Assembly (NCBI GenBank): GCA_016124195.1
Contig: WGOE01000003.1
Span: 372,001 to 436,000 of the forward strand
DNA: 64,000 nucleotides
Source: a bacterium
Lineage (GTDB): Bacteria > Pseudomonadota > Alphaproteobacteria > Rhodobacterales > Rhodobacteraceae
Reading direction: 5' to 3'
Shown piece after piece: positions 1 through 64,000 of the stretch (its first letter is position 1; every line of letters starts with the position of its first letter). The notes beneath the pieces are model-generated. The model worked only from the letters and a program-made list of their open reading frames with translations. It made no database searches and was not told the origin of the DNA. The position numbers were made by a program, and so were the translations under genes.

Positions 1-1061
1 GCGCGGTCCATGTCCGGCACCATGCGCAGCAGGCCGCGCAGCCTATGCCGGGCTTCGCCTTCCACCAACCAGCGCACCGCCTCGAGCCGCCGTCCAATCA
101 GACCCAGATCCCGAGAGGGGCTGGACAGGCGCACTTCCAGAAGTCGCGCCCCCGCTGCGGTGACCGTCCGGTCCACCGCAGCCAGCAGCGACCCTTCCCG
201 CCCGCCTGACAGGGCCTGCGTCAATTCCAGGTTCCGCCGTGTGGCTGCGTCGATCTGGACCGTACCACCCGAAGCCTCGCGGACCGGGGCGCGCAAGAGC
301 GGCAGCTTGCCGCGTTGGGTCAGCTCCAGATAATCCACCAGCGCGCCCATCGCCGAAACCTCGGCCCGCCCGAAGGCACCAAAACTCGCAAGCCCGGCCA
401 CGCCATAAAGCCCCGAAACCCGCGCTTCGGCGCTCGCAGAATCGAAACTGCCCCGCGACAGCGCAGTCATCGCGGCACCCGCTTCACGTACCACCTCGGC
501 CCAGACCGCCTCGCGCGCCTCGGACACCAGCACCTCGCGTGGTGCCAGCCGTGCCAGTTCCGCCGACAGCCGCGCCGCCGGGCAGGCCATCACGCGAAAC
601 TCTCCGGTCGAGATATCGGCCCAGGCCAACGCAGCCTCTTCACGCACCTCGGCAAAGGCACAGAGGTAATTCGACCGCCGCGCCTCCAGCAAGGAATCCT
701 CGGTCAGGGTGCCGGGCGTCACCAGGCGCACCACGTCGCGCTTGACCACCGCCTTGTAGCCGCGCTTCTTGGCCTCGGCTGGGTCCTCCATCTGTTCGGC
801 AATCGCGACGCGGAAGCCCTTGCGGATCAGGCCCAGCAGATAGCCTTCCGCCGCATGGACTGGCACGCCGCACATCTGGATCGGCTGGCCGGCATGGGTC
901 CCGCGCCTGGTCAAGGCGATGTCCAGCGCTTCGGAGGCCTCTACCGCATCCTGAAAGAACATCTCGTAAAAGTCGCCCATCCGGTAGAACAGCAGGGCGC
1001 CCGGATAGCGGCCCTTGATCTCCAGATATTGCGCCATCATCGGCGTGACTTCGTCTTGCAC
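1..1061 (-). CDS. mutS: DNA mismatch repair protein MutS, N-terminal part (cut by window edge)
   Basis: MutS recognises base mismatches and starts methyl-independent or methyl-directed repair. About 353 N-terminal residues are visible of a protein normally near 870. The MutS domain I signature is clear (MMAQYLEIKGRYPGALLFYR, then MGDFYEMF), followed by the conserved TRRG and GVPxHA segments and the domain II/III connector. The visible part ends near VPDMDR, in the core domain, before the Walker ATPase. I chose the GTG at 1061, preceded by a purine-rich GGGGGTAGAA; the ATG pair at 1040 and 1037 is the alternative. The gene is divergent from the aminotransferase at 1153, with about 90 bp between them holding both promoters. 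The family call is secure; the exact start is not. Confidence 0.95.
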   Translation of the reverse strand, partial: MQDEVTPMMAQYLEIKGRYPGALLFYRMGDFYEMFFQDAVEASEALDIALTRRGTHAGQPIQMCGVPVHAAEGYLLGLIRKGFRVAIAEQMEDPAEAKKRGYKAVVKRDVVRLVTPGTLTEDSLLEARRSNYLCAFAEVREEAALAWADISTGEFRVMACPAARLSAELARLAPREVLVSEAREAVWAEVVREAGAAMTALSRGSFDSASAEARVSGLYGVAGLASFGAFGRAEVSAMGALVDYLELTQRGKLPLLRAPVREASGGTVQIDAATRRNLELTQALSGGREGSLLAAVDRTVTAAGARLLEVRLSSPSRDLGLIGRRLEAVRWLVEGEARHRLRGLLRMVPDMDR

Positions 1062-1152
1062 TTCTACCCCCGAACTCTGGCCGCAAACCCTAACCAACCC
1101 TTCCCTTCACCGAAAGCCCCCCTTAGCTTGGGCGCCAAAACGAGGGCTTCCA

Positions 1153-2064
1153 ATGACCGACCCACACACCGACAATGTTTCAACCCATCAGGCCGAGGAT
1201 GACGCCCGCAACGAGGCGATCCTGATCTATGTCAACGGCCGGATCGTGCCAAAGGCGCAGGCCATGGTCTCGGTCTATGACAGCGGCTTCATGCTGGGCG
1301 ATGGTGTGTGGGAGGGGATCCGCCTGTATAACGGCAGATGGACCTTCCTCGACGAACACATCTCCCGCCTGTTCGAGGCCGCCAAAGCCATAGACCTCGA
1401 TATCGGCATGACACCCGACGAGGTGATTTACGCCGTGACAGAGACACAAAAGGCCAATGGTTTCACAACCGATGCCCATGCCCGCCTGATGGTGACTCGC
1501 GGCGTCAAGACGCGGCCCTTCCAGCACCCCAAGCTGTCGCAGCAAGGCCCGACCGTGGTGATCATCATGGAACATTCCCGTCCAAAACTGCCGCGCCCGA
1601 TCCGTCTGGCCACCGTGCCGCATATCCGCGGCTTGCCGATGAGCCAGGACCCCAAGTTGAACTCGCATTCCAAACTGAACTGCATCCTCGCCTGCATCGC
1701 GGCCGAAAAGGCCGGCGCGGACGAAGCCCTGATGCTTGACGTGCATGGCTTCGTGAACACGACCAACGCCTGCAACTTCTTCATCGTGCGGAGGGGTCAG
1801 GTTTGGACCAGCACGGGCGATTACTGCATGAACGGAATAACCCGGGGCAAGGTGATCGACCTGTGCCGGGCCAATGGCATCCCGGTGTTCGAGAAGAACT
1901 TCTCGCTGGTGGATACCTATTCGGCCGATGAGGCATTTTTGACCGGCACCTTCGGCGCGCAGACTCCGGTGGGGATGATCGACGGCCGGGTGATCGGGAC
2001 GGGTCAGATGGGGCCGATGACCGAACGGATCCGTGGCCTTTACGAGGCGCTTGTCGGCGCCTGA
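1153..2064 (+). CDS. Class IV PLP-dependent aminotransferase (BCAT / D-amino acid aminotransferase-like)
   Basis: A 303-residue fold-type IV PLP enzyme. The N-terminal block YVNGRIVPKAQAMVSVYDSG and GDGVWEGIRLYNG is typical of the family. The likely Schiff-base lysine is K174 in SHSKLN, and TTNACNFFIV plus the GITRGKVIDL segment form the cofactor phosphate region. Members transfer amino groups between branched-chain, D- or other amino acids and 2-oxo acids; some relatives are lyases, so the substrate is not assignable. It is clearly different from the standard IlvE at 62044. The ATG at 1153 follows a GAGGG Shine-Dalgarno. Only 33 bp separate it from the sulfotransferase-like gene, so the two are probably co-transcribed and may act on a shared substrate. 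Confidence 0.85.
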   Translation: MTDPHTDNVSTHQAEDDARNEAILIYVNGRIVPKAQAMVSVYDSGFMLGDGVWEGIRLYNGRWTFLDEHISRLFEAAKAIDLDIGMTPDEVIYAVTETQKANGFTTDAHARLMVTRGVKTRPFQHPKLSQQGPTVVIIMEHSRPKLPRPIRLATVPHIRGLPMSQDPKLNSHSKLNCILACIAAEKAGADEALMLDVHGFVNTTNACNFFIVRRGQVWTSTGDYCMNGITRGKVIDLCRANGIPVFEKNFSLVDTYSADEAFLTGTFGAQTPVGMIDGRVIGTGQMGPMTERIRGLYEALVGA

Positions 2065-2097
2065 CGCAAGACACGCGTGAAGACCAAAGGAAGACAG

Positions 2098-2838
2098 ATG
2101 GAAGACGGAAAGATGACGGCCCGGATCGCGATGTGGAGCGGCCCGCGCAACCTGTCGACCGCGCTGATGTACAGTTTCGCCGCCCGAGGCGATTGCGCGG
2201 TTTGGGACGAACCCTTCTACGCCGCTTATCTGTCGGCAACCGGCATCGCGCATCCCATGGCGGATGAAGTGATTGCCTCTGGCGAGGTCGATCCCTCTCG
2301 TGTCGCGGCAGCATGCCTTGGGCCGATTCCGCGATCACAGAGCCTGTTTTATCAAAAGCACATGACGCTGCACATGATCCCTGACTTTGACCGTGGCTTC
2401 ATGGATGGGCTGATAAATGTCTTCCTGATCCGCCATCCGGCCCGGGTCGTGGCGAGCTATTCCAAAAAGCGCGAGAGCCCCACGTTGATGGACATTGGTT
2501 TCGTGCAGCAGGCCGAACTGTTCGATGAGGTAGCGGACCGGCTGGGCCAGGCTCCCACGGTGATCGATTCCGCCGACATCCGGGCCAACCCGAGGGGATC
2601 TCTGATGAAACTCTGCACGGCGCTTGATATTCCGTTCATGGAGTCCATGCTGAACTGGCCTGCTGGACCCAAGCCTTACGACGGCGTATGGGCGCCGCAT
2701 TGGTACAACGCGGTGCACCAGTCCACCGGTTTTGACGAACCCGAAGACGCCCTGCCGGACCTTGCCGACGCATTCCAGCGCCTGTCAGATCAGGCCCAGC
2801 CCTATTACGACCGACTTGCGGCCCATGCGTTGAAATGA
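2098..2838 (+). CDS. Sulfotransferase-family (PAPS-type P-loop) protein
   Basis: A 246-residue protein. Its N-terminus, IAMWSGPRNLSTALMYSF, is a variant of the 5'-phosphosulfate binding loop of sulfotransferases. A later NVFLIRHPARVVASY segment corresponds to the 3'-phosphate (PAPS) binding motif, here RHPxxxxxS. The sequence shows no signal peptide or membrane segment, so it is probably cytosolic. It would transfer sulfate from PAPS to an unknown acceptor, although some relatives may not be sulfotransferases. Start chosen at ATG 2098, with AAGGA upstream; GTG 2077 and ATG 2113 are in frame. It follows the class IV aminotransferase by 33 bp. Its stop codon is part of a strong terminator stem. 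Confidence 0.75.
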   Translation: MEDGKMTARIAMWSGPRNLSTALMYSFAARGDCAVWDEPFYAAYLSATGIAHPMADEVIASGEVDPSRVAAACLGPIPRSQSLFYQKHMTLHMIPDFDRGFMDGLINVFLIRHPARVVASYSKKRESPTLMDIGFVQQAELFDEVADRLGQAPTVIDSADIRANPRGSLMKLCTALDIPFMESMLNWPAGPKPYDGVWAPHWYNAVHQSTGFDEPEDALPDLADAFQRLSDQAQPYYDRLAAHALK

Positions 2839-2869
2839 AACGGGCCGGAACGAAATCCGGCCCGTTTCA
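2836..2869 (+). terminator. Rho-independent-type terminator after the aminotransferase/sulfotransferase pair
   Basis: Perfect 14-bp inverted repeat TGAAACGGGCCGGA / TCCGGCCCGTTTCA (2836-2849 and 2856-2869) around the loop ACGAAA. The stem begins at the sulfotransferase stop codon TGA. The downstream T-run is short, so termination is inferred mainly from the stem and its location between convergent genes. Confidence 0.8.
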
Positions 2870-2881
2870 TGTGAAAGCCTA

Positions 2882-2904
2882 GAAAGATGGGCATATTGCC
2901 CATC
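2882..2904 (-). terminator. Terminator hairpin immediately after argG; copy of a dispersed palindrome
   Basis: GATGGGCA (2886-2893) and TGCCCATC (2897-2904) form an 8-bp stem with a 3-base loop, starting right after the argG stop codon. Read on the minus strand it is followed by TTTCT. The block GATGGGCA...TGCCCATCCTACCT recurs nearly exactly at 62924-62949 after ilvE, so this is probably a family of small repeated terminators. Confidence 0.7.
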
Positions 2905-4134
2905 CTACCTGAAGCGGGCGTTCCGCGTGGCAATCAGTTTCAGCCGCAAGCCGTTCAGCGTGATGAAGCCCTGGGCATCCTTCTGGTCATAGGCGCCGGC
3001 ATCTTCTTCAAAGGTCACGTGCTTTTCAGAATAGAGCGAGTGCTGCGACCACCGCGCCACGGTCCGGGCCGAACCCTTGTAAAGCTTGACCCGCACGGTG
3101 CCGGTGACATGCTCCTGGCTTTTGTCGATCAGGGCCTGCAGCATTTCGCGCTCGGGCGAGAACCAGAAACCGTTGTAGATCAGTTCCGCATAACGCGGCA
3201 TGATCGAATCCTTGAGGTGCCCTGCGCCGGAGTCGAGCGTGATCTGTTCGATGCCGCGATGCGCCTCGAGCAGGATCGTGCCGCCGGGCGTTTCATAGAT
3301 GCCGCGGGATTTCATGCCGACGAAGCGGTTTTCCACCAGGTCGAGCCGGCCCACGCCATGCTTTCCACCCAATTCGTTGAGCTTGGTCAGGATCGTCGCG
3401 GGCGACATCCCCTCGCCATTGATGGCGACGGCATCGCCCGCCTCAAAAGTGATCTCGACCATTTCGGCCTGATCCGGGGCGTCTTCGGGATCTACGGTCC
3501 GCTGATAGACGAAGTCGGGCGCCTCATCCGCCGGGTTCTCCAACACCTTGCCTTCGGACGAAGTGTGCAGCAGGTTGGCGTCAACCGAGAAGGGCGCCTC
3601 ACCCCGCTTGTCCTTGGCGATCGGGATCTGGTTTGCCTCGGCAAATTCCAGCAGCTTGGTGCGCGAGGTCAGATCCCAAAGCCGCCAGGGCGCAATCACC
3701 TTGATCGCAGGATCCAGCGCAGCTGCCGAAAGTTCGAAGCGGACCTGGTCGTTACCCTTGCCGGTGGCCCCATGCGCCACGGCGTCGGCGCCGGTTTCAT
3801 GAGCAATCCGCACCAGATGCTGCGAGATCAGCGGCCGGGCGATCGATGTCCCAAGCAGGTAGAGCCCTTCATAAAGCGCATTGGCGCGGAACATCGGGAA
3901 GACGAAATCGCGCACGAACTCTTCACGCACGTCCACGATGTGGATGTTCTCCGGCTTGATGCCAAGAAGGATCGCCTTCTTGCGCGCCGGCTCCAGCTCT
4001 TCGCCCTGGCCAAGGTCTGCGGTGAACGTCACGACTTCGCAGCCATACTCCGTCTGCAGCCATTTGAGGATGATCGAGGTGTCCAGCCCGCCGGAATAGG
4101 CGAGGACGACTTTCTTGGGCGTGAAGGCAGACAT
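2905..4134 (-). CDS. argG: Argininosuccinate synthase
   Basis: Condenses citrulline and aspartate with ATP to argininosuccinate, the penultimate step of arginine synthesis. The 409-residue length is normal for the family. The N-type ATP pyrophosphatase P-loop AYSGGLDTS lies near residues 12-20. The conserved [29 protein letters not shown] and [19 protein letters not shown] blocks are all present. Start taken at ATG 4134 (MSAFTPKKV); an in-frame ATG at 4152 would add six residues. It is transcribed alone, convergent with the sulfotransferase pair, and ends in a hairpin terminator. Confidence 0.98.
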
Positions 4135-4213
4135 CGGGCGCTCCCAGGTCAAAAACTGATCGGGGTCTAGTCAGTTTTTCGCTGCGTAACAAGAACCAAC
4201 CGCGCGGGGTGGC

Positions 4214-4546
4214 TCAGGCCGCGAAGGCCTGCGAGGCGCCGGCCTCGAAGGCCGCGCGGCATTCGACATAGACGCTGCGCACGGCATCCAGGTCGATGTC
4301 AGTCGTCCCCAAACCCGCCCGGCGTTCGCCCTCCTGGCACAGCACGGACAATTTGGTGAACCCAAGGTTCAGCGCGGCCCCTTTGAGAAAGTGCAGGTCT
4401 GCTGCCAGTGCCGCTGCGCCACGGCCAATGGACAGCCGCGCTATGGCCTGATCCGCCTCGTCAAGGAACAGGCTGACCACTTCGTCAAACCCGTCGGCCC
4501 CGATTTCGGATCTCAATTCGCGTATTCTGCCCCAATCTATCATCAT
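4214..4546 (-). CDS. Histidine phosphotransfer (HPt) domain protein
   Basis: A 110-residue single-domain HPt protein. LHFLKGAALNLGF carries the phospho-accepting histidine (H52) in the H-x-x-K-G context. HPt proteins relay phosphoryl groups between a hybrid kinase and response regulators. No kinase is adjacent; the divergent neighbour at 4714 is a receiver-phosphatase, which suggests the two belong to one phosphorelay. An ATG-ATG pair at 4546/4543 offers two starts, with GGGGGT just upstream. An aspartate/glutamate-rich N-terminal helix precedes the active histidine, as is usual in HPt bundles. Confidence 0.85.
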   Translation of the reverse strand: MMIDWGRIRELRSEIGADGFDEVVSLFLDEADQAIARLSIGRGAAALAADLHFLKGAALNLGFTKLSVLCQEGERRAGLGTTDIDLDAVRSVYVECRAAFEAGASQAFAA

Positions 4547-4713
4547 AACCCCCGGCCTGCTCAGTGACCCGACTATTCGCCCCTTTGCTTAACAAGTTGT
4601 CATTCCGGACAAACCAACAAGTGACAGTTTTACGCTTCATGCTCTCTTAAGCCCTGACGCGCAGAACAGATTGATCAGAGCAGATCCGCTCGTCCCGCGC
4701 AGTCAAGGTCGTA

Positions 4714-6012
4714 ATGTCTTCAGCAACGATCCATCCACAGGACCAAGGTTTCACGCCCTTTCTTCAAAGGCGCGTGCGCGTGCTGGTGGTCGATGACAGC
4801 CGGGCGCAGCGGCGTATCCTGTCGATGCAACTGCAGCGTTGGGGATATGAGGTGACAGAGGCAGAGACCGGCGATGCAGCGCTTCTTCTGTGTCAGGCGC
4901 AGGTTTTCGACATCATTCTGTCGGATTGGGTCATGCCGGGTATGACCGGGCTGGACCTTTGTCAGGCCTTTCGGGCGCTGCCGCGGGAAGGCTACGGCTA
5001 TTTCATCTTGCTGACCTCCAAATCCGAAAAGACTGAAATCGCCGTCGGCCTCGAGAACGGGGCGGATGATTTTCTGACCAAGCCGGTCAATTCCGACGAA
5101 CTGCGCGCCAGGTTGCGCGCTGGAGAGCGCATCGTCTCGATGCAGCAAGAGCTTGTCGAAAAGAATCACCTCGTGGGCAGCACGCTGGATAAGCTGCAAA
5201 AGCTCTATGACTTACTCGACCGGGACCTGATCGAGGCGCACAAGCTTCAGCAGGCACTGGTGCGCGACAGGATGCGCGATTTCGGCGGTGGCGTCGTCCA
5301 TGTCCTGTTGCGCCCCTCGGGTCATGTCGGCGGTGATCTTGTGGGCAGCTTCGTCATCGACCGCCGCCGCATTGCGATATTCTCGGTGGATGTGTCGGGA
5401 CATGGCGTCGCCTCGGGGATGATGACGGCGCGTCTGGCCGGGCTGTTTTCGGACGGTCCGTCGGATCAGAACATCGCCCTGACGATCAACGCCTATGGAC
5501 AGCGCGATTCCTGGCCACCAGAGATCGTGGCTATAAGGCTCAACCGCATGATGATCGAAGAAATGCAGGTCGATCAATATTTCACGATGGCCTATGCCGA
5601 CATCAACCTGGAAACCGGTCACGTCGATTTCGTGCAGGCCGGTCATCCGCATCCGATCGTGATTCGCTCGGATGGCCGGATGGAGCAGTTGGGCAATGGA
5701 GGCCTGCCGATCGGCCTGATCGCCGGCGCGTCCTATGATCGGTATACGACAACGCTCGCGGCCGGGGATCGGCTGTTTCTGACCTCGGATGGCATCACCG
5801 AATGCCCCGACCCGGAGGGCAACGAACTTGGCGGCGAAGGTCTGTTGCGGATGCTGGGCCAAAGCGTCGCGCTGCCAAGCGCCAAGTTGCTGGAGGCGTT
5901 GACCTGGGACCTTTCGGCCTTTTCGGGCGGACGGGATTTTCCCGATGACGTGTCGGGTGTCCTGTTCGATTACACCGGCCTGCCCGCGCCGCCGCGCGGC
6001 GGTGCTATCTAG
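4714..6012 (+). CDS. Response regulator with C-terminal PP2C/SpoIIE (RsbU-like) serine phosphatase
   Basis: A 432-residue protein. Residues about 21-140 form a complete receiver: acidic pair D27/D28, phosphoacceptor D71 in LSDWVMPGM, T101 and K123. A coiled-coil linker follows near 145-185. Residues about 190-425 form the PPM phosphatase with the metal-binding motifs GGDL, SVDVSGHGVASGM, TSDGITECPD and FPDDVSGVLF. Such proteins dephosphorylate STAS anti-anti-sigma factors in partner-switching pathways controlling sigma factors or surface behaviour. The architecture resembles RbaY of Rhodobacter capsulatus, but no STAS/anti-sigma pair is adjacent. The nearest STAS gene, at 56965, belongs to the chemotaxis operon. 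Divergent from the HPt gene. Confidence 0.9.
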   Translation: MSSATIHPQDQGFTPFLQRRVRVLVVDDSRAQRRILSMQLQRWGYEVTEAETGDAALLLCQAQVFDIILSDWVMPGMTGLDLCQAFRALPREGYGYFILLTSKSEKTEIAVGLENGADDFLTKPVNSDELRARLRAGERIVSMQQELVEKNHLVGSTLDKLQKLYDLLDRDLIEAHKLQQALVRDRMRDFGGGVVHVLLRPSGHVGGDLVGSFVIDRRRIAIFSVDVSGHGVASGMMTARLAGLFSDGPSDQNIALTINAYGQRDSWPPEIVAIRLNRMMIEEMQVDQYFTMAYADINLETGHVDFVQAGHPHPIVIRSDGRMEQLGNGGLPIGLIAGASYDRYTTTLAAGDRLFLTSDGITECPDPEGNELGGEGLLRMLGQSVALPSAKLLEALTWDLSAFSGGRDFPDDVSGVLFDYTGLPAPPRGGAI

Positions 6013-6455
6013 CGCATCTGCTGCAGCGCTGCCTGCAACATGGCCCGGTCGCCCACGTTGTTCAACAGATTGAGGCCCATCCGCACATCGGTCCAGATCG
6101 CGACGTGACCGGCCTCGGACGGCGGCCCCAGTCGCAGCGTCGGGCGGGCGATGAAGATCGAACAGACCTTTTCCGCCCACATGTCATATTCCGGCATGTA
6201 GGTGAAGCGCCGGTAGCTGCCCAGCCAGCGGGGCGGCCCGATGTGCCAGCCGGTCTCTTCAAAGACTTCGCGGTGCAGGGCGGCAATTGGCGCCTCGCCC
6301 CTGTCGATGCCGCCGCCGGGCAATTGGAACTCTGGCACCGGTTCCGCCTGATGGGTCAGCAAGACTTCGGTCCCGCGCAACAGAACGCCATAGACTCCGG
6401 GCCGCCGCCGATACTTCTGGCCACTTTTCACAGCCTCGCCATGACGCCTGATCAT
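6009..6455 (-). CDS. Nudix hydrolase
   Basis: A 148-residue Nudix protein. The Nudix box is complete: G-x5-E-x7-REVFEETGW within GGGIDRGEAPIAALHREVFE and what follows. Nudix enzymes hydrolyse nucleoside diphosphates linked to another moiety; substrate not predictable here. The start is ATG 6455, preceded by a very strong AAGGGGGAAGG; longer in-frame versions lack such a site. Its 3' end overlaps the convergent phosphatase gene by 4 bp. It is divergent from hslO. Confidence 0.88.
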   Translation of the reverse strand: MIRRHGEAVKSGQKYRRRPGVYGVLLRGTEVLLTHQAEPVPEFQLPGGGIDRGEAPIAALHREVFEETGWHIGPPRWLGSYRRFTYMPEYDMWAEKVCSIFIARPTLRLGPPSEAGHVAIWTDVRMGLNLLNNVGDRAMLQAALQQMR

Positions 6456-6531
6456 GCCTTCCCCCTTGGTGGCCCGGTTGCTCTGCCTATATAGGCGCGA
6501 TATGCCAAGGTTGGCACAGCAAGGAAACCCC

Positions 6532-7533
6532 ATGTCTACCGGAAACCAGATCACCTGGGACGATACCGTCCTGCCGTTTCAGCTTGACGTCAGCGATGTG
6601 CGTGGCCGCGTTGTCCGTCTGGACGGGGCGCTGGACCGCATTCTCAACCAGCATCGCTATCCCGCCCAGATCGAGGCCCTTGTCGCCGAGGCGGCCCTGC
6701 TGACGGCCTTGATCGGCCAGTCGATCAAGTTGCGCTGGAAACTGTCGTTGCAAATTCGCGGCAAGGGTCCGGCGCGCCTGATCGCCACGGATTACTATGG
6801 CCCGAGCGAGGAGGGCGAGCCGGCCCGCATACGCGCTTATGCCAGCTATGATGCCGAACGGCTCGATCCTTCGGCATCGCCCTTCAGCCAGATTGGCGAG
6901 GGTTATTTTGCCGTCATGCTGGATCAGGGCGCAGGGATGACGCCCTATCAAGGCTTCACGCCGATCGCCGGGGCCTCGCTGTCCGACTGCGCCCAGACCT
7001 ATTTCGCCCAATCCGAACAACTGCCGACCCGCTTTGCCCTGACCTTTGGCAAGAGCCAGTCGCCGGGCCACGCCTCGCATTGGCGCGGCGGCGGGGTGAT
7101 GTTGCAGCATATGCCGCAGGTTGGCATGGGCGTTGCGGCCGATTTCGGCTCGGGCGAGGGCGGACTGTTGTCGCACACCGACATTCTGGCCGGAGAACCG
7201 GCCGAGAACTGGAACCGCGCCAACATCCTGCTGGATACCGTCGAAGAGATGGAGCTGATCGGCCCCAGCGTGGCGCCGACCGATCTTTTGCTGCGGCTCT
7301 TCCACGAAGAGGGGCCGCGCGTCTTTGATGCGACCCCGGTGCATTTCGGCTGCTCGTGTTCGCCGGACAAGGTGGTTCAGACCATGTCGATCTATTCGCA
7401 GCGCGACATTGCCCATATGACAAACGAACACGGGCGGGTCACCGCCGATTGCCAGTTCTGCGGCTCGCACTACGAGTTCGACCCCAAGACCCTGGGATTC
7501 GAGGCTCAGAAAGCGCCCGGTGATGCCGGATGA
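6532..7533 (+). CDS. hslO: Redox-regulated chaperone Hsp33
   Basis: A 333-residue Hsp33 family protein. Oxidation of the C-terminal zinc-binding cysteines activates holdase activity against aggregation. The four cysteines are present as CSC in FGCSCSPDKV and CQFC in ADCQFCGSHY. The N-terminal domain shows DVRGRVVRLDGALDRIL, and GYFAVMLDQG resembles the substrate-binding core. Start at ATG 6532, with AAGGA upstream. It is somewhat longer than E. coli Hsp33 (about 292), as in other alphaproteobacterial versions. It overlaps the following Nudix gene by 11 bp, so both are likely translated in tandem. Confidence 0.95.
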   Translation: MSTGNQITWDDTVLPFQLDVSDVRGRVVRLDGALDRILNQHRYPAQIEALVAEAALLTALIGQSIKLRWKLSLQIRGKGPARLIATDYYGPSEEGEPARIRAYASYDAERLDPSASPFSQIGEGYFAVMLDQGAGMTPYQGFTPIAGASLSDCAQTYFAQSEQLPTRFALTFGKSQSPGHASHWRGGGVMLQHMPQVGMGVAADFGSGEGGLLSHTDILAGEPAENWNRANILLDTVEEMELIGPSVAPTDLLLRLFHEEGPRVFDATPVHFGCSCSPDKVVQTMSIYSQRDIAHMTNEHGRVTADCQFCGSHYEFDPKTLGFEAQKAPGDAG

Positions 7534-8113
7534 GATGGACCGCCTGATCGCGGCCTTGACGCGGACAGGCGGCGCCTCGTCGGATTTCGATCTCAACCCC
7601 GGCCTCCTGCCTCCGGGCAGGGTTTTGCGTCCTGCTGCGGTCTTGGTCGGCGTGGTGGCGGGCGCTTCCGGGGCTGAGGTGATCCTGACCAAGCGCGCTT
7701 CGCATCTGAAACATCATCCCGGCCAGATCGCCTTTCCTGGCGGCAAGCAAGAAGACAGCGACCCGACGCCCGAGGCCGCAGCCCTGCGCGAGGCTCAGGA
7801 AGAGATCGGCCTCGCGCCCGATCTGGTCCGGGTGATCGGGCGGTTGCCGGCACATGAAACCGTGACGGGTTTTCTGATGACACCGATTCTTGCCCAAGTT
7901 GCACAATTTTCGCCCAGCCGAGACCCGGGCGAGGTTGACGAGGTCTTCACGGTTCCGTTATCCCATCTTCTCGCGCCCGGTTCCTATAGCATTCAGCGCA
8001 GGCTTTGGCGCGATCAGTGGCGGTCCTATTACGCTGTGCCCTGGGGGCCCTATTACATCTGGGGCGCTACGGCGCGCATCTTGCGTGGGCTGGCCGAGAG
8101 GGCAACCGGATGA
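7523..8113 (+). CDS. CoA pyrophosphatase-type Nudix hydrolase
   Basis: A 196-residue protein with the extended coenzyme-A Nudix signature. ILTKRASHLKHHPGQIAFPG is the UPF0035/NudL motif, followed by GGKQEDSD and the Nudix box ending ALREAQEEIGL. Members cleave CoA or oxidised CoA to 3'-phosphoadenosine nucleotides and phosphopantetheine. Start ATG 7523, overlapping the hslO end; GTG 7520 is a three-base longer alternative. Ten bases separate it from the tRNA nucleotidyltransferase gene, making hslO-Nudix-CCA transferase a likely operon. Confidence 0.88.
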   Translation: MPDEMDRLIAALTRTGGASSDFDLNPGLLPPGRVLRPAAVLVGVVAGASGAEVILTKRASHLKHHPGQIAFPGGKQEDSDPTPEAAALREAQEEIGLAPDLVRVIGRLPAHETVTGFLMTPILAQVAQFSPSRDPGEVDEVFTVPLSHLLAPGSYSIQRRLWRDQWRSYYAVPWGPYYIWGATARILRGLAERATG

Positions 8114-8123
8114 GGCCATCGGA

Positions 8124-9266
8124 ATGAGAATAGGCGGCGCATGGCTGAACCAGACGGGAACGCAGGCGCTTTGCGCCGCGCTTGGTCTGGCCGGGCATCG
8201 CATCCTTTTCGTCGGTGGCTGTGTCCGCAACGCCTTGCTGCAGGAACCTGTCACCGACTTGGACCTTGCCACCGACGCCCTGCCGCAAGACGTGACGCAG
8301 ATCGCCACTGGCGCCGGTTTCAAGGTAGTTCCCACCGGCATCGACCATGGCACCGTCACGGTCATTGCAGGCGGCATCGTGCACGAGATCACCACCTTTC
8401 GCCGCGATGTCGCGACAGACGGGCGCCGCGCGGTGGTGGCCTATTCCTCTGACCTGGCCGAGGACGCCGCGCGCCGCGATTTCACCATCAACGCGCTTTA
8501 CGCGGAACCAACGGGCGAGGTGGTTGACCCGCTCGACGGCTTGCCTGACCTGATCGCCCGCCGCATCCGGTTCGTGGGTCAGCCCGAACAAAGGATCCGA
8601 GAGGATTATCTGCGCATCCTGCGCTTCTTCCGCTTTCACGCGGTCTATGGCGATCCGGCACTGGGGATCGACCCGGACGGGCTTGCCGCCTGCGCCGCAC
8701 TGGCCGAAGGGATCGACGGGCTCAGCCGTGAACGCATCGGGGCCGAGATGCGCAAGCTATTTGCCGCGCGCGACCCGGGGCCGGCCCTGGCCAGCATGGC
8801 GGCCAGCGGCGTTCTGGCCCGGGTGCTGCCCGGTTCTGACGTGCGCGGCATTCCGCGTCTGGTGCATCTGGAGGGTGGTCTCGCACCGCGCTGGCAGCGC
8901 CGTCTGGTCGTTGTCGGCGGGCAGGATGCAGGTCAGCGGCTGCGCCTGTCCCGGCAAGAGCAAAGCGAAATCGCGCTTATTCGTGACGAAATCGGCTCGC
9001 CCCTACGTCCGGCCGGTCTGGGCTGGCGGCTTGGCCTTGCGCCAGCGACCGATGTGATCCTGGCCCGCGCCGCCTTGCTGGGTCAGTCGATGCCGCCGTC
9101 CTGGCAGGCTGATCTGGCGCGGGGGGCGCAAAGCCGTTTTCCGGTTTCAGCCGCCGATCTGATGCCCGGCTTTCGGGGCGCGCAGCTGGGTGCGAGGCTC
9201 AAAGAGCTCGAGGATCGCTGGCTGGCGAGCGATCTGAAGCTGACGCGCGAGGACCTGTTGGCCTGA
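8124..9266 (+). CDS. cca: CCA tRNA nucleotidyltransferase / poly(A) polymerase family protein
   Basis: A 380-residue class II nucleotidyltransferase. The head domain has FVGGCVRNALL and DLDLATDA, giving the catalytic G-G-x-V-R-(x)n-D-x-D arrangement. It is followed by DHGTVTV, the RRDFTINALY flexible-loop motif and EQRIREDYLRILRFFRF. The C-terminal helical half is less conserved. The enzyme probably adds or repairs the tRNA 3' CCA; family members can instead be poly(A) polymerases, and sequence alone does not fully separate these. ATG 8124 has GAGG eight bases upstream. Confidence 0.9.
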   Translation: MRIGGAWLNQTGTQALCAALGLAGHRILFVGGCVRNALLQEPVTDLDLATDALPQDVTQIATGAGFKVVPTGIDHGTVTVIAGGIVHEITTFRRDVATDGRRAVVAYSSDLAEDAARRDFTINALYAEPTGEVVDPLDGLPDLIARRIRFVGQPEQRIREDYLRILRFFRFHAVYGDPALGIDPDGLAACAALAEGIDGLSRERIGAEMRKLFAARDPGPALASMAASGVLARVLPGSDVRGIPRLVHLEGGLAPRWQRRLVVVGGQDAGQRLRLSRQEQSEIALIRDEIGSPLRPAGLGWRLGLAPATDVILARAALLGQSMPPSWQADLARGAQSRFPVSAADLMPGFRGAQLGARLKELEDRWLASDLKLTREDLLA

Positions 9267-9332
9267 CACTCATGGCCGGTTTCCCTTGGCCCGGATTCGG
9301 TTTATACGCTTTCGGCAATCCAAAGGTTCGTC

Positions 9333-11183
9333 ATGTTCAAGTTCTTTGAGGGTCTGGTTGACCCCTATGCGCCCTATATCCAGACAGATACACCGCCCAG
9401 AACGCTTTGGCCGTTCCTAGCCGATTACATTCGCCCGTTCCGCAAGGTGTTCCTCGCGACGGGCCTGTTCTCGATGCTGAACGCGGGAACCGAGGTGGCG
9501 CTGCTGTGGTATCTTGGCCGCATGGTCGACATGCTGTCGCGCGGCACCCCGGCCGAGGTCTGGGCCGCGCACGGGACCGAGATCCTTTCCGTGGGTGCTG
9601 CGATCCTTGTTCTGCGGCCGATGATCGGCGGCACCAATGTCGCGCTGTTGCACAACACGATCCTGACCAACTTCGGCACCATGATGCGCTGGCGGGCGCA
9701 TGCCCATGTGCTGCGCCAGCCGGTCGGCTGGTTCGAAAGCGATTTCGCGGGCCGGATCGCCAACCGCATCATGCAGGCGCCGCCGGCGGCAGGCGATGCG
9801 GTGTTTCAGGTGTTTGACGCGGTAGCCTTCGCCTCGACAACGCTGATCGGCGCCGGGCTGATGCTGGCGCATGCCGATGTGCGGCTGCTGATCCCGCTGG
9901 TCCTGTGGGCGCTGGGCTATGTCACGCTGATGCGCTGGACGATCCGACGGGCCGGCCCGGCCTCGACGGCAAGCTCGGCCGCGCGTTCGGCTGTGACGGG
10001 GCGGGTGGTAGACAGCTACACCAACATCCATTCGGTCAAGCTTTTTGCCCAGCACGGCCGCGAACTGGCCTATGCCAAGGAATCGATCGAAGCCGCCCGC
10101 ACCACCTTTCAGAAGGAAATGCGCATCGTCACCGTGATGGACACGGTCCTGACCTTTCTCAACGGGTTGATGATCCTGGGTGTTTCGGGCTGGGCGATCT
10201 TTCTGTGGTACGGCGGGCTTGCAACGGTCGGTGTCGTCGCGGCGGCTGTGGCGCTGGTATTGCGGCTGAACTCGATGACCTACTGGATCATGTGGGCCAC
10301 GACCAATCTGGTGCAGAACCTCGGCACCGTGCAGGAGGGCATGCAGACCATCACCGAGCCAATCTCGCTGGTCGATGACAAGGATGCCAAGCCGCTGAGG
10401 TTCCAGAAAGGCCTGATCGAGGTCAAGGGCGTCAGCCACCACTATGGCCGGGGTTCCGGTGGTTTGCAGGATCTGTCGCTGACCGTGCGACCGGGTGAGA
10501 GGATCGGCCTGATCGGCCGGTCCGGCGCGGGGAAATCGACCCTCGTCAAGCTGATCCTGCGGTTCTACGACACCGAAAGCGGCAGCATCGAGATTGACGG
10601 CCAGAACATTGCCCATGTGACGCAGGACAGCCTGCGCGCGCAGATCGGCATGGTGCAGCAGGACAGCAGCCTGATGCACCGCTCGGTCCGCGACAACATC
10701 CTTTACGCCAACCCCGAGGCCGGCGAGGAAGCCATGCTCGCCGCCGCGCGGAAGGCCGAGGCGCATGACTTCATCCTGACGCTCGAGGACCCGCAGGGCC
10801 GCCGGGGCTATGACGCCCATGTCGGCGAACGCGGCGTGAAACTGTCGGGCGGGCAACGGCAGAGGGTAGCGCTGGCCCGGGTCATCCTGAAGGACGCGCC
10901 GATCCTGATCCTCGACGAGGCGACCAGCGCCCTGGACAGCGAGGCCGAGGCGGCGATTCAAAAGGCGCTGTTCGGCGTGATGCAGGGCAAGACCGTGATC
11001 GCCATCGCGCACCGCCTGTCGACCATCGCGGCGATGGATCGCATCGTGGTGCTTGATGGCGGCAGAATTGTCGAAGAGGGCACGCATGACGCGCTTTTGG
11101 CGCGGAACGGTCTATATGCCCAATTCTGGTCGCGCCAATCCGGCGGGTTCCTGCGCGACGCTGTAGAGGAGGCTGCCGAATGA
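9333..11183 (+). CDS. ABC exporter half-transporter (fused TM domain and ATPase), first of pair
   Basis: A 616-residue MsbA/HlyB-type half exporter. About six membrane segments occupy residues 30-310 and the nucleotide-binding domain residues 360-600. All catalytic elements are intact: Walker A GRSGAGKST, signature LSGGQRQRVALAR, Walker B LILDEATSALDSE and the H-loop AIAHRLSTI. It overlaps the next half-transporter by 4 bp (ATGA), which suggests an obligate heterodimer, or two homodimers made together. Both have consensus ATP sites, unlike many heterodimeric exporters. The substrate is unknown; lipid-like or drug substrates are common for this family. Confidence 0.92.
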   Translation: MFKFFEGLVDPYAPYIQTDTPPRTLWPFLADYIRPFRKVFLATGLFSMLNAGTEVALLWYLGRMVDMLSRGTPAEVWAAHGTEILSVGAAILVLRPMIGGTNVALLHNTILTNFGTMMRWRAHAHVLRQPVGWFESDFAGRIANRIMQAPPAAGDAVFQVFDAVAFASTTLIGAGLMLAHADVRLLIPLVLWALGYVTLMRWTIRRAGPASTASSAARSAVTGRVVDSYTNIHSVKLFAQHGRELAYAKESIEAARTTFQKEMRIVTVMDTVLTFLNGLMILGVSGWAIFLWYGGLATVGVVAAAVALVLRLNSMTYWIMWATTNLVQNLGTVQEGMQTITEPISLVDDKDAKPLRFQKGLIEVKGVSHHYGRGSGGLQDLSLTVRPGERIGLIGRSGAGKSTLVKLILRFYDTESGSIEIDGQNIAHVTQDSLRAQIGMVQQDSSLMHRSVRDNILYANPEAGEEAMLAAARKAEAHDFILTLEDPQGRRGYDAHVGERGVKLSGGQRQRVALARVILKDAPILILDEATSALDSEAEAAIQKALFGVMQGKTVIAIAHRLSTIAAMDRIVVLDGGRIVEEGTHDALLARNGLYAQFWSRQSGGFLRDAVEEAAE

Positions 11184-13018
11184 TGCTTGGTCCGACGATC
11201 ACACCCTTCCGGCCGACTCCGCTGCCGCCCCCGCCGCGCCCCTTGCGCTTTTTCGCCTGGGCGCTGCAGGGCGCCTGGGCCGGGGTGATCTGGGCCACCT
11301 TCTGGTCCGCCGCCGCAGGCTCGCTCGAGGCGATTTCGGCCGCCATCCTCGGCCGGGTGATCGACGCCGCCGCCACCAGCACCCCGGCCGAGGTGTTTCA
11401 GACGCACTGGCTGCTGTTTGCGATCTTTGTTGGCTTCTACCTGATCGCCCGCCCGCTGATCTTTGGCGTCAACACCTCTGCTCTGGCGCTGACCATCGAG
11501 CCGAACCTGTTCCCGCTGATCTTGTCACGGCTGCACCGCTGGACGCTGGGGCATTCGGTGACCTTCTTCGACAATGACTTTGCCGGACGGATCGCGCAAA
11601 AGCAGATGCAGACGGCACGGGCGGCGACCGATGTCGTGTCGGGCACCATCGAAACGGCGGCCTTCGCGCTGGCCTCGGTCGTGGGGTCGGTCGCGCTGAT
11701 GGTGGCGATCAACGGCTATGTCTCGCTTGTGCTTCTGGTATGGGTGGTGGGCTATATCCTCTTCATCCGCTATTTCCTGCGCCGGGTGCGCGGAGCCTCG
11801 GCGATGCGGGCCTCGGCCCGGGCCAATGTGACGGGGCAGATCGTCGATACCGTCACCAACATGAAGACGGTCAAGCTTTTCGCCCATACCGAACACGAAG
11901 ACCGCGTGGCGCTGGACGCGATGCAGAACTTTCGCGCCTCGGCACTGGTCTATGGCGCGATTTCCTCGTGGTTCCGCTTCAACCTGATGACGCTTGCCGG
12001 GGTCCTGCCCGTCCTGATGGTGGGGGCGACGGTCTGGCTTTGGTCGAAGGGCATGGCCTCGACCGGGGATATCGCGGCCTCTGGCGCGGTGTCGTTCCGG
12101 TTGGCGCAGATGACCGGCTGGGTTTCCTTCAGCCTGATGACGATCTTTGGCAACATGGGCGAGGTCGAGGATGGCCTGCGCACCCTGACGCCGCCCTATT
12201 CGCTGACCGATGCCGCCAACGCCACCGAACTGCCGCGCGTCACGGGCCGGATCGAGATGGACCACGTCTCTTTCGCCTATGGCCGCAAGAGGGGTGGCTT
12301 GCGCGAGGTCTCGCTGACCATCCGGCCCGGCGAGAAGATCGGCATCGTCGGCGCCTCGGGGGCGGGGAAATCGACACTCGTTTCATTGCTGCTCAGGCTC
12401 TATGACACCGAAAGCGGGCGGATCCTGATCGACGGGATCGACGTGCGCGCCGTCACGCAGGAATCCCTGCGCCGTCAGATCGGCATGGTCACGCAGGAAA
12501 CCGCGATGTTCAACCGCTCGGCACGCGAGAACATCAAATATGGCCGTCCCGATGCCAGCGACGAAGAAATGTACGCCGCCGCCCGCGCGGCCGAGGCGCA
12601 TGACTTCATCCTGTCCTTGCGCGACCACCAGGGTCGCAAGGGTTATGACGCATTTCTGGGCGAGCGGGGCGTGAAACTGTCGGGCGGTCAGCGCCAGCGC
12701 ATTGCGCTCGCCCGCGCCTTCCTCAAGGACGCGCCGATCCTCGTGCTGGACGAGGCGACTTCGGCGCTCGATTCCGAGGTAGAGGCCAGCGTACAGGACG
12801 CTCTGGCCCGTGTGATGGAAGGCAAGACCGTGCTGGCCATCGCGCACCGTCTTTCCACGATTGCCGAGATGGACCGGATCATCGTTCTGGATCAGGGTCA
12901 GATCGTGGAAGAGGGCTCTCATGCCCAGCTCTTGGCGCTGGGGGGGCTTTACGCGCGCTACTGGAACCGTCAAAGCGGCGGTTTCATCGGCGTCGACGAA
13001 AAGGAAGCGGCAGAGTGA
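11180..13018 (+). CDS. ABC exporter half-transporter, second of pair
   Basis: A 612-residue paralogue of the preceding gene with the same plan. A proline-rich N-terminus (FRPTPLPPPPRP) precedes six predicted membrane helices, then an ATPase domain with GASGAGKST, LSGGQRQRIALAR, LVLDEATSALDSE and AIAHRLSTI. ATG 11180 overlaps the upstream stop, and GAGGAGG lies upstream. It in turn overlaps the RNA methyltransferase gene by 4 bp. The strong similarity of the two ATPase domains points to an old tandem duplication. Substrate unknown. Confidence 0.92.
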   Translation: MMLGPTITPFRPTPLPPPPRPLRFFAWALQGAWAGVIWATFWSAAAGSLEAISAAILGRVIDAAATSTPAEVFQTHWLLFAIFVGFYLIARPLIFGVNTSALALTIEPNLFPLILSRLHRWTLGHSVTFFDNDFAGRIAQKQMQTARAATDVVSGTIETAAFALASVVGSVALMVAINGYVSLVLLVWVVGYILFIRYFLRRVRGASAMRASARANVTGQIVDTVTNMKTVKLFAHTEHEDRVALDAMQNFRASALVYGAISSWFRFNLMTLAGVLPVLMVGATVWLWSKGMASTGDIAASGAVSFRLAQMTGWVSFSLMTIFGNMGEVEDGLRTLTPPYSLTDAANATELPRVTGRIEMDHVSFAYGRKRGGLREVSLTIRPGEKIGIVGASGAGKSTLVSLLLRLYDTESGRILIDGIDVRAVTQESLRRQIGMVTQETAMFNRSARENIKYGRPDASDEEMYAAARAAEAHDFILSLRDHQGRKGYDAFLGERGVKLSGGQRQRIALARAFLKDAPILVLDEATSALDSEVEASVQDALARVMEGKTVLAIAHRLSTIAEMDRIIVLDQGQIVEEGSHAQLLALGGLYARYWNRQSGGFIGVDEKEAAE

Positions 13019-14235
13019 GTTTTACCATAGCGCGGCTGGGCCATCTGGGCGACGGGATCATCCAGGGGCCCGAGGGCGTGATCTTTGCACCGCAAACCCT
13101 GCCCGGCGAAGAGGTCGAAGGCACGCTGAGGGCCGACCAGCTGACCGACCTGCGCATACTTACCCCGTCGGCCGCGCGGGTGCGCCCGCCCTGCGCCCAT
13201 GCACGCACCTGCGGCGGCTGTTTGATGCAGCACGCCTCGGATGCCTTTGTCGCGGAGTGGAAGATGACCATCGTGCGCGGCGCTTTGGCAGGGCAGGGGC
13301 TTGAGGCTGAACTGCGGCCCATCGTGACCTCGCCGCCGCGGTCGCGCCGGCGGGCGACGCTGGCGGCGCGGCGCACCAAGGGCGGCGTGCTGATGGGGTT
13401 TCACGCCCGCGCTTCCGATGTCCTGGTGGCGGTGCCCAATTGCCAGCTGCTGCATCCCGACCTGATGGCTGCTTTCCCGGCGCTGGAGGCCATCGTGCGC
13501 CTTGGTGGATCGCGCACGACAGAGCTGGACCTTGCCATCACCCGCACGGCCTCTGGTCCCGATGTCGCGGTGACCGGCGGCAAGGAGGCCACCTCCGACC
13601 TGAGGATGGAGCTTGCCCGATTGACCGAAGCGCATGGCCTGTCGCGATTGACCTGGAATGGCGAGGTCGTGGCCTTGCGCGCCCAGCCGATGCTGCGTCT
13701 GGGCCGGGCCAATGTGCCGCTGCCGGTTGGCGCCTTTCTTCAGGCCACCGCTGAAGGCGAGGCTGCCCTGCAAGCCGCCGTCGTCGAGGCCGTGGGCGCC
13801 GCGCGCCGTGTCACCGATCTTTTCGCTGGCCTCGGCACCTTTGCCTTGCCCCTGGCCGAAAAGGCCGAGGTTCACGCCGTGGAGGGTGATGCCGCGATGA
13901 TTGCGGCGCTCGACAAGGGGTTCCGACTGGCTGAAGGGCTCAAGCGCGTCACCCACGAGGTGCGCGACCTTTTCCGTCGTCCACTGGAGCCCGACGAATT
14001 CAAGGGCGTCGAAGCCGTGGTGATCGACCCGCCGCGCGCCGGTGCCGAGGCGCAAAGCCACACGCTGGCCCGATCCGGAGTTCCGGTGATCGCGTCCGTG
14101 TCTTGCAACCCCGCAACCTTTGCGCGTGACGCCAAGATCCTGATCGCCGGCGGCTACAAGCTCGATTGGGTCCAGGTCGTCGATCAGTTCCGCTGGTCGG
14201 CCCATGTCGAACTTGCCGCCCGGTTCTCGCTTTAG
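13015..14235 (+). CDS. SAM-dependent RNA (uracil-C5) methyltransferase, TrmA/RlmD family
   Basis: A 406-residue class I methyltransferase. Cysteines in CAHARTCGGC plus PNCQLL match the iron-sulfur binding C-x5-C-x2-C...C pattern of RumA/RlmD. SAM-binding TDLFAGLGTFALPLA is followed by VIDPPRAGAEAQ. The catalytic cysteine is in SVSCNPATFARD. Members methylate U54 of tRNA or uridines of 23S rRNA; in many alphaproteobacteria a single short homologue has an unassigned target. The start is GTG 13015, overlapping the ABC gene stop, with AAGGAAG upstream. A short TRAM-like N-terminus precedes the cluster. Confidence 0.9.
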   Translation: MSFTIARLGHLGDGIIQGPEGVIFAPQTLPGEEVEGTLRADQLTDLRILTPSAARVRPPCAHARTCGGCLMQHASDAFVAEWKMTIVRGALAGQGLEAELRPIVTSPPRSRRRATLAARRTKGGVLMGFHARASDVLVAVPNCQLLHPDLMAAFPALEAIVRLGGSRTTELDLAITRTASGPDVAVTGGKEATSDLRMELARLTEAHGLSRLTWNGEVVALRAQPMLRLGRANVPLPVGAFLQATAEGEAALQAAVVEAVGAARRVTDLFAGLGTFALPLAEKAEVHAVEGDAAMIAALDKGFRLAEGLKRVTHEVRDLFRRPLEPDEFKGVEAVVIDPPRAGAEAQSHTLARSGVPVIASVSCNPATFARDAKILIAGGYKLDWVQVVDQFRWSAHVELAARFSL

Positions 14236-14311
14236 GGGCTGGATCGCGGCACCGCTTTCCGTTAGAGGCTCTGGCAAAAAGCAGTGGCAAAAAGACTTGA
14301 GCAGGACTGAC

Positions 14312-14809
14312 ATGACCGCATTTTTCCGGGCGATTCTTCTGACATTTGCCATGCTGGGGCTGGTGTCTTGCGGGCATTCGAAGTTCCGGACCTACAACGG
14401 TCCCGAAATCACCCTGGTCGAGGTGCACAAGGCCGATCGCAAGATGTACCTGCTGCACAACGGCACGATCCTGCACAGCTACGACATCGAACTGGGCGGC
14501 GCGCCGGTTGGTAAAAAGCAGTTCGAGGGTGACAAGAAGACCCCGGAAGGCGCCTATTTCATCACGCACCGCAATCCGAATTCGACCTATCACCTGTCGC
14601 TGGGCATCTCTTATCCCAATGACGACGACATTGCCTTCGCCAAGGCAGCTGGCAAGAAGCCTGGGGACAACATCTTCATCCACGGTCAGCCGGGCTGGAC
14701 CAAGGTGCGCGGCGACTGGACCGTGGGCTGCATCGCGCTGACCGACCGCCAGATGGAAGATGTCTATGCCATGGTCAAACCCGGCACCCCGATCAACATC
14801 TTCCCGTAA
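14312..14809 (+). CDS. Lipoprotein L,D-transpeptidase (YkuD domain)
   Basis: A 165-residue protein. The first 21 residues, ending in the lipobox LVSC, form a lipoprotein signal, so it is anchored in the envelope. The YkuD domain fills the rest, with IHGQPGW and the catalytic TVGCIAL (H-x...-S/T-x-G-C). Such enzymes make 3-3 peptidoglycan crosslinks or attach proteins to peptidoglycan. ATG 14312 follows GCAGGA; longer in-frame extensions do not carry the lipobox at the right place. It is one of two YkuD genes within 2 kb, separated by a CAP-domain lipoprotein. Confidence 0.9.
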   Translation: MTAFFRAILLTFAMLGLVSCGHSKFRTYNGPEITLVEVHKADRKMYLLHNGTILHSYDIELGGAPVGKKQFEGDKKTPEGAYFITHRNPNSTYHLSLGISYPNDDDIAFAKAAGKKPGDNIFIHGQPGWTKVRGDWTVGCIALTDRQMEDVYAMVKPGTPINIFP

Positions 14810-14827
14810 GGCAGGTAGCCGGGCCCG

Positions 14828-15352
14828 TCAGGCCCGCGCCGCGCCCATGAGCATGGTCCACCACAGCTTGCCCGTCGGCTCCTGGAACCAGGAAAAGCCC
14901 ATTTCGGTGGCCCGCGGGTCCAGCACCATAGCGCGCGTGTCGCTCTGGCTCATCCAGTCGGACAGGGTTTCCAGCTCGGTCTCATAGGTCTCGGAGATCA
15001 GCTCGCCCAAGAGCTTGCCGGTGTAGCCCACGCGTTGCACCCGCACCAGGGGCGACGAGCCATCCGACCCGAAATGCCAGGGCCGGTTCTGCACCGCCAT
15101 GTCGCGCGAATGGGTGGCGCAGGCCGCGATCAGAGCCGCGTTGAAGGTCAGCTGCGGCGCGCCCTTGCTTTGGCGCAGGGCGTTGACCCCATCCAGCATC
15201 CGGTAGGATATCGCCGATTCGTCGCCCGGCGCGATATGATAGACCTTGGGCAGCGGCCTGCCATCAGACCCCATCGGCGCGGGTTCGGTTTTGGGCGCGC
15301 AGGCCGCAAGCGTCGCTGCGGCGCCAAGAAGAAGGGCAGAGCGTCGTTCCAT
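14828..15352 (-). CDS. CAP/SCP-domain lipoprotein
   Basis: A 174-residue protein with signal and lipobox (LLLGAAATLAAC). The CAP domain follows: MLDGVNALRQSKGAPQLTFN, then THSRDMA and MGFSW, as in bacterial SCP-like proteins near the YkwD group. These are secreted proteins whose biochemical role is poorly known, often linked to envelope or cell wall. Start chosen at ATG 15352, with AGGTGG six bases upstream; ATG 15358 is also in frame. It is convergent with the upstream L,D-transpeptidase and divergent from the next one. Confidence 0.85.
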   Translation of the reverse strand: MERRSALLLGAAATLAACAPKTEPAPMGSDGRPLPKVYHIAPGDESAISYRMLDGVNALRQSKGAPQLTFNAALIAACATHSRDMAVQNRPWHFGSDGSSPLVRVQRVGYTGKLLGELISETYETELETLSDWMSQSDTRAMVLDPRATEMGFSWFQEPTGKLWWTMLMGAARA

Positions 15353-15531
15353 TGTCATCCACCTGTATCGGACCCTGAACGGATCTCTGAAGCCTGATCG
15401 CGCGTCCTTACCGCAAGTCGCACCCAAGAAAAACCCATGGCGCATCGTGGCCAATTGACATGCGTGTGAATTGCGACGGACAGCGCATGCCTGTAGTAAT
15501 GCCGCCATCGAGAAGTCAAGGAGATCAGCGC

Positions 15532-16143
15532 ATGTCTGACGAAAGCACACCAAAACTGGGGCGCCGGTTGTTCCTGGGCGCCGCCGCAGCTGGCCTTGGC
15601 GCTGCGGCTCTGCCGGCCCGCGCGGCCGATTTTGCCAATTCCACCGAATTCGAAACCCCCACGACCGAGGCGAATCCGCGCGCCAACATTTCCAGCTTTC
15701 GGCTGCTGGATTGGCAGGACTACTTCGACAACACGAAGAACGGCGCGATCCTGGTCGACATCACCTCGCGCGCGCTGCACTTCTGGTCAGAGGACCAGAC
15801 GATCTACAAACTCTATCCGACCTCGGTGCCCCTGACCGAGGAACTGACGCGGCGCGGCAAGACATCGGTCATCCAGAAAGTGGTCAACCCGCGCTGGGTT
15901 GCCACGAAGGGAGAGCTGGAGCGCAACCCCGACTGGCCGCCTTTCGTCGAAGGCGGTTCGCCCGAGAATCCCCTGGGCGTGCGCGCGCTTTACCTCGGTT
16001 GGCCAGCCTACCGCATCCATGGCACGCACGACACGCGCAAGATCGGCCGGCGGTCGTCGAATGGCTGCATCGGTCTTTACAACGAACAGATCCTTGAACT
16101 CTTCAATCTGGCCAAGGTCGGCACCCAAGTCTTGTTGATCTAG
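15532..16143 (+). CDS. Tat-exported L,D-transpeptidase (YkuD domain)
   Basis: A 203-residue protein. GRRLFLGAAAAGLGAAALPA is a twin-arginine signal with an Ala-x-Ala cleavage region, so export is probably by Tat. The YkuD catalytic region is RIHGTHDTRKIGRRSSNGCI, with the nucleophilic cysteine in SNGC, matching the ErfK/YbiS core. It would form peptidoglycan crosslinks or tether proteins to the wall. ATG 15532 follows AAGGAGATCAGCGC. The 180 bp upstream is shared with the divergent CAP lipoprotein gene. A weak hairpin GGCCCG / CGGGCC at 16168-16186 may end its transcript. Confidence 0.9.
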   Translation: MSDESTPKLGRRLFLGAAAAGLGAAALPARAADFANSTEFETPTTEANPRANISSFRLLDWQDYFDNTKNGAILVDITSRALHFWSEDQTIYKLYPTSVPLTEELTRRGKTSVIQKVVNPRWVATKGELERNPDWPPFVEGGSPENPLGVRALYLGWPAYRIHGTHDTRKIGRRSSNGCIGLYNEQILELFNLAKVGTQVLLI

Positions 16144-16305
16144 ATCAGACGGCGGCAAGATCCGGTAGGCCCGTTTCGACCGGGCCCCGGTGCGCTTGCG
16201 ACAAGGCGGCAAGCGAAAAAGTACGTTCCAGCGCGAAGAAGGTCACAGGGTGTTGCTTATTTGACGATACTGTGGCCGCGTGCGCCACGAGGCGCGTTCC
16301 AACAG

Positions 16306-16334
16306 TTGCAAAGCCCGATTTGACCTGCTTTTTA
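16306..16334 (+). promoter_or_regulatory. Candidate promoter of first tiny secreted protein
   Basis: TTGCAA (16306-16311), 17-base spacer, TTTTTA (16329-16334). The context CAGTTGCAAA recurs in front of the paralogous gene (16710), with the same spacer length. This would give a leader of roughly 70 nt. Inferred from the shared arrangement, not from a strict consensus. Confidence 0.4.
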
Positions 16335-16410
16335 CGGCCTTACGAGGAACAGTCTTGGGCGCGCCAGCCGCCTCTGCAAATTTCGGTTGGCGCATTAACT
16401 GGAGTTTACT

Positions 16411-16599
16411 ATGAAGAAGATCGCTCTCGCCGCCGCTCTGTCGCTTGCCGCTTCGACCGCCTTCGCCGGCGGCATGAAAGAAGCCGTGGTGACCCCCGCC
16501 ACCGTCACTGCCAAAACGACCACGTCGTCCTCCGCTGGCGGTCTGATCATCCCGCTGCTGCTGCTGATCGTCGTGGCCGCTGTCGCTTCGAACAACTAA
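16411..16599 (+). CDS. Tiny secreted, C-terminally hydrophobic protein (paralogue 1)
   Basis: A 62-residue protein of unknown function. Residues 1-19 (MKKIALAAALSLAASTAFA) are a Sec signal peptide. A short variable Thr/Ser/Val-rich stretch follows, then a 23-residue block SSAGGLIIPLLLLIVVAAVA plus SNN that looks like a membrane segment. The paralogue at 16809 has the same first 22 residues and the same C-terminal block, with a different middle. GGAG lies seven bases before the ATG, and two hairpins follow the stop. The design resembles the small YjbE/GfcA proteins of exopolysaccharide operons, and the third small protein at 29152 begins the same way. That link is an inference. Confidence 0.85.
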   Translation: MKKIALAAALSLAASTAFAGGMKEAVVTPATVTAKTTTSSSAGGLIIPLLLLIVVAAVASNN

Positions 16600-16652
16600 G
16601 ACCGGCAATACCGGTCTGAAGGAAAAGACGGTGGGCTGCCCACCGTCTTTTT
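16599..16652 (+). terminator. Double-hairpin terminator after paralogue 1
   Basis: First stem AGACCGG / CCGGTCT (16599-16617), overlapping the end of the stop codon. A second, stronger stem follows, AAAAGACGGTGGG / CCCACCGTCTTTT (16623-16651), running into TTTTT. It separates the two tiny-protein genes into independent transcripts. Confidence 0.85.
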
Positions 16653-16709
16653 CGTTTTTGGGATCATTGTGTAATCTGGCAACAGTTGGGCAAACAAGGT
16701 GCGGGGCAG

Positions 16710-16738
16710 TTGCAAATGACCGGTTAAAATGCTTGTAT
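16710..16738 (+). promoter_or_regulatory. Candidate promoter of second tiny secreted protein
   Basis: TTGCAA (16710-16715), 17-base spacer, TTGTAT (16733-16738), in the same CAGTTGCAAA context as the candidate at 16306. The leader would be about 65 nt. TAAAAT within the spacer is an alternative -10-like element. Confidence 0.4.
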
Positions 16739-16808
16739 TTGAGCACGAGCAACACTTCTGTCGCGCCCTCGGGACCCTGCGGCAAGATGAACCATAACGG
16801 AGATTAAG

Positions 16809-17000
16809 ATGAAAAAAATCGCTCTCGCCGCCGCCCTCTCGCTGGCTGCTTCCACCGCCTTCGCAGGTGGCATGGCTCAGCCGATGGTCGAGCCCGCACC
16901 GATGGTTGACACCACGACCCACAACTCCTCGTCGGCTGGCGGCCTGATCATTCCGCTGCTGCTGCTGATCGTGGTTGCCGCTGTCGCTTCGAACAACTGA
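16809..17000 (+). CDS. Tiny secreted, C-terminally hydrophobic protein (paralogue 2)
   Basis: A 63-residue paralogue of the gene at 16411. The signal peptide is identical (MKKIALAAALSLAASTAFA) and the C-terminal SSAGGLIIPLLLLIVVAAVA plus SNN is also identical. The middle is changed to a Pro/Met/Thr-rich stretch (QPMVEPAPMVDTTTHNS). GGAG precedes the ATG by seven bases. Identity concentrated at both ends, with a divergent centre, indicates a tandem duplication under constraint on export and membrane insertion. No function can be assigned. It is convergent with hemH, from which it is separated by a shared terminator. Confidence 0.85.
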   Translation: MKKIALAAALSLAASTAFAGGMAQPMVEPAPMVDTTTHNSSSAGGLIIPLLLLIVVAAVASNN

Positions 17001-17019
17001 TCGAACGCGCCATTTATGC

Positions 17020-17049
17020 AAAAGGACGGCAGATCTCTGCCGTCCTTTT
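17020..17049. terminator. Bidirectional terminator between paralogue 2 and hemH
   Basis: AAAAGGACGGCAGA (17020-17033) and TCTGCCGTCCTTTT (17036-17049) form a long stem, with T-runs on each strand. It lies between two convergent genes and can serve both. Confidence 0.88.
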
Positions 17050-17057
17050 CATTTGCG

Positions 17058-18119
17058 TCAATCGATCCACCCGGCCAGGTTGGCGCGGATCACCTCGGAC
17101 AGCGCCTCGATATGGGCGGGCTGATCGTTGAGGCAAGGGATATAGGTGAAGCTTTCGCCGCCAGCATGCAGGAAGGCTTCGCAAATCTCTCCCTGAATCT
17201 CTTCCAGAGTTTCGATGCAATCGGCGGAAAATGCCGGCGCCATCACGGCGATGCGTTTCTTGCCGGCCTTCGCCAATTCGGCCACATGATCAACCGTGTA
17301 AGGCTTCAGCCAAACCTCGCGGCCGAAGACCGACTGGAAGCTGACGTCGATAGATCCCTTCTCCCAGCCCAGGGCCTCGCGCAGCAGGCGCGTGGTTTTC
17401 ATGCATTGGCAATGGTAGGGGTCACCTTCCATCAAATAGCGCTGCGGCATGCCATGATAGCTGGTCACCAGGACATCGGGTCGGTGGTCCAGCTTGGCAT
17501 AGGCTTCGGTCACCGATCGGGCGAGCGCCTGCACATAGAGCGGATGCTCAAAGTATTCGGCCACGGTGCGCACGGCCGGCTGACGCTTTTCGCGCCCAAG
17601 CGCCTTGAAAAAGGCATCGTTGGCTGTGGCTGACGTAGCGCCGGCATAGTGCGGATAAAGCGGGAAGAAGACGATCTTCTCGCAGCCGGCCTCGACCATC
17701 GCGCGCACCTTGGACGCGGTCGAAGGATTCCCATAGCGCATGCAGAAATCGACCATGATCCTGTCGCCGTAGCTGGCCTTCAGGTTTGCGCGGATCGCCG
17801 CCGTCTGCTGCTTGGTGATGGTCAAGAGCGGGCTTTCGTTGAGGTCGTGATTCCAGATCGACTTGTAGTTCGCCCCGGATTTTGAAGGGCGGACGGTCAG
17901 GATGATGCCTTGCAGGATCGGTTGCCATTTCCAGTCGGGCAGATCGACCACCCTTTTGTCCGACAGGAATTCGTTCAGATAGCGCCGCATCGACCAATAG
18001 TCATAGCCATCCGGCGTACCCAGATTCGCCAGAAGCACGCCGATTCTTGCCTGCTGCACGACAGGGTGGCTGGCCGGCGCGTGGGCCAGGCGGCCGGTTC
18101 CCGGGGTGACGTCTGACAT
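17058..18119 (-). CDS. hemH: Ferrochelatase
   Basis: Inserts Fe2+ into protoporphyrin IX, the last step of haem synthesis. 353 residues, normal for the proteobacterial enzyme. Conserved features: IGVLLANLGTPD near the start, VDFCMRYGNPS, FFPLYPHYAGATSATANDAF, the catalytic-histidine motif SYHGMPQRY, and PAFSADCIETLEEI with the conserved glutamates. ATG 18119 has AAGGAG upstream. It is monocistronic on the minus strand, about 50 bp downstream of the methyltransferase gene at 18169, which is read the same way. Confidence 0.97.
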   Translation of the reverse strand: MSDVTPGTGRLAHAPASHPVVQQARIGVLLANLGTPDGYDYWSMRRYLNEFLSDKRVVDLPDWKWQPILQGIILTVRPSKSGANYKSIWNHDLNESPLLTITKQQTAAIRANLKASYGDRIMVDFCMRYGNPSTASKVRAMVEAGCEKIVFFPLYPHYAGATSATANDAFFKALGREKRQPAVRTVAEYFEHPLYVQALARSVTEAYAKLDHRPDVLVTSYHGMPQRYLMEGDPYHCQCMKTTRLLREALGWEKGSIDVSFQSVFGREVWLKPYTVDHVAELAKAGKKRIAVMAPAFSADCIETLEEIQGEICEAFLHAGGESFTYIPCLNDQPAHIEALSEVIRANLAGWID

Positions 18120-18168
18120 GGGCTGCTCCTTGCGTGATCGGGCAGAGATAGTCGCAAAACCGACCGGG

Positions 18169-18981
18169 TCAAAGCCCCGATTCGCGTGGCAGTTTCACTT
18201 CGTGGGCACCAAGCGCCTGCGACAGGCGGGTCGAGGCCGAGCCGGGCCGCAGGGGTTTGGGCTGGCTTTCATCGGGCGCCCAGCCGGTCAGCACAATCAT
18301 CTCGAAGGTAGCCGGAATGCGCCCGTCGGCGCCGGCATAGGTTTGCTGATACAGGTCCGCCGCGCGGAACAGGACGGCGCGGCGCGTAGGCTTGCGCAGC
18401 CGCTCGGCCAGGGCATTGCCTTCGCCCATGGCACGCAGGTCACGCATCAGGTGAAAGGCGTCGCGGTAGAGGACCGTGGTCGCAAAGGTATCGGCCACCG
18501 GCAGGGCAAAACCTGCGCGTTGCAGCAGGCCGCCAAGGTCGCGAATCTCGGCCATCGGCAGGATGCGCGGTGACAGGCCGCCGGTCACCTCTGACTCGGC
18601 CTGGGCCAGACAGGCGCGCAATTCGTGCAGGGTCTGGCCGCCGAACATCACCCCGATGAACCAACCGTCGGGCCGCAGGGCGCGACGGCATTGCACCAGT
18701 TGCCCCACGGGATCGTTGGCCCAGTGCAGGGCCAGTGCGTGGATCACAAGATCCTGCGCGCCCGGCGCGGCCTCCAGCACTTCGTCGTCCGCGATGCAGG
18801 GCATATTCGGCCACAGTTGCGGAAAACCCGTCACGACCAGCGGCGCCGTAAAGGTTCTGTTAACCTCGCTGAGCCTTTCCTGCACCTCGGCCACCGCGAG
18901 TTCCTGCAGCAAGAACGTGGTCGCCCGTTGGCGGTTGCGCGTCAGGGCGCGGCGGTCGGTCAGGATCGGTGGGTTCTGCAT
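18169..18981 (-). CDS. SAM-dependent methyltransferase-fold protein, NDUFAF5/BioC-like
   Basis: A 270-residue class I methyltransferase-fold protein. The N-terminus MQNPPILTDRRALTRNRQRA matches the NDUFAF5-like group of alphaproteobacteria. HALALHWANDPVGQLVQCRR and LRPDGWFIGVMFGG are conserved, and ATFEMIVLTGWAPDESQ closes the domain. In mitochondria NDUFAF5 hydroxylates an arginine of complex I; a matching role in bacteria is plausible but unproven. Start at ATG 18981 by homology; it lacks an obvious Shine-Dalgarno. The gene diverges from comF with only 23 bp between starts, leaving little room for two promoters. Confidence 0.75.
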   Translation of the reverse strand: MQNPPILTDRRALTRNRQRATTFLLQELAVAEVQERLSEVNRTFTAPLVVTGFPQLWPNMPCIADDEVLEAAPGAQDLVIHALALHWANDPVGQLVQCRRALRPDGWFIGVMFGGQTLHELRACLAQAESEVTGGLSPRILPMAEIRDLGGLLQRAGFALPVADTFATTVLYRDAFHLMRDLRAMGEGNALAERLRKPTRRAVLFRAADLYQQTYAGADGRIPATFEMIVLTGWAPDESQPKPLRPGSASTRLSQALGAHEVKLPRESGL

Positions 18982-19004
18982 GGCGCGGACCATAGGAGAG
19001 ACGG

Positions 19005-19727
19005 ATGGGATTGCAAGCCTTGCTGCACTTGATCTACCCGCCGCAGTGCCTGACCTGCGGGGCGCGGGTGACCAGCGATTTCGGCCTGTGCGGTGACTGC
19101 TGGAAAGAGACTCCGTTCATCTCGGGCCTCGTCTGCCAACAGTGCGGCGTGCCCCTGCCGGGAGAGGATGTGCAGTCCAAAGTCCTGTGCGACGATTGCC
19201 TGACAGCCGCGCGGCCCTGGACCGCCGGGCGGGCCGCGCTTTTGTACAGGGACAATGCCCGCAAGCTGGTGCTGGCCTTGAAACATGGCGACCGGCTGGA
19301 TCTGGCGCGCCCGGCCGCGCAGTGGATGTACAGGATTGCCCAGCCCATCCTGACACCCGACATGATCGTGGCGCCGATCCCGCTGCATTGGCGGCGGCTC
19401 GTGAAGCGGCGCTACAATCAGGCGGGGCTTCTGTCTTCGGGGGTCGCGAGGCTTGTCGGGCTGGAGCACTGCCCCGACCTGCTGCAACGGCGCCGCAGCA
19501 CGGGATCGCAGGATGGACTGACGCGCGACGGCCGATTTGCCAACATGGCTGCTGCACTGAGCCTGCATCCCAAGCGGGGTGAGCGTGTGCAGGGCCGGCA
19601 TGTCCTGTTGGTCGATGACGTCATGACCTCTGGCGCGACCCTCGCCGCCGGGGCCGAGGCCTGCATTGCGGCTGGCGCAATCGGGGTATCGGTTCTGGTC
19701 ATGGCGCGCGTTGCGAAGGATGCTTAA
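19005..19727 (+). CDS. comF: ComF family protein (zinc ribbon plus phosphoribosyltransferase domain)
   Basis: A 240-residue protein. The N-terminal zinc-binding cysteines are CLTCG, CGDC, CQQCG and CDDC. A type I phosphoribosyltransferase domain ends in the PRPP motif VLLVDDVMTSGATLAA. ComF proteins support DNA uptake and replication-restart processes in naturally transformable bacteria; most homologues are unstudied. GGAGAG precedes the start. It heads a run comF-grxC-nitrilase-MarR, all in the same direction with short gaps. Confidence 0.93.
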   Translation: MGLQALLHLIYPPQCLTCGARVTSDFGLCGDCWKETPFISGLVCQQCGVPLPGEDVQSKVLCDDCLTAARPWTAGRAALLYRDNARKLVLALKHGDRLDLARPAAQWMYRIAQPILTPDMIVAPIPLHWRRLVKRRYNQAGLLSSGVARLVGLEHCPDLLQRRRSTGSQDGLTRDGRFANMAAALSLHPKRGERVQGRHVLLVDDVMTSGATLAAGAEACIAAGAIGVSVLVMARVAKDA

Positions 19728-19763
19728 CTGAGTATAGTCGTGACAGGCCCAAGGATGACTCCG

Positions 19764-20018
19764 ATGAAACCCGTAGAGATCTATACCACTCCGACCTGCC
19801 CCTATTGCGTTGCAGCCAAGCGGCTCTTGACGAAGAAGGGTGTGACATTCACCGATATCGACGTCAGCCGCGACCCCGCCCTGCGCGAGGCGATGACCCG
19901 GCGCGCCAATGGCGGACGCACCGTGCCGCAAATCTTCATCGGCGGGCAACATGTCGGCGGCTGCGACGATCTGCACGAACTGGACCATGTGGGCCAGCTT
20001 GATCCGCTGCTGGCCTGA
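19764..20018 (+). CDS. grxC: Glutaredoxin 3
   Basis: An 84-residue class I glutaredoxin with the dithiol active site CPYC, the cis-proline motif TVPQIFI and GGCDDL for glutathione binding. It reduces disulfides and mixed disulfides using glutathione. Start at ATG 19764, nine bases after AAGG; ATG 19755 is possible. It is followed after 5 bp by a nitrilase-family gene thought to act on deaminated glutathione, which fits a thiol-metabolism grouping. Confidence 0.95.
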   Translation: MKPVEIYTTPTCPYCVAAKRLLTKKGVTFTDIDVSRDPALREAMTRRANGGRTVPQIFIGGQHVGGCDDLHELDHVGQLDPLLA

Positions 20019-20023
20019 CCGGC

Positions 20024-20854
20024 ATGCGCACAGCGCTGGTCCAGCTGACCGTCACCGATAACCCGGCGCAGAATCTCGATGCGACGCTGGCCCTGATTCG
20101 TCAGGCAAGTGCGTCCGGTGCCGGCTTTGTGCTGACCCCGGAATGCACCAACGGCCTGTGGTCAGACCGCGCCGCGCAAAGGGCTGCCCTGCATCTGCAG
20201 GACGACGATCCTACTCTGGCGGTTCTGCGCGACGAGGCGGCGCGGCGGGGGATTTGGCTGCTGATCGGATCGCTTGCGCTCAAGACCGACGATGCCGATG
20301 GACGTTTTGCCAACCGGTCGTTCCTGATCGGGCCCGATGGGATGATCGCGGCCAGCTATGACAAGATCCACATGTTCGACGTGAAGGTCTCTGAGACCGA
20401 GGTTTACCGGGAATCGGCGGCGTTCCGTCCGGGTGCGCGGGCGGTTCTGGTCGATACGCCCTTTGCCCGGATCGGCATGACGGTGTGCTATGATGTGCGC
20501 TTTCCGCATCTTTACCGGCGGCTCGCGCAGGGCGGGGCGCAGGTTCTGACGGTGCCGGCCGCCTTCAACCACATCACCGGTGCCGCCCATTGGGAGGTTC
20601 TGCTGCGTGCCCGCGCGATCGAGAATGGCGCCTTCGTTCTGGCGCCAGCGCAGACCGGCTTTCATCCCGAGGCCAGCGGCAAGGGCCGGCGCACCCATGG
20701 CCACAGCCTCGCCGTGGCGCCGTGGGGCGAGGTTCTGTCCGATGCCGGCAGCGAACCCGGGGTGACCTTCGTCGAACTGGACCTGACCAGGGTCGACGAG
20801 ACGCGCCACCGCATCCCTTCCTTGCTGCACGACAGGACCTTCGTCGGGCCATGA
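20024..20854 (+). CDS. Carbon-nitrogen hydrolase, Nit1/Nit2-type (deaminated glutathione amidase-like)
   Basis: A 276-residue nitrilase-superfamily enzyme with the Glu-Lys-Cys triad in place: E in TPECTNG, K in YDKIHMFD, and C in MTVCYDVRFP. A second glutamate lies in HWEVLLRARAIEN. The Nit1/NitA branch hydrolyses deaminated glutathione formed by transaminase side reactions. Assignment to this branch rests on the IHMFDVK and CYDVRFPHLYR contexts and on adjacency to grxC. It overlaps the MarR gene by 4 bp. Confidence 0.88.
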   Translation: MRTALVQLTVTDNPAQNLDATLALIRQASASGAGFVLTPECTNGLWSDRAAQRAALHLQDDDPTLAVLRDEAARRGIWLLIGSLALKTDDADGRFANRSFLIGPDGMIAASYDKIHMFDVKVSETEVYRESAAFRPGARAVLVDTPFARIGMTVCYDVRFPHLYRRLAQGGAQVLTVPAAFNHITGAAHWEVLLRARAIENGAFVLAPAQTGFHPEASGKGRRTHGHSLAVAPWGEVLSDAGSEPGVTFVELDLTRVDETRHRIPSLLHDRTFVGP

Positions 20855-21294
20855 GCGAAAGGACCGACGATCTTGCCGTTTCGCTGTTCGGTGAGTTGCT
20901 GACGGCGGATCAACTGGCACGCAACCGGATCTCGAAAGCCCTGCCCAAGGGTATGGAGCTTTCGCATTTTTCGGTCCTGAACCATTTGGCGCGCGTGCAG
21001 GAAGAGCGTACGCCGGGCCAGTTGGCCAAGGCCTTTCACGTCACACGCGGCGCGATGACCAACACTTTGTCCAAGCTGGAATGGGCCGGGCATGTCCATA
21101 TCCGGCCGGACTGGGACGACGCCCGGCAAAAGTTTGTGGCGATCAGCCCGGCTGGCCGCGCCGCAAGGGATGCGGCCGTGCAAGCTGTGGCACCCTTCAT
21201 CGCCGATGTCGTGACATCGCTGGGCGCCGAAAGGGTGCGCGCCGTCTTGCCCGTGCTGCGCGAATTGCGCATCCGCCTCGAAGAAAGCGACTAG
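20851..21294 (+). CDS. MarR-family transcriptional regulator
   Basis: A 147-residue winged-helix regulator. The helix-turn-helix region is RTPGQLAKAFHVTRGAMTNT, then LSKLEWAGHV and the wing RPDWDDARQKFVAIS. It overlaps the nitrilase gene (ATGA) and ends 7 bp before the convergent wza-like gene. A target cannot be named; the overlap suggests a link to the thiol/amidase genes upstream. It is distinct from the PetP-like MarR protein at 61401. Confidence 0.88.
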   Translation: MSERTDDLAVSLFGELLTADQLARNRISKALPKGMELSHFSVLNHLARVQEERTPGQLAKAFHVTRGAMTNTLSKLEWAGHVHIRPDWDDARQKFVAISPAGRAARDAAVQAVAPFIADVVTSLGAERVRAVLPVLRELRIRLEESD

Positions 21295-21301
21295 ACCGCC
21301 C

Positions 21302-22444
21302 TCAGTTGATCGACTGTGTCGTCGTGTAGATGCCGCGACCCGCGCTGAGGAAGCCGGTCACAAAGTTCAGAACGGTCCGCGCATTGACCAGCGGGCTTTG
21401 CGTCACAAGCACCAGATCGCGATCCTGAATCGGGAACGCGCCGGCGCTGAACAGGCCATCCGCCGTGGTCAGGTTGAAGGAGAAGATCATCCGGCTCTTG
21501 GGCGGGCCCTTCTGCGTATCGGTCCGCACCGCCGATTGCGGATAGTCGCGCAGGATCAGAATACCCTTGGGGTCGGCCGTGCCGGCATCCAGCCCGCCCA
21601 CCAGCGACATCGCGTCCAGCGTGGTGATGTTGTCGCGCGGGAAGTTGATCATAGCCTCTTTTCCGGCAGCGCCGAGCGACAGGAAATAGCGCTCGTCCGG
21701 CTGGATGAATATCTTGTCGCCGCCCTTCAGGGTCGTGTCCAGCTCGGGATGGTTCAGCAGCGTGTCGGCGGGAATGCGGTACAGCTTGCCATTGCGCTGC
21801 AGATTGACCTGCGGATTGATCATCGCGACCGGAAGACCACCTGCCTGCGCCATGATCGAGGTCAGCGTGGTGTTGTTGTCCGGCAACGCAATGGTGCCGG
21901 GGTTGGGCAGGCCCGAGACGACCTGAACAGAGTTCTGGTTGCCCGAAGCAAAGCTCAACTGCACCTGGGCCGAGGGGATGATGGACAGGAGTTTGGACTG
22001 AATGAGCTTGCGGGCCTGGTCCGGAGTCAAGCCGGCAACCTGGACTTCATCGATATAAGGCATGAAGATCGTGCCGCTGCTCGACACGCGCAGGTCGGGC
22101 AGCTGGATCACCTTTTGACCCGGAGAGCTGAGCAGCGAGGAATCGTCATTGTCCCAGACCGCGAGTGTCAGCTTGTCACCTGTCTTGATCAGGGGGTCGA
22201 CACTGGCCTCACGCCGCGAAATCCACTGCCGGTTCGGCGCCGGATGGCTGTCAGGCCATTCCGCGATCATCGACAGGGTGTCGCGGGTGACGAACTGCAC
22301 CGCGAAATTGGAATCTTTCTTGTCGACGCCGGCGACGACCTGCTTCACATCTGCCACATCCTGGGGTGGCGAACACGCATCAAGACCGATAAGCAGGACC
22401 GTACATGCCAGAACCTGGCTCATGAGTCTGATCGACGCGTGCAT
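21302..22444 (-). CDS. Polysaccharide export lipoprotein, Wza/OtnA family
   Basis: A 380-residue outer-membrane polysaccharide export protein. The signal ends in lipobox LDAC (VLLIGLDAC). The poly-export domain follows (GDKLTLAVWDND, then VSSSGTIFMPYIDEVQVAGL and LTPDQARKLI). Two SLBB-like repeats come next (VSGLPNPGTIALPDNNTTLT; INFPRDNITTLDAMSLVGGL). Wza octamers form the translocon for capsule or exopolysaccharide. ATG 22444 is preceded by AAGGAG. The gene lies divergent from the other polysaccharide genes. No Wzc-type kinase or Wzb phosphatase is adjacent. Confidence 0.92.
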   Translation of the reverse strand: MHASIRLMSQVLACTVLLIGLDACSPPQDVADVKQVVAGVDKKDSNFAVQFVTRDTLSMIAEWPDSHPAPNRQWISRREASVDPLIKTGDKLTLAVWDNDDSSLLSSPGQKVIQLPDLRVSSSGTIFMPYIDEVQVAGLTPDQARKLIQSKLLSIIPSAQVQLSFASGNQNSVQVVSGLPNPGTIALPDNNTTLTSIMAQAGGLPVAMINPQVNLQRNGKLYRIPADTLLNHPELDTTLKGGDKIFIQPDERYFLSLGAAGKEAMINFPRDNITTLDAMSLVGGLDAGTADPKGILILRDYPQSAVRTDTQKGPPKSRMIFSFNLTTADGLFSAGAFPIQDRDLVLVTQSPLVNARTVLNFVTGFLSAGRGIYTTTQSIN

Positions 22445-22493
22445 CCGATACTCCTTATCCAGCCCAGACGGGCGGGACGTCATCAAGCCGCAC

Positions 22494-22521
22494 TACATAC
22501 CGGCCCCTCTTGGCGGGTCAA
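22494..22521 (-). promoter_or_regulatory. Candidate promoter of the polysaccharide export gene
   Basis: On the minus strand TTGACC (22516-22521), 16-base spacer, TATGTA (22494-22499). This would start transcription about 45 nt before ATG 22444. The divergent epimerase start lies about 40 bp to the right, so the 119 bp between the starts serve both genes. Confidence 0.5.
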
Positions 22522-22563
22522 CCGGAATGGGCGATAAGGCTTGAATGGCTTGGGGATAAGTCT

Positions 22564-23421
22564 GTGGTCAACCTTGAAAAGACGCCAAGCTGCACAGTTG
22601 TCACTGGGTCTGCCGGGCGCGTGGGCCGCGCCTTGCGCCTGATCTGGGGTGATACGCTGGAAGGTTTGCCTGTGATCTGGTCCGTGCGGCGGGCGCAATA
22701 TCCTCATGATTTCGTTTGGAATATGGGCTCCGGTGACGTGCCGTCGTTTCCGGTGCGGCCAATTTTCCTGCATTTGGCGGGGCAAACCGCGGGCGATGCC
22801 GCGGCTTTGGCAGAAAACCGCCGTTCAACGCTTGCACTGTGCAAAGCCGCAGAGTCAACCGGCGCCGGACATGTCTTTTTGATGTCCTCGGCCGCTGTCT
22901 ATGCGCCCTCTGCCTTGCCGATCACCGAAGCGCAGCCTCCCGATCCGGTCAGCGATTACGGCCGTGCCAAGCTTGAGGCCGAGACGGTGGCGCAAGACCT
23001 GTTGCCGCCTGAACGGCTGACGATCCTGAGGCTGGGAAACCTGGCCGGCGCCGATGCGCTGTTGTCGCGCGCTCGGGAGGGCGCCGTGTCCCTTGACCCG
23101 ATCGACGGTCAGGCTGGCGGGCCAGAGCGGTCCTACATCGGGCCTCGAGCCTTGTCGCTGGTCCTGAAGGGGCTGGTCCGCCGGGTCTTGCGGGGGGACG
23201 TGCTGCCGCAGGTTATGAACGTGGCGCAGCCTCCGGCTTTGGCCATGGCCGATCTGCTGCGGGCGGCCGGCGCGGACTGGCGCTTTGGCCCGCCCCGAGC
23301 ATCGGCCATCCCGAGGGTCGAGCTCAGCGTCGATCTGCTGGCGCAGCTGGTCGAAATCCCCGCTGCCAGCGCCGCCGGGGTGATCAAGGACCTCGGCTCG
23401 TTGCAGGGACTTTGGCCGTGA
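22564..23421 (+). CDS. NAD-dependent epimerase/dehydratase (SDR family)
   Basis: About 285 residues. The Rossmann motif VVTGSAGRVGRAL is variant (G-x2-G-x2-G). The active-site Y-x3-K is DYGRAKLEAE, preceded by FLMSSAAVYAP for the catalytic serine region. Extended SDRs of this kind act on nucleotide sugars, so it probably supplies a precursor for the local polysaccharide. Start set at GTG 22564, with GGGGAT upstream; an upstream TTG at 22510 would add 18 residues. It overlaps the sugar transferase gene by 4 bp. Confidence 0.82.
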   Translation: MVNLEKTPSCTVVTGSAGRVGRALRLIWGDTLEGLPVIWSVRRAQYPHDFVWNMGSGDVPSFPVRPIFLHLAGQTAGDAAALAENRRSTLALCKAAESTGAGHVFLMSSAAVYAPSALPITEAQPPDPVSDYGRAKLEAETVAQDLLPPERLTILRLGNLAGADALLSRAREGAVSLDPIDGQAGGPERSYIGPRALSLVLKGLVRRVLRGDVLPQVMNVAQPPALAMADLLRAAGADWRFGPPRASAIPRVELSVDLLAQLVEIPAASAAGVIKDLGSLQGLWP

Positions 23422-24026
23422 CCCCTGGCAAGCGCGCCCTGGACATCACGCTGGCGCTGCTGCTGGCCGCTGTTCTGGCGCTGCCCTTCGGTCTGCTGCT
23501 GCTATTGCTTTGGTGGCGCGAGGGGCGCCCCCTGTTTTACGTTTCCGAACGCATGCGCGGCATCGATCAGCCCTTCTGGTTGTGGAAATTGCGCACGATG
23601 ACCGTGGTTCCGCCAGAACAGGGCGTCTCGGGCGGCGACAAACGGGCCCGCATCACGCGCACGGGCGCCGTTCTGCGCCGTTACAGGCTGGATGAGGTGC
23701 CGCAGCTTTGGAACGTGTTGAAAGGCGATATGAGCTTTGTCGGACCGCGCCCTCCCTTGCGACTTTATGTCGAAAGGTTTCCGGACCTTTATGCGGAGGT
23801 TCTTAAAAATCGGCCGGGCGTGACCGGACTTGCCACGCTGACCTTTCACCGTCATGAAGAGCGCTTGCTCGCGGCCTGCGTCACACCGGAGGAAACCGAC
23901 GCCGTCTATGCTCGCCGCTGCGTGCCGCGCAAGGCGCGCATCGACTTGATTTATCAAAGACACTGGACAATATTGTGGGATCTTCGTCTGATGCTTGAGA
24001 CGATCAAACGTGCCTTAAATAAATAG
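23418..24026 (+). CDS. Undecaprenyl-phosphate sugar-1-phosphate transferase (short bacterial sugar transferase)
   Basis: A 202-residue monotopic phosphoglycosyl transferase. One N-terminal membrane helix (LLLAAVLALPFGLLLLLLWW) is followed by the family blocks ERMRGIDQPFWLWKLRTM, LRRYRLDEVPQLWNVLKGDM and SFVGPRPPL. It starts assembly of a lipid-linked saccharide by loading sugar-1-phosphate on undecaprenyl phosphate. GTG 23418 overlaps the epimerase stop, with AGGGA upstream. Because it is short and lacks the N-terminal WcaJ membrane domain, it belongs to the PglC/ExoY-like class. Confidence 0.92.
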   Translation: MTPGKRALDITLALLLAAVLALPFGLLLLLLWWREGRPLFYVSERMRGIDQPFWLWKLRTMTVVPPEQGVSGGDKRARITRTGAVLRRYRLDEVPQLWNVLKGDMSFVGPRPPLRLYVERFPDLYAEVLKNRPGVTGLATLTFHRHEERLLAACVTPEETDAVYARRCVPRKARIDLIYQRHWTILWDLRLMLETIKRALNK

Positions 24027-24087
24027 AATTCAATACACCTTGCACCCAAATGCACAGTCTTCCGCTTGATAGAAGGTCTGGCGAACC

Positions 24088-24100
24088 CCTAGGCTGGCTC
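24088..24100 (+). promoter_or_regulatory. Shared 13-bp leader element, copy 1 (before the dehydratase)
   Basis: CCTAGGCTGGCTC, found in the 150-bp gap before the CapD-like gene. It recurs with one mismatch at 26188 before yjbH. It could be a -10 region or an operator; function unknown. Confidence 0.35.
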
Positions 24101-24177
24101 ACAGCAATAATGTTGGATATGGTTTGAACACCCGGTTGACGAGAACCCGCCAGACGGAAAAGGCGCTTCGATCCATC

Positions 24178-26115
24178 ATGTACGTTCTGCGCAATCGTCT
24201 TTTCGCCCTGGTCGACCGTCTTAACCGGGTTCACAAGCGGTTCGTGTTTCTGCTGATCGATGTCGTGATGGCGCCAATGGCCCTGTTGGTCGCCGTTATG
24301 CTTGTCAATTCCTCGCTCCTTCCGACGGGTGCGCTCAGGGGCATGGCCCATGTGTTTCTGGCCGTACCTTTGGTGGCGGCTTTGCTGTCGTTGATGCTGG
24401 GCATCCCGAATATCCGGCTCAAGGCCTATGAATCGCTGGCCGTGCTGCGGACCGCCAGCTTCGCGGGGCTGCTGGTTGCGGCGCTTTGGGCCATTTGCAT
24501 GGCGTTTGGGGTGTCATTTCCCGTCGTCGGGATCAGCCTCTTCGGGCTGTTGTTCTTTCTGGGCTCGGTCGGCATCCGGCTTGCGCTGCTGAACTTCTAC
24601 CTCTTGGTGCTGCGCTGGGGGCAAAGGCGCTGGCGTGTGCTGATCTATGGCGCGGGCACCACGGGAACCCAGCTGGCCGCCGCCCTGAAATCGCATGAAT
24701 CGATCATGGTCGTGGCATTTCTGGATGACGACGAGGGGCTGCAATCCATGACCGTGGCGGGCCTTCGGGTCCTGTCGCCGGCCAAGATCGAACAGATCGT
24801 CCAAAACAAGGAAATCGACCGGGTTCTGTTGGCGATGCCGTCCGTCTCGGCGCCCAAACAGATGCAGATTGCCCGGCGCCTGCAGGCCCTGGGCCTTGAT
24901 GTGCTGACCGTGCCCTCCTTTGGACAGCTGGTCGGAACCGAGGCGCTGGTCGACAATCTGGCTCCGGTCACCGCCGACAAGTTCCTGGGTCGCAAGACCG
25001 TTTCCGAAGAGGTGCGCGACGGGGTTGCCGCCTATGCCGGCCGGTCGATCCTTGTGACGGGCGCTGGCGGGTCCATCGGGTCCGAACTGTGCCGCCAGCT
25101 GATGACCTATGCCCCGAGCAAGCTGGTGCTGTTCGATGTCAGCGAACTCGCCCTCTATGAAATCGACCGCGAACTGCGCGCCCGTCCCGATGTCAGCAAG
25201 ACCGAGATCGTTCCCGTCCTCGGTTCGGTCACCGATTCGCGTGCGACACGATCGGCGATCGGTGATCACGGGATCGAAGTCGTGGTCCATGCCGCCGCCT
25301 ACAAGCACGTCCCGCTGGTCGAGGCGAATCCGGTGGCCGGCATGGTCAACAACGTTCTGGGGACCCGGACCCTCGTTGAGGCCGCCGAAGAGGCGGGGGT
25401 TGGCCGCTTCATCCTGATTTCCACCGACAAGGCGGTGCGGCCGACCAATGTGATGGGCGCCTCCAAGCGTCTGGCAGAGATGGTCGTGCAGGATCTGGCC
25501 AAAAGGTCGCGCAAGACCATCTATTCCATGGTGCGGTTCGGCAATGTGCTTGGCTCCTCCGGGTCGGTCGTGCCGCTTTTTCGCGAACAGATCCAGCGCG
25601 GTGGGCCGGTGACGCTGACGCATGAGGATGTGACGCGCTATTTCATGACGATCGCAGAGGCGGCGCATCTCGTCTTGCTGGCGGGCAGTTTTTCCTCGCC
25701 GGGATCGGGCGGCGGCGGCGATGTCTTTGTGCTCGACATGGGAAAGCCCATGCGGATCCGTGACCTGGCAGAGCAGATGATCACCGCCGCCGGCTATACG
25801 GTGCGTGATGAAACGCGACCGGATGGCGATATCGAAATCCAGATGATCGGGCTGCGCCCCGGCGAAAAGATGCACGAGGAACTGCTGATCGGGGCGGGTC
25901 TTTTGACCACGCCGCATTCCAAGATCTTGCGGGCGCGGGAAAACAGCCTGTCAGAGCTGGATATGGCCAAGGCGCTGCAAGCGCTGCGCAATGCAATGGC
26001 CACTGGCGATGCCGCCGCCGCCCGTGCTGTCGCCGCGGCTTATGTCGAAGGCTACGGCGCCCTGGCCGAGACAGCCGACTCCGGTTTTCTTGGCGAGGCA
26101 GTGACCCTGAACTGA
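24178..26115 (+). CDS. Membrane-bound nucleotide-sugar 4,6-dehydratase, CapD/WbpM/PglF type
   Basis: A 645-residue protein. Four N-terminal membrane helices (residues about 20-160) precede a CoA-binding-like Rossmann domain (LIYGAGTTGTQLAAAL). The large SDR dehydratase domain follows: ILVTGAGGSIGSELCRQL, HAAAYKHVPLVE, ISTDKAVRPTNVMGASKRLAE. The catalytic tyrosine of classical SDRs is replaced by Met in VMGASK, as is normal for the WbpM/FlaA1 group. It converts UDP-GlcNAc to a 4-keto-6-deoxy sugar, the usual first step to diNAcBac or FucNAc. Start chosen at ATG 24178; TTG 24124 is an alternative. Supplies a sugar for the adjacent transferase. Confidence 0.93.
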   Translation: MYVLRNRLFALVDRLNRVHKRFVFLLIDVVMAPMALLVAVMLVNSSLLPTGALRGMAHVFLAVPLVAALLSLMLGIPNIRLKAYESLAVLRTASFAGLLVAALWAICMAFGVSFPVVGISLFGLLFFLGSVGIRLALLNFYLLVLRWGQRRWRVLIYGAGTTGTQLAAALKSHESIMVVAFLDDDEGLQSMTVAGLRVLSPAKIEQIVQNKEIDRVLLAMPSVSAPKQMQIARRLQALGLDVLTVPSFGQLVGTEALVDNLAPVTADKFLGRKTVSEEVRDGVAAYAGRSILVTGAGGSIGSELCRQLMTYAPSKLVLFDVSELALYEIDRELRARPDVSKTEIVPVLGSVTDSRATRSAIGDHGIEVVVHAAAYKHVPLVEANPVAGMVNNVLGTRTLVEAAEEAGVGRFILISTDKAVRPTNVMGASKRLAEMVVQDLAKRSRKTIYSMVRFGNVLGSSGSVVPLFREQIQRGGPVTLTHEDVTRYFMTIAEAAHLVLLAGSFSSPGSGGGGDVFVLDMGKPMRIRDLAEQMITAAGYTVRDETRPDGDIEIQMIGLRPGEKMHEELLIGAGLLTTPHSKILRARENSLSELDMAKALQALRNAMATGDAAAARAVAAAYVEGYGALAETADSGFLGEAVTLN

Positions 26116-26187
26116 ACAGGGGCCGTTGCTGCGTTGCCGCATCGGGCAAGTGTTGCAACAAATGGGTTTTCCAAGCTTGGGGCATCG

Positions 26188-26200
26188 CCTAGACTGGCTC
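26188..26200 (+). promoter_or_regulatory. Shared 13-bp leader element, copy 2 (before yjbH)
   Basis: CCTAGACTGGCTC, 12 of 13 bases identical to the element at 24088, 34 bp upstream of the yjbH GTG start. The repeat in two polysaccharide-gene leaders suggests common control. It might be part of a promoter. Confidence 0.35.
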
Positions 26201-26221
26201 GACCTATGAGGGCCGAGTTCC

Positions 26222-28378
26222 GTGAATCATTCCATCAAGCTGATCGCAGTGCGCGGCCTGGCCAGTTTGGCTTGCCTTGCGCTTGCCCTTCCAACCCAAG
26301 CGGAAATGCGTGCCAGTCTCAACTTGTCGGGTCAGGCGGGCCTGATCGACATGCCGTCGGGCGAACAGCTGCCCGATGCTTTCCTGACCTTCAACCATTC
26401 GCAATTCGGGCCGATCGTGCGCAATGCGATGCGGTTTCAGATCACCCCGCGTCTGTCTGGCACCTTCCGTTATATCGGCATTCACGACTGGAATGCCAAG
26501 AGCGCCTGCCTGCCGCATTGCCTTGGGGTGGACAAGTACCCGATCTATTACGACCGCAACTTCGACCTCAGCTATCAGATCCTCACCGAGGGCCGCTATT
26601 TGCCCGCCCTCACCATCGGCCTTCAGGATTTCGTCGGGACGGGCCTGTCGTCGGCGGAATATGTCGCCGCAACCAAGACCTTTGGGTCCCGCCTTCGGGT
26701 GACCGCCGGAATCGGCTTCGGGCGTCTTGGCAGCTATAATCCGCTGGGCCAGCCCTTCGGTCCGCGCGCCAAGATCAACATCGGCCAGGGCGGCAATCTG
26801 AACAGCAAGCAATGGTTCCACGGCGATGCCGCGCCCTTTGGCGGGATCGAATACCAGCTGAACGACAAGGTGACGCTCAAGGCCGAATATTCGTCGGATG
26901 CCTATACCGAAGAGACGACCAAGCGCGGCACCTTCAACCACAAGAGCCCGATGAACTTCGGCGTGGAATATCAGCCGAACGATTCAATCCGGCTCGGCGG
27001 CTACTACATGTACGGCAGCGAATTCGGGGTGAATATCACCTACTACATGAATGTCGCGCAAAGACCGGGTGGTGGGATTGCCGGCCCGGGGCCGGAGCCT
27101 GTCAAGGTCCGGCCAACCCGTCAGGCCGATCCGGCCACATGGTCAACCGGCTGGACCGAGGTCACCGAGGCGCAGGACATTCTGTTCGGCACCTTGAGGG
27201 CCAACCTGGCCAACACCGGGATCATCGTGGAGTCGCTGGGCTTTACCGCCACGCGGGCACAGGTGAGGTTCCGCAACACGAAATATGACGCCGCCGCACA
27301 GGCCGTCGGCCGCGTGGCGCGCGCGATGAGCCAGGCCATGCCGGCCTCGGTCGAGATCTTTGAACTCGTCCCGGTCGATCATGGCATCGCTTCGTCCAAG
27401 GTCGTGATTCGCCGCTCGGATCTGGAAACCTTTGAATTTGCACCCCGGGCCGGCACCGAATTGCGGGTGCGCTCTGATCTGGTCGATGCGGGCGATCCGC
27501 TGCCCGGCACCAAGCAGAACCCCGAGGTTTACCCGCGCTTCACCTGGTCGGTTCTGCCCTTTGCGCAAAGCCTGCTGTTCAGCCCGGCCAACCCGCTGCA
27601 ATTGGGTGTCGGCCTGCGCTTTGCCGGCAAGTACGAGGTTTCGCCCGGCTTCATCCTGTCCGGCTCGATCACCGACCTGCTGGTCAGCAACATTTCGGAC
27701 AAGAAGATCTATACCGGACCGGGCCCCTATGTGCGCAGCGATGCCGTGCACTATTACACCCACGCAAGACCTGATCTGCAGACCCTGACGGCGGCATGGT
27801 ACAACCGCATCGCTCCGGCGGTCTACAGCCGCGTGACGATCGGCTACCTGGAAGAGATGTTCGGCGGAGTCTCGACAGAGGTCCTGTGGCACCCGGTCAA
27901 CAGCCCCTGGGCCTTGGGTGCAGAGGCGAACTATGTCGCACAACGCAACACCGACGGCGGCTTTGGCTTCAACCAATACAACTACCGTGTCGCAACCGGG
28001 CATGTATCGGGATATTACGACTTTGGCGGTGGCTTCCATGGCCAACTCGATGTCGGGCGTTACCTGCGCGGAGATGTTGGTGCCACGCTGAGCCTGACTC
28101 GTGAATTCGAGAACGGCTGGCGCATCGGCGCCTTTGCCACCAAGACCAACCTTTCTGCGGCTGATTTCGGCGAAGGGTCCTTTGACAAGGGTATCACCCT
28201 GCAAATTCCGGTCAGCTGGCTGACCAACATGCCGACCCGGACGATGCGCCCGGTGACCCTGCGCCCGGTCTTGCGCGACGGTGGCGCGCGGCTTGATGTG
28301 ACCGACCGCCTGTATGAGGTCGTCCGCAGCTATGACGAAACCAGGATGGACGCCCAGTGGGGACGGATCTGGAAATGA
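26222..28378 (+). CDS. yjbH: YjbH family exopolysaccharide outer-membrane protein
   Basis: A 718-residue protein with a Sec signal (LASLACLALALPTQA). Many alternating beta-strand stretches follow, starting with LNLSGQAGLIDMPSGEQLPD and PRLSGTFRYIGIH, typical of YjbH (DUF940) predicted outer-membrane barrels. A central periplasmic-like segment (about 300-420) contains a BON-like motif set. In enterobacteria the yjbEFGH/gfcABCD operons are needed for exopolysaccharide or group 4 capsule export. The start is GTG 26222, with GAGGG upstream. It overlaps the YjbF gene by 4 bp. A YjbG homologue is not evident. Confidence 0.88.
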   Translation: MNHSIKLIAVRGLASLACLALALPTQAEMRASLNLSGQAGLIDMPSGEQLPDAFLTFNHSQFGPIVRNAMRFQITPRLSGTFRYIGIHDWNAKSACLPHCLGVDKYPIYYDRNFDLSYQILTEGRYLPALTIGLQDFVGTGLSSAEYVAATKTFGSRLRVTAGIGFGRLGSYNPLGQPFGPRAKINIGQGGNLNSKQWFHGDAAPFGGIEYQLNDKVTLKAEYSSDAYTEETTKRGTFNHKSPMNFGVEYQPNDSIRLGGYYMYGSEFGVNITYYMNVAQRPGGGIAGPGPEPVKVRPTRQADPATWSTGWTEVTEAQDILFGTLRANLANTGIIVESLGFTATRAQVRFRNTKYDAAAQAVGRVARAMSQAMPASVEIFELVPVDHGIASSKVVIRRSDLETFEFAPRAGTELRVRSDLVDAGDPLPGTKQNPEVYPRFTWSVLPFAQSLLFSPANPLQLGVGLRFAGKYEVSPGFILSGSITDLLVSNISDKKIYTGPGPYVRSDAVHYYTHARPDLQTLTAAWYNRIAPAVYSRVTIGYLEEMFGGVSTEVLWHPVNSPWALGAEANYVAQRNTDGGFGFNQYNYRVATGHVSGYYDFGGGFHGQLDVGRYLRGDVGATLSLTREFENGWRIGAFATKTNLSAADFGEGSFDKGITLQIPVSWLTNMPTRTMRPVTLRPVLRDGGARLDVTDRLYEVVRSYDETRMDAQWGRIWK

Positions 28379-29076
28379 ACATGACACTCCGTTCGCGCCG
28401 CGCGTCTGCCGGACTTTTCCTGTGCTGCGCGCTTCTGGTCGGCTGCGGCAATGCGCCTGAGGCCGGCGACAGCAAGGCCATGCTGGCCAGCTACAAGGTC
28501 CTGGCGGCGTCCTTGGCTCATTTGGGCCACAAGACCGCGAAACCCGCACCGGATGCGGCGACGCTGGCCTCGCTGCGCCAGGTGCTGGTCTCGATCGGCA
28601 AGCCGATCTACAGCGTCACACTGAAAAAGACGAACGCAAACGCCCTGATGACGCCCTATGGTCAGAACGGACCGGTACAGACCTGGGCCAGCGGCACGCC
28701 GCAGACCGTGTCGCTGCGCGATGGCATTCTGGTGGCCACCCGCGGTTATGGCGCCGACATCATGACCTCTGAAGCGCCTAGCCTGGCCCAGGTGCGCAGC
28801 GCGTCCGGAGAATTTCACCGGATTTACTACTATCTTGACGGCGCGGACCAAAGCAGCACGCTGGAACTTGACTGCAGTTTCGCCGCTGGCGGCACGGACA
28901 CGGTCACGGTTGTCGGTCAATCCTATGCCACGCACCGTGTCACCGAGGATTGCACCAGCCCGAGCGTCACCTTTCAGAACGTCTATTGGTTCGACGCCAG
29001 CGGAAAAATACGGCAATCCGATCAGTACGTGTCGCCGGAACTTGCAACGATGCGACTGCAACGTGTAATAGACTGA
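28375..29076 (+). CDS. yjbF: YjbF family lipoprotein
   Basis: A 233-residue lipoprotein: signal LFLCCALLVG and lipobox LVGC. The YjbF/GfcB core includes TPYGQNGPVQTWASG, DGILVATRGYGADIM and YYLDGADQSSTLELDC. Together with YjbH it belongs to the exopolysaccharide secretion module; the molecular role is not established. ATG 28375 overlaps the yjbH stop. It is followed by a small secreted protein that may correspond to YjbE. Confidence 0.88.
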   Translation: MNMTLRSRRASAGLFLCCALLVGCGNAPEAGDSKAMLASYKVLAASLAHLGHKTAKPAPDAATLASLRQVLVSIGKPIYSVTLKKTNANALMTPYGQNGPVQTWASGTPQTVSLRDGILVATRGYGADIMTSEAPSLAQVRSASGEFHRIYYYLDGADQSSTLELDCSFAAGGTDTVTVVGQSYATHRVTEDCTSPSVTFQNVYWFDASGKIRQSDQYVSPELATMRLQRVID

Positions 29077-29151
29077 ATGCTATCACAACCCCTTACCGTA
29101 CACGGGGATTTGTGCTAATAAGTGGCAATGTCATCGCTCTGGAGGGTTTCC

Positions 29152-29382
29152 ATGAAGAAAATTGCTTTGCTGGCGTTGAGCCTGTCACTTGCGGCCTCAA
29201 TGGCGCTCTCGCAAGTTGATGATGCTGCCAAGAAACAGGCTGCGCTGAAACAGCTGCAGACCCTGGCTCCGCAGACCACCGCAATCGGCGGTGTGGCCGT
29301 CGCAGACCTAAGCTTGGCTGCGATCCTGGTGGCGATTGCCGCCATTCTGGCCAATGGCGCCTCGTCCACCAGCTCGTCCTGA
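29152..29382 (+). CDS. Small secreted YjbE-like protein
   Basis: A 76-residue protein. Residues 1-20 (MKKIALLALSLSLAASMALS) are a signal peptide almost the same as in the tiny paralogues at 16411 and 16809. A charged/Gln-rich helix (DDAAKKQAALKQLQTL) follows, then the hydrophobic stretch LSLAAILVAIAAILANG and a Ser/Thr tail (ASSTSSS). YjbE/GfcA of enterobacteria is likewise a small exported Ser/Thr-rich protein encoded next to yjbF, so this is a positional and compositional counterpart, not a proven homologue. GGAGG lies before ATG 29152. A possible promoter CTTACC-N17-CTAATA precedes it. Confidence 0.8.
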   Translation: MKKIALLALSLSLAASMALSQVDDAAKKQAALKQLQTLAPQTTAIGGVAVADLSLAAILVAIAAILANGASSTSSS

Positions 29383-29422
29383 GTATCGCAAGCAAGATCC
29401 GGGCTTGTCGGTTTGACTTTTT

Positions 29423-29447
29423 GGGCGCGCCCGTTTGGCGCGCCCTT
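29423..29447 (+). terminator. Terminator-like hairpin after the YjbE-like gene
   Basis: GGGCGCGCC (29423-29431) and GGCGCGCCC (29437-29445) with loop CGTTT, followed by only two T residues. The position fits the end of the polysaccharide cluster, 20 bp before the next gene. Termination efficiency is uncertain. Confidence 0.55.
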
Positions 29448-29467
29448 GGTCATGTCTGGCGGTAACA

Positions 29468-30322
29468 ATGAAGATTCGACAGATCCGGGGCCTGCATCTG
29501 TTGTCACCCGGGTTGCTGGCCGCAAGCCTGCGGCTATATCGCCGGGCAGAGCGCGCCGAACTGGGGTTGATCTCGGCCGGGGTCGCGTTCTTCGGATTTC
29601 TGGCCCTTTTTCCGGCGGCGGCGACGGTGATCGCGCTGTGGGGCACGGTCAATGACCCTTCGGTCATTCAGACTCAGGTGGACTTGCTGAATGGCGTCCT
29701 GCCACCAGAGGCGCTGAATCTGCTCAAGGCTCAGGTCCAGGCCTTGCTGGAAATGCGCGGACCAAAGCTGGGCTGGGCGACTGTCCTTTCAACACTTTTC
29801 GCACTTTGGTCTGCCCGCGCCGGCGTGGCAGCCCTGATTCGCGGCCTTAACGCCATCCACCAATTGCCAAACCGGTCTGGCGGACATCATCAGCTGCGGG
29901 CGCTGTTGTTGACCTTGGCGCTGATTGGCCTCGCCCTGGCCGCGATGCTTGTCACGGTCGTGGCTCCCCTGATCATATCAGCCTTGCCCGTCCCCGGAGA
30001 CGACGCCAGCATACTGCACCTTGCCAATCTGGCGCTGGGCGTCGTGCTTGTCGTCGTCGCGGTTGGCCTGGCCTATCGATTTGGCCCGAATCACGGCAGG
30101 CGCCGGCCGCCGATCCTCAGTTGGGGTCTTGTGGTCGCGGTGCTGCTTTGGGCCATCGCAGCCCGGGGCTTCATGCTATATCTCGCGAACTTCCCATCCT
30201 ACAACCGCGTCTATGGCTCGATCGGGGCCGTGGTGGTGTTGCTGATCTGGCTTTACGTCAGCGCCTACACGGTCCTGCTTGGCGCAGCCGTCGATGCCGA
30301 ACGCAACCGGCGGCGTCAATAA
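29468..30322 (+). CDS. YihY/UPF0761 (BrkB-like) inner-membrane protein
   Basis: A 284-residue membrane protein with about six hydrophobic helices. The family marks are ERAELGLISAGVAFFGFLAL near the start, LWSARAGVAALIRGLNAIH in the middle, and YGSIGAVVVLLIWLYVSAY followed by GAAVDAE at the end. Function unknown; the old RNase BN label for this family is wrong. Start at ATG 29468. Its 3' end overlaps the convergent tamB by 7 bp, so the two stop codons lie inside each other's genes. Confidence 0.9.
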   Translation: MKIRQIRGLHLLSPGLLAASLRLYRRAERAELGLISAGVAFFGFLALFPAAATVIALWGTVNDPSVIQTQVDLLNGVLPPEALNLLKAQVQALLEMRGPKLGWATVLSTLFALWSARAGVAALIRGLNAIHQLPNRSGGHHQLRALLLTLALIGLALAAMLVTVVAPLIISALPVPGDDASILHLANLALGVVLVVVAVGLAYRFGPNHGRRRPPILSWGLVVAVLLWAIAARGFMLYLANFPSYNRVYGSIGAVVVLLIWLYVSAYTVLLGAAVDAERNRRRQ

Positions 30323-33300
30323 TCGCGCTGCAGGAAGATGCCGACGCCGGTGCTCGAATCCGAATCGACATGGCCTTTGATTGTGATATGCGGCGCCAGA
30401 TCGTAATTCAGGCTGATCGAGCTTTTGCCGCCCTGATCGACCGTCACTTCGCTATAGGTCTTGTCGCTCAGATACTTGCCCGCCGTGACCGTGGTGTTGC
30501 CGGCCGCGTCGGATTGGACGTCAAGGTTGTCCAATCCCGTCTTGCGTCGGAGCGATCCGATCACCCCCTCGCCCCCCTTTCCGGCCAGCTTGGCCACGGC
30601 AGAAGCCAGTTGGACGGCCTGAAATGCGCTCATCGTGTCCAGGCCGCGGTTGAACAGCAGCCGCGCCACGACCTCTTCCTGCGGCAGTTCGGGCGTAGAG
30701 GTGAAGGTCACCTTCGGGTCGGTCGCGTCGCCCTCGATCAGGATAGACGCGGTGATGCCGTCACTGTCGACCGAAGCCAGAACATGAATGAAGGGCACAA
30801 GCGCGCCCTGCATCTGGATCTGCGCTTCTGACAGGACCAGCCGGCGCCCAAGAATATCGAGCCGTCCGCGGATCAGGTTCAAGGCACCCGAGGGCACGAT
30901 ATTGTCGGTCGTACCCTTCAATACAAGAGTGCCGCCGAGTTCGGCATCCAGCCCGCGCCCGCGGACAAAGACCTGATTGGGGGCAGAGATCGTGAGATCA
31001 AGCGCGTAGCCCGGCCCCGCTCGGCTGGTTGCGGTGCTGGCACCAATCCCCGCGCGGGTCCGGGTCGCCTTCACGGCGGCGCTGTCGTTGACATGTTTCA
31101 GGCCCGGCAGGTCTCCGCCGCCAACCATGCCGGTAGAGGGGATCTGCAACTCTGTCTTGCTCAGGGCGATTTGCCCCGCGATGGCTGCGCCGCCGGCGGC
31201 TGGCCCACGAAAGCTGACATCCCCGTTGACGGTTGTCGCAAAAAGCTGCGGGTCCTTCAGCGTGACCTGATCCAGGGTTATGGCAAGGTCGGCGGTGTAG
31301 GGCGCCGACAGTCCCAGCGCGCCCTTGACGCCAACCGTACCGCCGGTCGACACGCCCGTGGTGGCCGCGATCTGCATGCGACCGCCGCCAAGTGTTGCCG
31401 TCGCCGTCAAGTCCTTGAGAGAGAACGGCAGTGTCGGGTCGGCCAAACGTCCGCCCGAAATTCTGACCGGCCCGCTTAGCGAGGCGATCGACAGGGGGCC
31501 CGCCAGCTTGAGGTCGAACCTGACCGCACCCTCCATGCTGCGCGGGGCGACGAAAGCATTGGCCAAAGCGGCCGTCGCAGAGCCTGATATGGCAAGATTG
31601 GCGCTGGAATACCCCGGATTGATCTTGCCGGCCATCTTGGTGTCGATCTGGCCCGGACCCTTGGCGGTGAGGTCCAGCGTCAGGCCGTCCGGCGCCTGCT
31701 GGGCGGTGCCCGAGACGGTCAGTGCGCCGGGAAACTGTGGATAGAGCAGCCCAAGATTGGCCAGTTGCGCCGAAACCTTCAGCGAACTGGTACTGCCTGC
31801 GACAGATCCCGCAACGCTTGCGCGCAACTGCAGATTGGCAAGGTCGGCCTTTTCGATCCGCATGCCATCCGCCGTCAGTGCCAGCTTCGCACTGACGGTC
31901 GAGGCCCCGCGCAGCAGCGTATCGGCCTGCGGCTGGCCGATCGCCAGATTGCTGCCCTTGGCCTCCAGGGTCAGCACGCCGTTGTCAGCCGCGCCGGCAA
32001 AGCCGAAGTCGCCCTCAAGTGCGCCGCGATAACCCGCCCCCATGACCGACAGATCCGGCAGCGAAATCCTGGCCTTCAGATCGCTATCCTTGGCCGATGC
32101 GGTGCCGCTCAGCGCCACTTGTCCATGAGCCGAACTTATCTGCGCCGACTTGATCGAGACCACGGCATTGTCAAACGTCGCATCAAGGCGCAGGTCCGTG
32201 CTGCCCGCCAGAATGCCATCGGCCTGCGCTTGCCCGATGGCGATATCCTGCCCCTGCGCCTGCGCGGTCAGACTGCCCGTGGACAGGGTTCCCGTAAACG
32301 TGCCCGAACCGCTCAGACTGCCGCGATAGCCTGCCCCAAGGGCCGATAGGTCGGCAAAACTCAGGCTGCCGGCCAGAGTGCCGCCATCCTTGGTCAAGGT
32401 CCCCGTCAGGTCGGTGGACAGGCTCGCCGCGCGCAGGGCGAATTGGCGCAGGACCGTGCCCGTCTCGTCGCGCTTGGCCGAGATTTGCAGGCTGCTCTCG
32501 CCCGAGAGCAGTGCATCCACCTGCGGAATGCCGACTGCCAGTTTCGTGCCGGACAGATTTCCGCTCAGATCGAAGGCGCCGCTGGTCGGGCTGACGCTGC
32601 CCTGCAGATCAAAGCGCGCTGCACCGGACAGGGGCCGACCGGTCAGGGTCGACAGCCGCGACAGGTCATCGTAATGCCCCGAGGCTTTTCCCGTCACCTC
32701 GGCCAGCTTGCCGATGCTGCCTTGCGTGGTCAGGGCATAGCCGGGGGCTGTCAGGGCCAGGTTGGCCAGATCCAGCGCGGATGTGGCGCTGTTCCAGCTG
32801 AAATCCGCCGAGCCCGACAGCGTGCTTCCCAGCGCCGCAGCCAGACCGGCATCCCGCGGCGCCAGAGAGGCGGCGGCGAATTGCGCTTTCCCGTCGAAGA
32901 CATTTGCGTTCAGCCGGCCATTGGCCGTCACCTGCAACAGTCCGGCGGTCAGGCTGGCGCCGTCGAATTGCTTGACCGTGGCGCCGAAGTTCCAATCCTC
33001 GCTGTAGCTTTTGTCGTAGGTCAGGCTCAGGTCAGCGTGCCCGATCTTGATCGGCTGGTCCGAAGTGGTGGGCAGGGTCACCGGGCCGTCGGGCAAGCCC
33101 AGCGTGCCCTTGAAGTCAAGTTTGTCCGGTTGACCACCGGCGTTCAAGATCATGCTGCCTCGCAGGCTCAGCGCCCGGGCCTGCACCAGCAGCGTGTCCA
33201 GCCGCAAGGTCCCGTCAGCAGATCGCTGTCCGCTGGCTTGCAGGGCAACATCTGGGCCGAAAAAGCCCGCATATTGCGGCAGGAACACCGGGCTCGGATC

Positions 33301-34113
33301 GCCGGACAGATCGGCCGAAAAGCTGCGATTGCCCTTGGCATCGTCGGTCTGCGTGATCTTCCCGGCGAGGCGGGTCTGCCCATCGGTGGACAGATTGACC
33401 GTTGCCGCAAAGTCCGAAAGCGGGCCCTTGCCCGCAATCGTCAGGCTGGTGGCCGGGGCGCCCGGTACATGCAGCAGGCTGGCCGCCACACCGCCGGCGC
33501 CCTCGGCCGCGTCAAGGTTCAGGTCAAGCACCTGTGTGGCGTTGGAAAAGCTTGCGGCAAGCGTCACATGGCCCTGCGGCCCCGCGCCCAGCCGTTGCAG
33601 ATCCAGATGCGAGGTGCCCTCGCCACCCGACAGCGTCAGATCTGCCGTCAGGCTCGCCTCCAGCGGTTGGCCAAGGATCGAGGCGCCCAGAACGATCTTG
33701 TGCGCCGCGATGCCCTTGATGGCGATGGACACCGGCAGATCGGGCAGAGCCAGCGGCTTGGCCTCGGGCGATGGCACCGACGGGCCGGGCGCAAAGGTAG
33801 GCAGCCGCTCCAGATCAATCTCGCCGGCGGAAAGTTCGTTGATCTGGATATTGCCGGCAAAGAGGGCAGAGCGGCTCCAATCCAGGGTCACGTCCTTCAG
33901 GGTCAGCCAGATGCCCTGATCGTCGGCGATGGTCAGTTGTGTCAGGCTGGCCTGCGAGGACAGCGCACCCTGAAAACCGTCTATCGTAACGACGCGCCCG
34001 GCGCCGGACAGGTTGTCCTGCAGCCAGTTGGTCAGAAAACCCTTGTCGGCCGCCGTGTCCGCACCCGCGGTCAGCGGCAAGAGGCAAAGAGGAAGCGCCA
34101 ACCATGTCCGCAT
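30316..34113 (-). CDS. tamB: Translocation and assembly module subunit TamB (AsmA-like bridge protein)
   Basis: A 1265-residue protein. A signal or anchor (MRTWLALPLCLLPLTAGA) precedes a very long repeat of beta-strands and then the conserved TamB/DUF490 C-terminus (GRGLDAELGGTLVLKG, LNLIRGRLDILGR, ILIEGDATDPKVTFTSTPEL, PQEEVVARLLFNRG, FLQRDY). TamB spans the periplasm and works with TamA in outer-membrane protein insertion and/or phospholipid transport. Three internal repeats of about 99 residues lie near 31640-32560. The start codon overlaps the tamA stop (TGATG), so the two are translationally coupled. Confidence 0.95.
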   Translation of the reverse strand: MRTWLALPLCLLPLTAGADTAADKGFLTNWLQDNLSGAGRVVTIDGFQGALSSQASLTQLTIADDQGIWLTLKDVTLDWSRSALFAGNIQINELSAGEIDLERLPTFAPGPSVPSPEAKPLALPDLPVSIAIKGIAAHKIVLGASILGQPLEASLTADLTLSGGEGTSHLDLQRLGAGPQGHVTLAASFSNATQVLDLNLDAAEGAGGVAASLLHVPGAPATSLTIAGKGPLSDFAATVNLSTDGQTRLAGKITQTDDAKGNRSFSADLSGDPSPVFLPQYAGFFGPDVALQASGQRSADGTLRLDTLLVQARALSLRGSMILNAGGQPDKLDFKGTLGLPDGPVTLPTTSDQPIKIGHADLSLTYDKSYSEDWNFGATVKQFDGASLTAGLLQVTANGRLNANVFDGKAQFAAASLAPRDAGLAAALGSTLSGSADFSWNSATSALDLANLALTAPGYALTTQGSIGKLAEVTGKASGHYDDLSRLSTLTGRPLSGAARFDLQGSVSPTSGAFDLSGNLSGTKLAVGIPQVDALLSGESSLQISAKRDETGTVLRQFALRAASLSTDLTGTLTKDGGTLAGSLSFADLSALGAGYRGSLSGSGTFTGTLSTGSLTAQAQGQDIAIGQAQADGILAGSTDLRLDATFDNAVVSIKSAQISSAHGQVALSGTASAKDSDLKARISLPDLSVMGAGYRGALEGDFGFAGAADNGVLTLEAKGSNLAIGQPQADTLLRGASTVSAKLALTADGMRIEKADLANLQLRASVAGSVAGSTSSLKVSAQLANLGLLYPQFPGALTVSGTAQQAPDGLTLDLTAKGPGQIDTKMAGKINPGYSSANLAISGSATAALANAFVAPRSMEGAVRFDLKLAGPLSIASLSGPVRISGGRLADPTLPFSLKDLTATATLGGGRMQIAATTGVSTGGTVGVKGALGLSAPYTADLAITLDQVTLKDPQLFATTVNGDVSFRGPAAGGAAIAGQIALSKTELQIPSTGMVGGGDLPGLKHVNDSAAVKATRTRAGIGASTATSRAGPGYALDLTISAPNQVFVRGRGLDAELGGTLVLKGTTDNIVPSGALNLIRGRLDILGRRLVLSEAQIQMQGALVPFIHVLASVDSDGITASILIEGDATDPKVTFTSTPELPQEEVVARLLFNRGLDTMSAFQAVQLASAVAKLAGKGGEGVIGSLRRKTGLDNLDVQSDAAGNTTVTAGKYLSDKTYSEVTVDQGGKSSISLNYDLAPHITIKGHVDSDSSTGVGIFLQRDY

Positions 34114-35924
34114 CAGAATGCCTGCCCCAAACCCACATAGATCTGCAGGCCATTGCCCACATTGCCATGGACCGGGACCGCCAGATCCAGCCGGATCGGC
34201 CCCACGCCCGTGGCATAGCGCGCGCCGATCCCGGCCCCTGCCTGCCAATCGGCGTTGGGCCCCGTCAGACTGCCAAGGCCGACCGCGCCAGCATCGACAA
34301 AGCCCACGATGCCGATGCTGTCGGTGACCTTGACCCGCGCCTCCATCGAAACGGCCAGGAAGGAGGTTCCGCCCAGATTGACCAGCGTGCCGCCGTCATT
34401 CACCGTGGCGCCCAGCGATTGATAGGGCTGGCCGCGCACAGTCCCGCCGCCGCCGGAATAGAACAGATCGGTGCGCGGCGTCTCCAATGCCGAGGCGCCC
34501 AGAATGGCACCGCCCTGCATCCGCACCGCCATCACCACCTTGTCATTGGCTCCGATGCCCTTGTAGCCGCGTGCATCAAAGGCAAAGCGCAGGCCGTTGC
34601 CCGTGGTGCCAAGGCCGATGAAAGGCTTGGCGTTCAGATCCAGATAGAAATTGCGCGTCGGGTCGGTCGCGCTGTCACGGCGATCCCAGGTCACGCCGAT
34701 CGGCAGATCGACACTGCGGTACAGAAAGGAGCCGGCCGAGTCCTTGCCCCTTGAAAAATCATAGCTCAGCGCAATGTGCCCGGTCAGGCTCTTGTTGAAG
34801 TAATGCGTGAATCCGAGCCCGGTCGAAAACGTGTCTGCGGTGTAATCGGCATCGTCCTTGTGGCCGATATTGGCCAGAATATTCAATGTCGTGTCCGGCC
34901 CCGGCGTGGCGGGCCGGTCCAGCGTCACGCCCAGGGCATAGTCCATCCCGCTGCCTGCTGCGGAGATGTTGGTGACTGCCCCGGTGATTTCCAGCCGTTC
35001 ACCGCCGCCGGCAAGGTTGCGGTGCAGCCAGCTGCCGTTGAGGCCCAGGCCGTCGTTCGTAGCGACCTCGGCGCCAAAGGTATAGCGGTGCAGCGGGGCC
35101 TCGGCCAAGTCGGCGGTCAGGCCCAGAAGGTCGGGCGGCGTGACCTGCGCATCCTCGGTCAGGGTCACCGAGGTGAAGACTCCGCTGCGCCGCAAGCGTT
35201 CGGCTGCGCGGGCCTCATCCGCCGGATCAAACCTTTTGCCGGTCGGCAGGCCCGCGATCTGTTGCACCCGCGCGACCCGCATGCGCTGGGCGCCATGCAC
35301 GGTCAGATCGCCAAAGCGCAGCACTGGCCCGGGTTTGAGGCTCACCTGCGCCGAAAGGGTCGACTTGGCGTGATCCGCGGTCAGGTTTTGCGCGGCAACC
35401 AAGGCCTTGGCGTGGCCCTCGCTGCGCCAGCCGTCAACTCCGGCCTGCACTGCGGCCTTGACCACGCCCGACCCTGCGGTCCTTCCCGTGGCAAATTCCG
35501 AAGGCAGCACCGTCTTCGGGGCCAGCGGCGCAATCTCTGCCCGGCTGAAGGCGAAGACGGGCCCCGGGTCCACGCTGACCGAGATATGGCCGATGCTCGC
35601 GGGCGCATCGAGGGGCGCGATGCTGGACGCCTCGCGCCCGTCGATCAGGACATGGATCACCGGACCATAATGGCCGGTCGCGTAAAGTGCGGACAACAGT
35701 CGGCCATATTCGGCCCGGGCGTCGGCGAAAAGATCCAGTGCCGGCTTGGTCTTGGCGGCGTCAGCCAGACCCGAGGCCGCCCGCAGCGCCTTGGCGAGCG
35801 CCTTGTCGTCGCCGCCGACGTTGAAATCCACCTTGTCAAACGCCAACCCTGGCAGGGCGACGGCAAGTCCCACGGCAAAAGCCGCGGCGGCTCCCCAAAG
35901 CCTGTGGCTGACGATACGGACCAT
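34113..35924 (-). CDS. tamA: Translocation and assembly module subunit TamA (BamA/Omp85 family)
   Basis: A 603-residue outer-membrane protein: signal WGAAAAFAVGLAVALPGLA, then POTRA domains (to about residue 260; GDLTVHGAQRMRVARVQQIA is typical), then the 16-strand barrel. The barrel holds SGGGGTVRGQPYQSLG, the conserved (V/I)RG(Y/F)-type element of Omp85 proteins, and ends in GIGARYATGVGPIRLDLAVP and LQIYVGLGQAF with terminal Phe. It pairs with TamB. Start ATG 35924 by signal-peptide position. The 154 bp to ubiG should hold its promoter. Confidence 0.95.
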   Translation of the reverse strand: MVRIVSHRLWGAAAAFAVGLAVALPGLAFDKVDFNVGGDDKALAKALRAASGLADAAKTKPALDLFADARAEYGRLLSALYATGHYGPVIHVLIDGREASSIAPLDAPASIGHISVSVDPGPVFAFSRAEIAPLAPKTVLPSEFATGRTAGSGVVKAAVQAGVDGWRSEGHAKALVAAQNLTADHAKSTLSAQVSLKPGPVLRFGDLTVHGAQRMRVARVQQIAGLPTGKRFDPADEARAAERLRRSGVFTSVTLTEDAQVTPPDLLGLTADLAEAPLHRYTFGAEVATNDGLGLNGSWLHRNLAGGGERLEITGAVTNISAAGSGMDYALGVTLDRPATPGPDTTLNILANIGHKDDADYTADTFSTGLGFTHYFNKSLTGHIALSYDFSRGKDSAGSFLYRSVDLPIGVTWDRRDSATDPTRNFYLDLNAKPFIGLGTTGNGLRFAFDARGYKGIGANDKVVMAVRMQGGAILGASALETPRTDLFYSGGGGTVRGQPYQSLGATVNDGGTLVNLGGTSFLAVSMEARVKVTDSIGIVGFVDAGAVGLGSLTGPNADWQAGAGIGARYATGVGPIRLDLAVPVHGNVGNGLQIYVGLGQAF

Positions 35925-36078
35925 ACTTGATAAGGGACCCTTCTGCCTCGCCCCAAGACTATTGCAGCCGTGGCCCGAAAGGGCAATCAGCAGACCGCGG
36001 AACGCCGCGTCTCGGCAGGATGGTGCTGGACCCTCCGGAATCTTGCGCCGCGGCCAGTCCGCCATTGGCGGGCCGGAG

Positions 36079-36813
36079 TCAGGCCTTGCGGCTGGTCGTG
36101 ACGTAATTGACCGACAGATCGCGCGACGACAGGCTCCAGCTCCAGGAAACCGGGTTGAAGACCATGCCCTTGCGGTCCAATGGGTCCAGACCGGCGCGGC
36201 GGATCAGGTCGTAAAGCTCGTCGGGCGTGATGAACTTGGCCCAGTCATGCGTGCCCTTGGGCAACCAGCGCATCACCCATTCCGCCCCGATGATGGCCAT
36301 CAAAAAGCTTTTGGGATTCCGGTTCAGCGTCGAACAGATCATTATTCCGCCCGGTTTCAGCAGGGTCTGGCAGGCGGTCAGATAGGCAAGGGGATCGCTG
36401 ACATGTTCGACGACCTCCATGTTCAGCACGACATCGAACCTCTCTCCCGCGGCGGCAAGGTCCTCGGCGGTGGTGAAACGATAGTCGATCTGCAGGCCCG
36501 ACTGTTCGGCATGAACCTGCGCCACCGGAATGTTGCGCGGTGCTGCATCGGCGCCCACGACCTCTGCTCCCAGCCGTGCCATCGGCTCGGACAGAAGGCC
36601 ACCGCCGCAGCCGATGTCGAGGATGCGCAATCCGGCAAAGGCACCAGGTCGCGACAGGTCCCGGCCATACTCTGCCGCGATCTGGCTGGTGATATAATCC
36701 AGCCGGCACGGATTCATCAGATGCAGCGGGCGAAACTTGCCCGTCGGGTCCCACCATTCGGCGGCCATCGCTTCGAATTTGGCGACTTCGCTCGGGTCAA
36801 TGGTCGTTTGCAT
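36079..36813 (-). CDS. ubiG: Ubiquinone biosynthesis O-methyltransferase UbiG
   Basis: Catalyses both O-methylation steps of ubiquinone synthesis. 244 residues, full length. [20 protein letters not shown] and [12 protein letters not shown] are the UbiG N-terminal signature, followed by the SAM motif [18 protein letters not shown] and [11 protein letters not shown]. The end ([23 protein letters not shown]) is also typical. It is probably a single-gene unit, divergent from prolyl aminopeptidase with 57 bp between the starts. Confidence 0.97.
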
Positions 36814-36870
36814 CGGGCTATTCCTTCAAAAGGCGTGTCACTCGCGTCGGCACCCGCTATATAGAGCGGG

Positions 36871-37854
36871 ATGGATCACAGATCAGGCCCAAAACGCGCG
36901 ACGGACTACCTTTACCCGCCGGTCGAACCCTTCGACCAGCGCGTGCTTGACGTTGGCGGCGGTCACCGCATCTATGTCGAGCAATGTGGCAACCCTGCGG
37001 GCGTGCCGGTTCTGGTGCTGCACGGCGGCCCGGGCGGCGGCTGTTCACCCGCGATGCGCCGGTATTTCGATCCGGCGCATTACCGGGTCGCCTTGTTCGA
37101 CCAACGCGGCTGCGGCAGATCGCGGCCCCATGCCAGCGTCGACAACAACACAACCTGGCATCTGGTGTCCGACATCGAGGTGATTCGCCAAACCCTGGGG
37201 ATCGACCGCTTCATCCTGTTCGGTGGCAGTTGGGGCGCGGCTCTGGCCCTGATCTACGCCATCACGCATCCTGAACGCGTGGCCCATCTTGTCTTGCGCG
37301 GCATCTTCTTGATGAGCAAGACCGAGCTCAACTGGTTCTACGGCGGCGGCGCGGGTGCCTTTTTTCCCGACCTTTGGGCGCGGTTTGTGGCGCCCATCCC
37401 GCGCGAAGAGCGTGCGGATCTGATTGCCGCCTATCACCGCCGGTTGTTTTCCGGAAACCTGCCCGAGGAAATCCGGCTTGGCCGCATCTGGTCCAACTGG
37501 GAAAACGCGCTGGCCTCGGTTGCGCAGGACGGCCCGCTTGGCGAAGGGCCTGCCGACTATGCCCGTGCCTTCGCCCGGCTGGAGAATCACTATTTCCAGA
37601 ACGCGGGCTTTCTTGAGGCGGACAACTGGATCCTGCGTGAGCGCCATCGGATCGAGGGCATCGGCGCCACTCTGGTCCAGGGGCGGCTCGATATGATCTG
37701 TCCGCCGGTCGCGGCCTGGATGCTGTCGCAAGGCTGGGCCAAGTGCGAATTGCGCCTTGTTCCGCTGGCCGGTCATGCCCTGTCCGAGCCCGGGATCTCG
37801 GAGGCGCTGGTCGCCACGATGAACACGCTGCGGACGGCGGGCTTTGCGACCTAG
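36871..37854 (+). CDS. pip: Prolyl aminopeptidase
   Basis: A 327-residue alpha/beta hydrolase (peptidase family S33) that removes N-terminal proline. VLHGGPGGGCSP holds the oxyanion region. The nucleophile is in FGGSWGAALAL, and the acid and His are in QGRLDMICPP and LAGHALSEPG. DQRGCGRSRPH is the typical family motif. Length is normal. Its stop shares the tetranucleotide CTAG with the stop of the convergent dehydrogenase gene, so each strand reads TAG. Confidence 0.96.
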   Translation: MDHRSGPKRATDYLYPPVEPFDQRVLDVGGGHRIYVEQCGNPAGVPVLVLHGGPGGGCSPAMRRYFDPAHYRVALFDQRGCGRSRPHASVDNNTTWHLVSDIEVIRQTLGIDRFILFGGSWGAALALIYAITHPERVAHLVLRGIFLMSKTELNWFYGGGAGAFFPDLWARFVAPIPREERADLIAAYHRRLFSGNLPEEIRLGRIWSNWENALASVAQDGPLGEGPADYARAFARLENHYFQNAGFLEADNWILRERHRIEGIGATLVQGRLDMICPPVAAWMLSQGWAKCELRLVPLAGHALSEPGISEALVATMNTLRTAGFAT

Positions 37855-39917
37855 TCTTCCAGTCGTGTGACCTCACGGCGGAAGGGCAGGGCGTCGCCCC
37901 AATCGGGCGCGTCCAGTTCGCGCGCGTAACGGTGGCCCGCGAAAGTGGCCCAGGCGATGGGCGCCGGGGCGGCGGCATCGCCGATGACCTTGACGGAACG
38001 GATCCCCGCATCCGCCCAGTCCGCTTCCCGGGATTTGAGCGCCAGGTAGACCGCATCGTCAGAGCGGCGCGACGCCACCATGACCACCGAATCGCAGCCG
38101 ATCCGGGCCCTTTGGTTGGTATAGCTGCAATTGGTTTCGACTTCGCCGGCGTGGATCGCCACAAGGCCGGTGTTGAGCACGATCCGGACGCCCAGGGACA
38201 CCAGCCGCCGGTGGATCGAGGCTTGTTCCAGCGTGTTGGCGGTCCAGTCCGATACGAAGGCCGAGGGCGTGACCAAGGTCACTTCGCACCCCTGCCGTGC
38301 GCAAAGTTCGGCCAGCACGCCACCCATGTAGTAATGGTCGTCATCAAAGATCACCACCTTGCCCGCGGGCAGCCGCCCCTCCATCAGATCGTCGGGCGTC
38401 AAGACGGGCATCATGGCATCGACGGGCATGGGCACGACGTGTTGCCGCGCCACCCCATCCGCCCGCCAGTGCGATCCGGTGGCCACGCAGACGTGCTGGA
38501 AGCCGAACTCCATCACCTCGTCCGCGGTCAGCCGAGAGCCGGGGTACATCTGCACATTCGGTCTCTGTTTCAGCTGAAACAACCGGTAATCCGCCACCCG
38601 ACCCCAGGCTGACAGCCCCGGCAGCAGGCGTTCGCGCGCCACCCGGCCGCCGAAATCCGGCCGCGCCTCGGCCAGGGCCACGTCATAGCCGCGCATCGCC
38701 GCCGCGCGCGCCGCCTCCAGCCCGGCGGGACCCGATCCGATCACCAGGACCGTCTGACTTTCGCCCTTGGTGGCGATCTTCTCCGGATGCCAGCCGCGCC
38801 GCCATTCCTCCATCCAGGTCGGGTTCTGCGTGCAGCGGCCCATGCCTTGCGTCATGTCGCCGGTGATGCAGATGTTGCAGCCGATGCATTCGCGGATGTC
38901 CTCGACCCGGCCTTCGTCGATCTTGCGCGGCAGGAAAGGATCGGCAATCGAGGGCCGCGCGCAGCCGATGAAGTCCAGGCGCCCCGACTTGATCATCCGC
39001 GCCATCACGTCGGGCGAAGTGAAGCGCCCGACCCCCACCACCGGGCGCGGGGAAAGGTCGCGTATGCCGGTCACCCAGGCCTCTTGAGCCGCCTCTTCCT
39101 TGAAGCGCGACGGGCCCGAGCAATCCTCCCATGTCCCCATCGCGAGGTCCCACAAGTCGGGCAATTCCGCGTTCATCGAGACGAAATCGCGCACCTCGGC
39201 GTTGGAAAAGCCCAAGTCGCCGATGGTTTCATCCAGCGAGACCCGCAAGGTCAGCGCCATCGTATCGCCCACAGCCTCGCGCATGTCGGCGATGACCTCG
39301 CGGGCAAAGCGCGAACGGTTTTCCAGGCTGCCGCCATATTCGTCGCCGCGCTGGTTCGTCGCGCGGGAAAGAAAGTGCTGGAAGATGCCGAACCCATGCG
39401 CGCCGTACAGGCATATCAGGTCGAACCCCGCCAGCTTGCTGCGGCGGGCGGCGTTGACGAACCAGCGGCGCAGGTTGCGGATGTCGGTCTTGTCCATCGC
39501 GCGGGCCTGCACCGGGTCGTTGGTAAAGGTGCGGATCGGCAGGGCCGAGGGCGCCAGCGGCACCTCCTTGGTGTACATGTTCGGCCCGTTGATGCCGGAA
39601 TATGCCAGCTGGATGCCGGCCAGCGCGCCATGGGTCTTCATCGCCGCGGCCATCTTGGCGATCGAAGGGATGTCCTTGTCCTCCCACAGGCGCAGTTCGA
39701 TGAAGGGCGTGATCTCGGACGTGTGGTGCATCTCGGTCTGTTCGGTGAAGATGACGCCCCAGCCGCCCTCGGCCTTCACCCCGCGCATCGCGGCGGCGGC
39801 AGAGGGGTCACGGTAGCCGCCGCCATTGCAATGCGGCACCTGGTAGAACCGGTTCTTGGCCGTCAACGGGCCAACGCCAAGCGGTTGAAACAGAATGTCA
39901 TAGCGGGGGTCGCGCAT
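37851..39917 (-). CDS. Trimethylamine/dimethylamine dehydrogenase-like FMN-[4Fe-4S]-FAD-type oxidoreductase
   Basis: A 688-residue protein: an N-terminal TIM-barrel flavin domain (1-350), an iron-sulfur motif CIGCNICITGD with a further cysteine in GRCTQN, and a C-terminal dinucleotide-binding half (VLVIGSGPAGLEAARAAAMRG). Alignment from memory with trimethylamine dehydrogenase gives strong identity (NRFYQVPHC, VKAEGGW, CARPSIADPFLP, RRGWHPEK), including C30, which carries the covalent 6-S-cysteinyl FMN. The substrate bowl differs: Q at 60, E at 74 and A at 105, where TMADH has Y, S and W. It therefore probably oxidises a different N-alkyl amine. ATG 39917 follows AGGA; last gene of the five-gene operon. 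Confidence 0.85.
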   Translation of the reverse strand: MRDPRYDILFQPLGVGPLTAKNRFYQVPHCNGGGYRDPSAAAAMRGVKAEGGWGVIFTEQTEMHHTSEITPFIELRLWEDKDIPSIAKMAAAMKTHGALAGIQLAYSGINGPNMYTKEVPLAPSALPIRTFTNDPVQARAMDKTDIRNLRRWFVNAARRSKLAGFDLICLYGAHGFGIFQHFLSRATNQRGDEYGGSLENRSRFAREVIADMREAVGDTMALTLRVSLDETIGDLGFSNAEVRDFVSMNAELPDLWDLAMGTWEDCSGPSRFKEEAAQEAWVTGIRDLSPRPVVGVGRFTSPDVMARMIKSGRLDFIGCARPSIADPFLPRKIDEGRVEDIRECIGCNICITGDMTQGMGRCTQNPTWMEEWRRGWHPEKIATKGESQTVLVIGSGPAGLEAARAAAMRGYDVALAEARPDFGGRVARERLLPGLSAWGRVADYRLFQLKQRPNVQMYPGSRLTADEVMEFGFQHVCVATGSHWRADGVARQHVVPMPVDAMMPVLTPDDLMEGRLPAGKVVIFDDDHYYMGGVLAELCARQGCEVTLVTPSAFVSDWTANTLEQASIHRRLVSLGVRIVLNTGLVAIHAGEVETNCSYTNQRARIGCDSVVMVASRRSDDAVYLALKSREADWADAGIRSVKVIGDAAAPAPIAWATFAGHRYARELDAPDWGDALPFRREVTRLED

Positions 39918-39926
39918 GGCGTTTTC

Positions 39927-40853
39927 CTATCGCAGGATCAAGGCAGGCAGGATGTCCTGCAGAACGGTCTGGGCATGGTCGATGAAGGCGTTGATGGTCA
40001 GCGAGGCGCGGCTTCCGGTGGCGCACAAAAGCCCCATCCGCATCGGCTGCACCGGGCCGGTCAGCGGCACAAAGACCAGCGCCTTGCCGTCCGGGGCCTG
40101 GTCGGTCAAGGGCCGGAAATTGGCGATCGAATAGCCAAAGCCATTGGCGACCAGCGATTGCACCACCGCCATGTCGCGGCTTCTTTCGGCGATCTGCGGT
40201 CTTAGTGACGCTTTTTCAAAGAACGACAGGAAATAGTCGGAGGACAGCGGCAGGTCCAGCAGCACAAATGGCAGGTCGGCCAGATCACCAACCGAAAGCG
40301 TCTTGCGATGCGCCAGCGGATGGCTTTGCGGCAACATCACGAAGGGCGGCAGCGAGGCAAGCTCGACAAACTCCATATCGGCGGGCAGGGCGAGGTCATA
40401 GGTCAGCACCACATCCAGGGACGCATTGCGCAGGCCTTCGATCAACGCGGCCTGATGGGTTTCGGTCTGGCGAAACTCGACCTGCGGATAGCGGTCGATG
40501 AAGCCGCGCCTGAACTGCGGGACCAGAATCTGTGCAAAGGTCAAAAGACAGCCGAGGTTGAGCCGCCCCTTGACCGTGCCACGGAACTGCGCCGCCACCT
40601 CGGTCAGGCGGTCGGCTGCGGCAAGGGCGGCTGCGGCCTCGCGGATCATCTCGCGGCCGGATTGGGTGGGCGACATGCCGTGCGCGTGCTTGCGCACGAA
40701 AAGCGGCAGGCCGAATTCCGCCTCGAGCTGGGCGATGGCGGTCGAGATCGATGGGGCCGAGACGTTGAGCCGTTCGGCCGCCAAGGTGATCGACCCCGAC
40801 TGGCCCACCGCCACCAGGTATTCCAGCTGCCGCAGAGTGTAGCGCAGCGCCAC
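39927..40853 (-). CDS. LysR-family transcriptional regulator embedded in the amine operon
   Basis: A 308-residue LysR regulator. The N-terminal helix-turn-helix is LRQLEYLVAVGQSGSITLAA, then ERLNVSAPSISTAIAQLE and FGLPLFVRKHAHGMSPT. An effector-binding domain fills residues 90-300. It starts with GTG directly after the DUF1028 stop (TAGGTG) and ends 9 bp before the dehydrogenase start. It is thus inside the operon rather than divergent, which is unusual for LysR genes. It would autoregulate with its targets; a candidate site lies at 43296-43337. Confidence 0.92.
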   Translation of the reverse strand: MALRYTLRQLEYLVAVGQSGSITLAAERLNVSAPSISTAIAQLEAEFGLPLFVRKHAHGMSPTQSGREMIREAAAALAAADRLTEVAAQFRGTVKGRLNLGCLLTFAQILVPQFRRGFIDRYPQVEFRQTETHQAALIEGLRNASLDVVLTYDLALPADMEFVELASLPPFVMLPQSHPLAHRKTLSVGDLADLPFVLLDLPLSSDYFLSFFEKASLRPQIAERSRDMAVVQSLVANGFGYSIANFRPLTDQAPDGKALVFVPLTGPVQPMRMGLLCATGSRASLTINAFIDHAQTVLQDILPALILR

Positions 40854-41528
40854 CTAAGTCTCGCCCGGCACGCCGTAAGAGGGCGCCGCCCGCGGGTCGA
40901 TGGCGCGGGTCTGATAGGCCTCCATCTGGGGTTTGTAGATCTCCCAGGCGCGGGCGATATGGGCGATCGGGTCGCCCTCCTCCCAATCGCAGCGCAGTTC
41001 GGCAAGCGGCCAGGAGTGGTGGCCTACGATCAGAAGGCCGGCCGAATGCACCGGCCCCGCCTCCCCGCCAAGCGCGAGTGCTGCCTGCATCGCGGCAAGC
41101 AGCCGATCGCCGAGGTGGCCGGACGCCTGTTCGAAAGTCGTCACCATTGCGGCAGGAATGGCCTTGTCCGCCAGCAGATTACCACCGGCGGCGACATTCA
41201 CGCCCTCGGCCGCGCCCCAGACACCCAGGGCATTCGCGCCGGACCAGGTCGCGGTGCGGCCCTGCGCATCGATGCACAGCAACTGGCGATAGTCGGGGAA
41301 CCGCTCTTGCCGGACGGCCTCGGCCACGGCTTCTGGCGCAGAAAGGCCGGAGGCCAACAGGTCCAGCAGCAGATCGCCCAGCCCCGGGTTGGTTATGTTC
41401 TGGCTGGCCGCCGCGCCGATCCCGGCCCGGGCAAAGGCGCAGCGTGCCGCCACCGCGGGCGAGGATGACGATATTGCCATGCCGAATTGGCCGGTTTCAG
41501 CGCAGCGCGCGACGAGGGAAAACGTCAT
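40854..41528 (-). CDS. DUF1028 family protein (Ntn-hydrolase-like)
   Basis: A 224-residue DUF1028 protein. The N-terminus MTFSLVARCAETGQFGMAIS is characteristic, followed by SSSPAVAARCAFARAGIGAA, ASQNITNPGLG, YRQLLCIDAQG and GGNLLADKAIP. Structures of the family resemble N-terminal-nucleophile hydrolases, but no activity is firmly known. DUF1028 genes often sit beside RidA-type genes, as here. It starts one base after the RidA stop and is followed without gap by the LysR gene. Confidence 0.88.
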   Translation of the reverse strand: MTFSLVARCAETGQFGMAISSSSPAVAARCAFARAGIGAAASQNITNPGLGDLLLDLLASGLSAPEAVAEAVRQERFPDYRQLLCIDAQGRTATWSGANALGVWGAAEGVNVAAGGNLLADKAIPAAMVTTFEQASGHLGDRLLAAMQAALALGGEAGPVHSAGLLIVGHHSWPLAELRCDWEEGDPIAHIARAWEIYKPQMEAYQTRAIDPRAAPSYGVPGET

Positions 41529-41529
41529 C

Positions 41530-41946
41530 TCAGTCAGGAATGACAGCGGTGGCGTCGATCTCGACCAGCCAATCCGGCCGGGCCAAGGCCACAACGGTCA
41601 ACCCGGTGCAAACCGGATGCACGCCTTTGATATATTCGCCCATGGTGCGATAGACCGGCTCACGGTGGCGCACATCGGTCAGATAGACGACCAGCTTGAC
41701 CAGATGCTCCATCCTGCCACCGGCCTCTTCGATGACCTGTTTGATGTTCTGCATGACCTTGTGCGTTTGCGCCACGGGGTCATGGCTGCCAAGGTTCACC
41801 GCCGTATCAAGGTCTTGCGGGCAGGCGCCGCGGAACCAGACGGTGCGGCCGCCGCGCGTGACCACGGCATGGGCCAGGTCGTTGTCCAGCTTCTGTTCGG
41901 GATAGGTGTCTTTGGTGTTGAAGGGGCGAATGCGCTGGTGGGCCAT
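41530..41946 (-). CDS. RidA/YjgF-family protein
   Basis: A 138-residue RidA-fold protein: VMQNIKQVIEEAGGRMEHLV, KLVVYLTDVRHREPV and LVEIDATAV are conserved. RidA enzymes hydrolyse reactive enamine/imine products of amino-acid and amine metabolism. The carboxylate-binding arginine of canonical RidA (PARS motif) is not visible; the matching region reads HPVCTGLTVV, so it probably belongs to a different Rid subgroup. Its ATG overlaps the flavoprotein stop by one base (TGATG). Its place next to an amine dehydrogenase suggests it deals with an imine intermediate, which is inference. Confidence 0.88.
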   Translation of the reverse strand: MAHQRIRPFNTKDTYPEQKLDNDLAHAVVTRGGRTVWFRGACPQDLDTAVNLGSHDPVAQTHKVMQNIKQVIEEAGGRMEHLVKLVVYLTDVRHREPVYRTMGEYIKGVHPVCTGLTVVALARPDWLVEIDATAVIPD

Positions 41947-43235
41947 CAGGCTCTCCGTTGAAGGGCTGCGGTGGAGTCTTGCGAGGCAACGGCGGGACCT
42001 TCATAGGCCAGATAGGCGCGCTGCTTGGCAATGTGGTCGGCCACGTGTTTGGCATCGTGCCAGACGCCCCAGATGAAGGACGATCCGCGCCGCGATTGCC
42101 AGGGCAGGCCGAGGAAATAGACCCCCGGCTCGGCCGCCACGCCGCGCTGATGGCGGGGAAAGCCCTTCGCATCGAAGGTATCGACCTGCAACCAGCTGAA
42201 ATCCAGCGCAAATCCTGTGGCCCAGAGGATCGTGGTCACACCGGCTTGGGCAAGGTCCAGGCTGGCGATCGGATGGGTCACACATTCGGGGTCAGGGCCG
42301 ATCAGCCGCGCCGTGGGCTCTGCGGGCAGGTCGAGCCCGTTGCGGGTGATATAGGCGTCGGCCTCATCCAGCAATCCAAGGTAGTCCGCGTCGCCCTTGG
42401 CGAGATTCCGTGCCAGATCGGGGGCAAAGGTCATCACGCCATCGGCATAGCTTTCGGTCTTGCCCAACAGGGTCATGCCCCGCGCGGCCAGCTTGCGGAA
42501 ATCCACGGTGTGACCGCCATGCGCGCCACTGACCGCGATGGTCGTGTGTTCGGCCCCCGGCTGCGATTCCGCGTCCCATTTGTTGAGAACGCCCAGCCAC
42601 CAGACGAAATCGCGGCCGCGATAGCTGCGTGGCGGGCGGCCGTGCGGACCGACCGAAAGAAAGACCTTGCGCCCTGCCTCCAGCAACTCTGCCGCGATCT
42701 GCGCGCCCGAAGAGCCCGCGCCAACCACCAGAACCGCGCCGGGCGGCAGTTGCGCCGGGTTGCGATAGGCGCTGGAGTGCAATTGCATGATCCCGGCATT
42801 CTCAGGCACCAGCGTCGGGATCAGCGGGCGCTGAAAGGGGCCGGTCGCGGCGATCACATATTCCGCCTCGATGACGCCATCCGAGGTTTCCACGCTTAAG
42901 CCCGGCGCCCCGTTGAGCCGGCTGACCTTGGTCACAGCCACGCCGCACCGGATCGGCGCCTTGATCTGTTCGGCATAGGCCTCGAAATAGTCGGCCACGC
43001 CGTCTTTGCCGACAAAAGCCTCGGGGTCGCCCGGAAACGCCATCCCTGGAAAGCGATCGTGCCAGGCGGGGCCGTTGGCGACCAGCGAATCCCACCGCTC
43101 TGACCGCCAGCGTTCGGCGATCCGGCTGCGTTCCAGCACCAGATGGCCGACGCCACAGCGGGTCAGATGCTCGCTCATCGCGACTCCCGCCTGACCGGCG
43201 CCGACGACAAGCGCCTCGACTTTTTCAACTGACAT
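41946..43235 (-). CDS. NAD(P)/FAD-dependent monooxygenase-like flavoprotein (CzcO-like)
   Basis: A 429-residue flavoprotein. The FAD-binding motif EALVVGAGQAGVAMSEHL is at the N-terminus and the NAD(P)H-binding motif VLVVGAGSSGAQIAAELL is near residue 170. ATGPFQRPLIP and ILWATGFALDFSWL match the FMO/CzcO group. It may N- or C-oxygenate a small substrate. ATG 43235 (MSVEKVEALVV) has AGGACGGG upstream; ATG 43256 is an alternative. First gene of the five-gene operon. The classical FMO signature FxGxxxHxxxW is not evident, so FMO chemistry is uncertain. Confidence 0.82.
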   Translation of the reverse strand: MSVEKVEALVVGAGQAGVAMSEHLTRCGVGHLVLERSRIAERWRSERWDSLVANGPAWHDRFPGMAFPGDPEAFVGKDGVADYFEAYAEQIKAPIRCGVAVTKVSRLNGAPGLSVETSDGVIEAEYVIAATGPFQRPLIPTLVPENAGIMQLHSSAYRNPAQLPPGAVLVVGAGSSGAQIAAELLEAGRKVFLSVGPHGRPPRSYRGRDFVWWLGVLNKWDAESQPGAEHTTIAVSGAHGGHTVDFRKLAARGMTLLGKTESYADGVMTFAPDLARNLAKGDADYLGLLDEADAYITRNGLDLPAEPTARLIGPDPECVTHPIASLDLAQAGVTTILWATGFALDFSWLQVDTFDAKGFPRHQRGVAAEPGVYFLGLPWQSRRGSSFIWGVWHDAKHVADHIAKQRAYLAYEGPAVASQDSTAALQRRA

Positions 43236-43295
43236 GAACCCGTCCTGTGCTGACATTTTCCGTGCAAGACCTATGGGACTTGCCATATCGGGCAG

Positions 43296-43337
43296 AGTTT
43301 GCCCGTGTCCTTGCTTAATGCCAATAACAGAAATTCT
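43296..43337 (-). promoter_or_regulatory. Candidate promoter and LysR-type operator for the amine operon
   Basis: On the minus strand: TTGGCA (43319-43324), 17-base spacer, CAAACT (43296-43301). A small dyad AGAAATTCT (43329-43337) lies just upstream of the -35, where LysR activators commonly bind. A second inverted repeat GGGCA...TGCCC (43290-43304) overlaps the -10. Assignments rest on spacing only. Confidence 0.35.
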
Positions 43338-43346
43338 CAGCTTGGA

Positions 43347-43841
43347 TTAGGCTGACGCTAAGGCCCAGGCAGCGATGGCGGCAGGGTCCGGTGGCAGGTC
43401 CTGTGCCATTTCGCCGGCAAAGCCCATCAGGTCGGGCAGATTCAGTGCGTTGACCCCGATCAGGACCGGAAGCCCCCGGTCGAGTGCCTGCACGATCAGC
43501 GGCACGTAGCCCCGGCCAGAGGCTTCGAGCTTGCCGAACTTGTTCACGATCAACACTTGCGCCCGCAAAAGCCGGGTCGAGACTTCCATCACCGCGCGTT
43601 CCAAGGCGCCGCCGTCCAGACGACAGCCCTTGGCCGCGCGCCCCAGATTTTGATTGATCCGGATCACCGGACCATCGGGCAGGACCTGCAACTGCATGTC
43701 GCAACTGGGGTCGGTGGTTTCCAGCGCAAAGGTCCCGGCAAGGCGAAGCCCGCCCGCCTGCATCGCCCGGACGGCCGCAGTCAGGCAGGCGTCGGTCTGG
43801 CCCCGGCCCGGCAGGCTGACGAAGCGCAGACCTGAGGTCAC
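43347..43841 (-). CDS. DUF2478 family protein
   Basis: A 164-residue protein of the DUF2478 family, a P-loop-related group of unknown function often found near molybdate genes in alphaproteobacteria. [16 protein letters not shown] resembles a degenerate nucleotide-binding loop without the GK(S/T). [31 protein letters not shown] and [15 protein letters not shown] are the conserved blocks. ATG 43841 overlaps the dxs stop (ATGA), making it the last gene of the xseB-ispA-dxs operon. An overlapping open frame at 43315-43863 lacks any family resemblance. Confidence 0.8.
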
Positions 43842-45751
43842 GCCCGCTTCCCCACGACCGCAACGCCCAGGGTTTCCAGCACCTTCGCCTCGATCTGCGG
43901 AGCCTCCATGCCGGCCACGCGGTACATCGCCTCGGGCGAGGCCTGGTCGATGAAGATGTCGGGCAAGACCATGCTGCGGAATTTCAGACCTTTGTCGAAG
44001 ATGCCCTCTTCGGCGAGAAGATGCGCGACATGGCTGCCAAAGCCGCCAATCGCGCCCTCTTCGACGGTGATCAGCGCCTCATGTGTGCGGGCCAGTTGCA
44101 GGATCAGGTCGCGGTCCAGCGGCTTGGCAAAACGGGCGTCCGCCACCGTGGGCGGCAGACCGCGCGCGGCCAGCGATTCGGCCGCTTTGAGCACTTCGGA
44201 CAAATGGGTGCCGAAGGACAAAAGCGCCACGCGCGACCCTTCGCGCATCAGGCGACCCTTGCCGATCTGCAGCGGCACGCCCTTTAGCGGCATGTCGACC
44301 CCGACACCCTCGCCCCGCGGATAGCGGAACGCGATGGGGCCGGAGGAATGGGCGGCGGCGGTGGCGACCATGTGGACCAGTTCCGCCTCGTCCGCCGCGG
44401 CCATGACGACAAAGCCCGGAAGATTGGCCAGAAAGGCCACGTCAAAGGCGCCGGCATGGGTCGCGCCATCGGCGCCCACCAGCCCGGCCCGGTCGATGGC
44501 AAAGCGCACCGGCAGACGCTGGATCGCCACGTCATGCACGACCTGATCGTAACCGCGTTGCAGAAAGGTGGAATAGATCGCGCAGAAAGGCTTCATCCCG
44601 CCCGCCGCAAGCCCGGCCGAAAAGGTCACGGCATGTTGTTCGGCGATGCCCACATCGAACATCCGCCGCGGAAACCGGTTGGCGAACAGATCGAGCCCGG
44701 TGCCATCCGGCATCGCGGCGGTTATGGCTACGATCTTGCTGTCGGCCTCGGCCTCGCGGATCAGCGCCTCGGCAAAGACCTTGGTATAGGACGGCGCGTT
44801 GGAGGGCGCCTTCTTCTGCTCTCCTGTGATCACATCGAACTTGGCGCGGGCATGGCCCTTATCGGCCGATCGTTCGGCGGGCGCATAGCCTTTGCCCTTT
44901 TTCGTGATCACGTGAATAAGCGTCGGGCCGGTGGCGCGGGCCCGTACCGTGCGCAGGACCGGCAGAAGCTGGTCAAGGTCGTGGCCATCAATCGGGCCGA
45001 TGTAGGAAAAGCCCAGCTCCTCGAACAGGGTACCGCCGACGGTCATGCCCTTGAGCATTTCCTTGGCCCGGCGGGCGCCTTCCTGAAACGGTTCAGGCAA
45101 GAGGCTGACCATGCCCTTGGCGGCCTGCTTGATCTCTTGGAATGGCGCGCCGGCGTAAAGCCGTGACAGGTAGGACGACATCGCGCCAACGGGCGGGGCA
45201 ATCGACATCTCGTTGTCGTTCAGGATGACGAAGAGCCGCTTCTTCAGATGGCCGGCGTTGTTCATCGCCTCAAAGGCCATGCCGGCCGACATGGAGCCAT
45301 CGCCGATCACCGCAATCGCATCGCCCGGATCGCCGCCCAGATCCGCCGCCATGGTGAAGCCCAGCGCGGCCGAGATCGAGGTGGAACTGTGCGCCGCACC
45401 AAACGGGTCATAGGGCGACTCGCTGCGCTTGGTAAAGCCGGACAGGCCGCCTTCTGTCCGCAGGGTGCGGATGCGTTCGCGCCGCCCGGTCAGGATCTTG
45501 TGCGGATAGCACTGGTGGCCCACGTCCCAGATCAGCTTGTCGCGCGGCGTGTCAAAGACGGCATGCAGCGCCACCGTCAATTCCACCACGCCCAGCCCGG
45601 CGCCCAGATGCCCGCCCGTCACCGAAACGGCAGAGATTGTCTCGGCCCGCAGCTCATCGGCCAGAAGGCGCAGCTCGCGGTCGGTCAGCGCCTTGAGGTC
45701 GGCCGGCACATGCACGCGATCGAGAGTGGGTGTGATGGGCCGGTCGGCCAT
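43838..45751 (-). CDS. dxs: 1-deoxy-D-xylulose-5-phosphate synthase
   Basis: Condenses pyruvate and glyceraldehyde 3-phosphate, the first step of the MEP isoprenoid pathway. 637 residues, normal length. Transketolase-type marks: [33 protein letters not shown], the thiamine diphosphate motif [18 protein letters not shown] with ILNDNEMSI, then [18 protein letters not shown] and [13 protein letters not shown]. Start at ATG 45751 (MADRPITPT). It follows ispA by 7 bp and overlaps DUF2478. Grouping with ispA gives coordinated supply of farnesyl diphosphate for quinones, carotenoids and undecaprenol. Confidence 0.98.
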
Positions 45752-45758
45752 GGCGTCC

Positions 45759-46628
45759 TCAACTTTCCCGTGCAATGACGAAGCGTGCCGCCGCGATCAG
45801 GGTCGCGGCCTTGGCACCATAGGGCGAAAGACAGGCCTCGGCCTGTGCAATCAGTTCGGCCGCCCGCGCCTCGGCGCCCTGCAGCCCAAGCAGTGAAACG
45901 AAGGTGGCCTTGCCCGCGGCCTCGTCCTTGCCAAGCCGCTTGCCCGCCTTGGCCGGATCGCCCTTCACGTCCAGAATGTCGTCGGCGATCTGAAACGCCA
46001 GCCCCAACGCCCTTGCATAGCCTTGCAGAGGCTTGCGGTCGGCACCGGCGATGATCGCGCCGGCCTCTGCCGAAAACTGGATGAGCGCCCCGGTCTTGCC
46101 GGCCTGCAAGCGGATGACCTGATCCAGATCCAGCGGCGTTGGTGACATTTCCGCCGCCATGTCCAGCGCCTGCCCCAAAACCATGCCCTCGGCCCCAGAG
46201 GCCTTGGCGAGGCCGTGGACAAGCCCGATCCGCACCTCGGCCGACCCAAGCGCCGGGTCGCACAGCAATTCGAAGGCCAGCGTCTGCAAGGCATCGCCAG
46301 CCAGAACAGCGGTCGCTTCGTCCCAGGCCTTGTGCACGGTGGGCTGGCCGCGGCGCAGGTCGTCATCGTCCATGCAGGGCAGATCGTCGTGCACCAGCGA
46401 ATAGGCGTGCAAAGCCTCTACCGCGGCGGCGGCGGCAAGCGCGGTCTCGGCCGGCAGGTCATGCAGCCTTGTACTTTCCAAGACCAGAAAGCCGCGCAGG
46501 CGTTTGCCGCCGTTCAGCGCATAGCGCATGGCATGCAGGACCGGTTCATCCGCCCTGCCGTCCAGCGCTGCGGTCAACCTGTGCTGGATGGCATTGGCAT
46601 CAGCGGCAAGACGGTCCGGAAATCTCAC
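45759..46628 (-). CDS. ispA: Farnesyl diphosphate synthase (polyprenyl synthetase family)
   Basis: A 289-residue short-chain prenyl transferase. The first Asp-rich motif is [17 protein letters not shown] and the second [25 protein letters not shown] is the diphosphate-binding region, and GQALDMAAE and KTGALI are also conserved. It makes C15 farnesyl diphosphate from DMAPP/IPP. The start is GTG 46628, which overlaps the xseB stop (GTGA on the minus strand), so xseB and ispA are translationally coupled. An upstream open frame in the same phase to 46886 is an extension through xseB and is not used. Confidence 0.95.
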
Positions 46629-46864
46629 ATCCCCTCCACCGGGGTGGTGCCCACGGCCTTGCCCTCGGCGGCGCGGATCAGTTCGACCTTTTCCTCGGCA
46701 TCCTTCAGCTTGCGCGCGCAAAGCGCCTTGAGCGCAGCGCCGCGTTCGTAAAGTGCAATCGACTGTTCCAGCGCCACGTCGCCGCGTTCCAATTGGGTGA
46801 CGACTTTTTCCAGTTCGGTCATGGCTTCTTCGAACGACAGTTCGGCTACGGGTTTTTCGGTCAA
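46625..46864 (-). CDS. xseB: Exodeoxyribonuclease VII small subunit
   Basis: A 79-residue protein with the XseB core: LSFEEAMTELEKVVTQLERG, DVALEQSIALYERG and LCARKLKDAEEKVELI. It joins the large XseA subunit in ExoVII, which degrades single-stranded DNA. No xseA is in the window. Its ATG overlaps the HDAC-like gene stop and its end overlaps ispA. The xseB-ispA-dxs order is common in proteobacteria. Confidence 0.96.
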   Translation of the reverse strand: MTEKPVAELSFEEAMTELEKVVTQLERGDVALEQSIALYERGAALKALCARKLKDAEEKVELIRAAEGKAVGTTPVEGM

Positions 46865-47784
46865 AGACCACGCTCCTGCAAGACACCTACATGCGCCGCG
46901 ACCGAAGCCGTCAGCGCATCCAGATCATAGCCTCCTTCCAGACAGGATACCACCCGGCCCTGACAATGGCGGTCGGCGAGATCGCAAAGCCGCTGCGTCA
47001 GCCAGCGATAATCAGCCTCGACCCAGTTAAGCTGGGCCAGCGGGTCGGCGGCATGGGCATCAAAACCGGCGCTGACCAGGATGAGTTCGGGCTTGAACGC
47101 CTCGAGCGCGGGGAAGGCCTCGGCCTCATAGGCGGCGCGCATAACGGCGCCGTCGCTGTGGGGCGCCAGCGGCAGGTTAAGGATTTGCCCATGGGCCCCG
47201 CGTTCGCTGGGCTCGCCAGAGCCGGGCCAAAGCGGCATCTGCTGGCTGGTGACGAACAGGATGCGCGGCTCGTCCCACAGCAGGGCCTGCGTGCCGTTTC
47301 CGTGATGCACGTCGAAATCGACGATGGCGACCCGCGACAGACCGCGCCGGTCCAGCGCGTGCCGGGCGGCGATCGCCACGGTGCCGAACAGGCAGAACCC
47401 CATCGCGACAGAGGCCTCGGCATGGTGACCCGGGGGGCGCGCCAGCACGAAGGCATTCCTGGCCTCGCCGTCCAGAACGGCATCGACGGCGGCGCAGGCT
47501 CCGCCCACTGCGCGCAAGGCGGCCTCCCACGAGCCGGGCGACATCCAGGTGTCAGGATCCAGTTGCACGGCTCCGCTGTCAGGTTCAGCCTTGCGGATCG
47601 TGTCGATATAGGCCTGCGGATGACAAAGCCGCAGGTCGCTTTCCTCGGCCATGGGAGAGATCTTGCGCGTCAGGTCCATACTGGCCAGGCCGCGTTCCAC
47701 TGCGGCCACACGCTCTGCCCGTTCGGGATGTCCCTTCGGGGTGCGGTGATGATTGGAAACCGGGTGGGCGAAAAGCAGCGTCAT
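46861..47784 (-). CDS. Histone deacetylase-family (class II / acetylpolyamine amidohydrolase-like) hydrolase
   Basis: A 307-residue zinc hydrolase of the HDAC/AcuC/AphA superfamily. Active-site motifs are complete: RPPGHHAEA, VDFDVHHGNGTQ (zinc ligands D and H) and VSAGFDAHAADPL. Bacterial members deacetylate acetylpolyamines, acetoin-system proteins or unknown small molecules; the substrate here cannot be chosen. ATG 47784 has GAGGG six bases upstream. It heads the operon HDAC-xseB-ispA-dxs-DUF2478. The 230 bp upstream, to the cheD end, shows no further gene and should hold the operon promoter. Confidence 0.9.
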   Translation of the reverse strand: MTLLFAHPVSNHHRTPKGHPERAERVAAVERGLASMDLTRKISPMAEESDLRLCHPQAYIDTIRKAEPDSGAVQLDPDTWMSPGSWEAALRAVGGACAAVDAVLDGEARNAFVLARPPGHHAEASVAMGFCLFGTVAIAARHALDRRGLSRVAIVDFDVHHGNGTQALLWDEPRILFVTSQQMPLWPGSGEPSERGAHGQILNLPLAPHSDGAVMRAAYEAEAFPALEAFKPELILVSAGFDAHAADPLAQLNWVEADYRWLTQRLCDLADRHCQGRVVSCLEGGYDLDALTASVAAHVGVLQERGL

Positions 47785-48014
47785 GGGCATCCCTCTGTTT
47801 GCGCCAATCAAGAAGAGATACGTGCAGACGCGCAAGCCGGATGCGTGCCGGACAGATCGAAAGATCGCGGTTACTGGGATAGCGGCTGCGGCCAGAGCAC
47901 TTGTCGGTTCGACGCGATCCGGCCCTGCGGATGGGTCGCGCGCATCCCACCGCCTTCAAGGCCCGGTCAAAGCGGCACAAGGCCTTCCCAGTTCGCTGTC
48001 CGGAATTGTCCTTT

Positions 48015-48548
48015 TCAGAACATCAGCACACTGCCGGCCTGCGGTTGCGGGCGTGGCGGCGGCACCTCGTTCAGTTCAACCTCATCACTCTGCACGAACA
48101 GCAATTTGGCCTGACCTGTCGTCGGACGAAAGATCACCCGGCGTGCCAGCGTACCGCCGATGCTTTCGGACAGGCTTGGAATGCCCTCGTTGGCCAGGAA
48201 GCTATGGGCGAAGGCGGCGTTTTGCCGCCCTATATCGCTCAGCGTGGCCGACATCCGCGCACCGCCGAACAGCTTGGCCTGAAGCCTTGATTTCATGGCA
48301 CCCGACTTCAGCAATTCGTTGATCAGCTTTTCCATGGCATTGACGCCGAACCGGATATGCCCGGATTCGGTGCCGCGCCCCGCCGGCAGCAGAAAGTGGT
48401 TCATCCCACCAATCGCCGCGATCGGATCGAACAGACAAACCGAGATGCAGGACCCCAGCACGGTGGAGAGTGTCGCCTCAGGATGCGCCGAAACGTAGTA
48501 GGTGCCCTGAACCACATAGACAATCTTGCCTTCGGTTATGACCGTCAT
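48015..48548 (-). CDS. cheD: Chemoreceptor glutamine deamidase CheD
   Basis: A 177-residue CheD. The catalytic cysteine is in TVLGSCISVCLFDP (C34) and the histidine in GGMNHFLLPAG. KLFGGARM and IGRQNAAFA are conserved. CheD deamidates glutamines in chemoreceptors and supports adaptation. It overlaps cheB by 4 bp and is the last gene of the chemotaxis block. The C-terminal tail is proline- and glutamine-rich. Confidence 0.95.
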   Translation of the reverse strand: MTVITEGKIVYVVQGTYYVSAHPEATLSTVLGSCISVCLFDPIAAIGGMNHFLLPAGRGTESGHIRFGVNAMEKLINELLKSGAMKSRLQAKLFGGARMSATLSDIGRQNAAFAHSFLANEGIPSLSESIGGTLARRVIFRPTTGQAKLLFVQSDEVELNEVPPPRPQPQAGSVLMF

Positions 48549-49576
48549 GATAGCATTCGCCCCTCTTCAGTACCCTGTGCACAGGCGCGCAGAATGGCGC
48601 CGGCGATGTCACTCAAGGGCAATTGCTGGCGCACGGCGCCGATTTCCCAGGCGGCCTTAGGCATGCCATAGACAACGGACGAGGTTTCGTCCTGCCCGAT
48701 GGTCATGGCCCCGCCCTGCCGCAATGCCAGAAGACCATCGGCTCCGTCGCGCCCCATGCCCGTCAACAGAGCCGCGACCACGTTAGCGGCGGCCGGCACA
48801 GCCGAGCGGAACAGCGCGTCGACCGAAGGCAAATGCCCCGAGACCAGCGGCCCCGGCTCCACCCCGATGCGGTAAGGCTTCATTGACTGCAGCCGCATGT
48901 GGCCCGGACAGCCAGCCGCGACGCAGACCCGACCCTGGCGCAACTCCATACCGTCTTGCGCCGCTTCGACGGTCACGGCGCAGCGACGGTCCAGAAGACG
49001 GATCAAGCTTTCGCTGAACCCTTGACCGGTGTGCTGCACCACCGCCACGGGTGGGCAGTCGGCCGGAAGTGCCGAAAGCACCGCAAGCAGGGCATCCACC
49101 CCGCCCGTCGAGGCACCGATGAGGATCAGCTTTCCGGGCCTGATCGACACGTTGGCCCGGATCGGCGCCGCAATGCGGACGGCCTCGCGCGGCTGCACCC
49201 GGCGGAGGGCCGCCGTGATCTGAGCCGCAATTTCTTGCGGTGTTCGCCCAGTATCGATCGGCGGATTGTCCGAGGCGGTTTCGGCCGTGGTGACCGCTGG
49301 CGTGATCTGGCCGGCCAATCCGCGGTGATCGACTGTGATCCAGCGCGCATTCAAAGCCCGGAACAATGATCGCATCAAGGCAAATTCGGGCAGCCGTGTC
49401 AGATCGCGCGCCACCAGCACGACGTCGGGCTCCATCGCCTCGGCCGCGGTGTAGGTGGCCGGCAGATCCGAGGCCTGGCAGATGACCTCAAACCCTGGAA
49501 CCGCACCCAGCGCCTTGACCAGCCTTATCCGCATTGCGGGATTCGCGCCCGCTACAATGACCGTTGTGTCAGGCAC
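48545..49576 (-). CDS. cheB: Chemotaxis protein-glutamate methylesterase CheB with degenerate receiver domain
   Basis: A 343-residue protein. The C-terminal methylesterase domain is intact: nucleophile in LIGASTGGVDALL, histidine in AVVQHTGQGFSESLI and aspartate in TGMGRDGADGL. It removes methyl groups from chemoreceptors. The N-terminal receiver is degenerate: the acidic pair is G-A (VIVAGANPAMR), the phosphoacceptor position in PDVVLVARDL is Ala, and no active-site lysine is seen. It therefore cannot be activated by CheA in the usual way. A proline/threonine linker joins the domains. It lies between the MCP gene and cheD. Confidence 0.93.
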   Translation of the reverse strand: MPDTTVIVAGANPAMRIRLVKALGAVPGFEVICQASDLPATYTAAEAMEPDVVLVARDLTRLPEFALMRSLFRALNARWITVDHRGLAGQITPAVTTAETASDNPPIDTGRTPQEIAAQITAALRRVQPREAVRIAAPIRANVSIRPGKLILIGASTGGVDALLAVLSALPADCPPVAVVQHTGQGFSESLIRLLDRRCAVTVEAAQDGMELRQGRVCVAAGCPGHMRLQSMKPYRIGVEPGPLVSGHLPSVDALFRSAVPAAANVVAALLTGMGRDGADGLLALRQGGAMTIGQDETSSVVYGMPKAAWEIGAVRQQLPLSDIAGAILRACAQGTEEGRMLS

Positions 49577-49639
49577 GGTTCAATCCTCTCGTGAGGGGGG
49601 TGGCAACGCGCCGGGCGAAGGTTGGCTTGGCGATCAAGG

Positions 49640-52027
49640 TCAGAAATCCTGCCATTTGCCTTTCGCGGCGGCTGCGGTTTGGGATGACGGGGCTTCGGTC
49701 GACCGCTGGAGTGGCGCCTTGGCAGGGGGCAAGGGCTCAAGTTTGCTGCGCGGACTGTCGGCACGGGTCGCATGGCGCATCGCCGATGGCGGTGCGGCAT
49801 GACGCCGGGCTGCTGCCCCGGGCGCGGCAGCGGTCTTGCGCAGCTGGAATTGCGCGACCAGCTCCGACAGACCCGCAGCCTCTTCGCTCATTGATTGGCT
49901 GGCGGCCGTCGATTCCTCGACCATGGCGGCGTTCTGCTGTGTGACCTGGTCCAGTTGCGAAACGCCGACGTTGATTTCCGCCAGACCGGTCGATTGTTCC
50001 GTGGCCGCCGAGGCAATGTTGGAAACCAGATTCGAAATATGTCCTACACGGTTCACGATATTCGCCAAAACATCGCCGGCGCGCCCGACCTGCTCGACAC
50101 CACGCCCGACATGTTGGGTCGAGGCACTGATCAGGGATTTGATTTCTTTCGCCGCAGCGGAAGAGCGCTGCGCAAGAGCGCGCACTTCAGAGGCAACCAC
50201 GGCAAATCCCTTGCCGGCATCACCTGCGCGTGCGGCCTCGACGCCGGCGTTCAGGGCCAGAAGGTTGGTCTGGAAGGCGATGTCGTCGATCACCCCGATG
50301 ATCTGCGAGATCTGGTCGGACGAACGCTCGATCTCTGTCATCGCATCCACGGCGCCCTGTACGACCTTGCCGCTTTCTTCCGCTTCATTGCGGGCCGAGC
50401 GGACGATCCCTTCGACTTCCTTGGCGCCGTCGGCGGCCGACCTGACCGAGGCGGTCAACTGGTCGAGCGCTGCGGCGGTCTGTTGCAGCGTTGCGGCCTG
50501 TGTTTCGGTCCTGCCGGACAGATCTTCCGAGGATTGGCTGATTTCCCGCGCCCGCGACCGGATGCTTTCGGACGTTTCCACGACCATGGAAATCGTTTCG
50601 GAAAGGCGTTCGATCGTCAGGTTGAAGTTCTGCCGCAGCATTTCCTGTTCGCCGAACGATACTTCGATGGACCGCTGCAGGTTGCCGGTGGACAGTTCGC
50701 GCAGCGCGACGCTCAATTCCTCAACGATGCGTTTCTGCTCATCCGACCTCGTCTGACGCTCAGCCTCCATCCCGCTGGAAAGAATGAGCTTTTCGCGCAG
50801 GGAATCGACAGATTTGGCGATGTCGCCGATCTCGTCATTGCGGTCGGCATCCTCGATCCTGACCTGCAGGTCACCCTCGGCGATGGTTCGGATCACACCG
50901 GAGACACGTTCGATCGGCCCGGTGATTGTTTTGGCCATCAGGACACCCACCAAGGTCAGGGCCCCGGCCCCGAGCAGGGTCAAAAGTACCAGAGTGTTCC
51001 GGGCAGAAATCACATGGGCATAGGTTTCACTGTCGGCGATTTCGACCAGGATATTGTAGGAAAGGCCCCGGATCTTGATTGCGGTCGTCGCAGCCGTACC
51101 GATCTGGCCCGAAGTCAGCATGGTATGCCGCAGGATGACCCCGTCGTTTTTCGCATTGTCGACGATCTGTGGCAGCCTCGGCAGCGGGTCCAGGGACGCA
51201 TACCCGCCATCAAAGCGCGAGGCATTCCGGGCTGCGCCGTCCGGCCCGACAAGTGTCACCTCCCCCGTTTCGCCCAGCCCGGTGGGGCTATCGGCCGCGG
51301 CATCCAGGGCCGCGTCCGAAATCTGAATTGCGAAAACCCCGATCACCTTTCCATCTTCGGACAGAATAGACTTCGCGGCAAAAGCGGCTGGCGCCCCGGC
51401 GGAGGGCCCATATTTCGCAAAGTCAGAGAAATGCACGGTGGTTGACGTATCGTCCTTGGCCGCTTTGAACGCAGCGGCAAGCGGGCCGGCTGCTTCCGGT
51501 CCGGTCAGCAGGTTGCTGGCGAAATCGGTTTCCTTGTCGACTGTAAAAATGACGTTTCCATCCAGATCAATCAGGAAGAAGTCATAGTAACCATGTAGTT
51601 GCGTCCACTTGCGGAACGAAGGCTGAAACTGGGCGTGCTGGGTGTTGTAGGTGTTGGGCGGGTCCACCTGGTCAAGCTCCATGCGCTTGCCCTGCGGATG
51701 AGGGTTGTTCGTGATATAATCCGCCGTCAGAGCAGACTGCGGGTCGAGCCCCTCGGATTTCCAGCCCATCTCGAGCCGCCGGAAACCGGCAAGCGTCTGC
51801 GGGCGGCCGGACATGTCCTGCACATTTCGTTCGACATCGGCATAGAAACTTTCGACTGCCGCCCTTCTGGTTGCCAGAAGTGCCGTGACCGAATCGTCCA
51901 CGTCCAGCCGCGCCAGGGTATCGAGCTGAAAATATCCGATCGACCCGACCAGGCCGCACATCAAGAGGCCGGACAGCACAATCGCCAGGGGCAATCTGAT
52001 CCGCAAGGGAATGGAACCGAAACTCAT
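49640..52027 (-). CDS. Methyl-accepting chemotaxis protein
   Basis: A 795-residue chemoreceptor. A membrane helix near residues 10-32 is followed by a large periplasmic sensor (about 33-345) with Cache-like features ([30 protein letters not shown]). A second helix lies near 350-372, then HAMP ([20 protein letters not shown]) and a second HAMP-like segment. The signalling tip is [20 protein letters not shown] with [18 protein letters not shown] long Ala/Pro/Ser tail ends in KWQDF, a probable CheR/CheB docking pentapeptide. Start at ATG 52027, preceded by GAAGGTG. It lies inside the chemotaxis operon; the ligand is unknown. Confidence 0.93.
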
Positions 52028-52195
52028 CTTCTGCACCTTCTTGGCTCGATCTATTGACACTCGTGTTCCTGCCGCCATGCGTGCGGTGGGGACGAGGGGT
52101 AGTTGAGGCCGGTCAATTCGGTTGGTCTGGCGGCTTTCCTGGCCCCCTTTGAGCCGCCATCGCGCAATCTGCCGCCCATCCGCGGATCTGAAGGG

Positions 52196-52573
52196 CTAAA
52201 AGAGCATCGGTTCGGACTGCACGTCATCTTCGCGCGGCATGCCGTGTCCCTGCAGCCGCAGGCGCAGATCGGCCAGCCGCAACCGCGTCATGGCCGCCTC
52301 CGGCGGCAGCGTGCCAGAGGTGCGCGCCCTTGCCTCGGTCGCCAGATCGTCAAGCCAGAACGACAGGTCTTCGAGCGTCTGGCTCAGCAGATCGATCTTC
52401 TGCAGGGACGCGACGCTGGAACGAAAGGTCGCAGGCGATACGCAGGCGGTGGCCGAATGGGGTGCCCGCGACAGAAGAGGCGCGATACAGTCCTCGATCT
52501 CCAGCAAGAGCCGCGCACTGTCCGCGAGAATCGCGGCTGTGCGTTCAAGAAGCGGTGGCAAGGGTTCCATCAT
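52196..52573 (-). CDS. Small chemotaxis-operon protein with D-x3-Q motif (CheT/CheZ-like candidate)
   Basis: A 125-residue, mainly helical protein with no annotated domain that I recognise. The central helix SVASLQKIDLLSQTLEDL carries D61-L-L-S-Q65. This matches the D-x3-Q motif that CheZ-type phosphatases, and the CheT protein of rhizobial chemotaxis operons, use to dephosphorylate CheY. It lies between cheY and the MCP gene. An ATG-ATG start at 52573/52570 follows GGAAG. The phosphatase role is an inference from motif plus context; a structural or scaffold role is possible. Confidence 0.6.
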   Translation of the reverse strand: MMEPLPPLLERTAAILADSARLLLEIEDCIAPLLSRAPHSATACVSPATFRSSVASLQKIDLLSQTLEDLSFWLDDLATEARARTSGTLPPEAAMTRLRLADLRLRLQGHGMPREDDVQSEPMLF

Positions 52574-52585
52574 CGGGCTTCCTGA

Positions 52586-52972
52586 TTACAAAGGCCCAAC
52601 GACGCGCTCGATCGAGGCTTTCATCGTGGCGGTGGTGAATGGTTTGCGGATCAGGTTGTTCAAGCCAAGTTCCTGACCGATTTTCAGCAGTTCCGGCGTG
52701 GGCTGCCCCGTGATCAGGATGAAGCCTATGCGCGCGGTGCTCTTGTTGCTGCGCAGCGCATGCAAGAGTTCAAGCCCGTTCATGCCCGGCATGTTCATGT
52801 CGCACAAGACGAGGTGCACCGGTGCCGCGACCAGCTTGCCCAGGGCGGCCCGACCATCGTTTTCGGTCAGATATTTGGTAATGCCCAGCTCTTCCAGAGA
52901 CTGTGTGATCAGCGCGCGACTGACTGACATGTCATCGATCACCATGATGCGGATGCTGTCTCGCAGGCTCAT
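52586..52972 (-). CDS. cheY: CheY-type response regulator (second copy)
   Basis: A 128-residue single receiver domain. Acidic pair in MVIDDMSVSR, phosphoacceptor D in VLCDMNMPGMNG, threonine in ILITGQ and lysine in IRKPFTT are all present. It is probably one of two CheY proteins competing for CheA phosphoryl groups; in such systems one controls the flagellar motor and the other is a phosphate sink. It overlaps cheR by 4 bp and is followed by the CheT-like gene after 12 bp. Confidence 0.93.
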   Translation of the reverse strand: MSLRDSIRIMVIDDMSVSRALITQSLEELGITKYLTENDGRAALGKLVAAPVHLVLCDMNMPGMNGLELLHALRSNKSTARIGFILITGQPTPELLKIGQELGLNNLIRKPFTTATMKASIERVVGPL

Positions 52973-53931
52973 TTGGGATGTCCTTCCTGGCGGGCAGATG
53001 AGATATTCTGCAGGGATGTTTCCATGGTCGATCGCGCGGCGCGTTCCCCGGCGATGCCCGCAATTCGTTGATAGGCCGTCACGCCCACGGGGCGAAACAT
53101 CGGTTCAGCGGCACCCGCGACGCGTTCGGAATGCCCGATGCACAAATGCCCGCCAGGTGAAAGCAACTCGCCAAAGCGCGCCCAGAGTTTGGCCTGGGTC
53201 GGTTTGTCGAAGTAGATCGCGACATTGCGGCAGAAGATCACCTGGAACGGCCCCGAGATCGGCCAATTCTCGATCAGGTTCAACTTGCCGAAGGTAATCA
53301 GCTCTCTTGCCGTCGCGGCGACTTTGAACCTGTTCGCGCCCGCAGGCTCGATGAACTTTCGCATCGCTTCTGGAATCGCCTTGCGTTCGTCGTCCGGGTA
53401 GAGGCCGGTTTCAGCCTTTGCGAGGATTTCAGGATCGACGTCCGTGGCAAGAATGCGGATGTTCAGGCGGGCTGCTTCCGGGCACAGCGAAAGCAGGGTG
53501 AAAGCCAGCGAATAGGGCTCCTGTCCCGCCGAGCAGCCTGCCGACCAGATGCGAACCCGTCCACCATCGCGCGCCGATTTGATCAAGGGCGGCAATGCCA
53601 CCTCGCGCAGTAACTTGAAGTGATGATCCTCGCGAAAGAAATGGGTTACGTTGGTGGTCAGAGCGGACAGCATGGCTGCTCGCTCGACTTCGCCCTGTGC
53701 GCTGGTCAGAAGCGCACAGTAGTCACTGAATTGTTCAAGCCCCAGGGCGCGCAGGCGTTTGAGCAGGCGAGAATAGACAAGATCGCGCTTGGCCGGCGTC
53801 AGAAACAGGCCGAAATCCCGCATGGCCAGATCAGCGATGATCCTGAAGTCCGCATCTGAAAACTGGATCCGGTCGCGTGACCGGTCAGGGTCAGCCGAAA
53901 CCGGGCTGGCCAAGGGAAGTGAAGCTTTCAT
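52969..53931 (-). CDS. cheR: Chemotaxis protein methyltransferase CheR
   Basis: A 320-residue CheR. The N-terminal helical domain (FRIIADLAMRDFGLFLTPAK, LTTNVTHFFRE) is followed by the SAM-binding domain IWSAGCSAGQEPYSLAFTLL, ILATDVDPEIL and VIFCRNVAIYF, with LCIGHSERV near the end. It methylates chemoreceptor glutamates. ATG 53931 overlaps the cheW stop (ATGA). The C-terminal tail reaches into cheY. Confidence 0.96.
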   Translation of the reverse strand: MKASLPLASPVSADPDRSRDRIQFSDADFRIIADLAMRDFGLFLTPAKRDLVYSRLLKRLRALGLEQFSDYCALLTSAQGEVERAAMLSALTTNVTHFFREDHHFKLLREVALPPLIKSARDGGRVRIWSAGCSAGQEPYSLAFTLLSLCPEAARLNIRILATDVDPEILAKAETGLYPDDERKAIPEAMRKFIEPAGANRFKVAATARELITFGKLNLIENWPISGPFQVIFCRNVAIYFDKPTQAKLWARFGELLSPGGHLCIGHSERVAGAAEPMFRPVGVTAYQRIAGIAGERAARSTMETSLQNISSARQEGHPK

Positions 53932-54392
53932 GCGACCGCCCTGCCGCCAGAGTGCAGCACCGCGCCGAGGTCGATGACCCGCGTCATCCCATTCTCGATC
54001 GGGATCACACCCGTGATGCTTTGCCGAGCCATTTCCGATCGGATGTCGGGTGTTTCCTGGATCTGCTCCCGCGACACCGACAGGATTTCCGAAACCGCCT
54101 CGACCAGAAGGCCAACGGTCTGACCGCCGTGCATCGCCACGACGATCACGTTGCGCGGGTTTTCCGGTGTCTGCCCAAGGCCAAAGCGGGCCGCGAGATC
54201 GTAAATCGGAATGACCGAACCGCGGAGGTTCATGACACCCAAGACTTCGTGCGGCGCATGGGGCAGGGCCGTCACCGGGCTCCATCTGCGGATCTCGCGC
54301 ACTTGGGTGATTTCGATGCTGAAGCTTTGCTCGCCAGCGGAGAATGTGACGAATTCAACCTCTGATTTGGACGTGTCATCAAGCATTTGCAT
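53928..54392 (-). CDS. cheW: Chemotaxis coupling protein CheW
   Basis: A 154-residue CheW: FVTFSAGEQSFSIEITQVRE, then LPHAPHEVLGVMNLRGSVIP and IYDLAARFGL, ending in MTRVIDLGAVL. It links receptors to the CheA kinase. Start near ATG 54392; the 14-bp overlap with cheA suggests translational coupling. The C-terminus overlaps cheR. Confidence 0.96.
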   Translation of the reverse strand: MQMLDDTSKSEVEFVTFSAGEQSFSIEITQVREIRRWSPVTALPHAPHEVLGVMNLRGSVIPIYDLAARFGLGQTPENPRNVIVVAMHGGQTVGLLVEAVSEILSVSREQIQETPDIRSEMARQSITGVIPIENGMTRVIDLGAVLHSGGRAVA

Positions 54393-56592
54393 GGGCGGTC
54401 CTTCCCGCGTTCGAGAGGCTGTTTGGCATCTGATAGGCCGGTGTCACCCGACCGCCGGCAATGGCATCGGGATCAAGGATGAGGGCAATGCGCCCGTCAC
54501 CCAGAACAGTTGCGGCTGACACACCGGGTACGGAGCCGAAATTGCTTTCGAGGCTCTTGATCACCACCTGCCGTTGATCCTGTACGGAATCGACGACCAA
54601 GGCGCATTCGCCAAGGCTTTCGGATTCAACAAGCAGAAGAAGAGGGGCGTTCAAGGTTCCGGGCGACGGAAAGCCCAGGCTGCGGGCCACATCCACAACG
54701 GGGATCATGCGACCTCGAATGGATAGAAGGGTCTCGTCCGTGCCGATGCGGTGCAAGTCGGCGGGGAGCGGGCGGATTGTTTCGATGATGGAGGTGATTG
54801 GCACCACAAGCGTCTGCCCGCCAACTGTCACCACCATTCCGTCCATCACGGCCAGCGTCAGCGGCAACATGATGGTGAATTCGGTGCCATATCCCGGCGT
54901 GGTGGCGATCGAAATACGTCCGCCCAAGGCCTGGACGGCATTGCGAACAACATCGAGGCCAACGCCGCGTCCGGACAGGTTGGAGATCGTCGAGGCGGTA
55001 GAGAAGCCGGCCATGAAAAGAAGCTGGTCGATTTCGGCATCGTTCAACTCGGCATCTTGTGCGACCAGGCCCTTGCGCTTGGCGATTTCCAGAATCTTGG
55101 GCCGGTTTAGACCGGCTCCGTCATCCTTGACCGTGATGATGACGCTGCCAGACCGATGCGACGCAGAGAGGCGAATCGTACCCATCGGCGGCTTGCCGGC
55201 CGCTGCGCGGGCTTCTCGGCTTTCCAGCCCATGATCGACGGCATTGCGGATCATGTGGGTCAGCGGATCGGCAAGCCGTTCCACGACGGTCTTGTCGACC
55301 TCGGTGCCTTCGCCAAAAGTGACGAGCTCGGCCAGCTTGCCCGTGGCATCCGCCGCCTCGCGCACGATGCGCGACATGCGCTGGAACAGCGACTTCACGG
55401 GCTGGGCGCGGATGGCCATGACGCCTTCCTGGATGTCGCGCGCAAGGAGGCGGTAATCCTCGATATGCATGACAAGGTCGTCGTCGCGTGTCGTGGTCAT
55501 GTCCTGCAGGCGCTGGGCGATCATGGCCTGATTGATGATAAGCTCCCCCACGGCATTGATCAGGCGATCGACGCGGTCCAGATCAACCCGCAGCGTGGCC
55601 TTTGGGGCCTTGGCTTCCGATCCCTCCTCCCCGCGTTCGGCCTTGGTCTTTGCAACGACGGGAGGGGCGGGCGCAACAGGGGCTTGCGCAACTGACGCAG
55701 GTTGCGGAATGTCCGGCTGCGAGACATCATTGGGCATGGGATCCGCCATCTGAATGGTAATTTCTGGCAATTGGATCGGCATTGACGGTTCCGCAACCAA
55801 GGCGACTTGCTCCCCGAACAAGGGACCGATCGTCAGGTCACAGAGACCGTGGACGAATTCGAAAACCTCCTGCACGGCGATTTCGCTTTCGTCGGTGAGC
55901 AGTTCCACGCGCCAGCTCAGGCAAGGATCCGTCGGGTCCAATGCGGCCCATTCGGGCAACTGGCTCAGGTCGATCCAAGTGCTGATCCGGCCAAGATCGG
56001 CGAGCGCCGCGAACAGCAAGGCGGGTTCATGGCCATTGGTGAACAATGCTGCATGCGGCCGGAAATCGATCTGGTAGCCGACCTGCGCCTTGTCTGGTTC
56101 AGCCGGTGTGATCTCGGCAAGACCCTCGGGCGCGCTGCCATCCAGCGGACCGATATCCAGTTGGACTGCGGCAAATTCGAAATTGTCCCATGCATCCACA
56201 GCCTCGATTTCGCCTTCGCCGAGGCAGGCTTGCAGTGCGGTCAGGAAACCGGACGTAACCTCATCGGGAATGGTGCGGCCCGAACGCGCGGCATCGACCA
56301 GATCGGCGAGACAGTCGGCCGACCGCATCAGCGTATGCATGATCTGTGGTGTCAGCGCCAGGCTTTCAGAGCGCACCGCATCCATCACCGTTTCGAAGGA
56401 ATGCGCGAAGTTCACGAGTTCGGTCAGCTTGAAGGCCCCGGCCCCGCCCTTGATCGAATGGACGGCGCGAAACACCGAGTTGACGGTTTCCTTGTCGAAC
56501 TCGGCGCCCTGCATCGACTCGAGCCCCTCGGCGAGCGATTCCAGAAGCTCCTCCGTCTCTTCAAAGAAGGTGTCGAGGATCGGGTTGCTCAT
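54379..56592 (-). CDS. cheA: Chemotaxis histidine kinase CheA
   Basis: A 737-residue CheA. The P1 HPt domain carries phospho-His H45 in FRAVHSIKGGAGAF. A loosely conserved central P2-like region (150-330) has a Pro/Ala linker. P3 dimerisation begins at LRVDLDRVDRLINAVGELII. The P4 ATPase holds the N box MIRNAVDHGLE, DDGAGLN and GRGVGLDVVRNAV. The P5 CheW-like domain ends the protein (ILDPDAIAGG). It phosphorylates the two CheY proteins; local CheB lacks an acceptor. It follows the upstream cheY by one base. Confidence 0.97.
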   Translation of the reverse strand: MSNPILDTFFEETEELLESLAEGLESMQGAEFDKETVNSVFRAVHSIKGGAGAFKLTELVNFAHSFETVMDAVRSESLALTPQIMHTLMRSADCLADLVDAARSGRTIPDEVTSGFLTALQACLGEGEIEAVDAWDNFEFAAVQLDIGPLDGSAPEGLAEITPAEPDKAQVGYQIDFRPHAALFTNGHEPALLFAALADLGRISTWIDLSQLPEWAALDPTDPCLSWRVELLTDESEIAVQEVFEFVHGLCDLTIGPLFGEQVALVAEPSMPIQLPEITIQMADPMPNDVSQPDIPQPASVAQAPVAPAPPVVAKTKAERGEEGSEAKAPKATLRVDLDRVDRLINAVGELIINQAMIAQRLQDMTTTRDDDLVMHIEDYRLLARDIQEGVMAIRAQPVKSLFQRMSRIVREAADATGKLAELVTFGEGTEVDKTVVERLADPLTHMIRNAVDHGLESREARAAAGKPPMGTIRLSASHRSGSVIITVKDDGAGLNRPKILEIAKRKGLVAQDAELNDAEIDQLLFMAGFSTASTISNLSGRGVGLDVVRNAVQALGGRISIATTPGYGTEFTIMLPLTLAVMDGMVVTVGGQTLVVPITSIIETIRPLPADLHRIGTDETLLSIRGRMIPVVDVARSLGFPSPGTLNAPLLLLVESESLGECALVVDSVQDQRQVVIKSLESNFGSVPGVSAATVLGDGRIALILDPDAIAGGRVTPAYQMPNSLSNAGRTAHANA

Positions 56593-56593
56593 C

Positions 56594-56968
56594 TCAGGCC
56601 ACCATGCCTGTCACGCGGCGGATTACGGAAACCAGAGAGACATCATCGAAGGGCTTGACGATCCAGCCCGTCGCACCGGCATCGCGCGCGCGCGCCTTGA
56701 GCTTGTCACCGCTTTCGGTGGTCAGCACGAGGATCGGCACCTGATTGTCGATCGTGCCCTTGCGGATCGCATCGATCACGCCATAGCCATCCATGTTCGG
56801 CATGTTGATGTCGGTGATGACGACGTCGGGTTGCACCTGCGCATAGCGTTCGACGCCTTCGACGCCGTCGCAGGCCGAGGAAAATTCAAAGCCCGCCTCC
56901 TCCATCACCGAGCGCAGAAGTTCGCGGATTGTCTTGGAATCGTCGATGGCAAGTATTTTCAGCGTCAT
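56594..56968 (-). CDS. cheY: CheY-type response regulator (first copy)
   Basis: A 124-residue receiver with LAIDDSKTIR, VVITDINMPNMDGYG, LTTESG and IVKPFDD, all phosphorylation residues intact. It lies directly upstream of cheA and overlaps the STAS gene by 4 bp, the arrangement of cheY1 in rhizobial-type operons. Which of the two CheY proteins acts on the flagellar motor cannot be told from sequence. Confidence 0.94.
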   Translation of the reverse strand: MTLKILAIDDSKTIRELLRSVMEEAGFEFSSACDGVEGVERYAQVQPDVVITDINMPNMDGYGVIDAIRKGTIDNQVPILVLTTESGDKLKARARDAGATGWIVKPFDDVSLVSVIRRVTGMVA

Positions 56969-57252
56969 TTCAAACCACTCCAGCCAGTGTTTTCAGCAGT
57001 CAGCCCCAGGCGGACGAAGTCCTGCACCAGTCGGGGCGGCATATCGGACACGTCAAACCCCAGATTGCGGGCCTTCCAGGCGCGAGCGGCGGTCAGAAGA
57101 ACCTGAAGCACCCGCGAATCCGGGCGTTTCTGGTTGCGCATCGAAATGCGTATCGGAGAATCGCTGTTGTCATTCAGGAAAGACATCAGCGGTTCAGACG
57201 GCGAGATCGTCAGCCGGTCCTGCGGTTCAAGAATCTTCCAGTCCTGCGCCAT
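56965..57252 (-). CDS. STAS-domain-like protein at head of the chemotaxis operon
   Basis: About 95 residues. LQVLLTAARAWKARNLGFDV followed by SDMPPRLVQDFVRLGL matches the C-terminal half of small STAS proteins found at the start of alphaproteobacterial che operons. Start set at ATG 57252 (MAQDWKIL); ATG 57258 is also possible. Role unknown, possibly scaffolding or control of CheA; the canonical phosphorylatable serine of SpoIIAA-like STAS proteins is not clear here. It is the first gene of the co-directional chemotaxis block. Confidence 0.65.
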   Translation of the reverse strand: MAQDWKILEPQDRLTISPSEPLMSFLNDNSDSPIRISMRNQKRPDSRVLQVLLTAARAWKARNLGFDVSDMPPRLVQDFVRLGLTAENTGWSGLK

Positions 57253-57317
57253 GGGCATCTCTCATGAAAATCCGCGATCTTTGCATGCTATCGAGGGCCG
57301 GTTTCCATCCGGGCTTT

Positions 57318-57342
57318 CTATCGGTAGCGCCCGCCGCTTAAG
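57318..57342 (-). promoter_or_regulatory. Weak candidate for a flagellar-type promoter of the chemotaxis operon
   Basis: On the minus strand CTTAAG (57337-57342), then 11 bases, then ACCGATAG (57318-57325). The second box resembles the GCCGATAA -10 of FliA promoters; the -35 match is poor. It sits about 66 bp before the first gene. Low confidence. Confidence 0.25.
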
Positions 57343-57431
57343 AATTGGTTTCCCGCAAAAGATCCTGACCCCGGATGTGCCCCTCCGGGCCGGCGAGCGC
57401 CGGGCAATCTGGTTAAAAGGCAAGCAGTCCG

Positions 57432-60400
57432 TCAGTCCCGGCGCAGTTTCACGCTTTGAATGGCGAAAGGCGTCAGACTTTCGGCGGCATAGGCGGGTTC
57501 TTCCAGCAGATTGACTGCCCCCGACATCCGCCAGGTCGCGGGCAGGCGAATCTCGGGGCGGACGGTACCGCCGGCGGGTTCATAGAGCCGCAGGATCAAC
57601 CCGTCGCCGGTCTCGGCAGGCTTCAGGGCCGAAAGTGCCAGGCCGCGCCCGGCAGAGATGGCCTGCCAGTTCCCCTCGGTGATGCGGGCAACCTTGGCAA
57701 ACAGCGGCTGGTTGAGGTCCTGCGCCTCGGCCAGCACGCCGGCGTCCAGCCAGTCTCCGGAGAATGGCAGAAGGGCGTAGGTGAAGGCCTGCCTGCCTTC
57801 ATCGGCCAGCAAATCCGGAAACACCGGCGCGCGCAGCAGGCTCAGGCCCAGTTCGTTGCCCAGCGCATGGTGGCCGTATTTGCCATCGTTGAGCAGGGCC
57901 ACGCCAAAGCCGCGCTCTGCCATCAAGGCAAAGCGATGCGCCGGGACTTCAAATTTCGCCATGTCCCACGGCGTGTTGCGATGGGTCGGGCGCGCAATCA
58001 CGCCGCAGGCGCATTCGAACAAGGCCTGATCGGCACGGATGGCCAGCGGCACACGCGCCTTCAGCAGGACGCGCCGGTCGTGCCAGTCGAGTTCGGTGTG
58101 AAACTCAACCCGGGCCGAGTTCGCCCACAGCCGGACATGCTGCACGATGGTGCTGGCGCCGAACCGGCGCGTGATGCGCAGGGCGGCGCGATGCGGTCCG
58201 GTCTCTGCCACCTCGATGGCGGTGGCGAGAATCTCCTGACCAGAGGCGGTGTAATCCTCTTCGATATCCCAGGCGTCGAAAAAGCGCGGTTTGTCCACAT
58301 AGGCCCAGATCTGGTTGCCGCGCCCGGCCAGGCATTCGCGTCCAGCGCGCTTGTCGAACAGGCTGGTCAGGGTTCCATCTGCTGCCAGCGTCAGCCTGAC
58401 GAAGGCGTTTTCCAGACCCTCGCGCGAAACGGTCAGCGGGCCGGGCGCCGAAGTGGTCGCAATGGCGGCCACGGAAAGGCCCGGGACCACTTCGGGCGCG
58501 CTGAGGACGTGGCCCCCCTCGACCGCCTGCCCGCCCGGCAGCGGCTGGTCCGAGATCAGCCGCAGCGGGCGTGGCGACAGGTCCGGATTGACCACCACGA
58601 CGCCCGGCTGTTGTCCGGCTACGCCTTTGGCAAGCGCCTCCAGCGACTGATCCTGCCGGACCCGCGCGGCCGCGATCACTTGCGCCAGTTCGGCCTCTGC
58701 CACCTCATAAACCTCGCGGATCGACGAGCCGGGCAGGATGTCGTGGAATTCGTTGCGCAACAGCACACGCCAATCGGGCTCCAGCGAGGTCGGCATCGCC
58801 CCGCCCCGCAAGGCCACCATCGAGCCGAGGATTTCCGCACTGACCAGGGCACGTTCGGCCCGGCGGTGCAGATATTTGGTGCGGCCCTGCGTGGTCAGGG
58901 TGCCGCGATGGTACTCCAGATAGATCTCGCCCACCCATTTGGGCAGTTCGCCCGACAGGCGCCCAGCCATGCCGCGAAACCAGTCCGAGACATTGACATG
59001 CTGCTGCCGCGGCACCAGAGGAAAATCGGCCATCTGCCGGGCGCGCCGCACCTGCGCCTCGGTCGGGCCGCCGCCGCCGTCGCCATGGCCATAGCACAGC
59101 AGCGACTCGCCCAGCAAAGACTTGTCCTGCACGCTGGCCCAGGTGCCCAGCACCGCCCTTGGCCCCAGTTCCGCGTTATAGCCGTTCGCGGGGTTCTCGA
59201 AGGTGTGCATGGTCACGCTCGACCCGTCGAGGCCGACCCATTCAAACAGGTCATGCGGCAGCTTGTGCAGTTCCGACCAATTGGTCTTGATGGTGAAGAT
59301 CGCGCTCATCCCGACACCGCGCAGCAGTTGCGGCAGCACAGGAGAAAAGCCGAAGGTATCGGGCAGCCAGCACACGGTCGACCGTTTGTCGTGGCCGAAC
59401 TGCCTGTCGAAATAGCCGATGCCGTATTGCAACTGGCGGATCAGCGATTCTCCGCAGGGCATGTTGGTATCGGGCTCGACCCACATGCCGCCGATGGGCT
59501 CCCACCGGCCCTCGGTGACCCTTTCGGTGATCGCTGCCAGCAGCGCCGGGTCGTCCTGGCCCACGAAGTCGTAAAGCTGCGCGGTGGAGTGGTTGAAGCG
59601 GAACTCGGGGAACTGCTTCATCAACTGCAGGACGGTGTGAAACACCCGCACCCCCTTGCGTCGGGTTTCGGCCATGGGCCAGAGCCAGGCGAGGTCGATA
59701 TGGGCGTGCCCGGTCAAGGCGATCGACCCGTCTTGCGGAAAACGCGTCTGAAGGTGGCGCAGGCCATCGCGCAGATGATCCCGCGCCGCCCGAACCGAGG
59801 CACGCGCCCGCTCGGGCAGGGGTTCGGCGGCCCCTTCCAGCGGCGGCAGGCGCCAGATCGACAGGGTTTCCGCGGTGGTCGAGATCCGCCGAAGATAGGC
59901 TGCGGTCTCGGTCGGCCAGTCCAGCAGATGAAAGGCGGCTTCGGCCACGTCCATCAAGGGGGCGCACACCGCGTGCGGCTCGGAATGGTCCGGCCGGGGC
60001 CGGCGCGGGAACCAGTCGGGGACGGGCCAGCCTTCCACCTCGTGCCCGCCCAGCGCGCGGACCATCTCGACCACCTGTTCCAGCAGCAGGACAAGATCGG
60101 CAAGGTCAGTCTCGACCCAGATCAACTCCGTCCGGCCCAGCGCCGCGTCACGGTTGGGCACGCCCTGTTCCAGCCGGGCAACGCATTCCGCCTCGATCCG
60201 GAACCGACGTTCGCTAACCGGAAAATCCATATGCGGCGGGTTCAGGCCAAAGGCCTCGGTCCGCGCGCCGATCAGCCGCACCAGACCCTCGCCCCCGAGC
60301 CAGAGATGCAGGCGCACGTCGTCCAGCGGCCAATGCGCGGGGACCGTCACCGGACCATGGGCAAAGCGCAGCGGCTCGCCCGAATCCTGCCACCGGGTAC

Positions 60401-60533
60401 CGCTGGCGATGGGCCGGCCCTGTAATGTCCAATCTTGCAGAACCAGAGTCTCCCGCGCCACCCATTGCTGGATCTCGTCAAGACGCTTCTTCATCCTGCG
60501 CAGGCGCATTTCCAGGGGCAGATAGCGGGCCAT
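57432..60533 (-). CDS. Alpha-mannosidase, glycoside hydrolase family 38
   Basis: A 1033-residue GH38 enzyme. The catalytic domain holds LTGHAHIDLAWLWPMAET (metal-binding HxDxxWLW) and VCWLPDTFGFSPVLP with the nucleophile Asp, plus GGMWVEPDTNMP and ENPANGYNAELGP. The C-terminal beta-rich domains are full length. It hydrolyses alpha-mannosides and belongs to the bacterial MngB/Ams1-like branch. No signal peptide, so cytosolic. ATG 60533 is preceded by GAGGAT. No sugar transporter or mannose genes are adjacent; the substrate source is unclear. Confidence 0.95.
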   Translation of the reverse strand: MARYLPLEMRLRRMKKRLDEIQQWVARETLVLQDWTLQGRPIASGTRWQDSGEPLRFAHGPVTVPAHWPLDDVRLHLWLGGEGLVRLIGARTEAFGLNPPHMDFPVSERRFRIEAECVARLEQGVPNRDAALGRTELIWVETDLADLVLLLEQVVEMVRALGGHEVEGWPVPDWFPRRPRPDHSEPHAVCAPLMDVAEAAFHLLDWPTETAAYLRRISTTAETLSIWRLPPLEGAAEPLPERARASVRAARDHLRDGLRHLQTRFPQDGSIALTGHAHIDLAWLWPMAETRRKGVRVFHTVLQLMKQFPEFRFNHSTAQLYDFVGQDDPALLAAITERVTEGRWEPIGGMWVEPDTNMPCGESLIRQLQYGIGYFDRQFGHDKRSTVCWLPDTFGFSPVLPQLLRGVGMSAIFTIKTNWSELHKLPHDLFEWVGLDGSSVTMHTFENPANGYNAELGPRAVLGTWASVQDKSLLGESLLCYGHGDGGGGPTEAQVRRARQMADFPLVPRQQHVNVSDWFRGMAGRLSGELPKWVGEIYLEYHRGTLTTQGRTKYLHRRAERALVSAEILGSMVALRGGAMPTSLEPDWRVLLRNEFHDILPGSSIREVYEVAEAELAQVIAAARVRQDQSLEALAKGVAGQQPGVVVVNPDLSPRPLRLISDQPLPGGQAVEGGHVLSAPEVVPGLSVAAIATTSAPGPLTVSREGLENAFVRLTLAADGTLTSLFDKRAGRECLAGRGNQIWAYVDKPRFFDAWDIEEDYTASGQEILATAIEVAETGPHRAALRITRRFGASTIVQHVRLWANSARVEFHTELDWHDRRVLLKARVPLAIRADQALFECACGVIARPTHRNTPWDMAKFEVPAHRFALMAERGFGVALLNDGKYGHHALGNELGLSLLRAPVFPDLLADEGRQAFTYALLPFSGDWLDAGVLAEAQDLNQPLFAKVARITEGNWQAISAGRGLALSALKPAETGDGLILRLYEPAGGTVRPEIRLPATWRMSGAVNLLEEPAYAAESLTPFAIQSVKLRRD

Positions 60534-60654
60534 GACATCCTCGGGGCTTCGTGCGCGCCGACAATGCTGCGGCCCATGCGGCAAGTCCATAGTCCGGGGT
60601 TGGCGGTGCGACCGCCCCTGCCAATTCATCCAGGTGTAAATACTCTGCGGGGGT

Positions 60655-60691
60655 CCGGGGGTGCAAAGCCCCCGGCGCCTGACCCGGCGCC
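60655..60691 (-). repeat. Rhodobacterales-type G+C-rich intergenic hairpin (terminator of petR)
   Basis: CCGGGGG (60655-60661) and CCCCCGG (60669-60675) around TGCAAAG; next to it GGCGCC repeats at 60674-60679 and 60686-60691. Read on the minus strand, the stem CCGGGGGCTTTGCACCCCCG is followed by GACCCCCGCAGAGTATTT. I recognise this block as widely repeated between genes in this bacterial order. It lies just after petR and probably ends its transcript. Confidence 0.6.
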
Positions 60692-60702
60692 ACGCCCGAG
60701 GT

Positions 60703-61404
60703 CTAATCCGGCTGCAACATGTAGCCTTCGCCGCGCACGGTCTGCAGATAGCGCGGCTGGCGCGGGTCGTCCTCGATTTTACGGCGCAGGCGGGTGATCT
60801 GCACATCGACCGCACGCTCCTGCCCGCCGCCGGGTTCGCGCGGCATGTCGCCGGTCAACCTTTCGCGCGGTACGGCGACGCCGGGGGCAGCCGCAAAGAT
60901 CCGCATCAGTTGCGCCTCGGTCGCTGTCAGCCGGATCAGCTCGGCCCCGCGCCACAATTCGCCCCGGTCCGGATCATAGCGCACCGCGCCAAGGTTCAAC
61001 AGTTTGGGAACCGTCTCGGTCGGTCTGACCTGTGGCACCCGGCGCAGAATGGCGTTGATGCGCAGCAGCAATTCTTTCGGTTCGAACGGTTTGACAAGGT
61101 AGTCATCGGCCCCTGCTTCGAGGCCCTCGATCCGGTTCGAAGCCTCGCCCCGCGCGGTCAACAGCAGGATCGGCGTGGCCAGACGGGCGCGGATTTCGCG
61201 GGTGAAGCTGATGCCATCCTCGCCCGGCATCATCACGTCGAGAACCAGAAGGTCGAACTCCAGACCCGTCATCAACCGTCGCGCCTGATCGGCGGTGCGT
61301 GCGGTGGTGACCAGAAACCCGTTGCGGATCAGGAACTTCTGCAGAAGGCCGCGGATGCGTTCGTCATCGTCCACGACCAGGAGATGCGCTTGCAGGTCTG
61401 TCAT
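60703..61404 (-). CDS. petR: Response regulator PetR (OmpR family)
   Basis: A 233-residue OmpR/PhoB-type regulator. The receiver (LLVVDDDERIRG, VLDVMMPGEDG, LLTARGE, LVKPFEPKE) is complete. The C-terminal winged helix includes LTATEAQLMRIFAAAPGVAV and QITRLRRKIEDDPRQPRYLQ. The pairing with a MarR gene that overlaps by 4 bp matches petP-petR of Rhodobacter capsulatus, needed for cytochrome bc1 gene expression. No cytochrome genes (petABC) are in the window. No cognate kinase is adjacent. Confidence 0.88.
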   Translation of the reverse strand: MTDLQAHLLVVDDDERIRGLLQKFLIRNGFLVTTARTADQARRLMTGLEFDLLVLDVMMPGEDGISFTREIRARLATPILLLTARGEASNRIEGLEAGADDYLVKPFEPKELLLRINAILRRVPQVRPTETVPKLLNLGAVRYDPDRGELWRGAELIRLTATEAQLMRIFAAAPGVAVPRERLTGDMPREPGGGQERAVDVQITRLRRKIEDDPRQPRYLQTVRGEGYMLQPD

Positions 61405-61901
61405 TGGGCCTCCTCTCTCAGGCCAAGGTACTGCCTGCGCATCTCGGGGTCCATCATCGCTTCCAGAACGGTGCGAAAGCCTTGAACGGCCTGTGGCCCC
61501 GCGGCCCGGTAGGCGGCCCGCATCCGGGCGCGCTGCGCGTCTGACAGGGCACGCTCCAGTGCCGCGCCCTTTTCGGTCAGGTGCAGGCGCCGTTCGCGCT
61601 TGTCGGTCTTGCCGACCCGGGCCTCGACCAGACCATCCTCGAACAGCGTACGCAAGACGCGGTTGAGGCTTTGCTTGGTCACGCCCAGCAGGGCCAGAAG
61701 GCCGGACACCGTCAGCCCGGGCGAGCGGTTGATGAAGTGGATGGCGCGGTGATGGGCCCGACCGTAATCCATGGTTTCCAGAATGCGGTCGGGGTCGGCT
61801 GTGAAGCCGCGATAGGCGAAGAACATCGCCTCGATGCCCTTGCGCAACTGTTCGTCGGTCAGGAACAGCAGGCTTTCGCCCTTTGCGGATGTTTCGGCCA
61901 T
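61401..61901 (-). CDS. petP: MarR-family regulator PetP
   Basis: A 166-residue MarR-type protein; the helix-turn-helix is LTVSGLLALLGVTKQSLNRV, then LRTLFEDGLVEARVGKTDKR. YGRAHHRAIHFINRSPG and the length match PetP of Rhodobacter. It overlaps petR by 4 bp, so the two are co-translated. Probably acts with PetR on respiratory or photosynthetic electron-transport genes. It is divergent from ilvE, with about 140 bp between the starts. Confidence 0.88.
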   Translation of the reverse strand: MAETSAKGESLLFLTDEQLRKGIEAMFFAYRGFTADPDRILETMDYGRAHHRAIHFINRSPGLTVSGLLALLGVTKQSLNRVLRTLFEDGLVEARVGKTDKRERRLHLTEKGAALERALSDAQRARMRAAYRAAGPQAVQGFRTVLEAMMDPEMRRQYLGLREEAQ

Positions 61902-62043
61902 GGTTTGCCTCCCTCGTTACGCGGAATTTACGTCAGCCTTGTTGACATTCCAAGACACAACTGTTAGCCCAGCGTCGATTTCGCGCAACATTATGTCCGA
62001 AGTGGACCTAACCAGCGCAACATTCGCAAAGATGGAGGCCAAG

Positions 62044-62910
62044 ATGGCAGGATATGACGATCGCGACGGGTTCATCTGGATGGACGGCAAGCTGGTGGAG
62101 TGGCGCGAGGCCAAGGTCCATATCCTGACCCACGCGCTGCACTATGCAAGCGCCGTATTCGAGGGTGAACGCTGCTACAACGGCAAGATCTTCAAATCGA
62201 CCGAACATTCCGAGCGCCTGCTCAAGTCCGGCGAGCTTCTGGACATGCCGATCCCCTATACCGCCGCCGAGATCGACGCCGCCAAGGCCGAAGTGTTGAA
62301 GGCCAATGGCCTGACCGACGCCTATGTCCGCGCCATCGCCTTCCGCGGCGCCGGGGACGAGATGGGGGTCGCCTCGCTGGCCAATCCGGTGCGGCTGGCC
62401 ATCGCCTGCTGGACCTGGGGCGCCTATTACGGCGACGCCAAGTTCAAGGGCGCAAAGCTGGACATTTCCAAGTGGAAGCGGCCCTCGCCCGAGACGATTC
62501 CCTCGGCGGCCAAGGCTTCGGGCCTTTACATGATCTGCACGATGTCCAAGCACGCGGCGATGGCCAAGGGCTGCTCGGATGCGATGATGTACGATTATCG
62601 CGGCTATGTGGCCGAAGCGACCGGGGCCAATATCTTCTTCGTCAAGAACGGCGAAGTGCATACGCCGATCGCCGATGCCTTCCTGAACGGCATCACCCGG
62701 CAAACCGTGATCGGCATGCTGAAGGACATGCAGATCGTCGTGCATGAACGCCACATCCTGCCCGAGGAGCTGACCTCGTTCGAGCAATGCTGGCTGACCG
62801 GCACCGCGGCAGAAGTGACCCCGGTGGGCCAGATCGGCGAGCATATGTTCGAGGTGGGCGAGCTGACCAAGCGGGTCGCGACGGAATACGAAAGGCTTGT
62901 CCGGTCGTAA
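62044..62910 (+). CDS. ilvE: Branched-chain amino acid aminotransferase
   Basis: A 288-residue BCAT: YDDRDGFIWMDGKLVEWREA, HALHYASAVFEGERCYNGKI, the PLP lysine in AAKASGLYM, EATGANIFFV and NGITRQTVIGML. It transfers the last amino group of Leu, Ile and Val synthesis. ATG 62044 has GGAGG eight bases upstream; in-frame ATGs at 61993 and 62032 would lengthen it but lack such a site. It ends in a hairpin terminator, a copy of the one after argG. Confidence 0.97.
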   Translation: MAGYDDRDGFIWMDGKLVEWREAKVHILTHALHYASAVFEGERCYNGKIFKSTEHSERLLKSGELLDMPIPYTAAEIDAAKAEVLKANGLTDAYVRAIAFRGAGDEMGVASLANPVRLAIACWTWGAYYGDAKFKGAKLDISKWKRPSPETIPSAAKASGLYMICTMSKHAAMAKGCSDAMMYDYRGYVAEATGANIFFVKNGEVHTPIADAFLNGITRQTVIGMLKDMQIVVHERHILPEELTSFEQCWLTGTAAEVTPVGQIGEHMFEVGELTKRVATEYERLVRS

Positions 62911-62922
62911 GGCTGGATCCAG

Positions 62923-62952
62923 GGATGGGCAGCATTGCCCATCCTACCTTTT
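62923..62952 (+). terminator. Terminator after ilvE; second copy of the argG hairpin repeat
   Basis: GGATGGGCA (62923-62931) and TGCCCATCC (62936-62944), 9-bp stem with loop GCAT, then TACCTTTT. The core with its TACCT tail matches the hairpin at 2886-2909 after argG. Confidence 0.8.
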
Positions 62953-63044
62953 CCAGAGGGCGCATCAGCCTGCATTTTTAGTAAAAATTGTTCTTCGCTC
63001 CTGACGTGCCGGCTGCTAGCAATGGGGCAACGAGGGAGGACGTC

Positions 63045-64000
63045 ATGACGATACGCTGGGGGATCATCGGCCCGGGGGCCATTGCACATAATTATGCCGA
63101 CGGTCTGGCGCAGTCGGTGTCGGGCAGGCTGGTGGCAATCGCCGGGCGCGACGCGGCGCGGCGCAATGCCTTCGGCGATGCTTACGGCATCGCGGCGGAC
63201 AAGCGTCATGACAGCTATGCCGGCCTGATGGCCGATCCGGACGTGGACGCGGTTTATATCTCGACCCCGCATCCCTGGCATGCCGAACTCTCCATCGCCG
63301 CCCTGCGCGCGGGCAAGCATGTGCTGTGCGAAAAGCCCGCTGGCATGAATGCGGCCGAAGTCGTAGCGGTGACCGAAGTTGCAGCACAGGAGGGCCGCTT
63401 CTTCATGGAAGCCTTCATGTACCGCTGCCATCCCCAGATTGCCCGGGTGCTCGAGATCATCGCCAGTGGCGAGATCGGCACGACCCGCCACATCCGGACT
63501 CAGTTCGGTTTCAACGCGCCCTACCGGCCCGGCTCGCGGCTTTATGAAATGGCGCTGGGCGGTGGCGGGATTCTGGATGTGGGCGGCTATCCGGTCTCGC
63601 TCGCCCGGTTGATCGCCGGCGCTGCGGTCGGGCTGCCCTTCGCCAACCCCGTCTCGGTCAAGGGTACGGGCGCGTTGGCCGAAACCGGGGTGGACGCCGT
63701 GGCGCATGGGCTCTTGACCTTTGGCTCTGGCTTTATTGCCGAGATTGCCGTGGCCGTGGCGCGCAACATGGATAACCGGGCGATCATCACCGGCGACAAG
63801 GGGCAGATCGTCCTCGACGACCCCTGGGTGCCGGGCCGCAACGCCGGGCCTTCGGATGCCACGATCCACATCACGGTGGGCAAGGAGACAAGGACCGAAG
63901 TTCTGCGCGACCCGCGGATGCTGTTCGCCTTCGAGGCCGAGCATGTGTCAAAGGCCATCGCAGCGGGGCTTCTGCAAGCGCCGCATCCGGCGCCGAGCCA
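63045..64000 (+). CDS. Gfo/Idh/MocA-family NAD(P)-dependent oxidoreductase (cut by window edge)
   Basis: About 318 residues are visible. The Rossmann motif WGIIGPGAIAHNYADGL begins the protein, and the conserved EKP motif is CEKPAGMNAAEV. GGGGILDVGGYPVSLARLI is the expected catalytic-domain block. Members oxidise sugars, inositols or dihydrodiols with NAD(P). GGAGG precedes ATG 63045. The end lies beyond the window, probably by 10-20 residues. Substrate unknown; the GH38 mannosidase is 3.5 kb away, so no strong link. Confidence 0.9.
   Translation, partial: MTIRWGIIGPGAIAHNYADGLAQSVSGRLVAIAGRDAARRNAFGDAYGIAADKRHDSYAGLMADPDVDAVYISTPHPWHAELSIAALRAGKHVLCEKPAGMNAAEVVAVTEVAAQEGRFFMEAFMYRCHPQIARVLEIIASGEIGTTRHIRTQFGFNAPYRPGSRLYEMALGGGGILDVGGYPVSLARLIAGAAVGLPFANPVSVKGTGALAETGVDAVAHGLLTFGSGFIAEIAVAVARNMDNRAIITGDKGQIVLDDPWVPGRNAGPSDATIHITVGKETRTEVLRDPRMLFAFEAEHVSKAIAAGLLQAPHPAPS

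Follow-up and report, generated by a model that had tools for sequence, protein, structure and literature searches.

The locus described here lies in a window of 64,000 nucleotides, i.e. the whole stretch of DNA that was analysed, and consists of five genes that follow one another on the minus strand (Table 1). The gaps between the FAD monooxygenase-like (FMO), Rid, DUF1028, LysR and dehydrogenase genes, in that order, are -1, 1, 0 and 9 bases. All five reading frames are intact, and the family of each gene is backed by Pfam. The coordinates and the Pfam assignments agree with the initial annotation, which had described five packed genes with the same gaps. None of the five encodes an aldehyde dehydrogenase, a transporter or an M20 amidohydrolase.

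Two genes, one for a DUF2478 protein and one of dxs type, lie upstream of the operon. The gene downstream is convergent, encodes an alpha/beta hydrolase and overlaps the dehydrogenase gene, the last of the operon, by 4 bases. A promoter scan returned 0 promoter-like sites against 0.9 expected, and a terminator scan 2 terminator-like sites against 3.4 expected.

Table 1. Genes of the operon and their positions in the window
Feature	Position	Strand	Description
Dehydrogenase, predicted histamine dehydrogenase (6-S-Cys-FMN / 4Fe-4S type, EC 1.4.9.1)	37851..39917	-	688 aa; 77.9% identity to 6DE6
LysR regulator, HinK-like	39927..40853	-	308 aa, GTG start; best solved match 6m5f, 176 bits
DUF1028 protein, HinH-like by gene order	40854..41528	-	224 aa; PF06267, 212 bits
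Rid-family protein, HinL-like by gene order	41530..41946	-	138 aa; PF01042, 66 bits
FAD monooxygenase-like protein (FMO), HinF-like by gene order	41946..43235	-	429 aa; Pyr_redox_3/FMO-like (Pfam)

The dehydrogenase and its substrate pocket

The best relative of the dehydrogenase among proteins of solved structure is the histamine dehydrogenase (HDH) of Rhizobium sp. 4-9 (6DE6), with 535 of 687 residues identical and a score of 1263 bits. It is followed by the HDH of N. simplex (3K30, 823 bits), 6L6J (654 bits) and trimethylamine dehydrogenase (TMADH; 1DJN, 529 bits), whose match spans residues 2-683. The 6L6J entry is named only as an Oxidored_FMN domain-containing protein. The flavin-link residue Cys30 and the 4Fe-4S cysteines 344, 347, 350 and 362 are kept in all 89 aligned rows, the window protein included. 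In the alignment with 1DJN, the residues Tyr60, Ser74 and Trp105 of the TMADH pocket are replaced by Gln, Glu and Ala, and a TMADH function was rejected on account of this replacement. The initial annotation had noted the retained cysteines and the three substitutions, and had described the locus as an amine-oxidation operon with a pocket unlike that of TMADH; all of these points are supported.

The available text of PMC10180351 places Gln60, Glu74, Phe72, Tyr171, His174, Arg225, Trp263 and Asp265 in the active site of Rsp HDH (the HDH of Rhizobium sp. 4-9), and Ile69, Asn110, Phe176 and Asp354 were likewise targeted. The window dehydrogenase carries Q60, I69, F72, E74, N110, Y171, H174, F176, R225, W263, D265 and D354, identical to the residues named for Rsp HDH. 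Since Gln60 and Glu74 are named for Rsp HDH and are kept in the window protein, they are regarded as histamine-site residues. Throughout the 89 rows, the named residues are invariant except Phe72 (87 rows, with Tyr in 2) and Asp265 (77 rows, with Glu in 12). Its sequence makes it very probable that the window enzyme is an HDH.

The regulator and the three linked proteins

Histamine catabolism in P. putida U and P. aeruginosa is described in the available part of PMC8231116, in which HinFLHG turns imidazole-4-acetate into aspartate, the PAO1 genes hinF, L, H and G are PA5393, 5392, 5391 and 5390, and HinK is a LysR regulator responding to imidazole-4-acetate. The products in P. putida are given, in the accessible portion of PMC6467879, as an FAD monooxygenase of EC 1.14.13.5 (HinF), an enamine deaminase (HinL), an amidase (HinH), an amidase of EC 3.5.1.8 (HinG) and a histamine-pyruvate aminotransferase (HinC), with HinE as a second, dispensable aldehyde dehydrogenase. 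The GenBank accessions given there for HinF, HinL, HinH and HinG are AWA45229, AWA45230, AWA45227 and AWA45228, respectively. A route via imidazolone acetate and N-formyl-aspartate is proposed in the part of PMC2542419 that is available, and EC 1.14.13.5 was not found in the available part of PMC1940265. The hin order F-L-H-G equals FMO-Rid-DUF1028-M20, and from this order and the product names we infer that HinH corresponds to DUF1028 and HinG to M20. The one Pseudomonas record among the matches listed, a plasmid (H100), matches only in part and carries no annotated hin genes.

Among solved structures, 6m5f and 3fzv match the regulator best by sequence, at 176 bits each, and the third match reaches 88 bits. 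The entry 6m5f, titled "Crystal structure of HinK" (P. aeruginosa), is also first by Foldseek E-value for the model of the LysR protein, while OxyR structures superpose on this model better than HinK does (TM-score of 0.80 vs 0.64). By sequence the LysR protein is HinK-like, and it may sense imidazole-4-acetate.

By analogy with hinF, the FMO is predicted to be an imidazoleacetate 4-monooxygenase (EC 1.14.13.5). Its assignment as an MSMEG_0569 flavoprotein (TIGR04046) was set aside, as it scores 361 bits against an NCBIfam cut-off of 498. The group of seven less similar FMO loci described below, which has no Rid, DUF1028 or M20 match, was also counted against that assignment.

The model of the DUF1028 protein (pLDDT of 93.5) matches 2imh and then, more weakly, proteasome-type subunits at a TM-score of about 0.4. 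All 95 aligned rows have Thr2, which follows Met in 94 of them. The proteasome-type matches, combined with the conservation of Thr2, suggest an Ntn-hydrolase-like fold with Thr2 as the candidate nucleophile. A search of the open-access literature returned no report on DUF1028.

The Rid protein has Cys113 at the position that aligns with an arginine of the solved structures 3r0p and 3k0t, which we take to be the catalytic arginine. Across 97 aligned rows this position is Ser in 71, Cys in 25 and Phe in 1. A conserved arginine is essential for imine hydrolysis by Rid proteins according to the available part of PMC4433059, in which no residue number is given. With Cys113 in place of the arginine, and no arginine there in any of the 97 rows, the earlier idea that the RidA-like protein handles the imine from amine oxidation is not supported, and a function as imine hydrolase was rejected.

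Gene order in other genomes

The surroundings of the dehydrogenase were compared in 80 HDH loci, which are the best 80 of at least 583 confirmed matches, so that the sample leans to close relatives. Neighbours were scored by tblastn at E ≤ 1e-10 over at least 60% of the query length, with added identity cut-offs of 45% for LysR, 50% for FMO, 45% for Rid, 40% for DUF1028, 40% for M20, 50% for aldehyde dehydrogenase and 45% for PotD. The nearest HDH loci, among the matches listed, are Rhodobacteraceae records. Within these best 80 of at least 583, LysR and FMO genes are found at 64 loci each, Rid at 62 and DUF1028 at 61. M20 is present at 35 of the 80, a PuuC-like aldehyde dehydrogenase at 34 and a Pot-type binding protein at 23. 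The trio of FMO, Rid and DUF1028 is complete at 55 of the same 80 loci and wholly absent from 10, comprising 4 short stretches and 6 of the full 22 kb.

The window order of the five genes on one strand, taken from tblastn best matches with adjacency not required, recurs in 31 of these best 80 loci, 15 of which have no aldehyde dehydrogenase match in the locus. With this order recurring in 31 of 80 related loci, and FMO, Rid and DUF1028 together in 55, the grouping is not due to chance.

More distant homologues served as a control for the pocket. Among 198 genomes of the window's family (its own included), 49 have a dehydrogenase homologue at E ≤ 1e-200, and 20 loci of more distant homologues were examined with flanks up to about 7 kb, shorter at contig ends. 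Eight homologues at 63-66% identity are identical to the window enzyme at the 14 checked positions except 265 (Ala in five; Gln, Glu and Asn in one each). The complete FMO-Rid-DUF1028 set accompanies one of these eight (L191), DUF1028 with a LysR gene another (L187), and a LysR gene alone a third (L188). As the same pocket, apart from position 265, is present in all eight and the full gene set in one, the pocket alone does not guarantee a hin neighbourhood. The remaining 12 homologues, at 48-56%, include 10 that differ at several pocket positions and two (L192 and L193) that keep Q60, I69, F72 and E74; a hinF-type FMO is found at none of these 12 loci, Rid with DUF1028 at one (L192) and M20 at one (L193). 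TMADH-type Y60, S74 and W105 occur in copies of this group at L195, L196 and L200, with no FMO, Rid, DUF1028 or M20 match in the stretches examined.

A second comparison started from the FMO in a sample of Pseudomonadota, in which 55 of 398 genomes (the window's own included) match at E ≤ 1e-60. The best 38 of the 60 places outside the own genome were examined with flanks of about 8 kb, contig ends permitting, the other 22 being lower-scoring. The only identity cut-offs applied to these loci were 58% for FMO, which splits the two groups, and more than 60% for HDH. At the 31 loci with FMO at 58% identity or above, two of which come from one genome (G308), Rid is found at 28, DUF1028 at 27, M20 at 22 and HDH at 8. 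At the seven loci below 58%, no Rid, DUF1028, M20 or HDH is found within flanks of about 8 kb. The gene set at L154, a locus of the group of 31, is adjoined by genes for an aldehyde dehydrogenase and a class-III aminotransferase, with a LysR gene between.

The order FMO-Rid-DUF1028-M20 is also present on named plasmids of Arthrobacter, Burkholderia, Mycolicibacterium and Streptomyces (L098, L099, L100 and L103). A Rhizobium plasmid has FMO-Rid-DUF1028 with argE nearby, and an Acetobacter plasmid has the same genes in a different order, together with an aldehyde dehydrogenase. Rid-DUF1028-M20 occurs without hinF on one E. coli and one Klebsiella plasmid, implying that the trio is not exclusive to histamine.

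A putative histamine route and its relation to known systems

From homology and gene order, from which both the substrate and the individual steps are drawn, we consider it highly likely that the five-gene operon breaks down histamine. Weighing against this are the missing genes for an aldehyde dehydrogenase, a transporter and an M20 protein, the 10 HDH loci devoid of FMO, Rid and DUF1028, the single complete set beside the eight homologues at 63-66% identity, the plasmids with Rid-DUF1028-M20 but no hinF, the higher TM-score of OxyR and the side activities of Rsp HDH described below. In the first step, for which the homology is strong, histamine dehydrogenase would convert histamine into imidazole acetaldehyde and ammonia, with the electrons leaving via 6-S-Cys-FMN and the 4Fe-4S cluster. 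An aldehyde dehydrogenase encoded elsewhere in the genome would then yield imidazole-4-acetate, which the HinF-like FAD monooxygenase, as gene order and family suggest, would turn into imidazolone acetate. Ring opening and nitrogen removal, through N-formimino- to N-formyl-aspartate, would be divided, in one way or the other, between the HinH-like DUF1028 and the HinL-like Rid proteins. Finally, an unlinked HinG-like M20 amidohydrolase would release aspartate and formate from N-formyl-aspartate. The operon has no gene of its own for the aldehyde dehydrogenase and deformylase steps, and hence both must come from elsewhere in the genome. A candidate for the latter is the M20 gene at G000:C2:130264-131418 (60% identity), which is unlinked to the operon and lies outside the window.

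The same dependence on unlinked genes might be read as the mark of a partial or relict pathway, in which histamine is deaminated and detoxified without supporting growth, the genes of the second and fifth steps being absent from the locus. This reading overlaps with the histamine route itself, and we regard it as unlikely. For the cluster-type aldehyde dehydrogenase and the Pot-type binding protein, the best matches of this genome, which lie outside the window, reach 43-46% and 36%, respectively, and an Amidohydro_3-cluster gene that adjoins HDH in near relatives has a match of 26%, all of which speaks for a partial pathway. Against it, the five frames are intact, the genome contains 17 aldehyde dehydrogenase matches in addition to the M20 homologue, and HinE, the second aldehyde dehydrogenase of P. 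putida, is dispensable (PMC6467879, available part).

A different primary amine as the main substrate, such as agmatine, 1,3-diaminopropane or putrescine, with the neighbours handling the products, appears quite improbable. Rsp HDH does oxidise two of these, agmatine at 10% and 1,3-diaminopropane at 13% of its rate with histamine (PMC10180351, available text), and a Pot-type polyamine transporter adjoins the enzyme in relatives. Moreover, 6-hydroxypseudooxynicotine is the substrate of an enzyme that is 46% identical to the one from Rhizobium (PMC5500553, available text), so that substrates vary in the wider family. However, the window protein, at 77.9% overall identity, keeps every named histamine-site residue of Rsp HDH, FMO, Rid and DUF1028 are linked in the order of the hin genes for imidazole acetate, and the best solved match of the regulator is HinK.

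The proposal of the initial annotation, a pathway not described before that would serve a methylated, cyclic or acidic amine, with RidA hydrolysing the imine, is favoured by a pocket unlike that of TMADH at positions 60, 74 and 105 and by the reported clustering of Rid genes with FAD amine oxidases (PMC4433059, available part), but is hardly tenable in view of the characterised HDH at 77.9% identity, the Rid protein without the conserved arginine, and the Y60/S74/W105 paralogues (L195, L196 and L200) with no FMO, Rid, DUF1028 or M20 match in the stretches examined. The evidence that the initial annotation had named as speaking against its proposal, a close characterised homologue with a known substrate and the same gene set, is largely what was found: the homologue exists and the neighbours match the known hin genes.

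For the preferred histamine route, both halves, i.e. the histamine dehydrogenase enzyme and the hin pathway, are already known, and the discovery is therefore a modest one. What seems to be new is a flavin/iron-sulphur HDH as the front end to the hin core, an arrangement that is frequent in the window's family and present in Shinella. No description of HDH joined to hinFLH was found in the open-access literature as covered by the titles and the starts of abstracts of the papers listed, which is weak evidence of absence. Elsewhere the hin core adjoins a primary-amine oxidase or an aminotransferase.

A broader joint reading, which we advance tentatively as falling a little short of probable, is that FMO-Rid-DUF1028(-M20) forms a portable core from imidazole acetate to aspartate. 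This core would have been combined with three histamine-deaminating enzymes of unrelated kinds, namely HDH, a primary-amine oxidase (Arthrobacter, L098) and an aminotransferase (HinC; the class-III enzyme at L154). Within it, DUF1028 would open the imidazolone ring as an Ntn hydrolase with an N-terminal threonine, and the Rid protein without arginine would be a formimino (C=N) hydrolase. If this joint reading is true, functions would be provided for DUF1028 and for a subgroup of Rid proteins. The operon also gives both DUF1028 and the Rid proteins that lack the conserved arginine a function open to testing. Histamine dehydrogenase, which is used in histamine tests for food, would gain a probable physiological context, and the finding points to histamine consumption through a modular route in many Rhodobacteraceae and Shinella.

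Among the known systems, the closest to the window enzyme as a protein is Rsp HDH (6DE6, UniProt Q60I59), with the same Cys30, four 4Fe-4S cysteines and histamine-site residues; this comparison concerns the protein itself. TMADH (1DJN) belongs to the same family by sequence and differs in its pocket, as described above. The 6-hydroxypseudooxynicotine oxidase Pno of Agrobacterium S33 is an FMN / 4Fe-4S enzyme related to histamine dehydrogenases and acts on another substrate; the identity of 46% given for it in the available part of PMC5500553 refers to the HDH of Rhizobium sp. 4-9 and not to the window enzyme.

At the level of gene clusters, the plasmid of Arthrobacter sp. ERGS1:01 (L098) shares FMO-Rid-DUF1028, with M20 and a LysR gene adjoining. 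A primary-amine oxidase, an aldehyde dehydrogenase and an aspartate ammonia-lyase are nearby, and no HDH is annotated in the stretch. Primary-amine oxidases are a class of copper enzymes. The operon resembles the hin pathway of Pseudomonas (hinABCD, hinFLHG, hinIJ and hinK) in an order of FMO, Rid and DUF1028 that is like hinF-L-H and in a regulator similar to HinK. Whereas the hin pathway starts with the aminotransferase HinC, the window operon contains no aminotransferase gene and has HDH in its place. Unlike hin, it unites the front-end enzyme and the regulator in one operon, without a hinG-, hinD- or transporter-like gene.

Histamine dehydrogenase homologue of a congeneric genome

A genome of the same genus as the window carries a single homologue of the histamine dehydrogenase (HDH) at E ≤ 1e-200 (locus L184, contig G469:C102), with 66% identity. 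The pocket positions checked are kept, except for Gln at position 265. Genes of the histamine pathway (hin) type were not found around this homologue in the 10.4 kb fetched, a stretch ending at the contig end.

Plasmid-borne Rid-DUF1028-M20 sets

On an E. coli plasmid (L205) and a Klebsiella plasmid (L206), the Rid-DUF1028-M20 set is accompanied by genes for an ABC transporter, a quinone oxidoreductase and a dehydroquinate dehydratase, and tblastn detected neither HinF nor HDH in the two plasmid stretches. A DUF1028 match is present in 105 Klebsiella plasmid records, the neighbourhood having been examined in one. The plasmid set may serve a different substrate.

Genes flanking the operon and its relatives

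In some relatives, the gene adjoining the hin-type genes encodes either the alpha subunit of a Rieske oxygenase or an HpaB-like monooxygenase. These loci are listed below with two genes upstream of the operon in the window.

Coordinates of flanking and plasmid-borne genes
Feature	Coordinates	Position
DUF2478 gene	window 43347-43841	just upstream of operon, adjoining dxs-type gene
Histone-deacetylase-family gene	window 46861-47835	few kb upstream of operon
Rieske oxygenase alpha subunit / HpaB-like monooxygenase genes	L071:6506-7636; L010:2131-3651	beside hin-type genes
Rid-DUF1028-M20	L205:8562-10848	E. coli plasmid
Rid-DUF1028-M20	L206:8562-10848	Klebsiella plasmid

On the downstream side, a gene of a cluster assigned to Amidohydro_3 by a scan of one representative (L059) lies immediately 3' of HDH in the near relatives L002, L007, L008, L009, L014 and L030. 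Its best homologue in the window's genome reaches only 26% identity. HDH in the window overlaps a convergent hydrolase gene.
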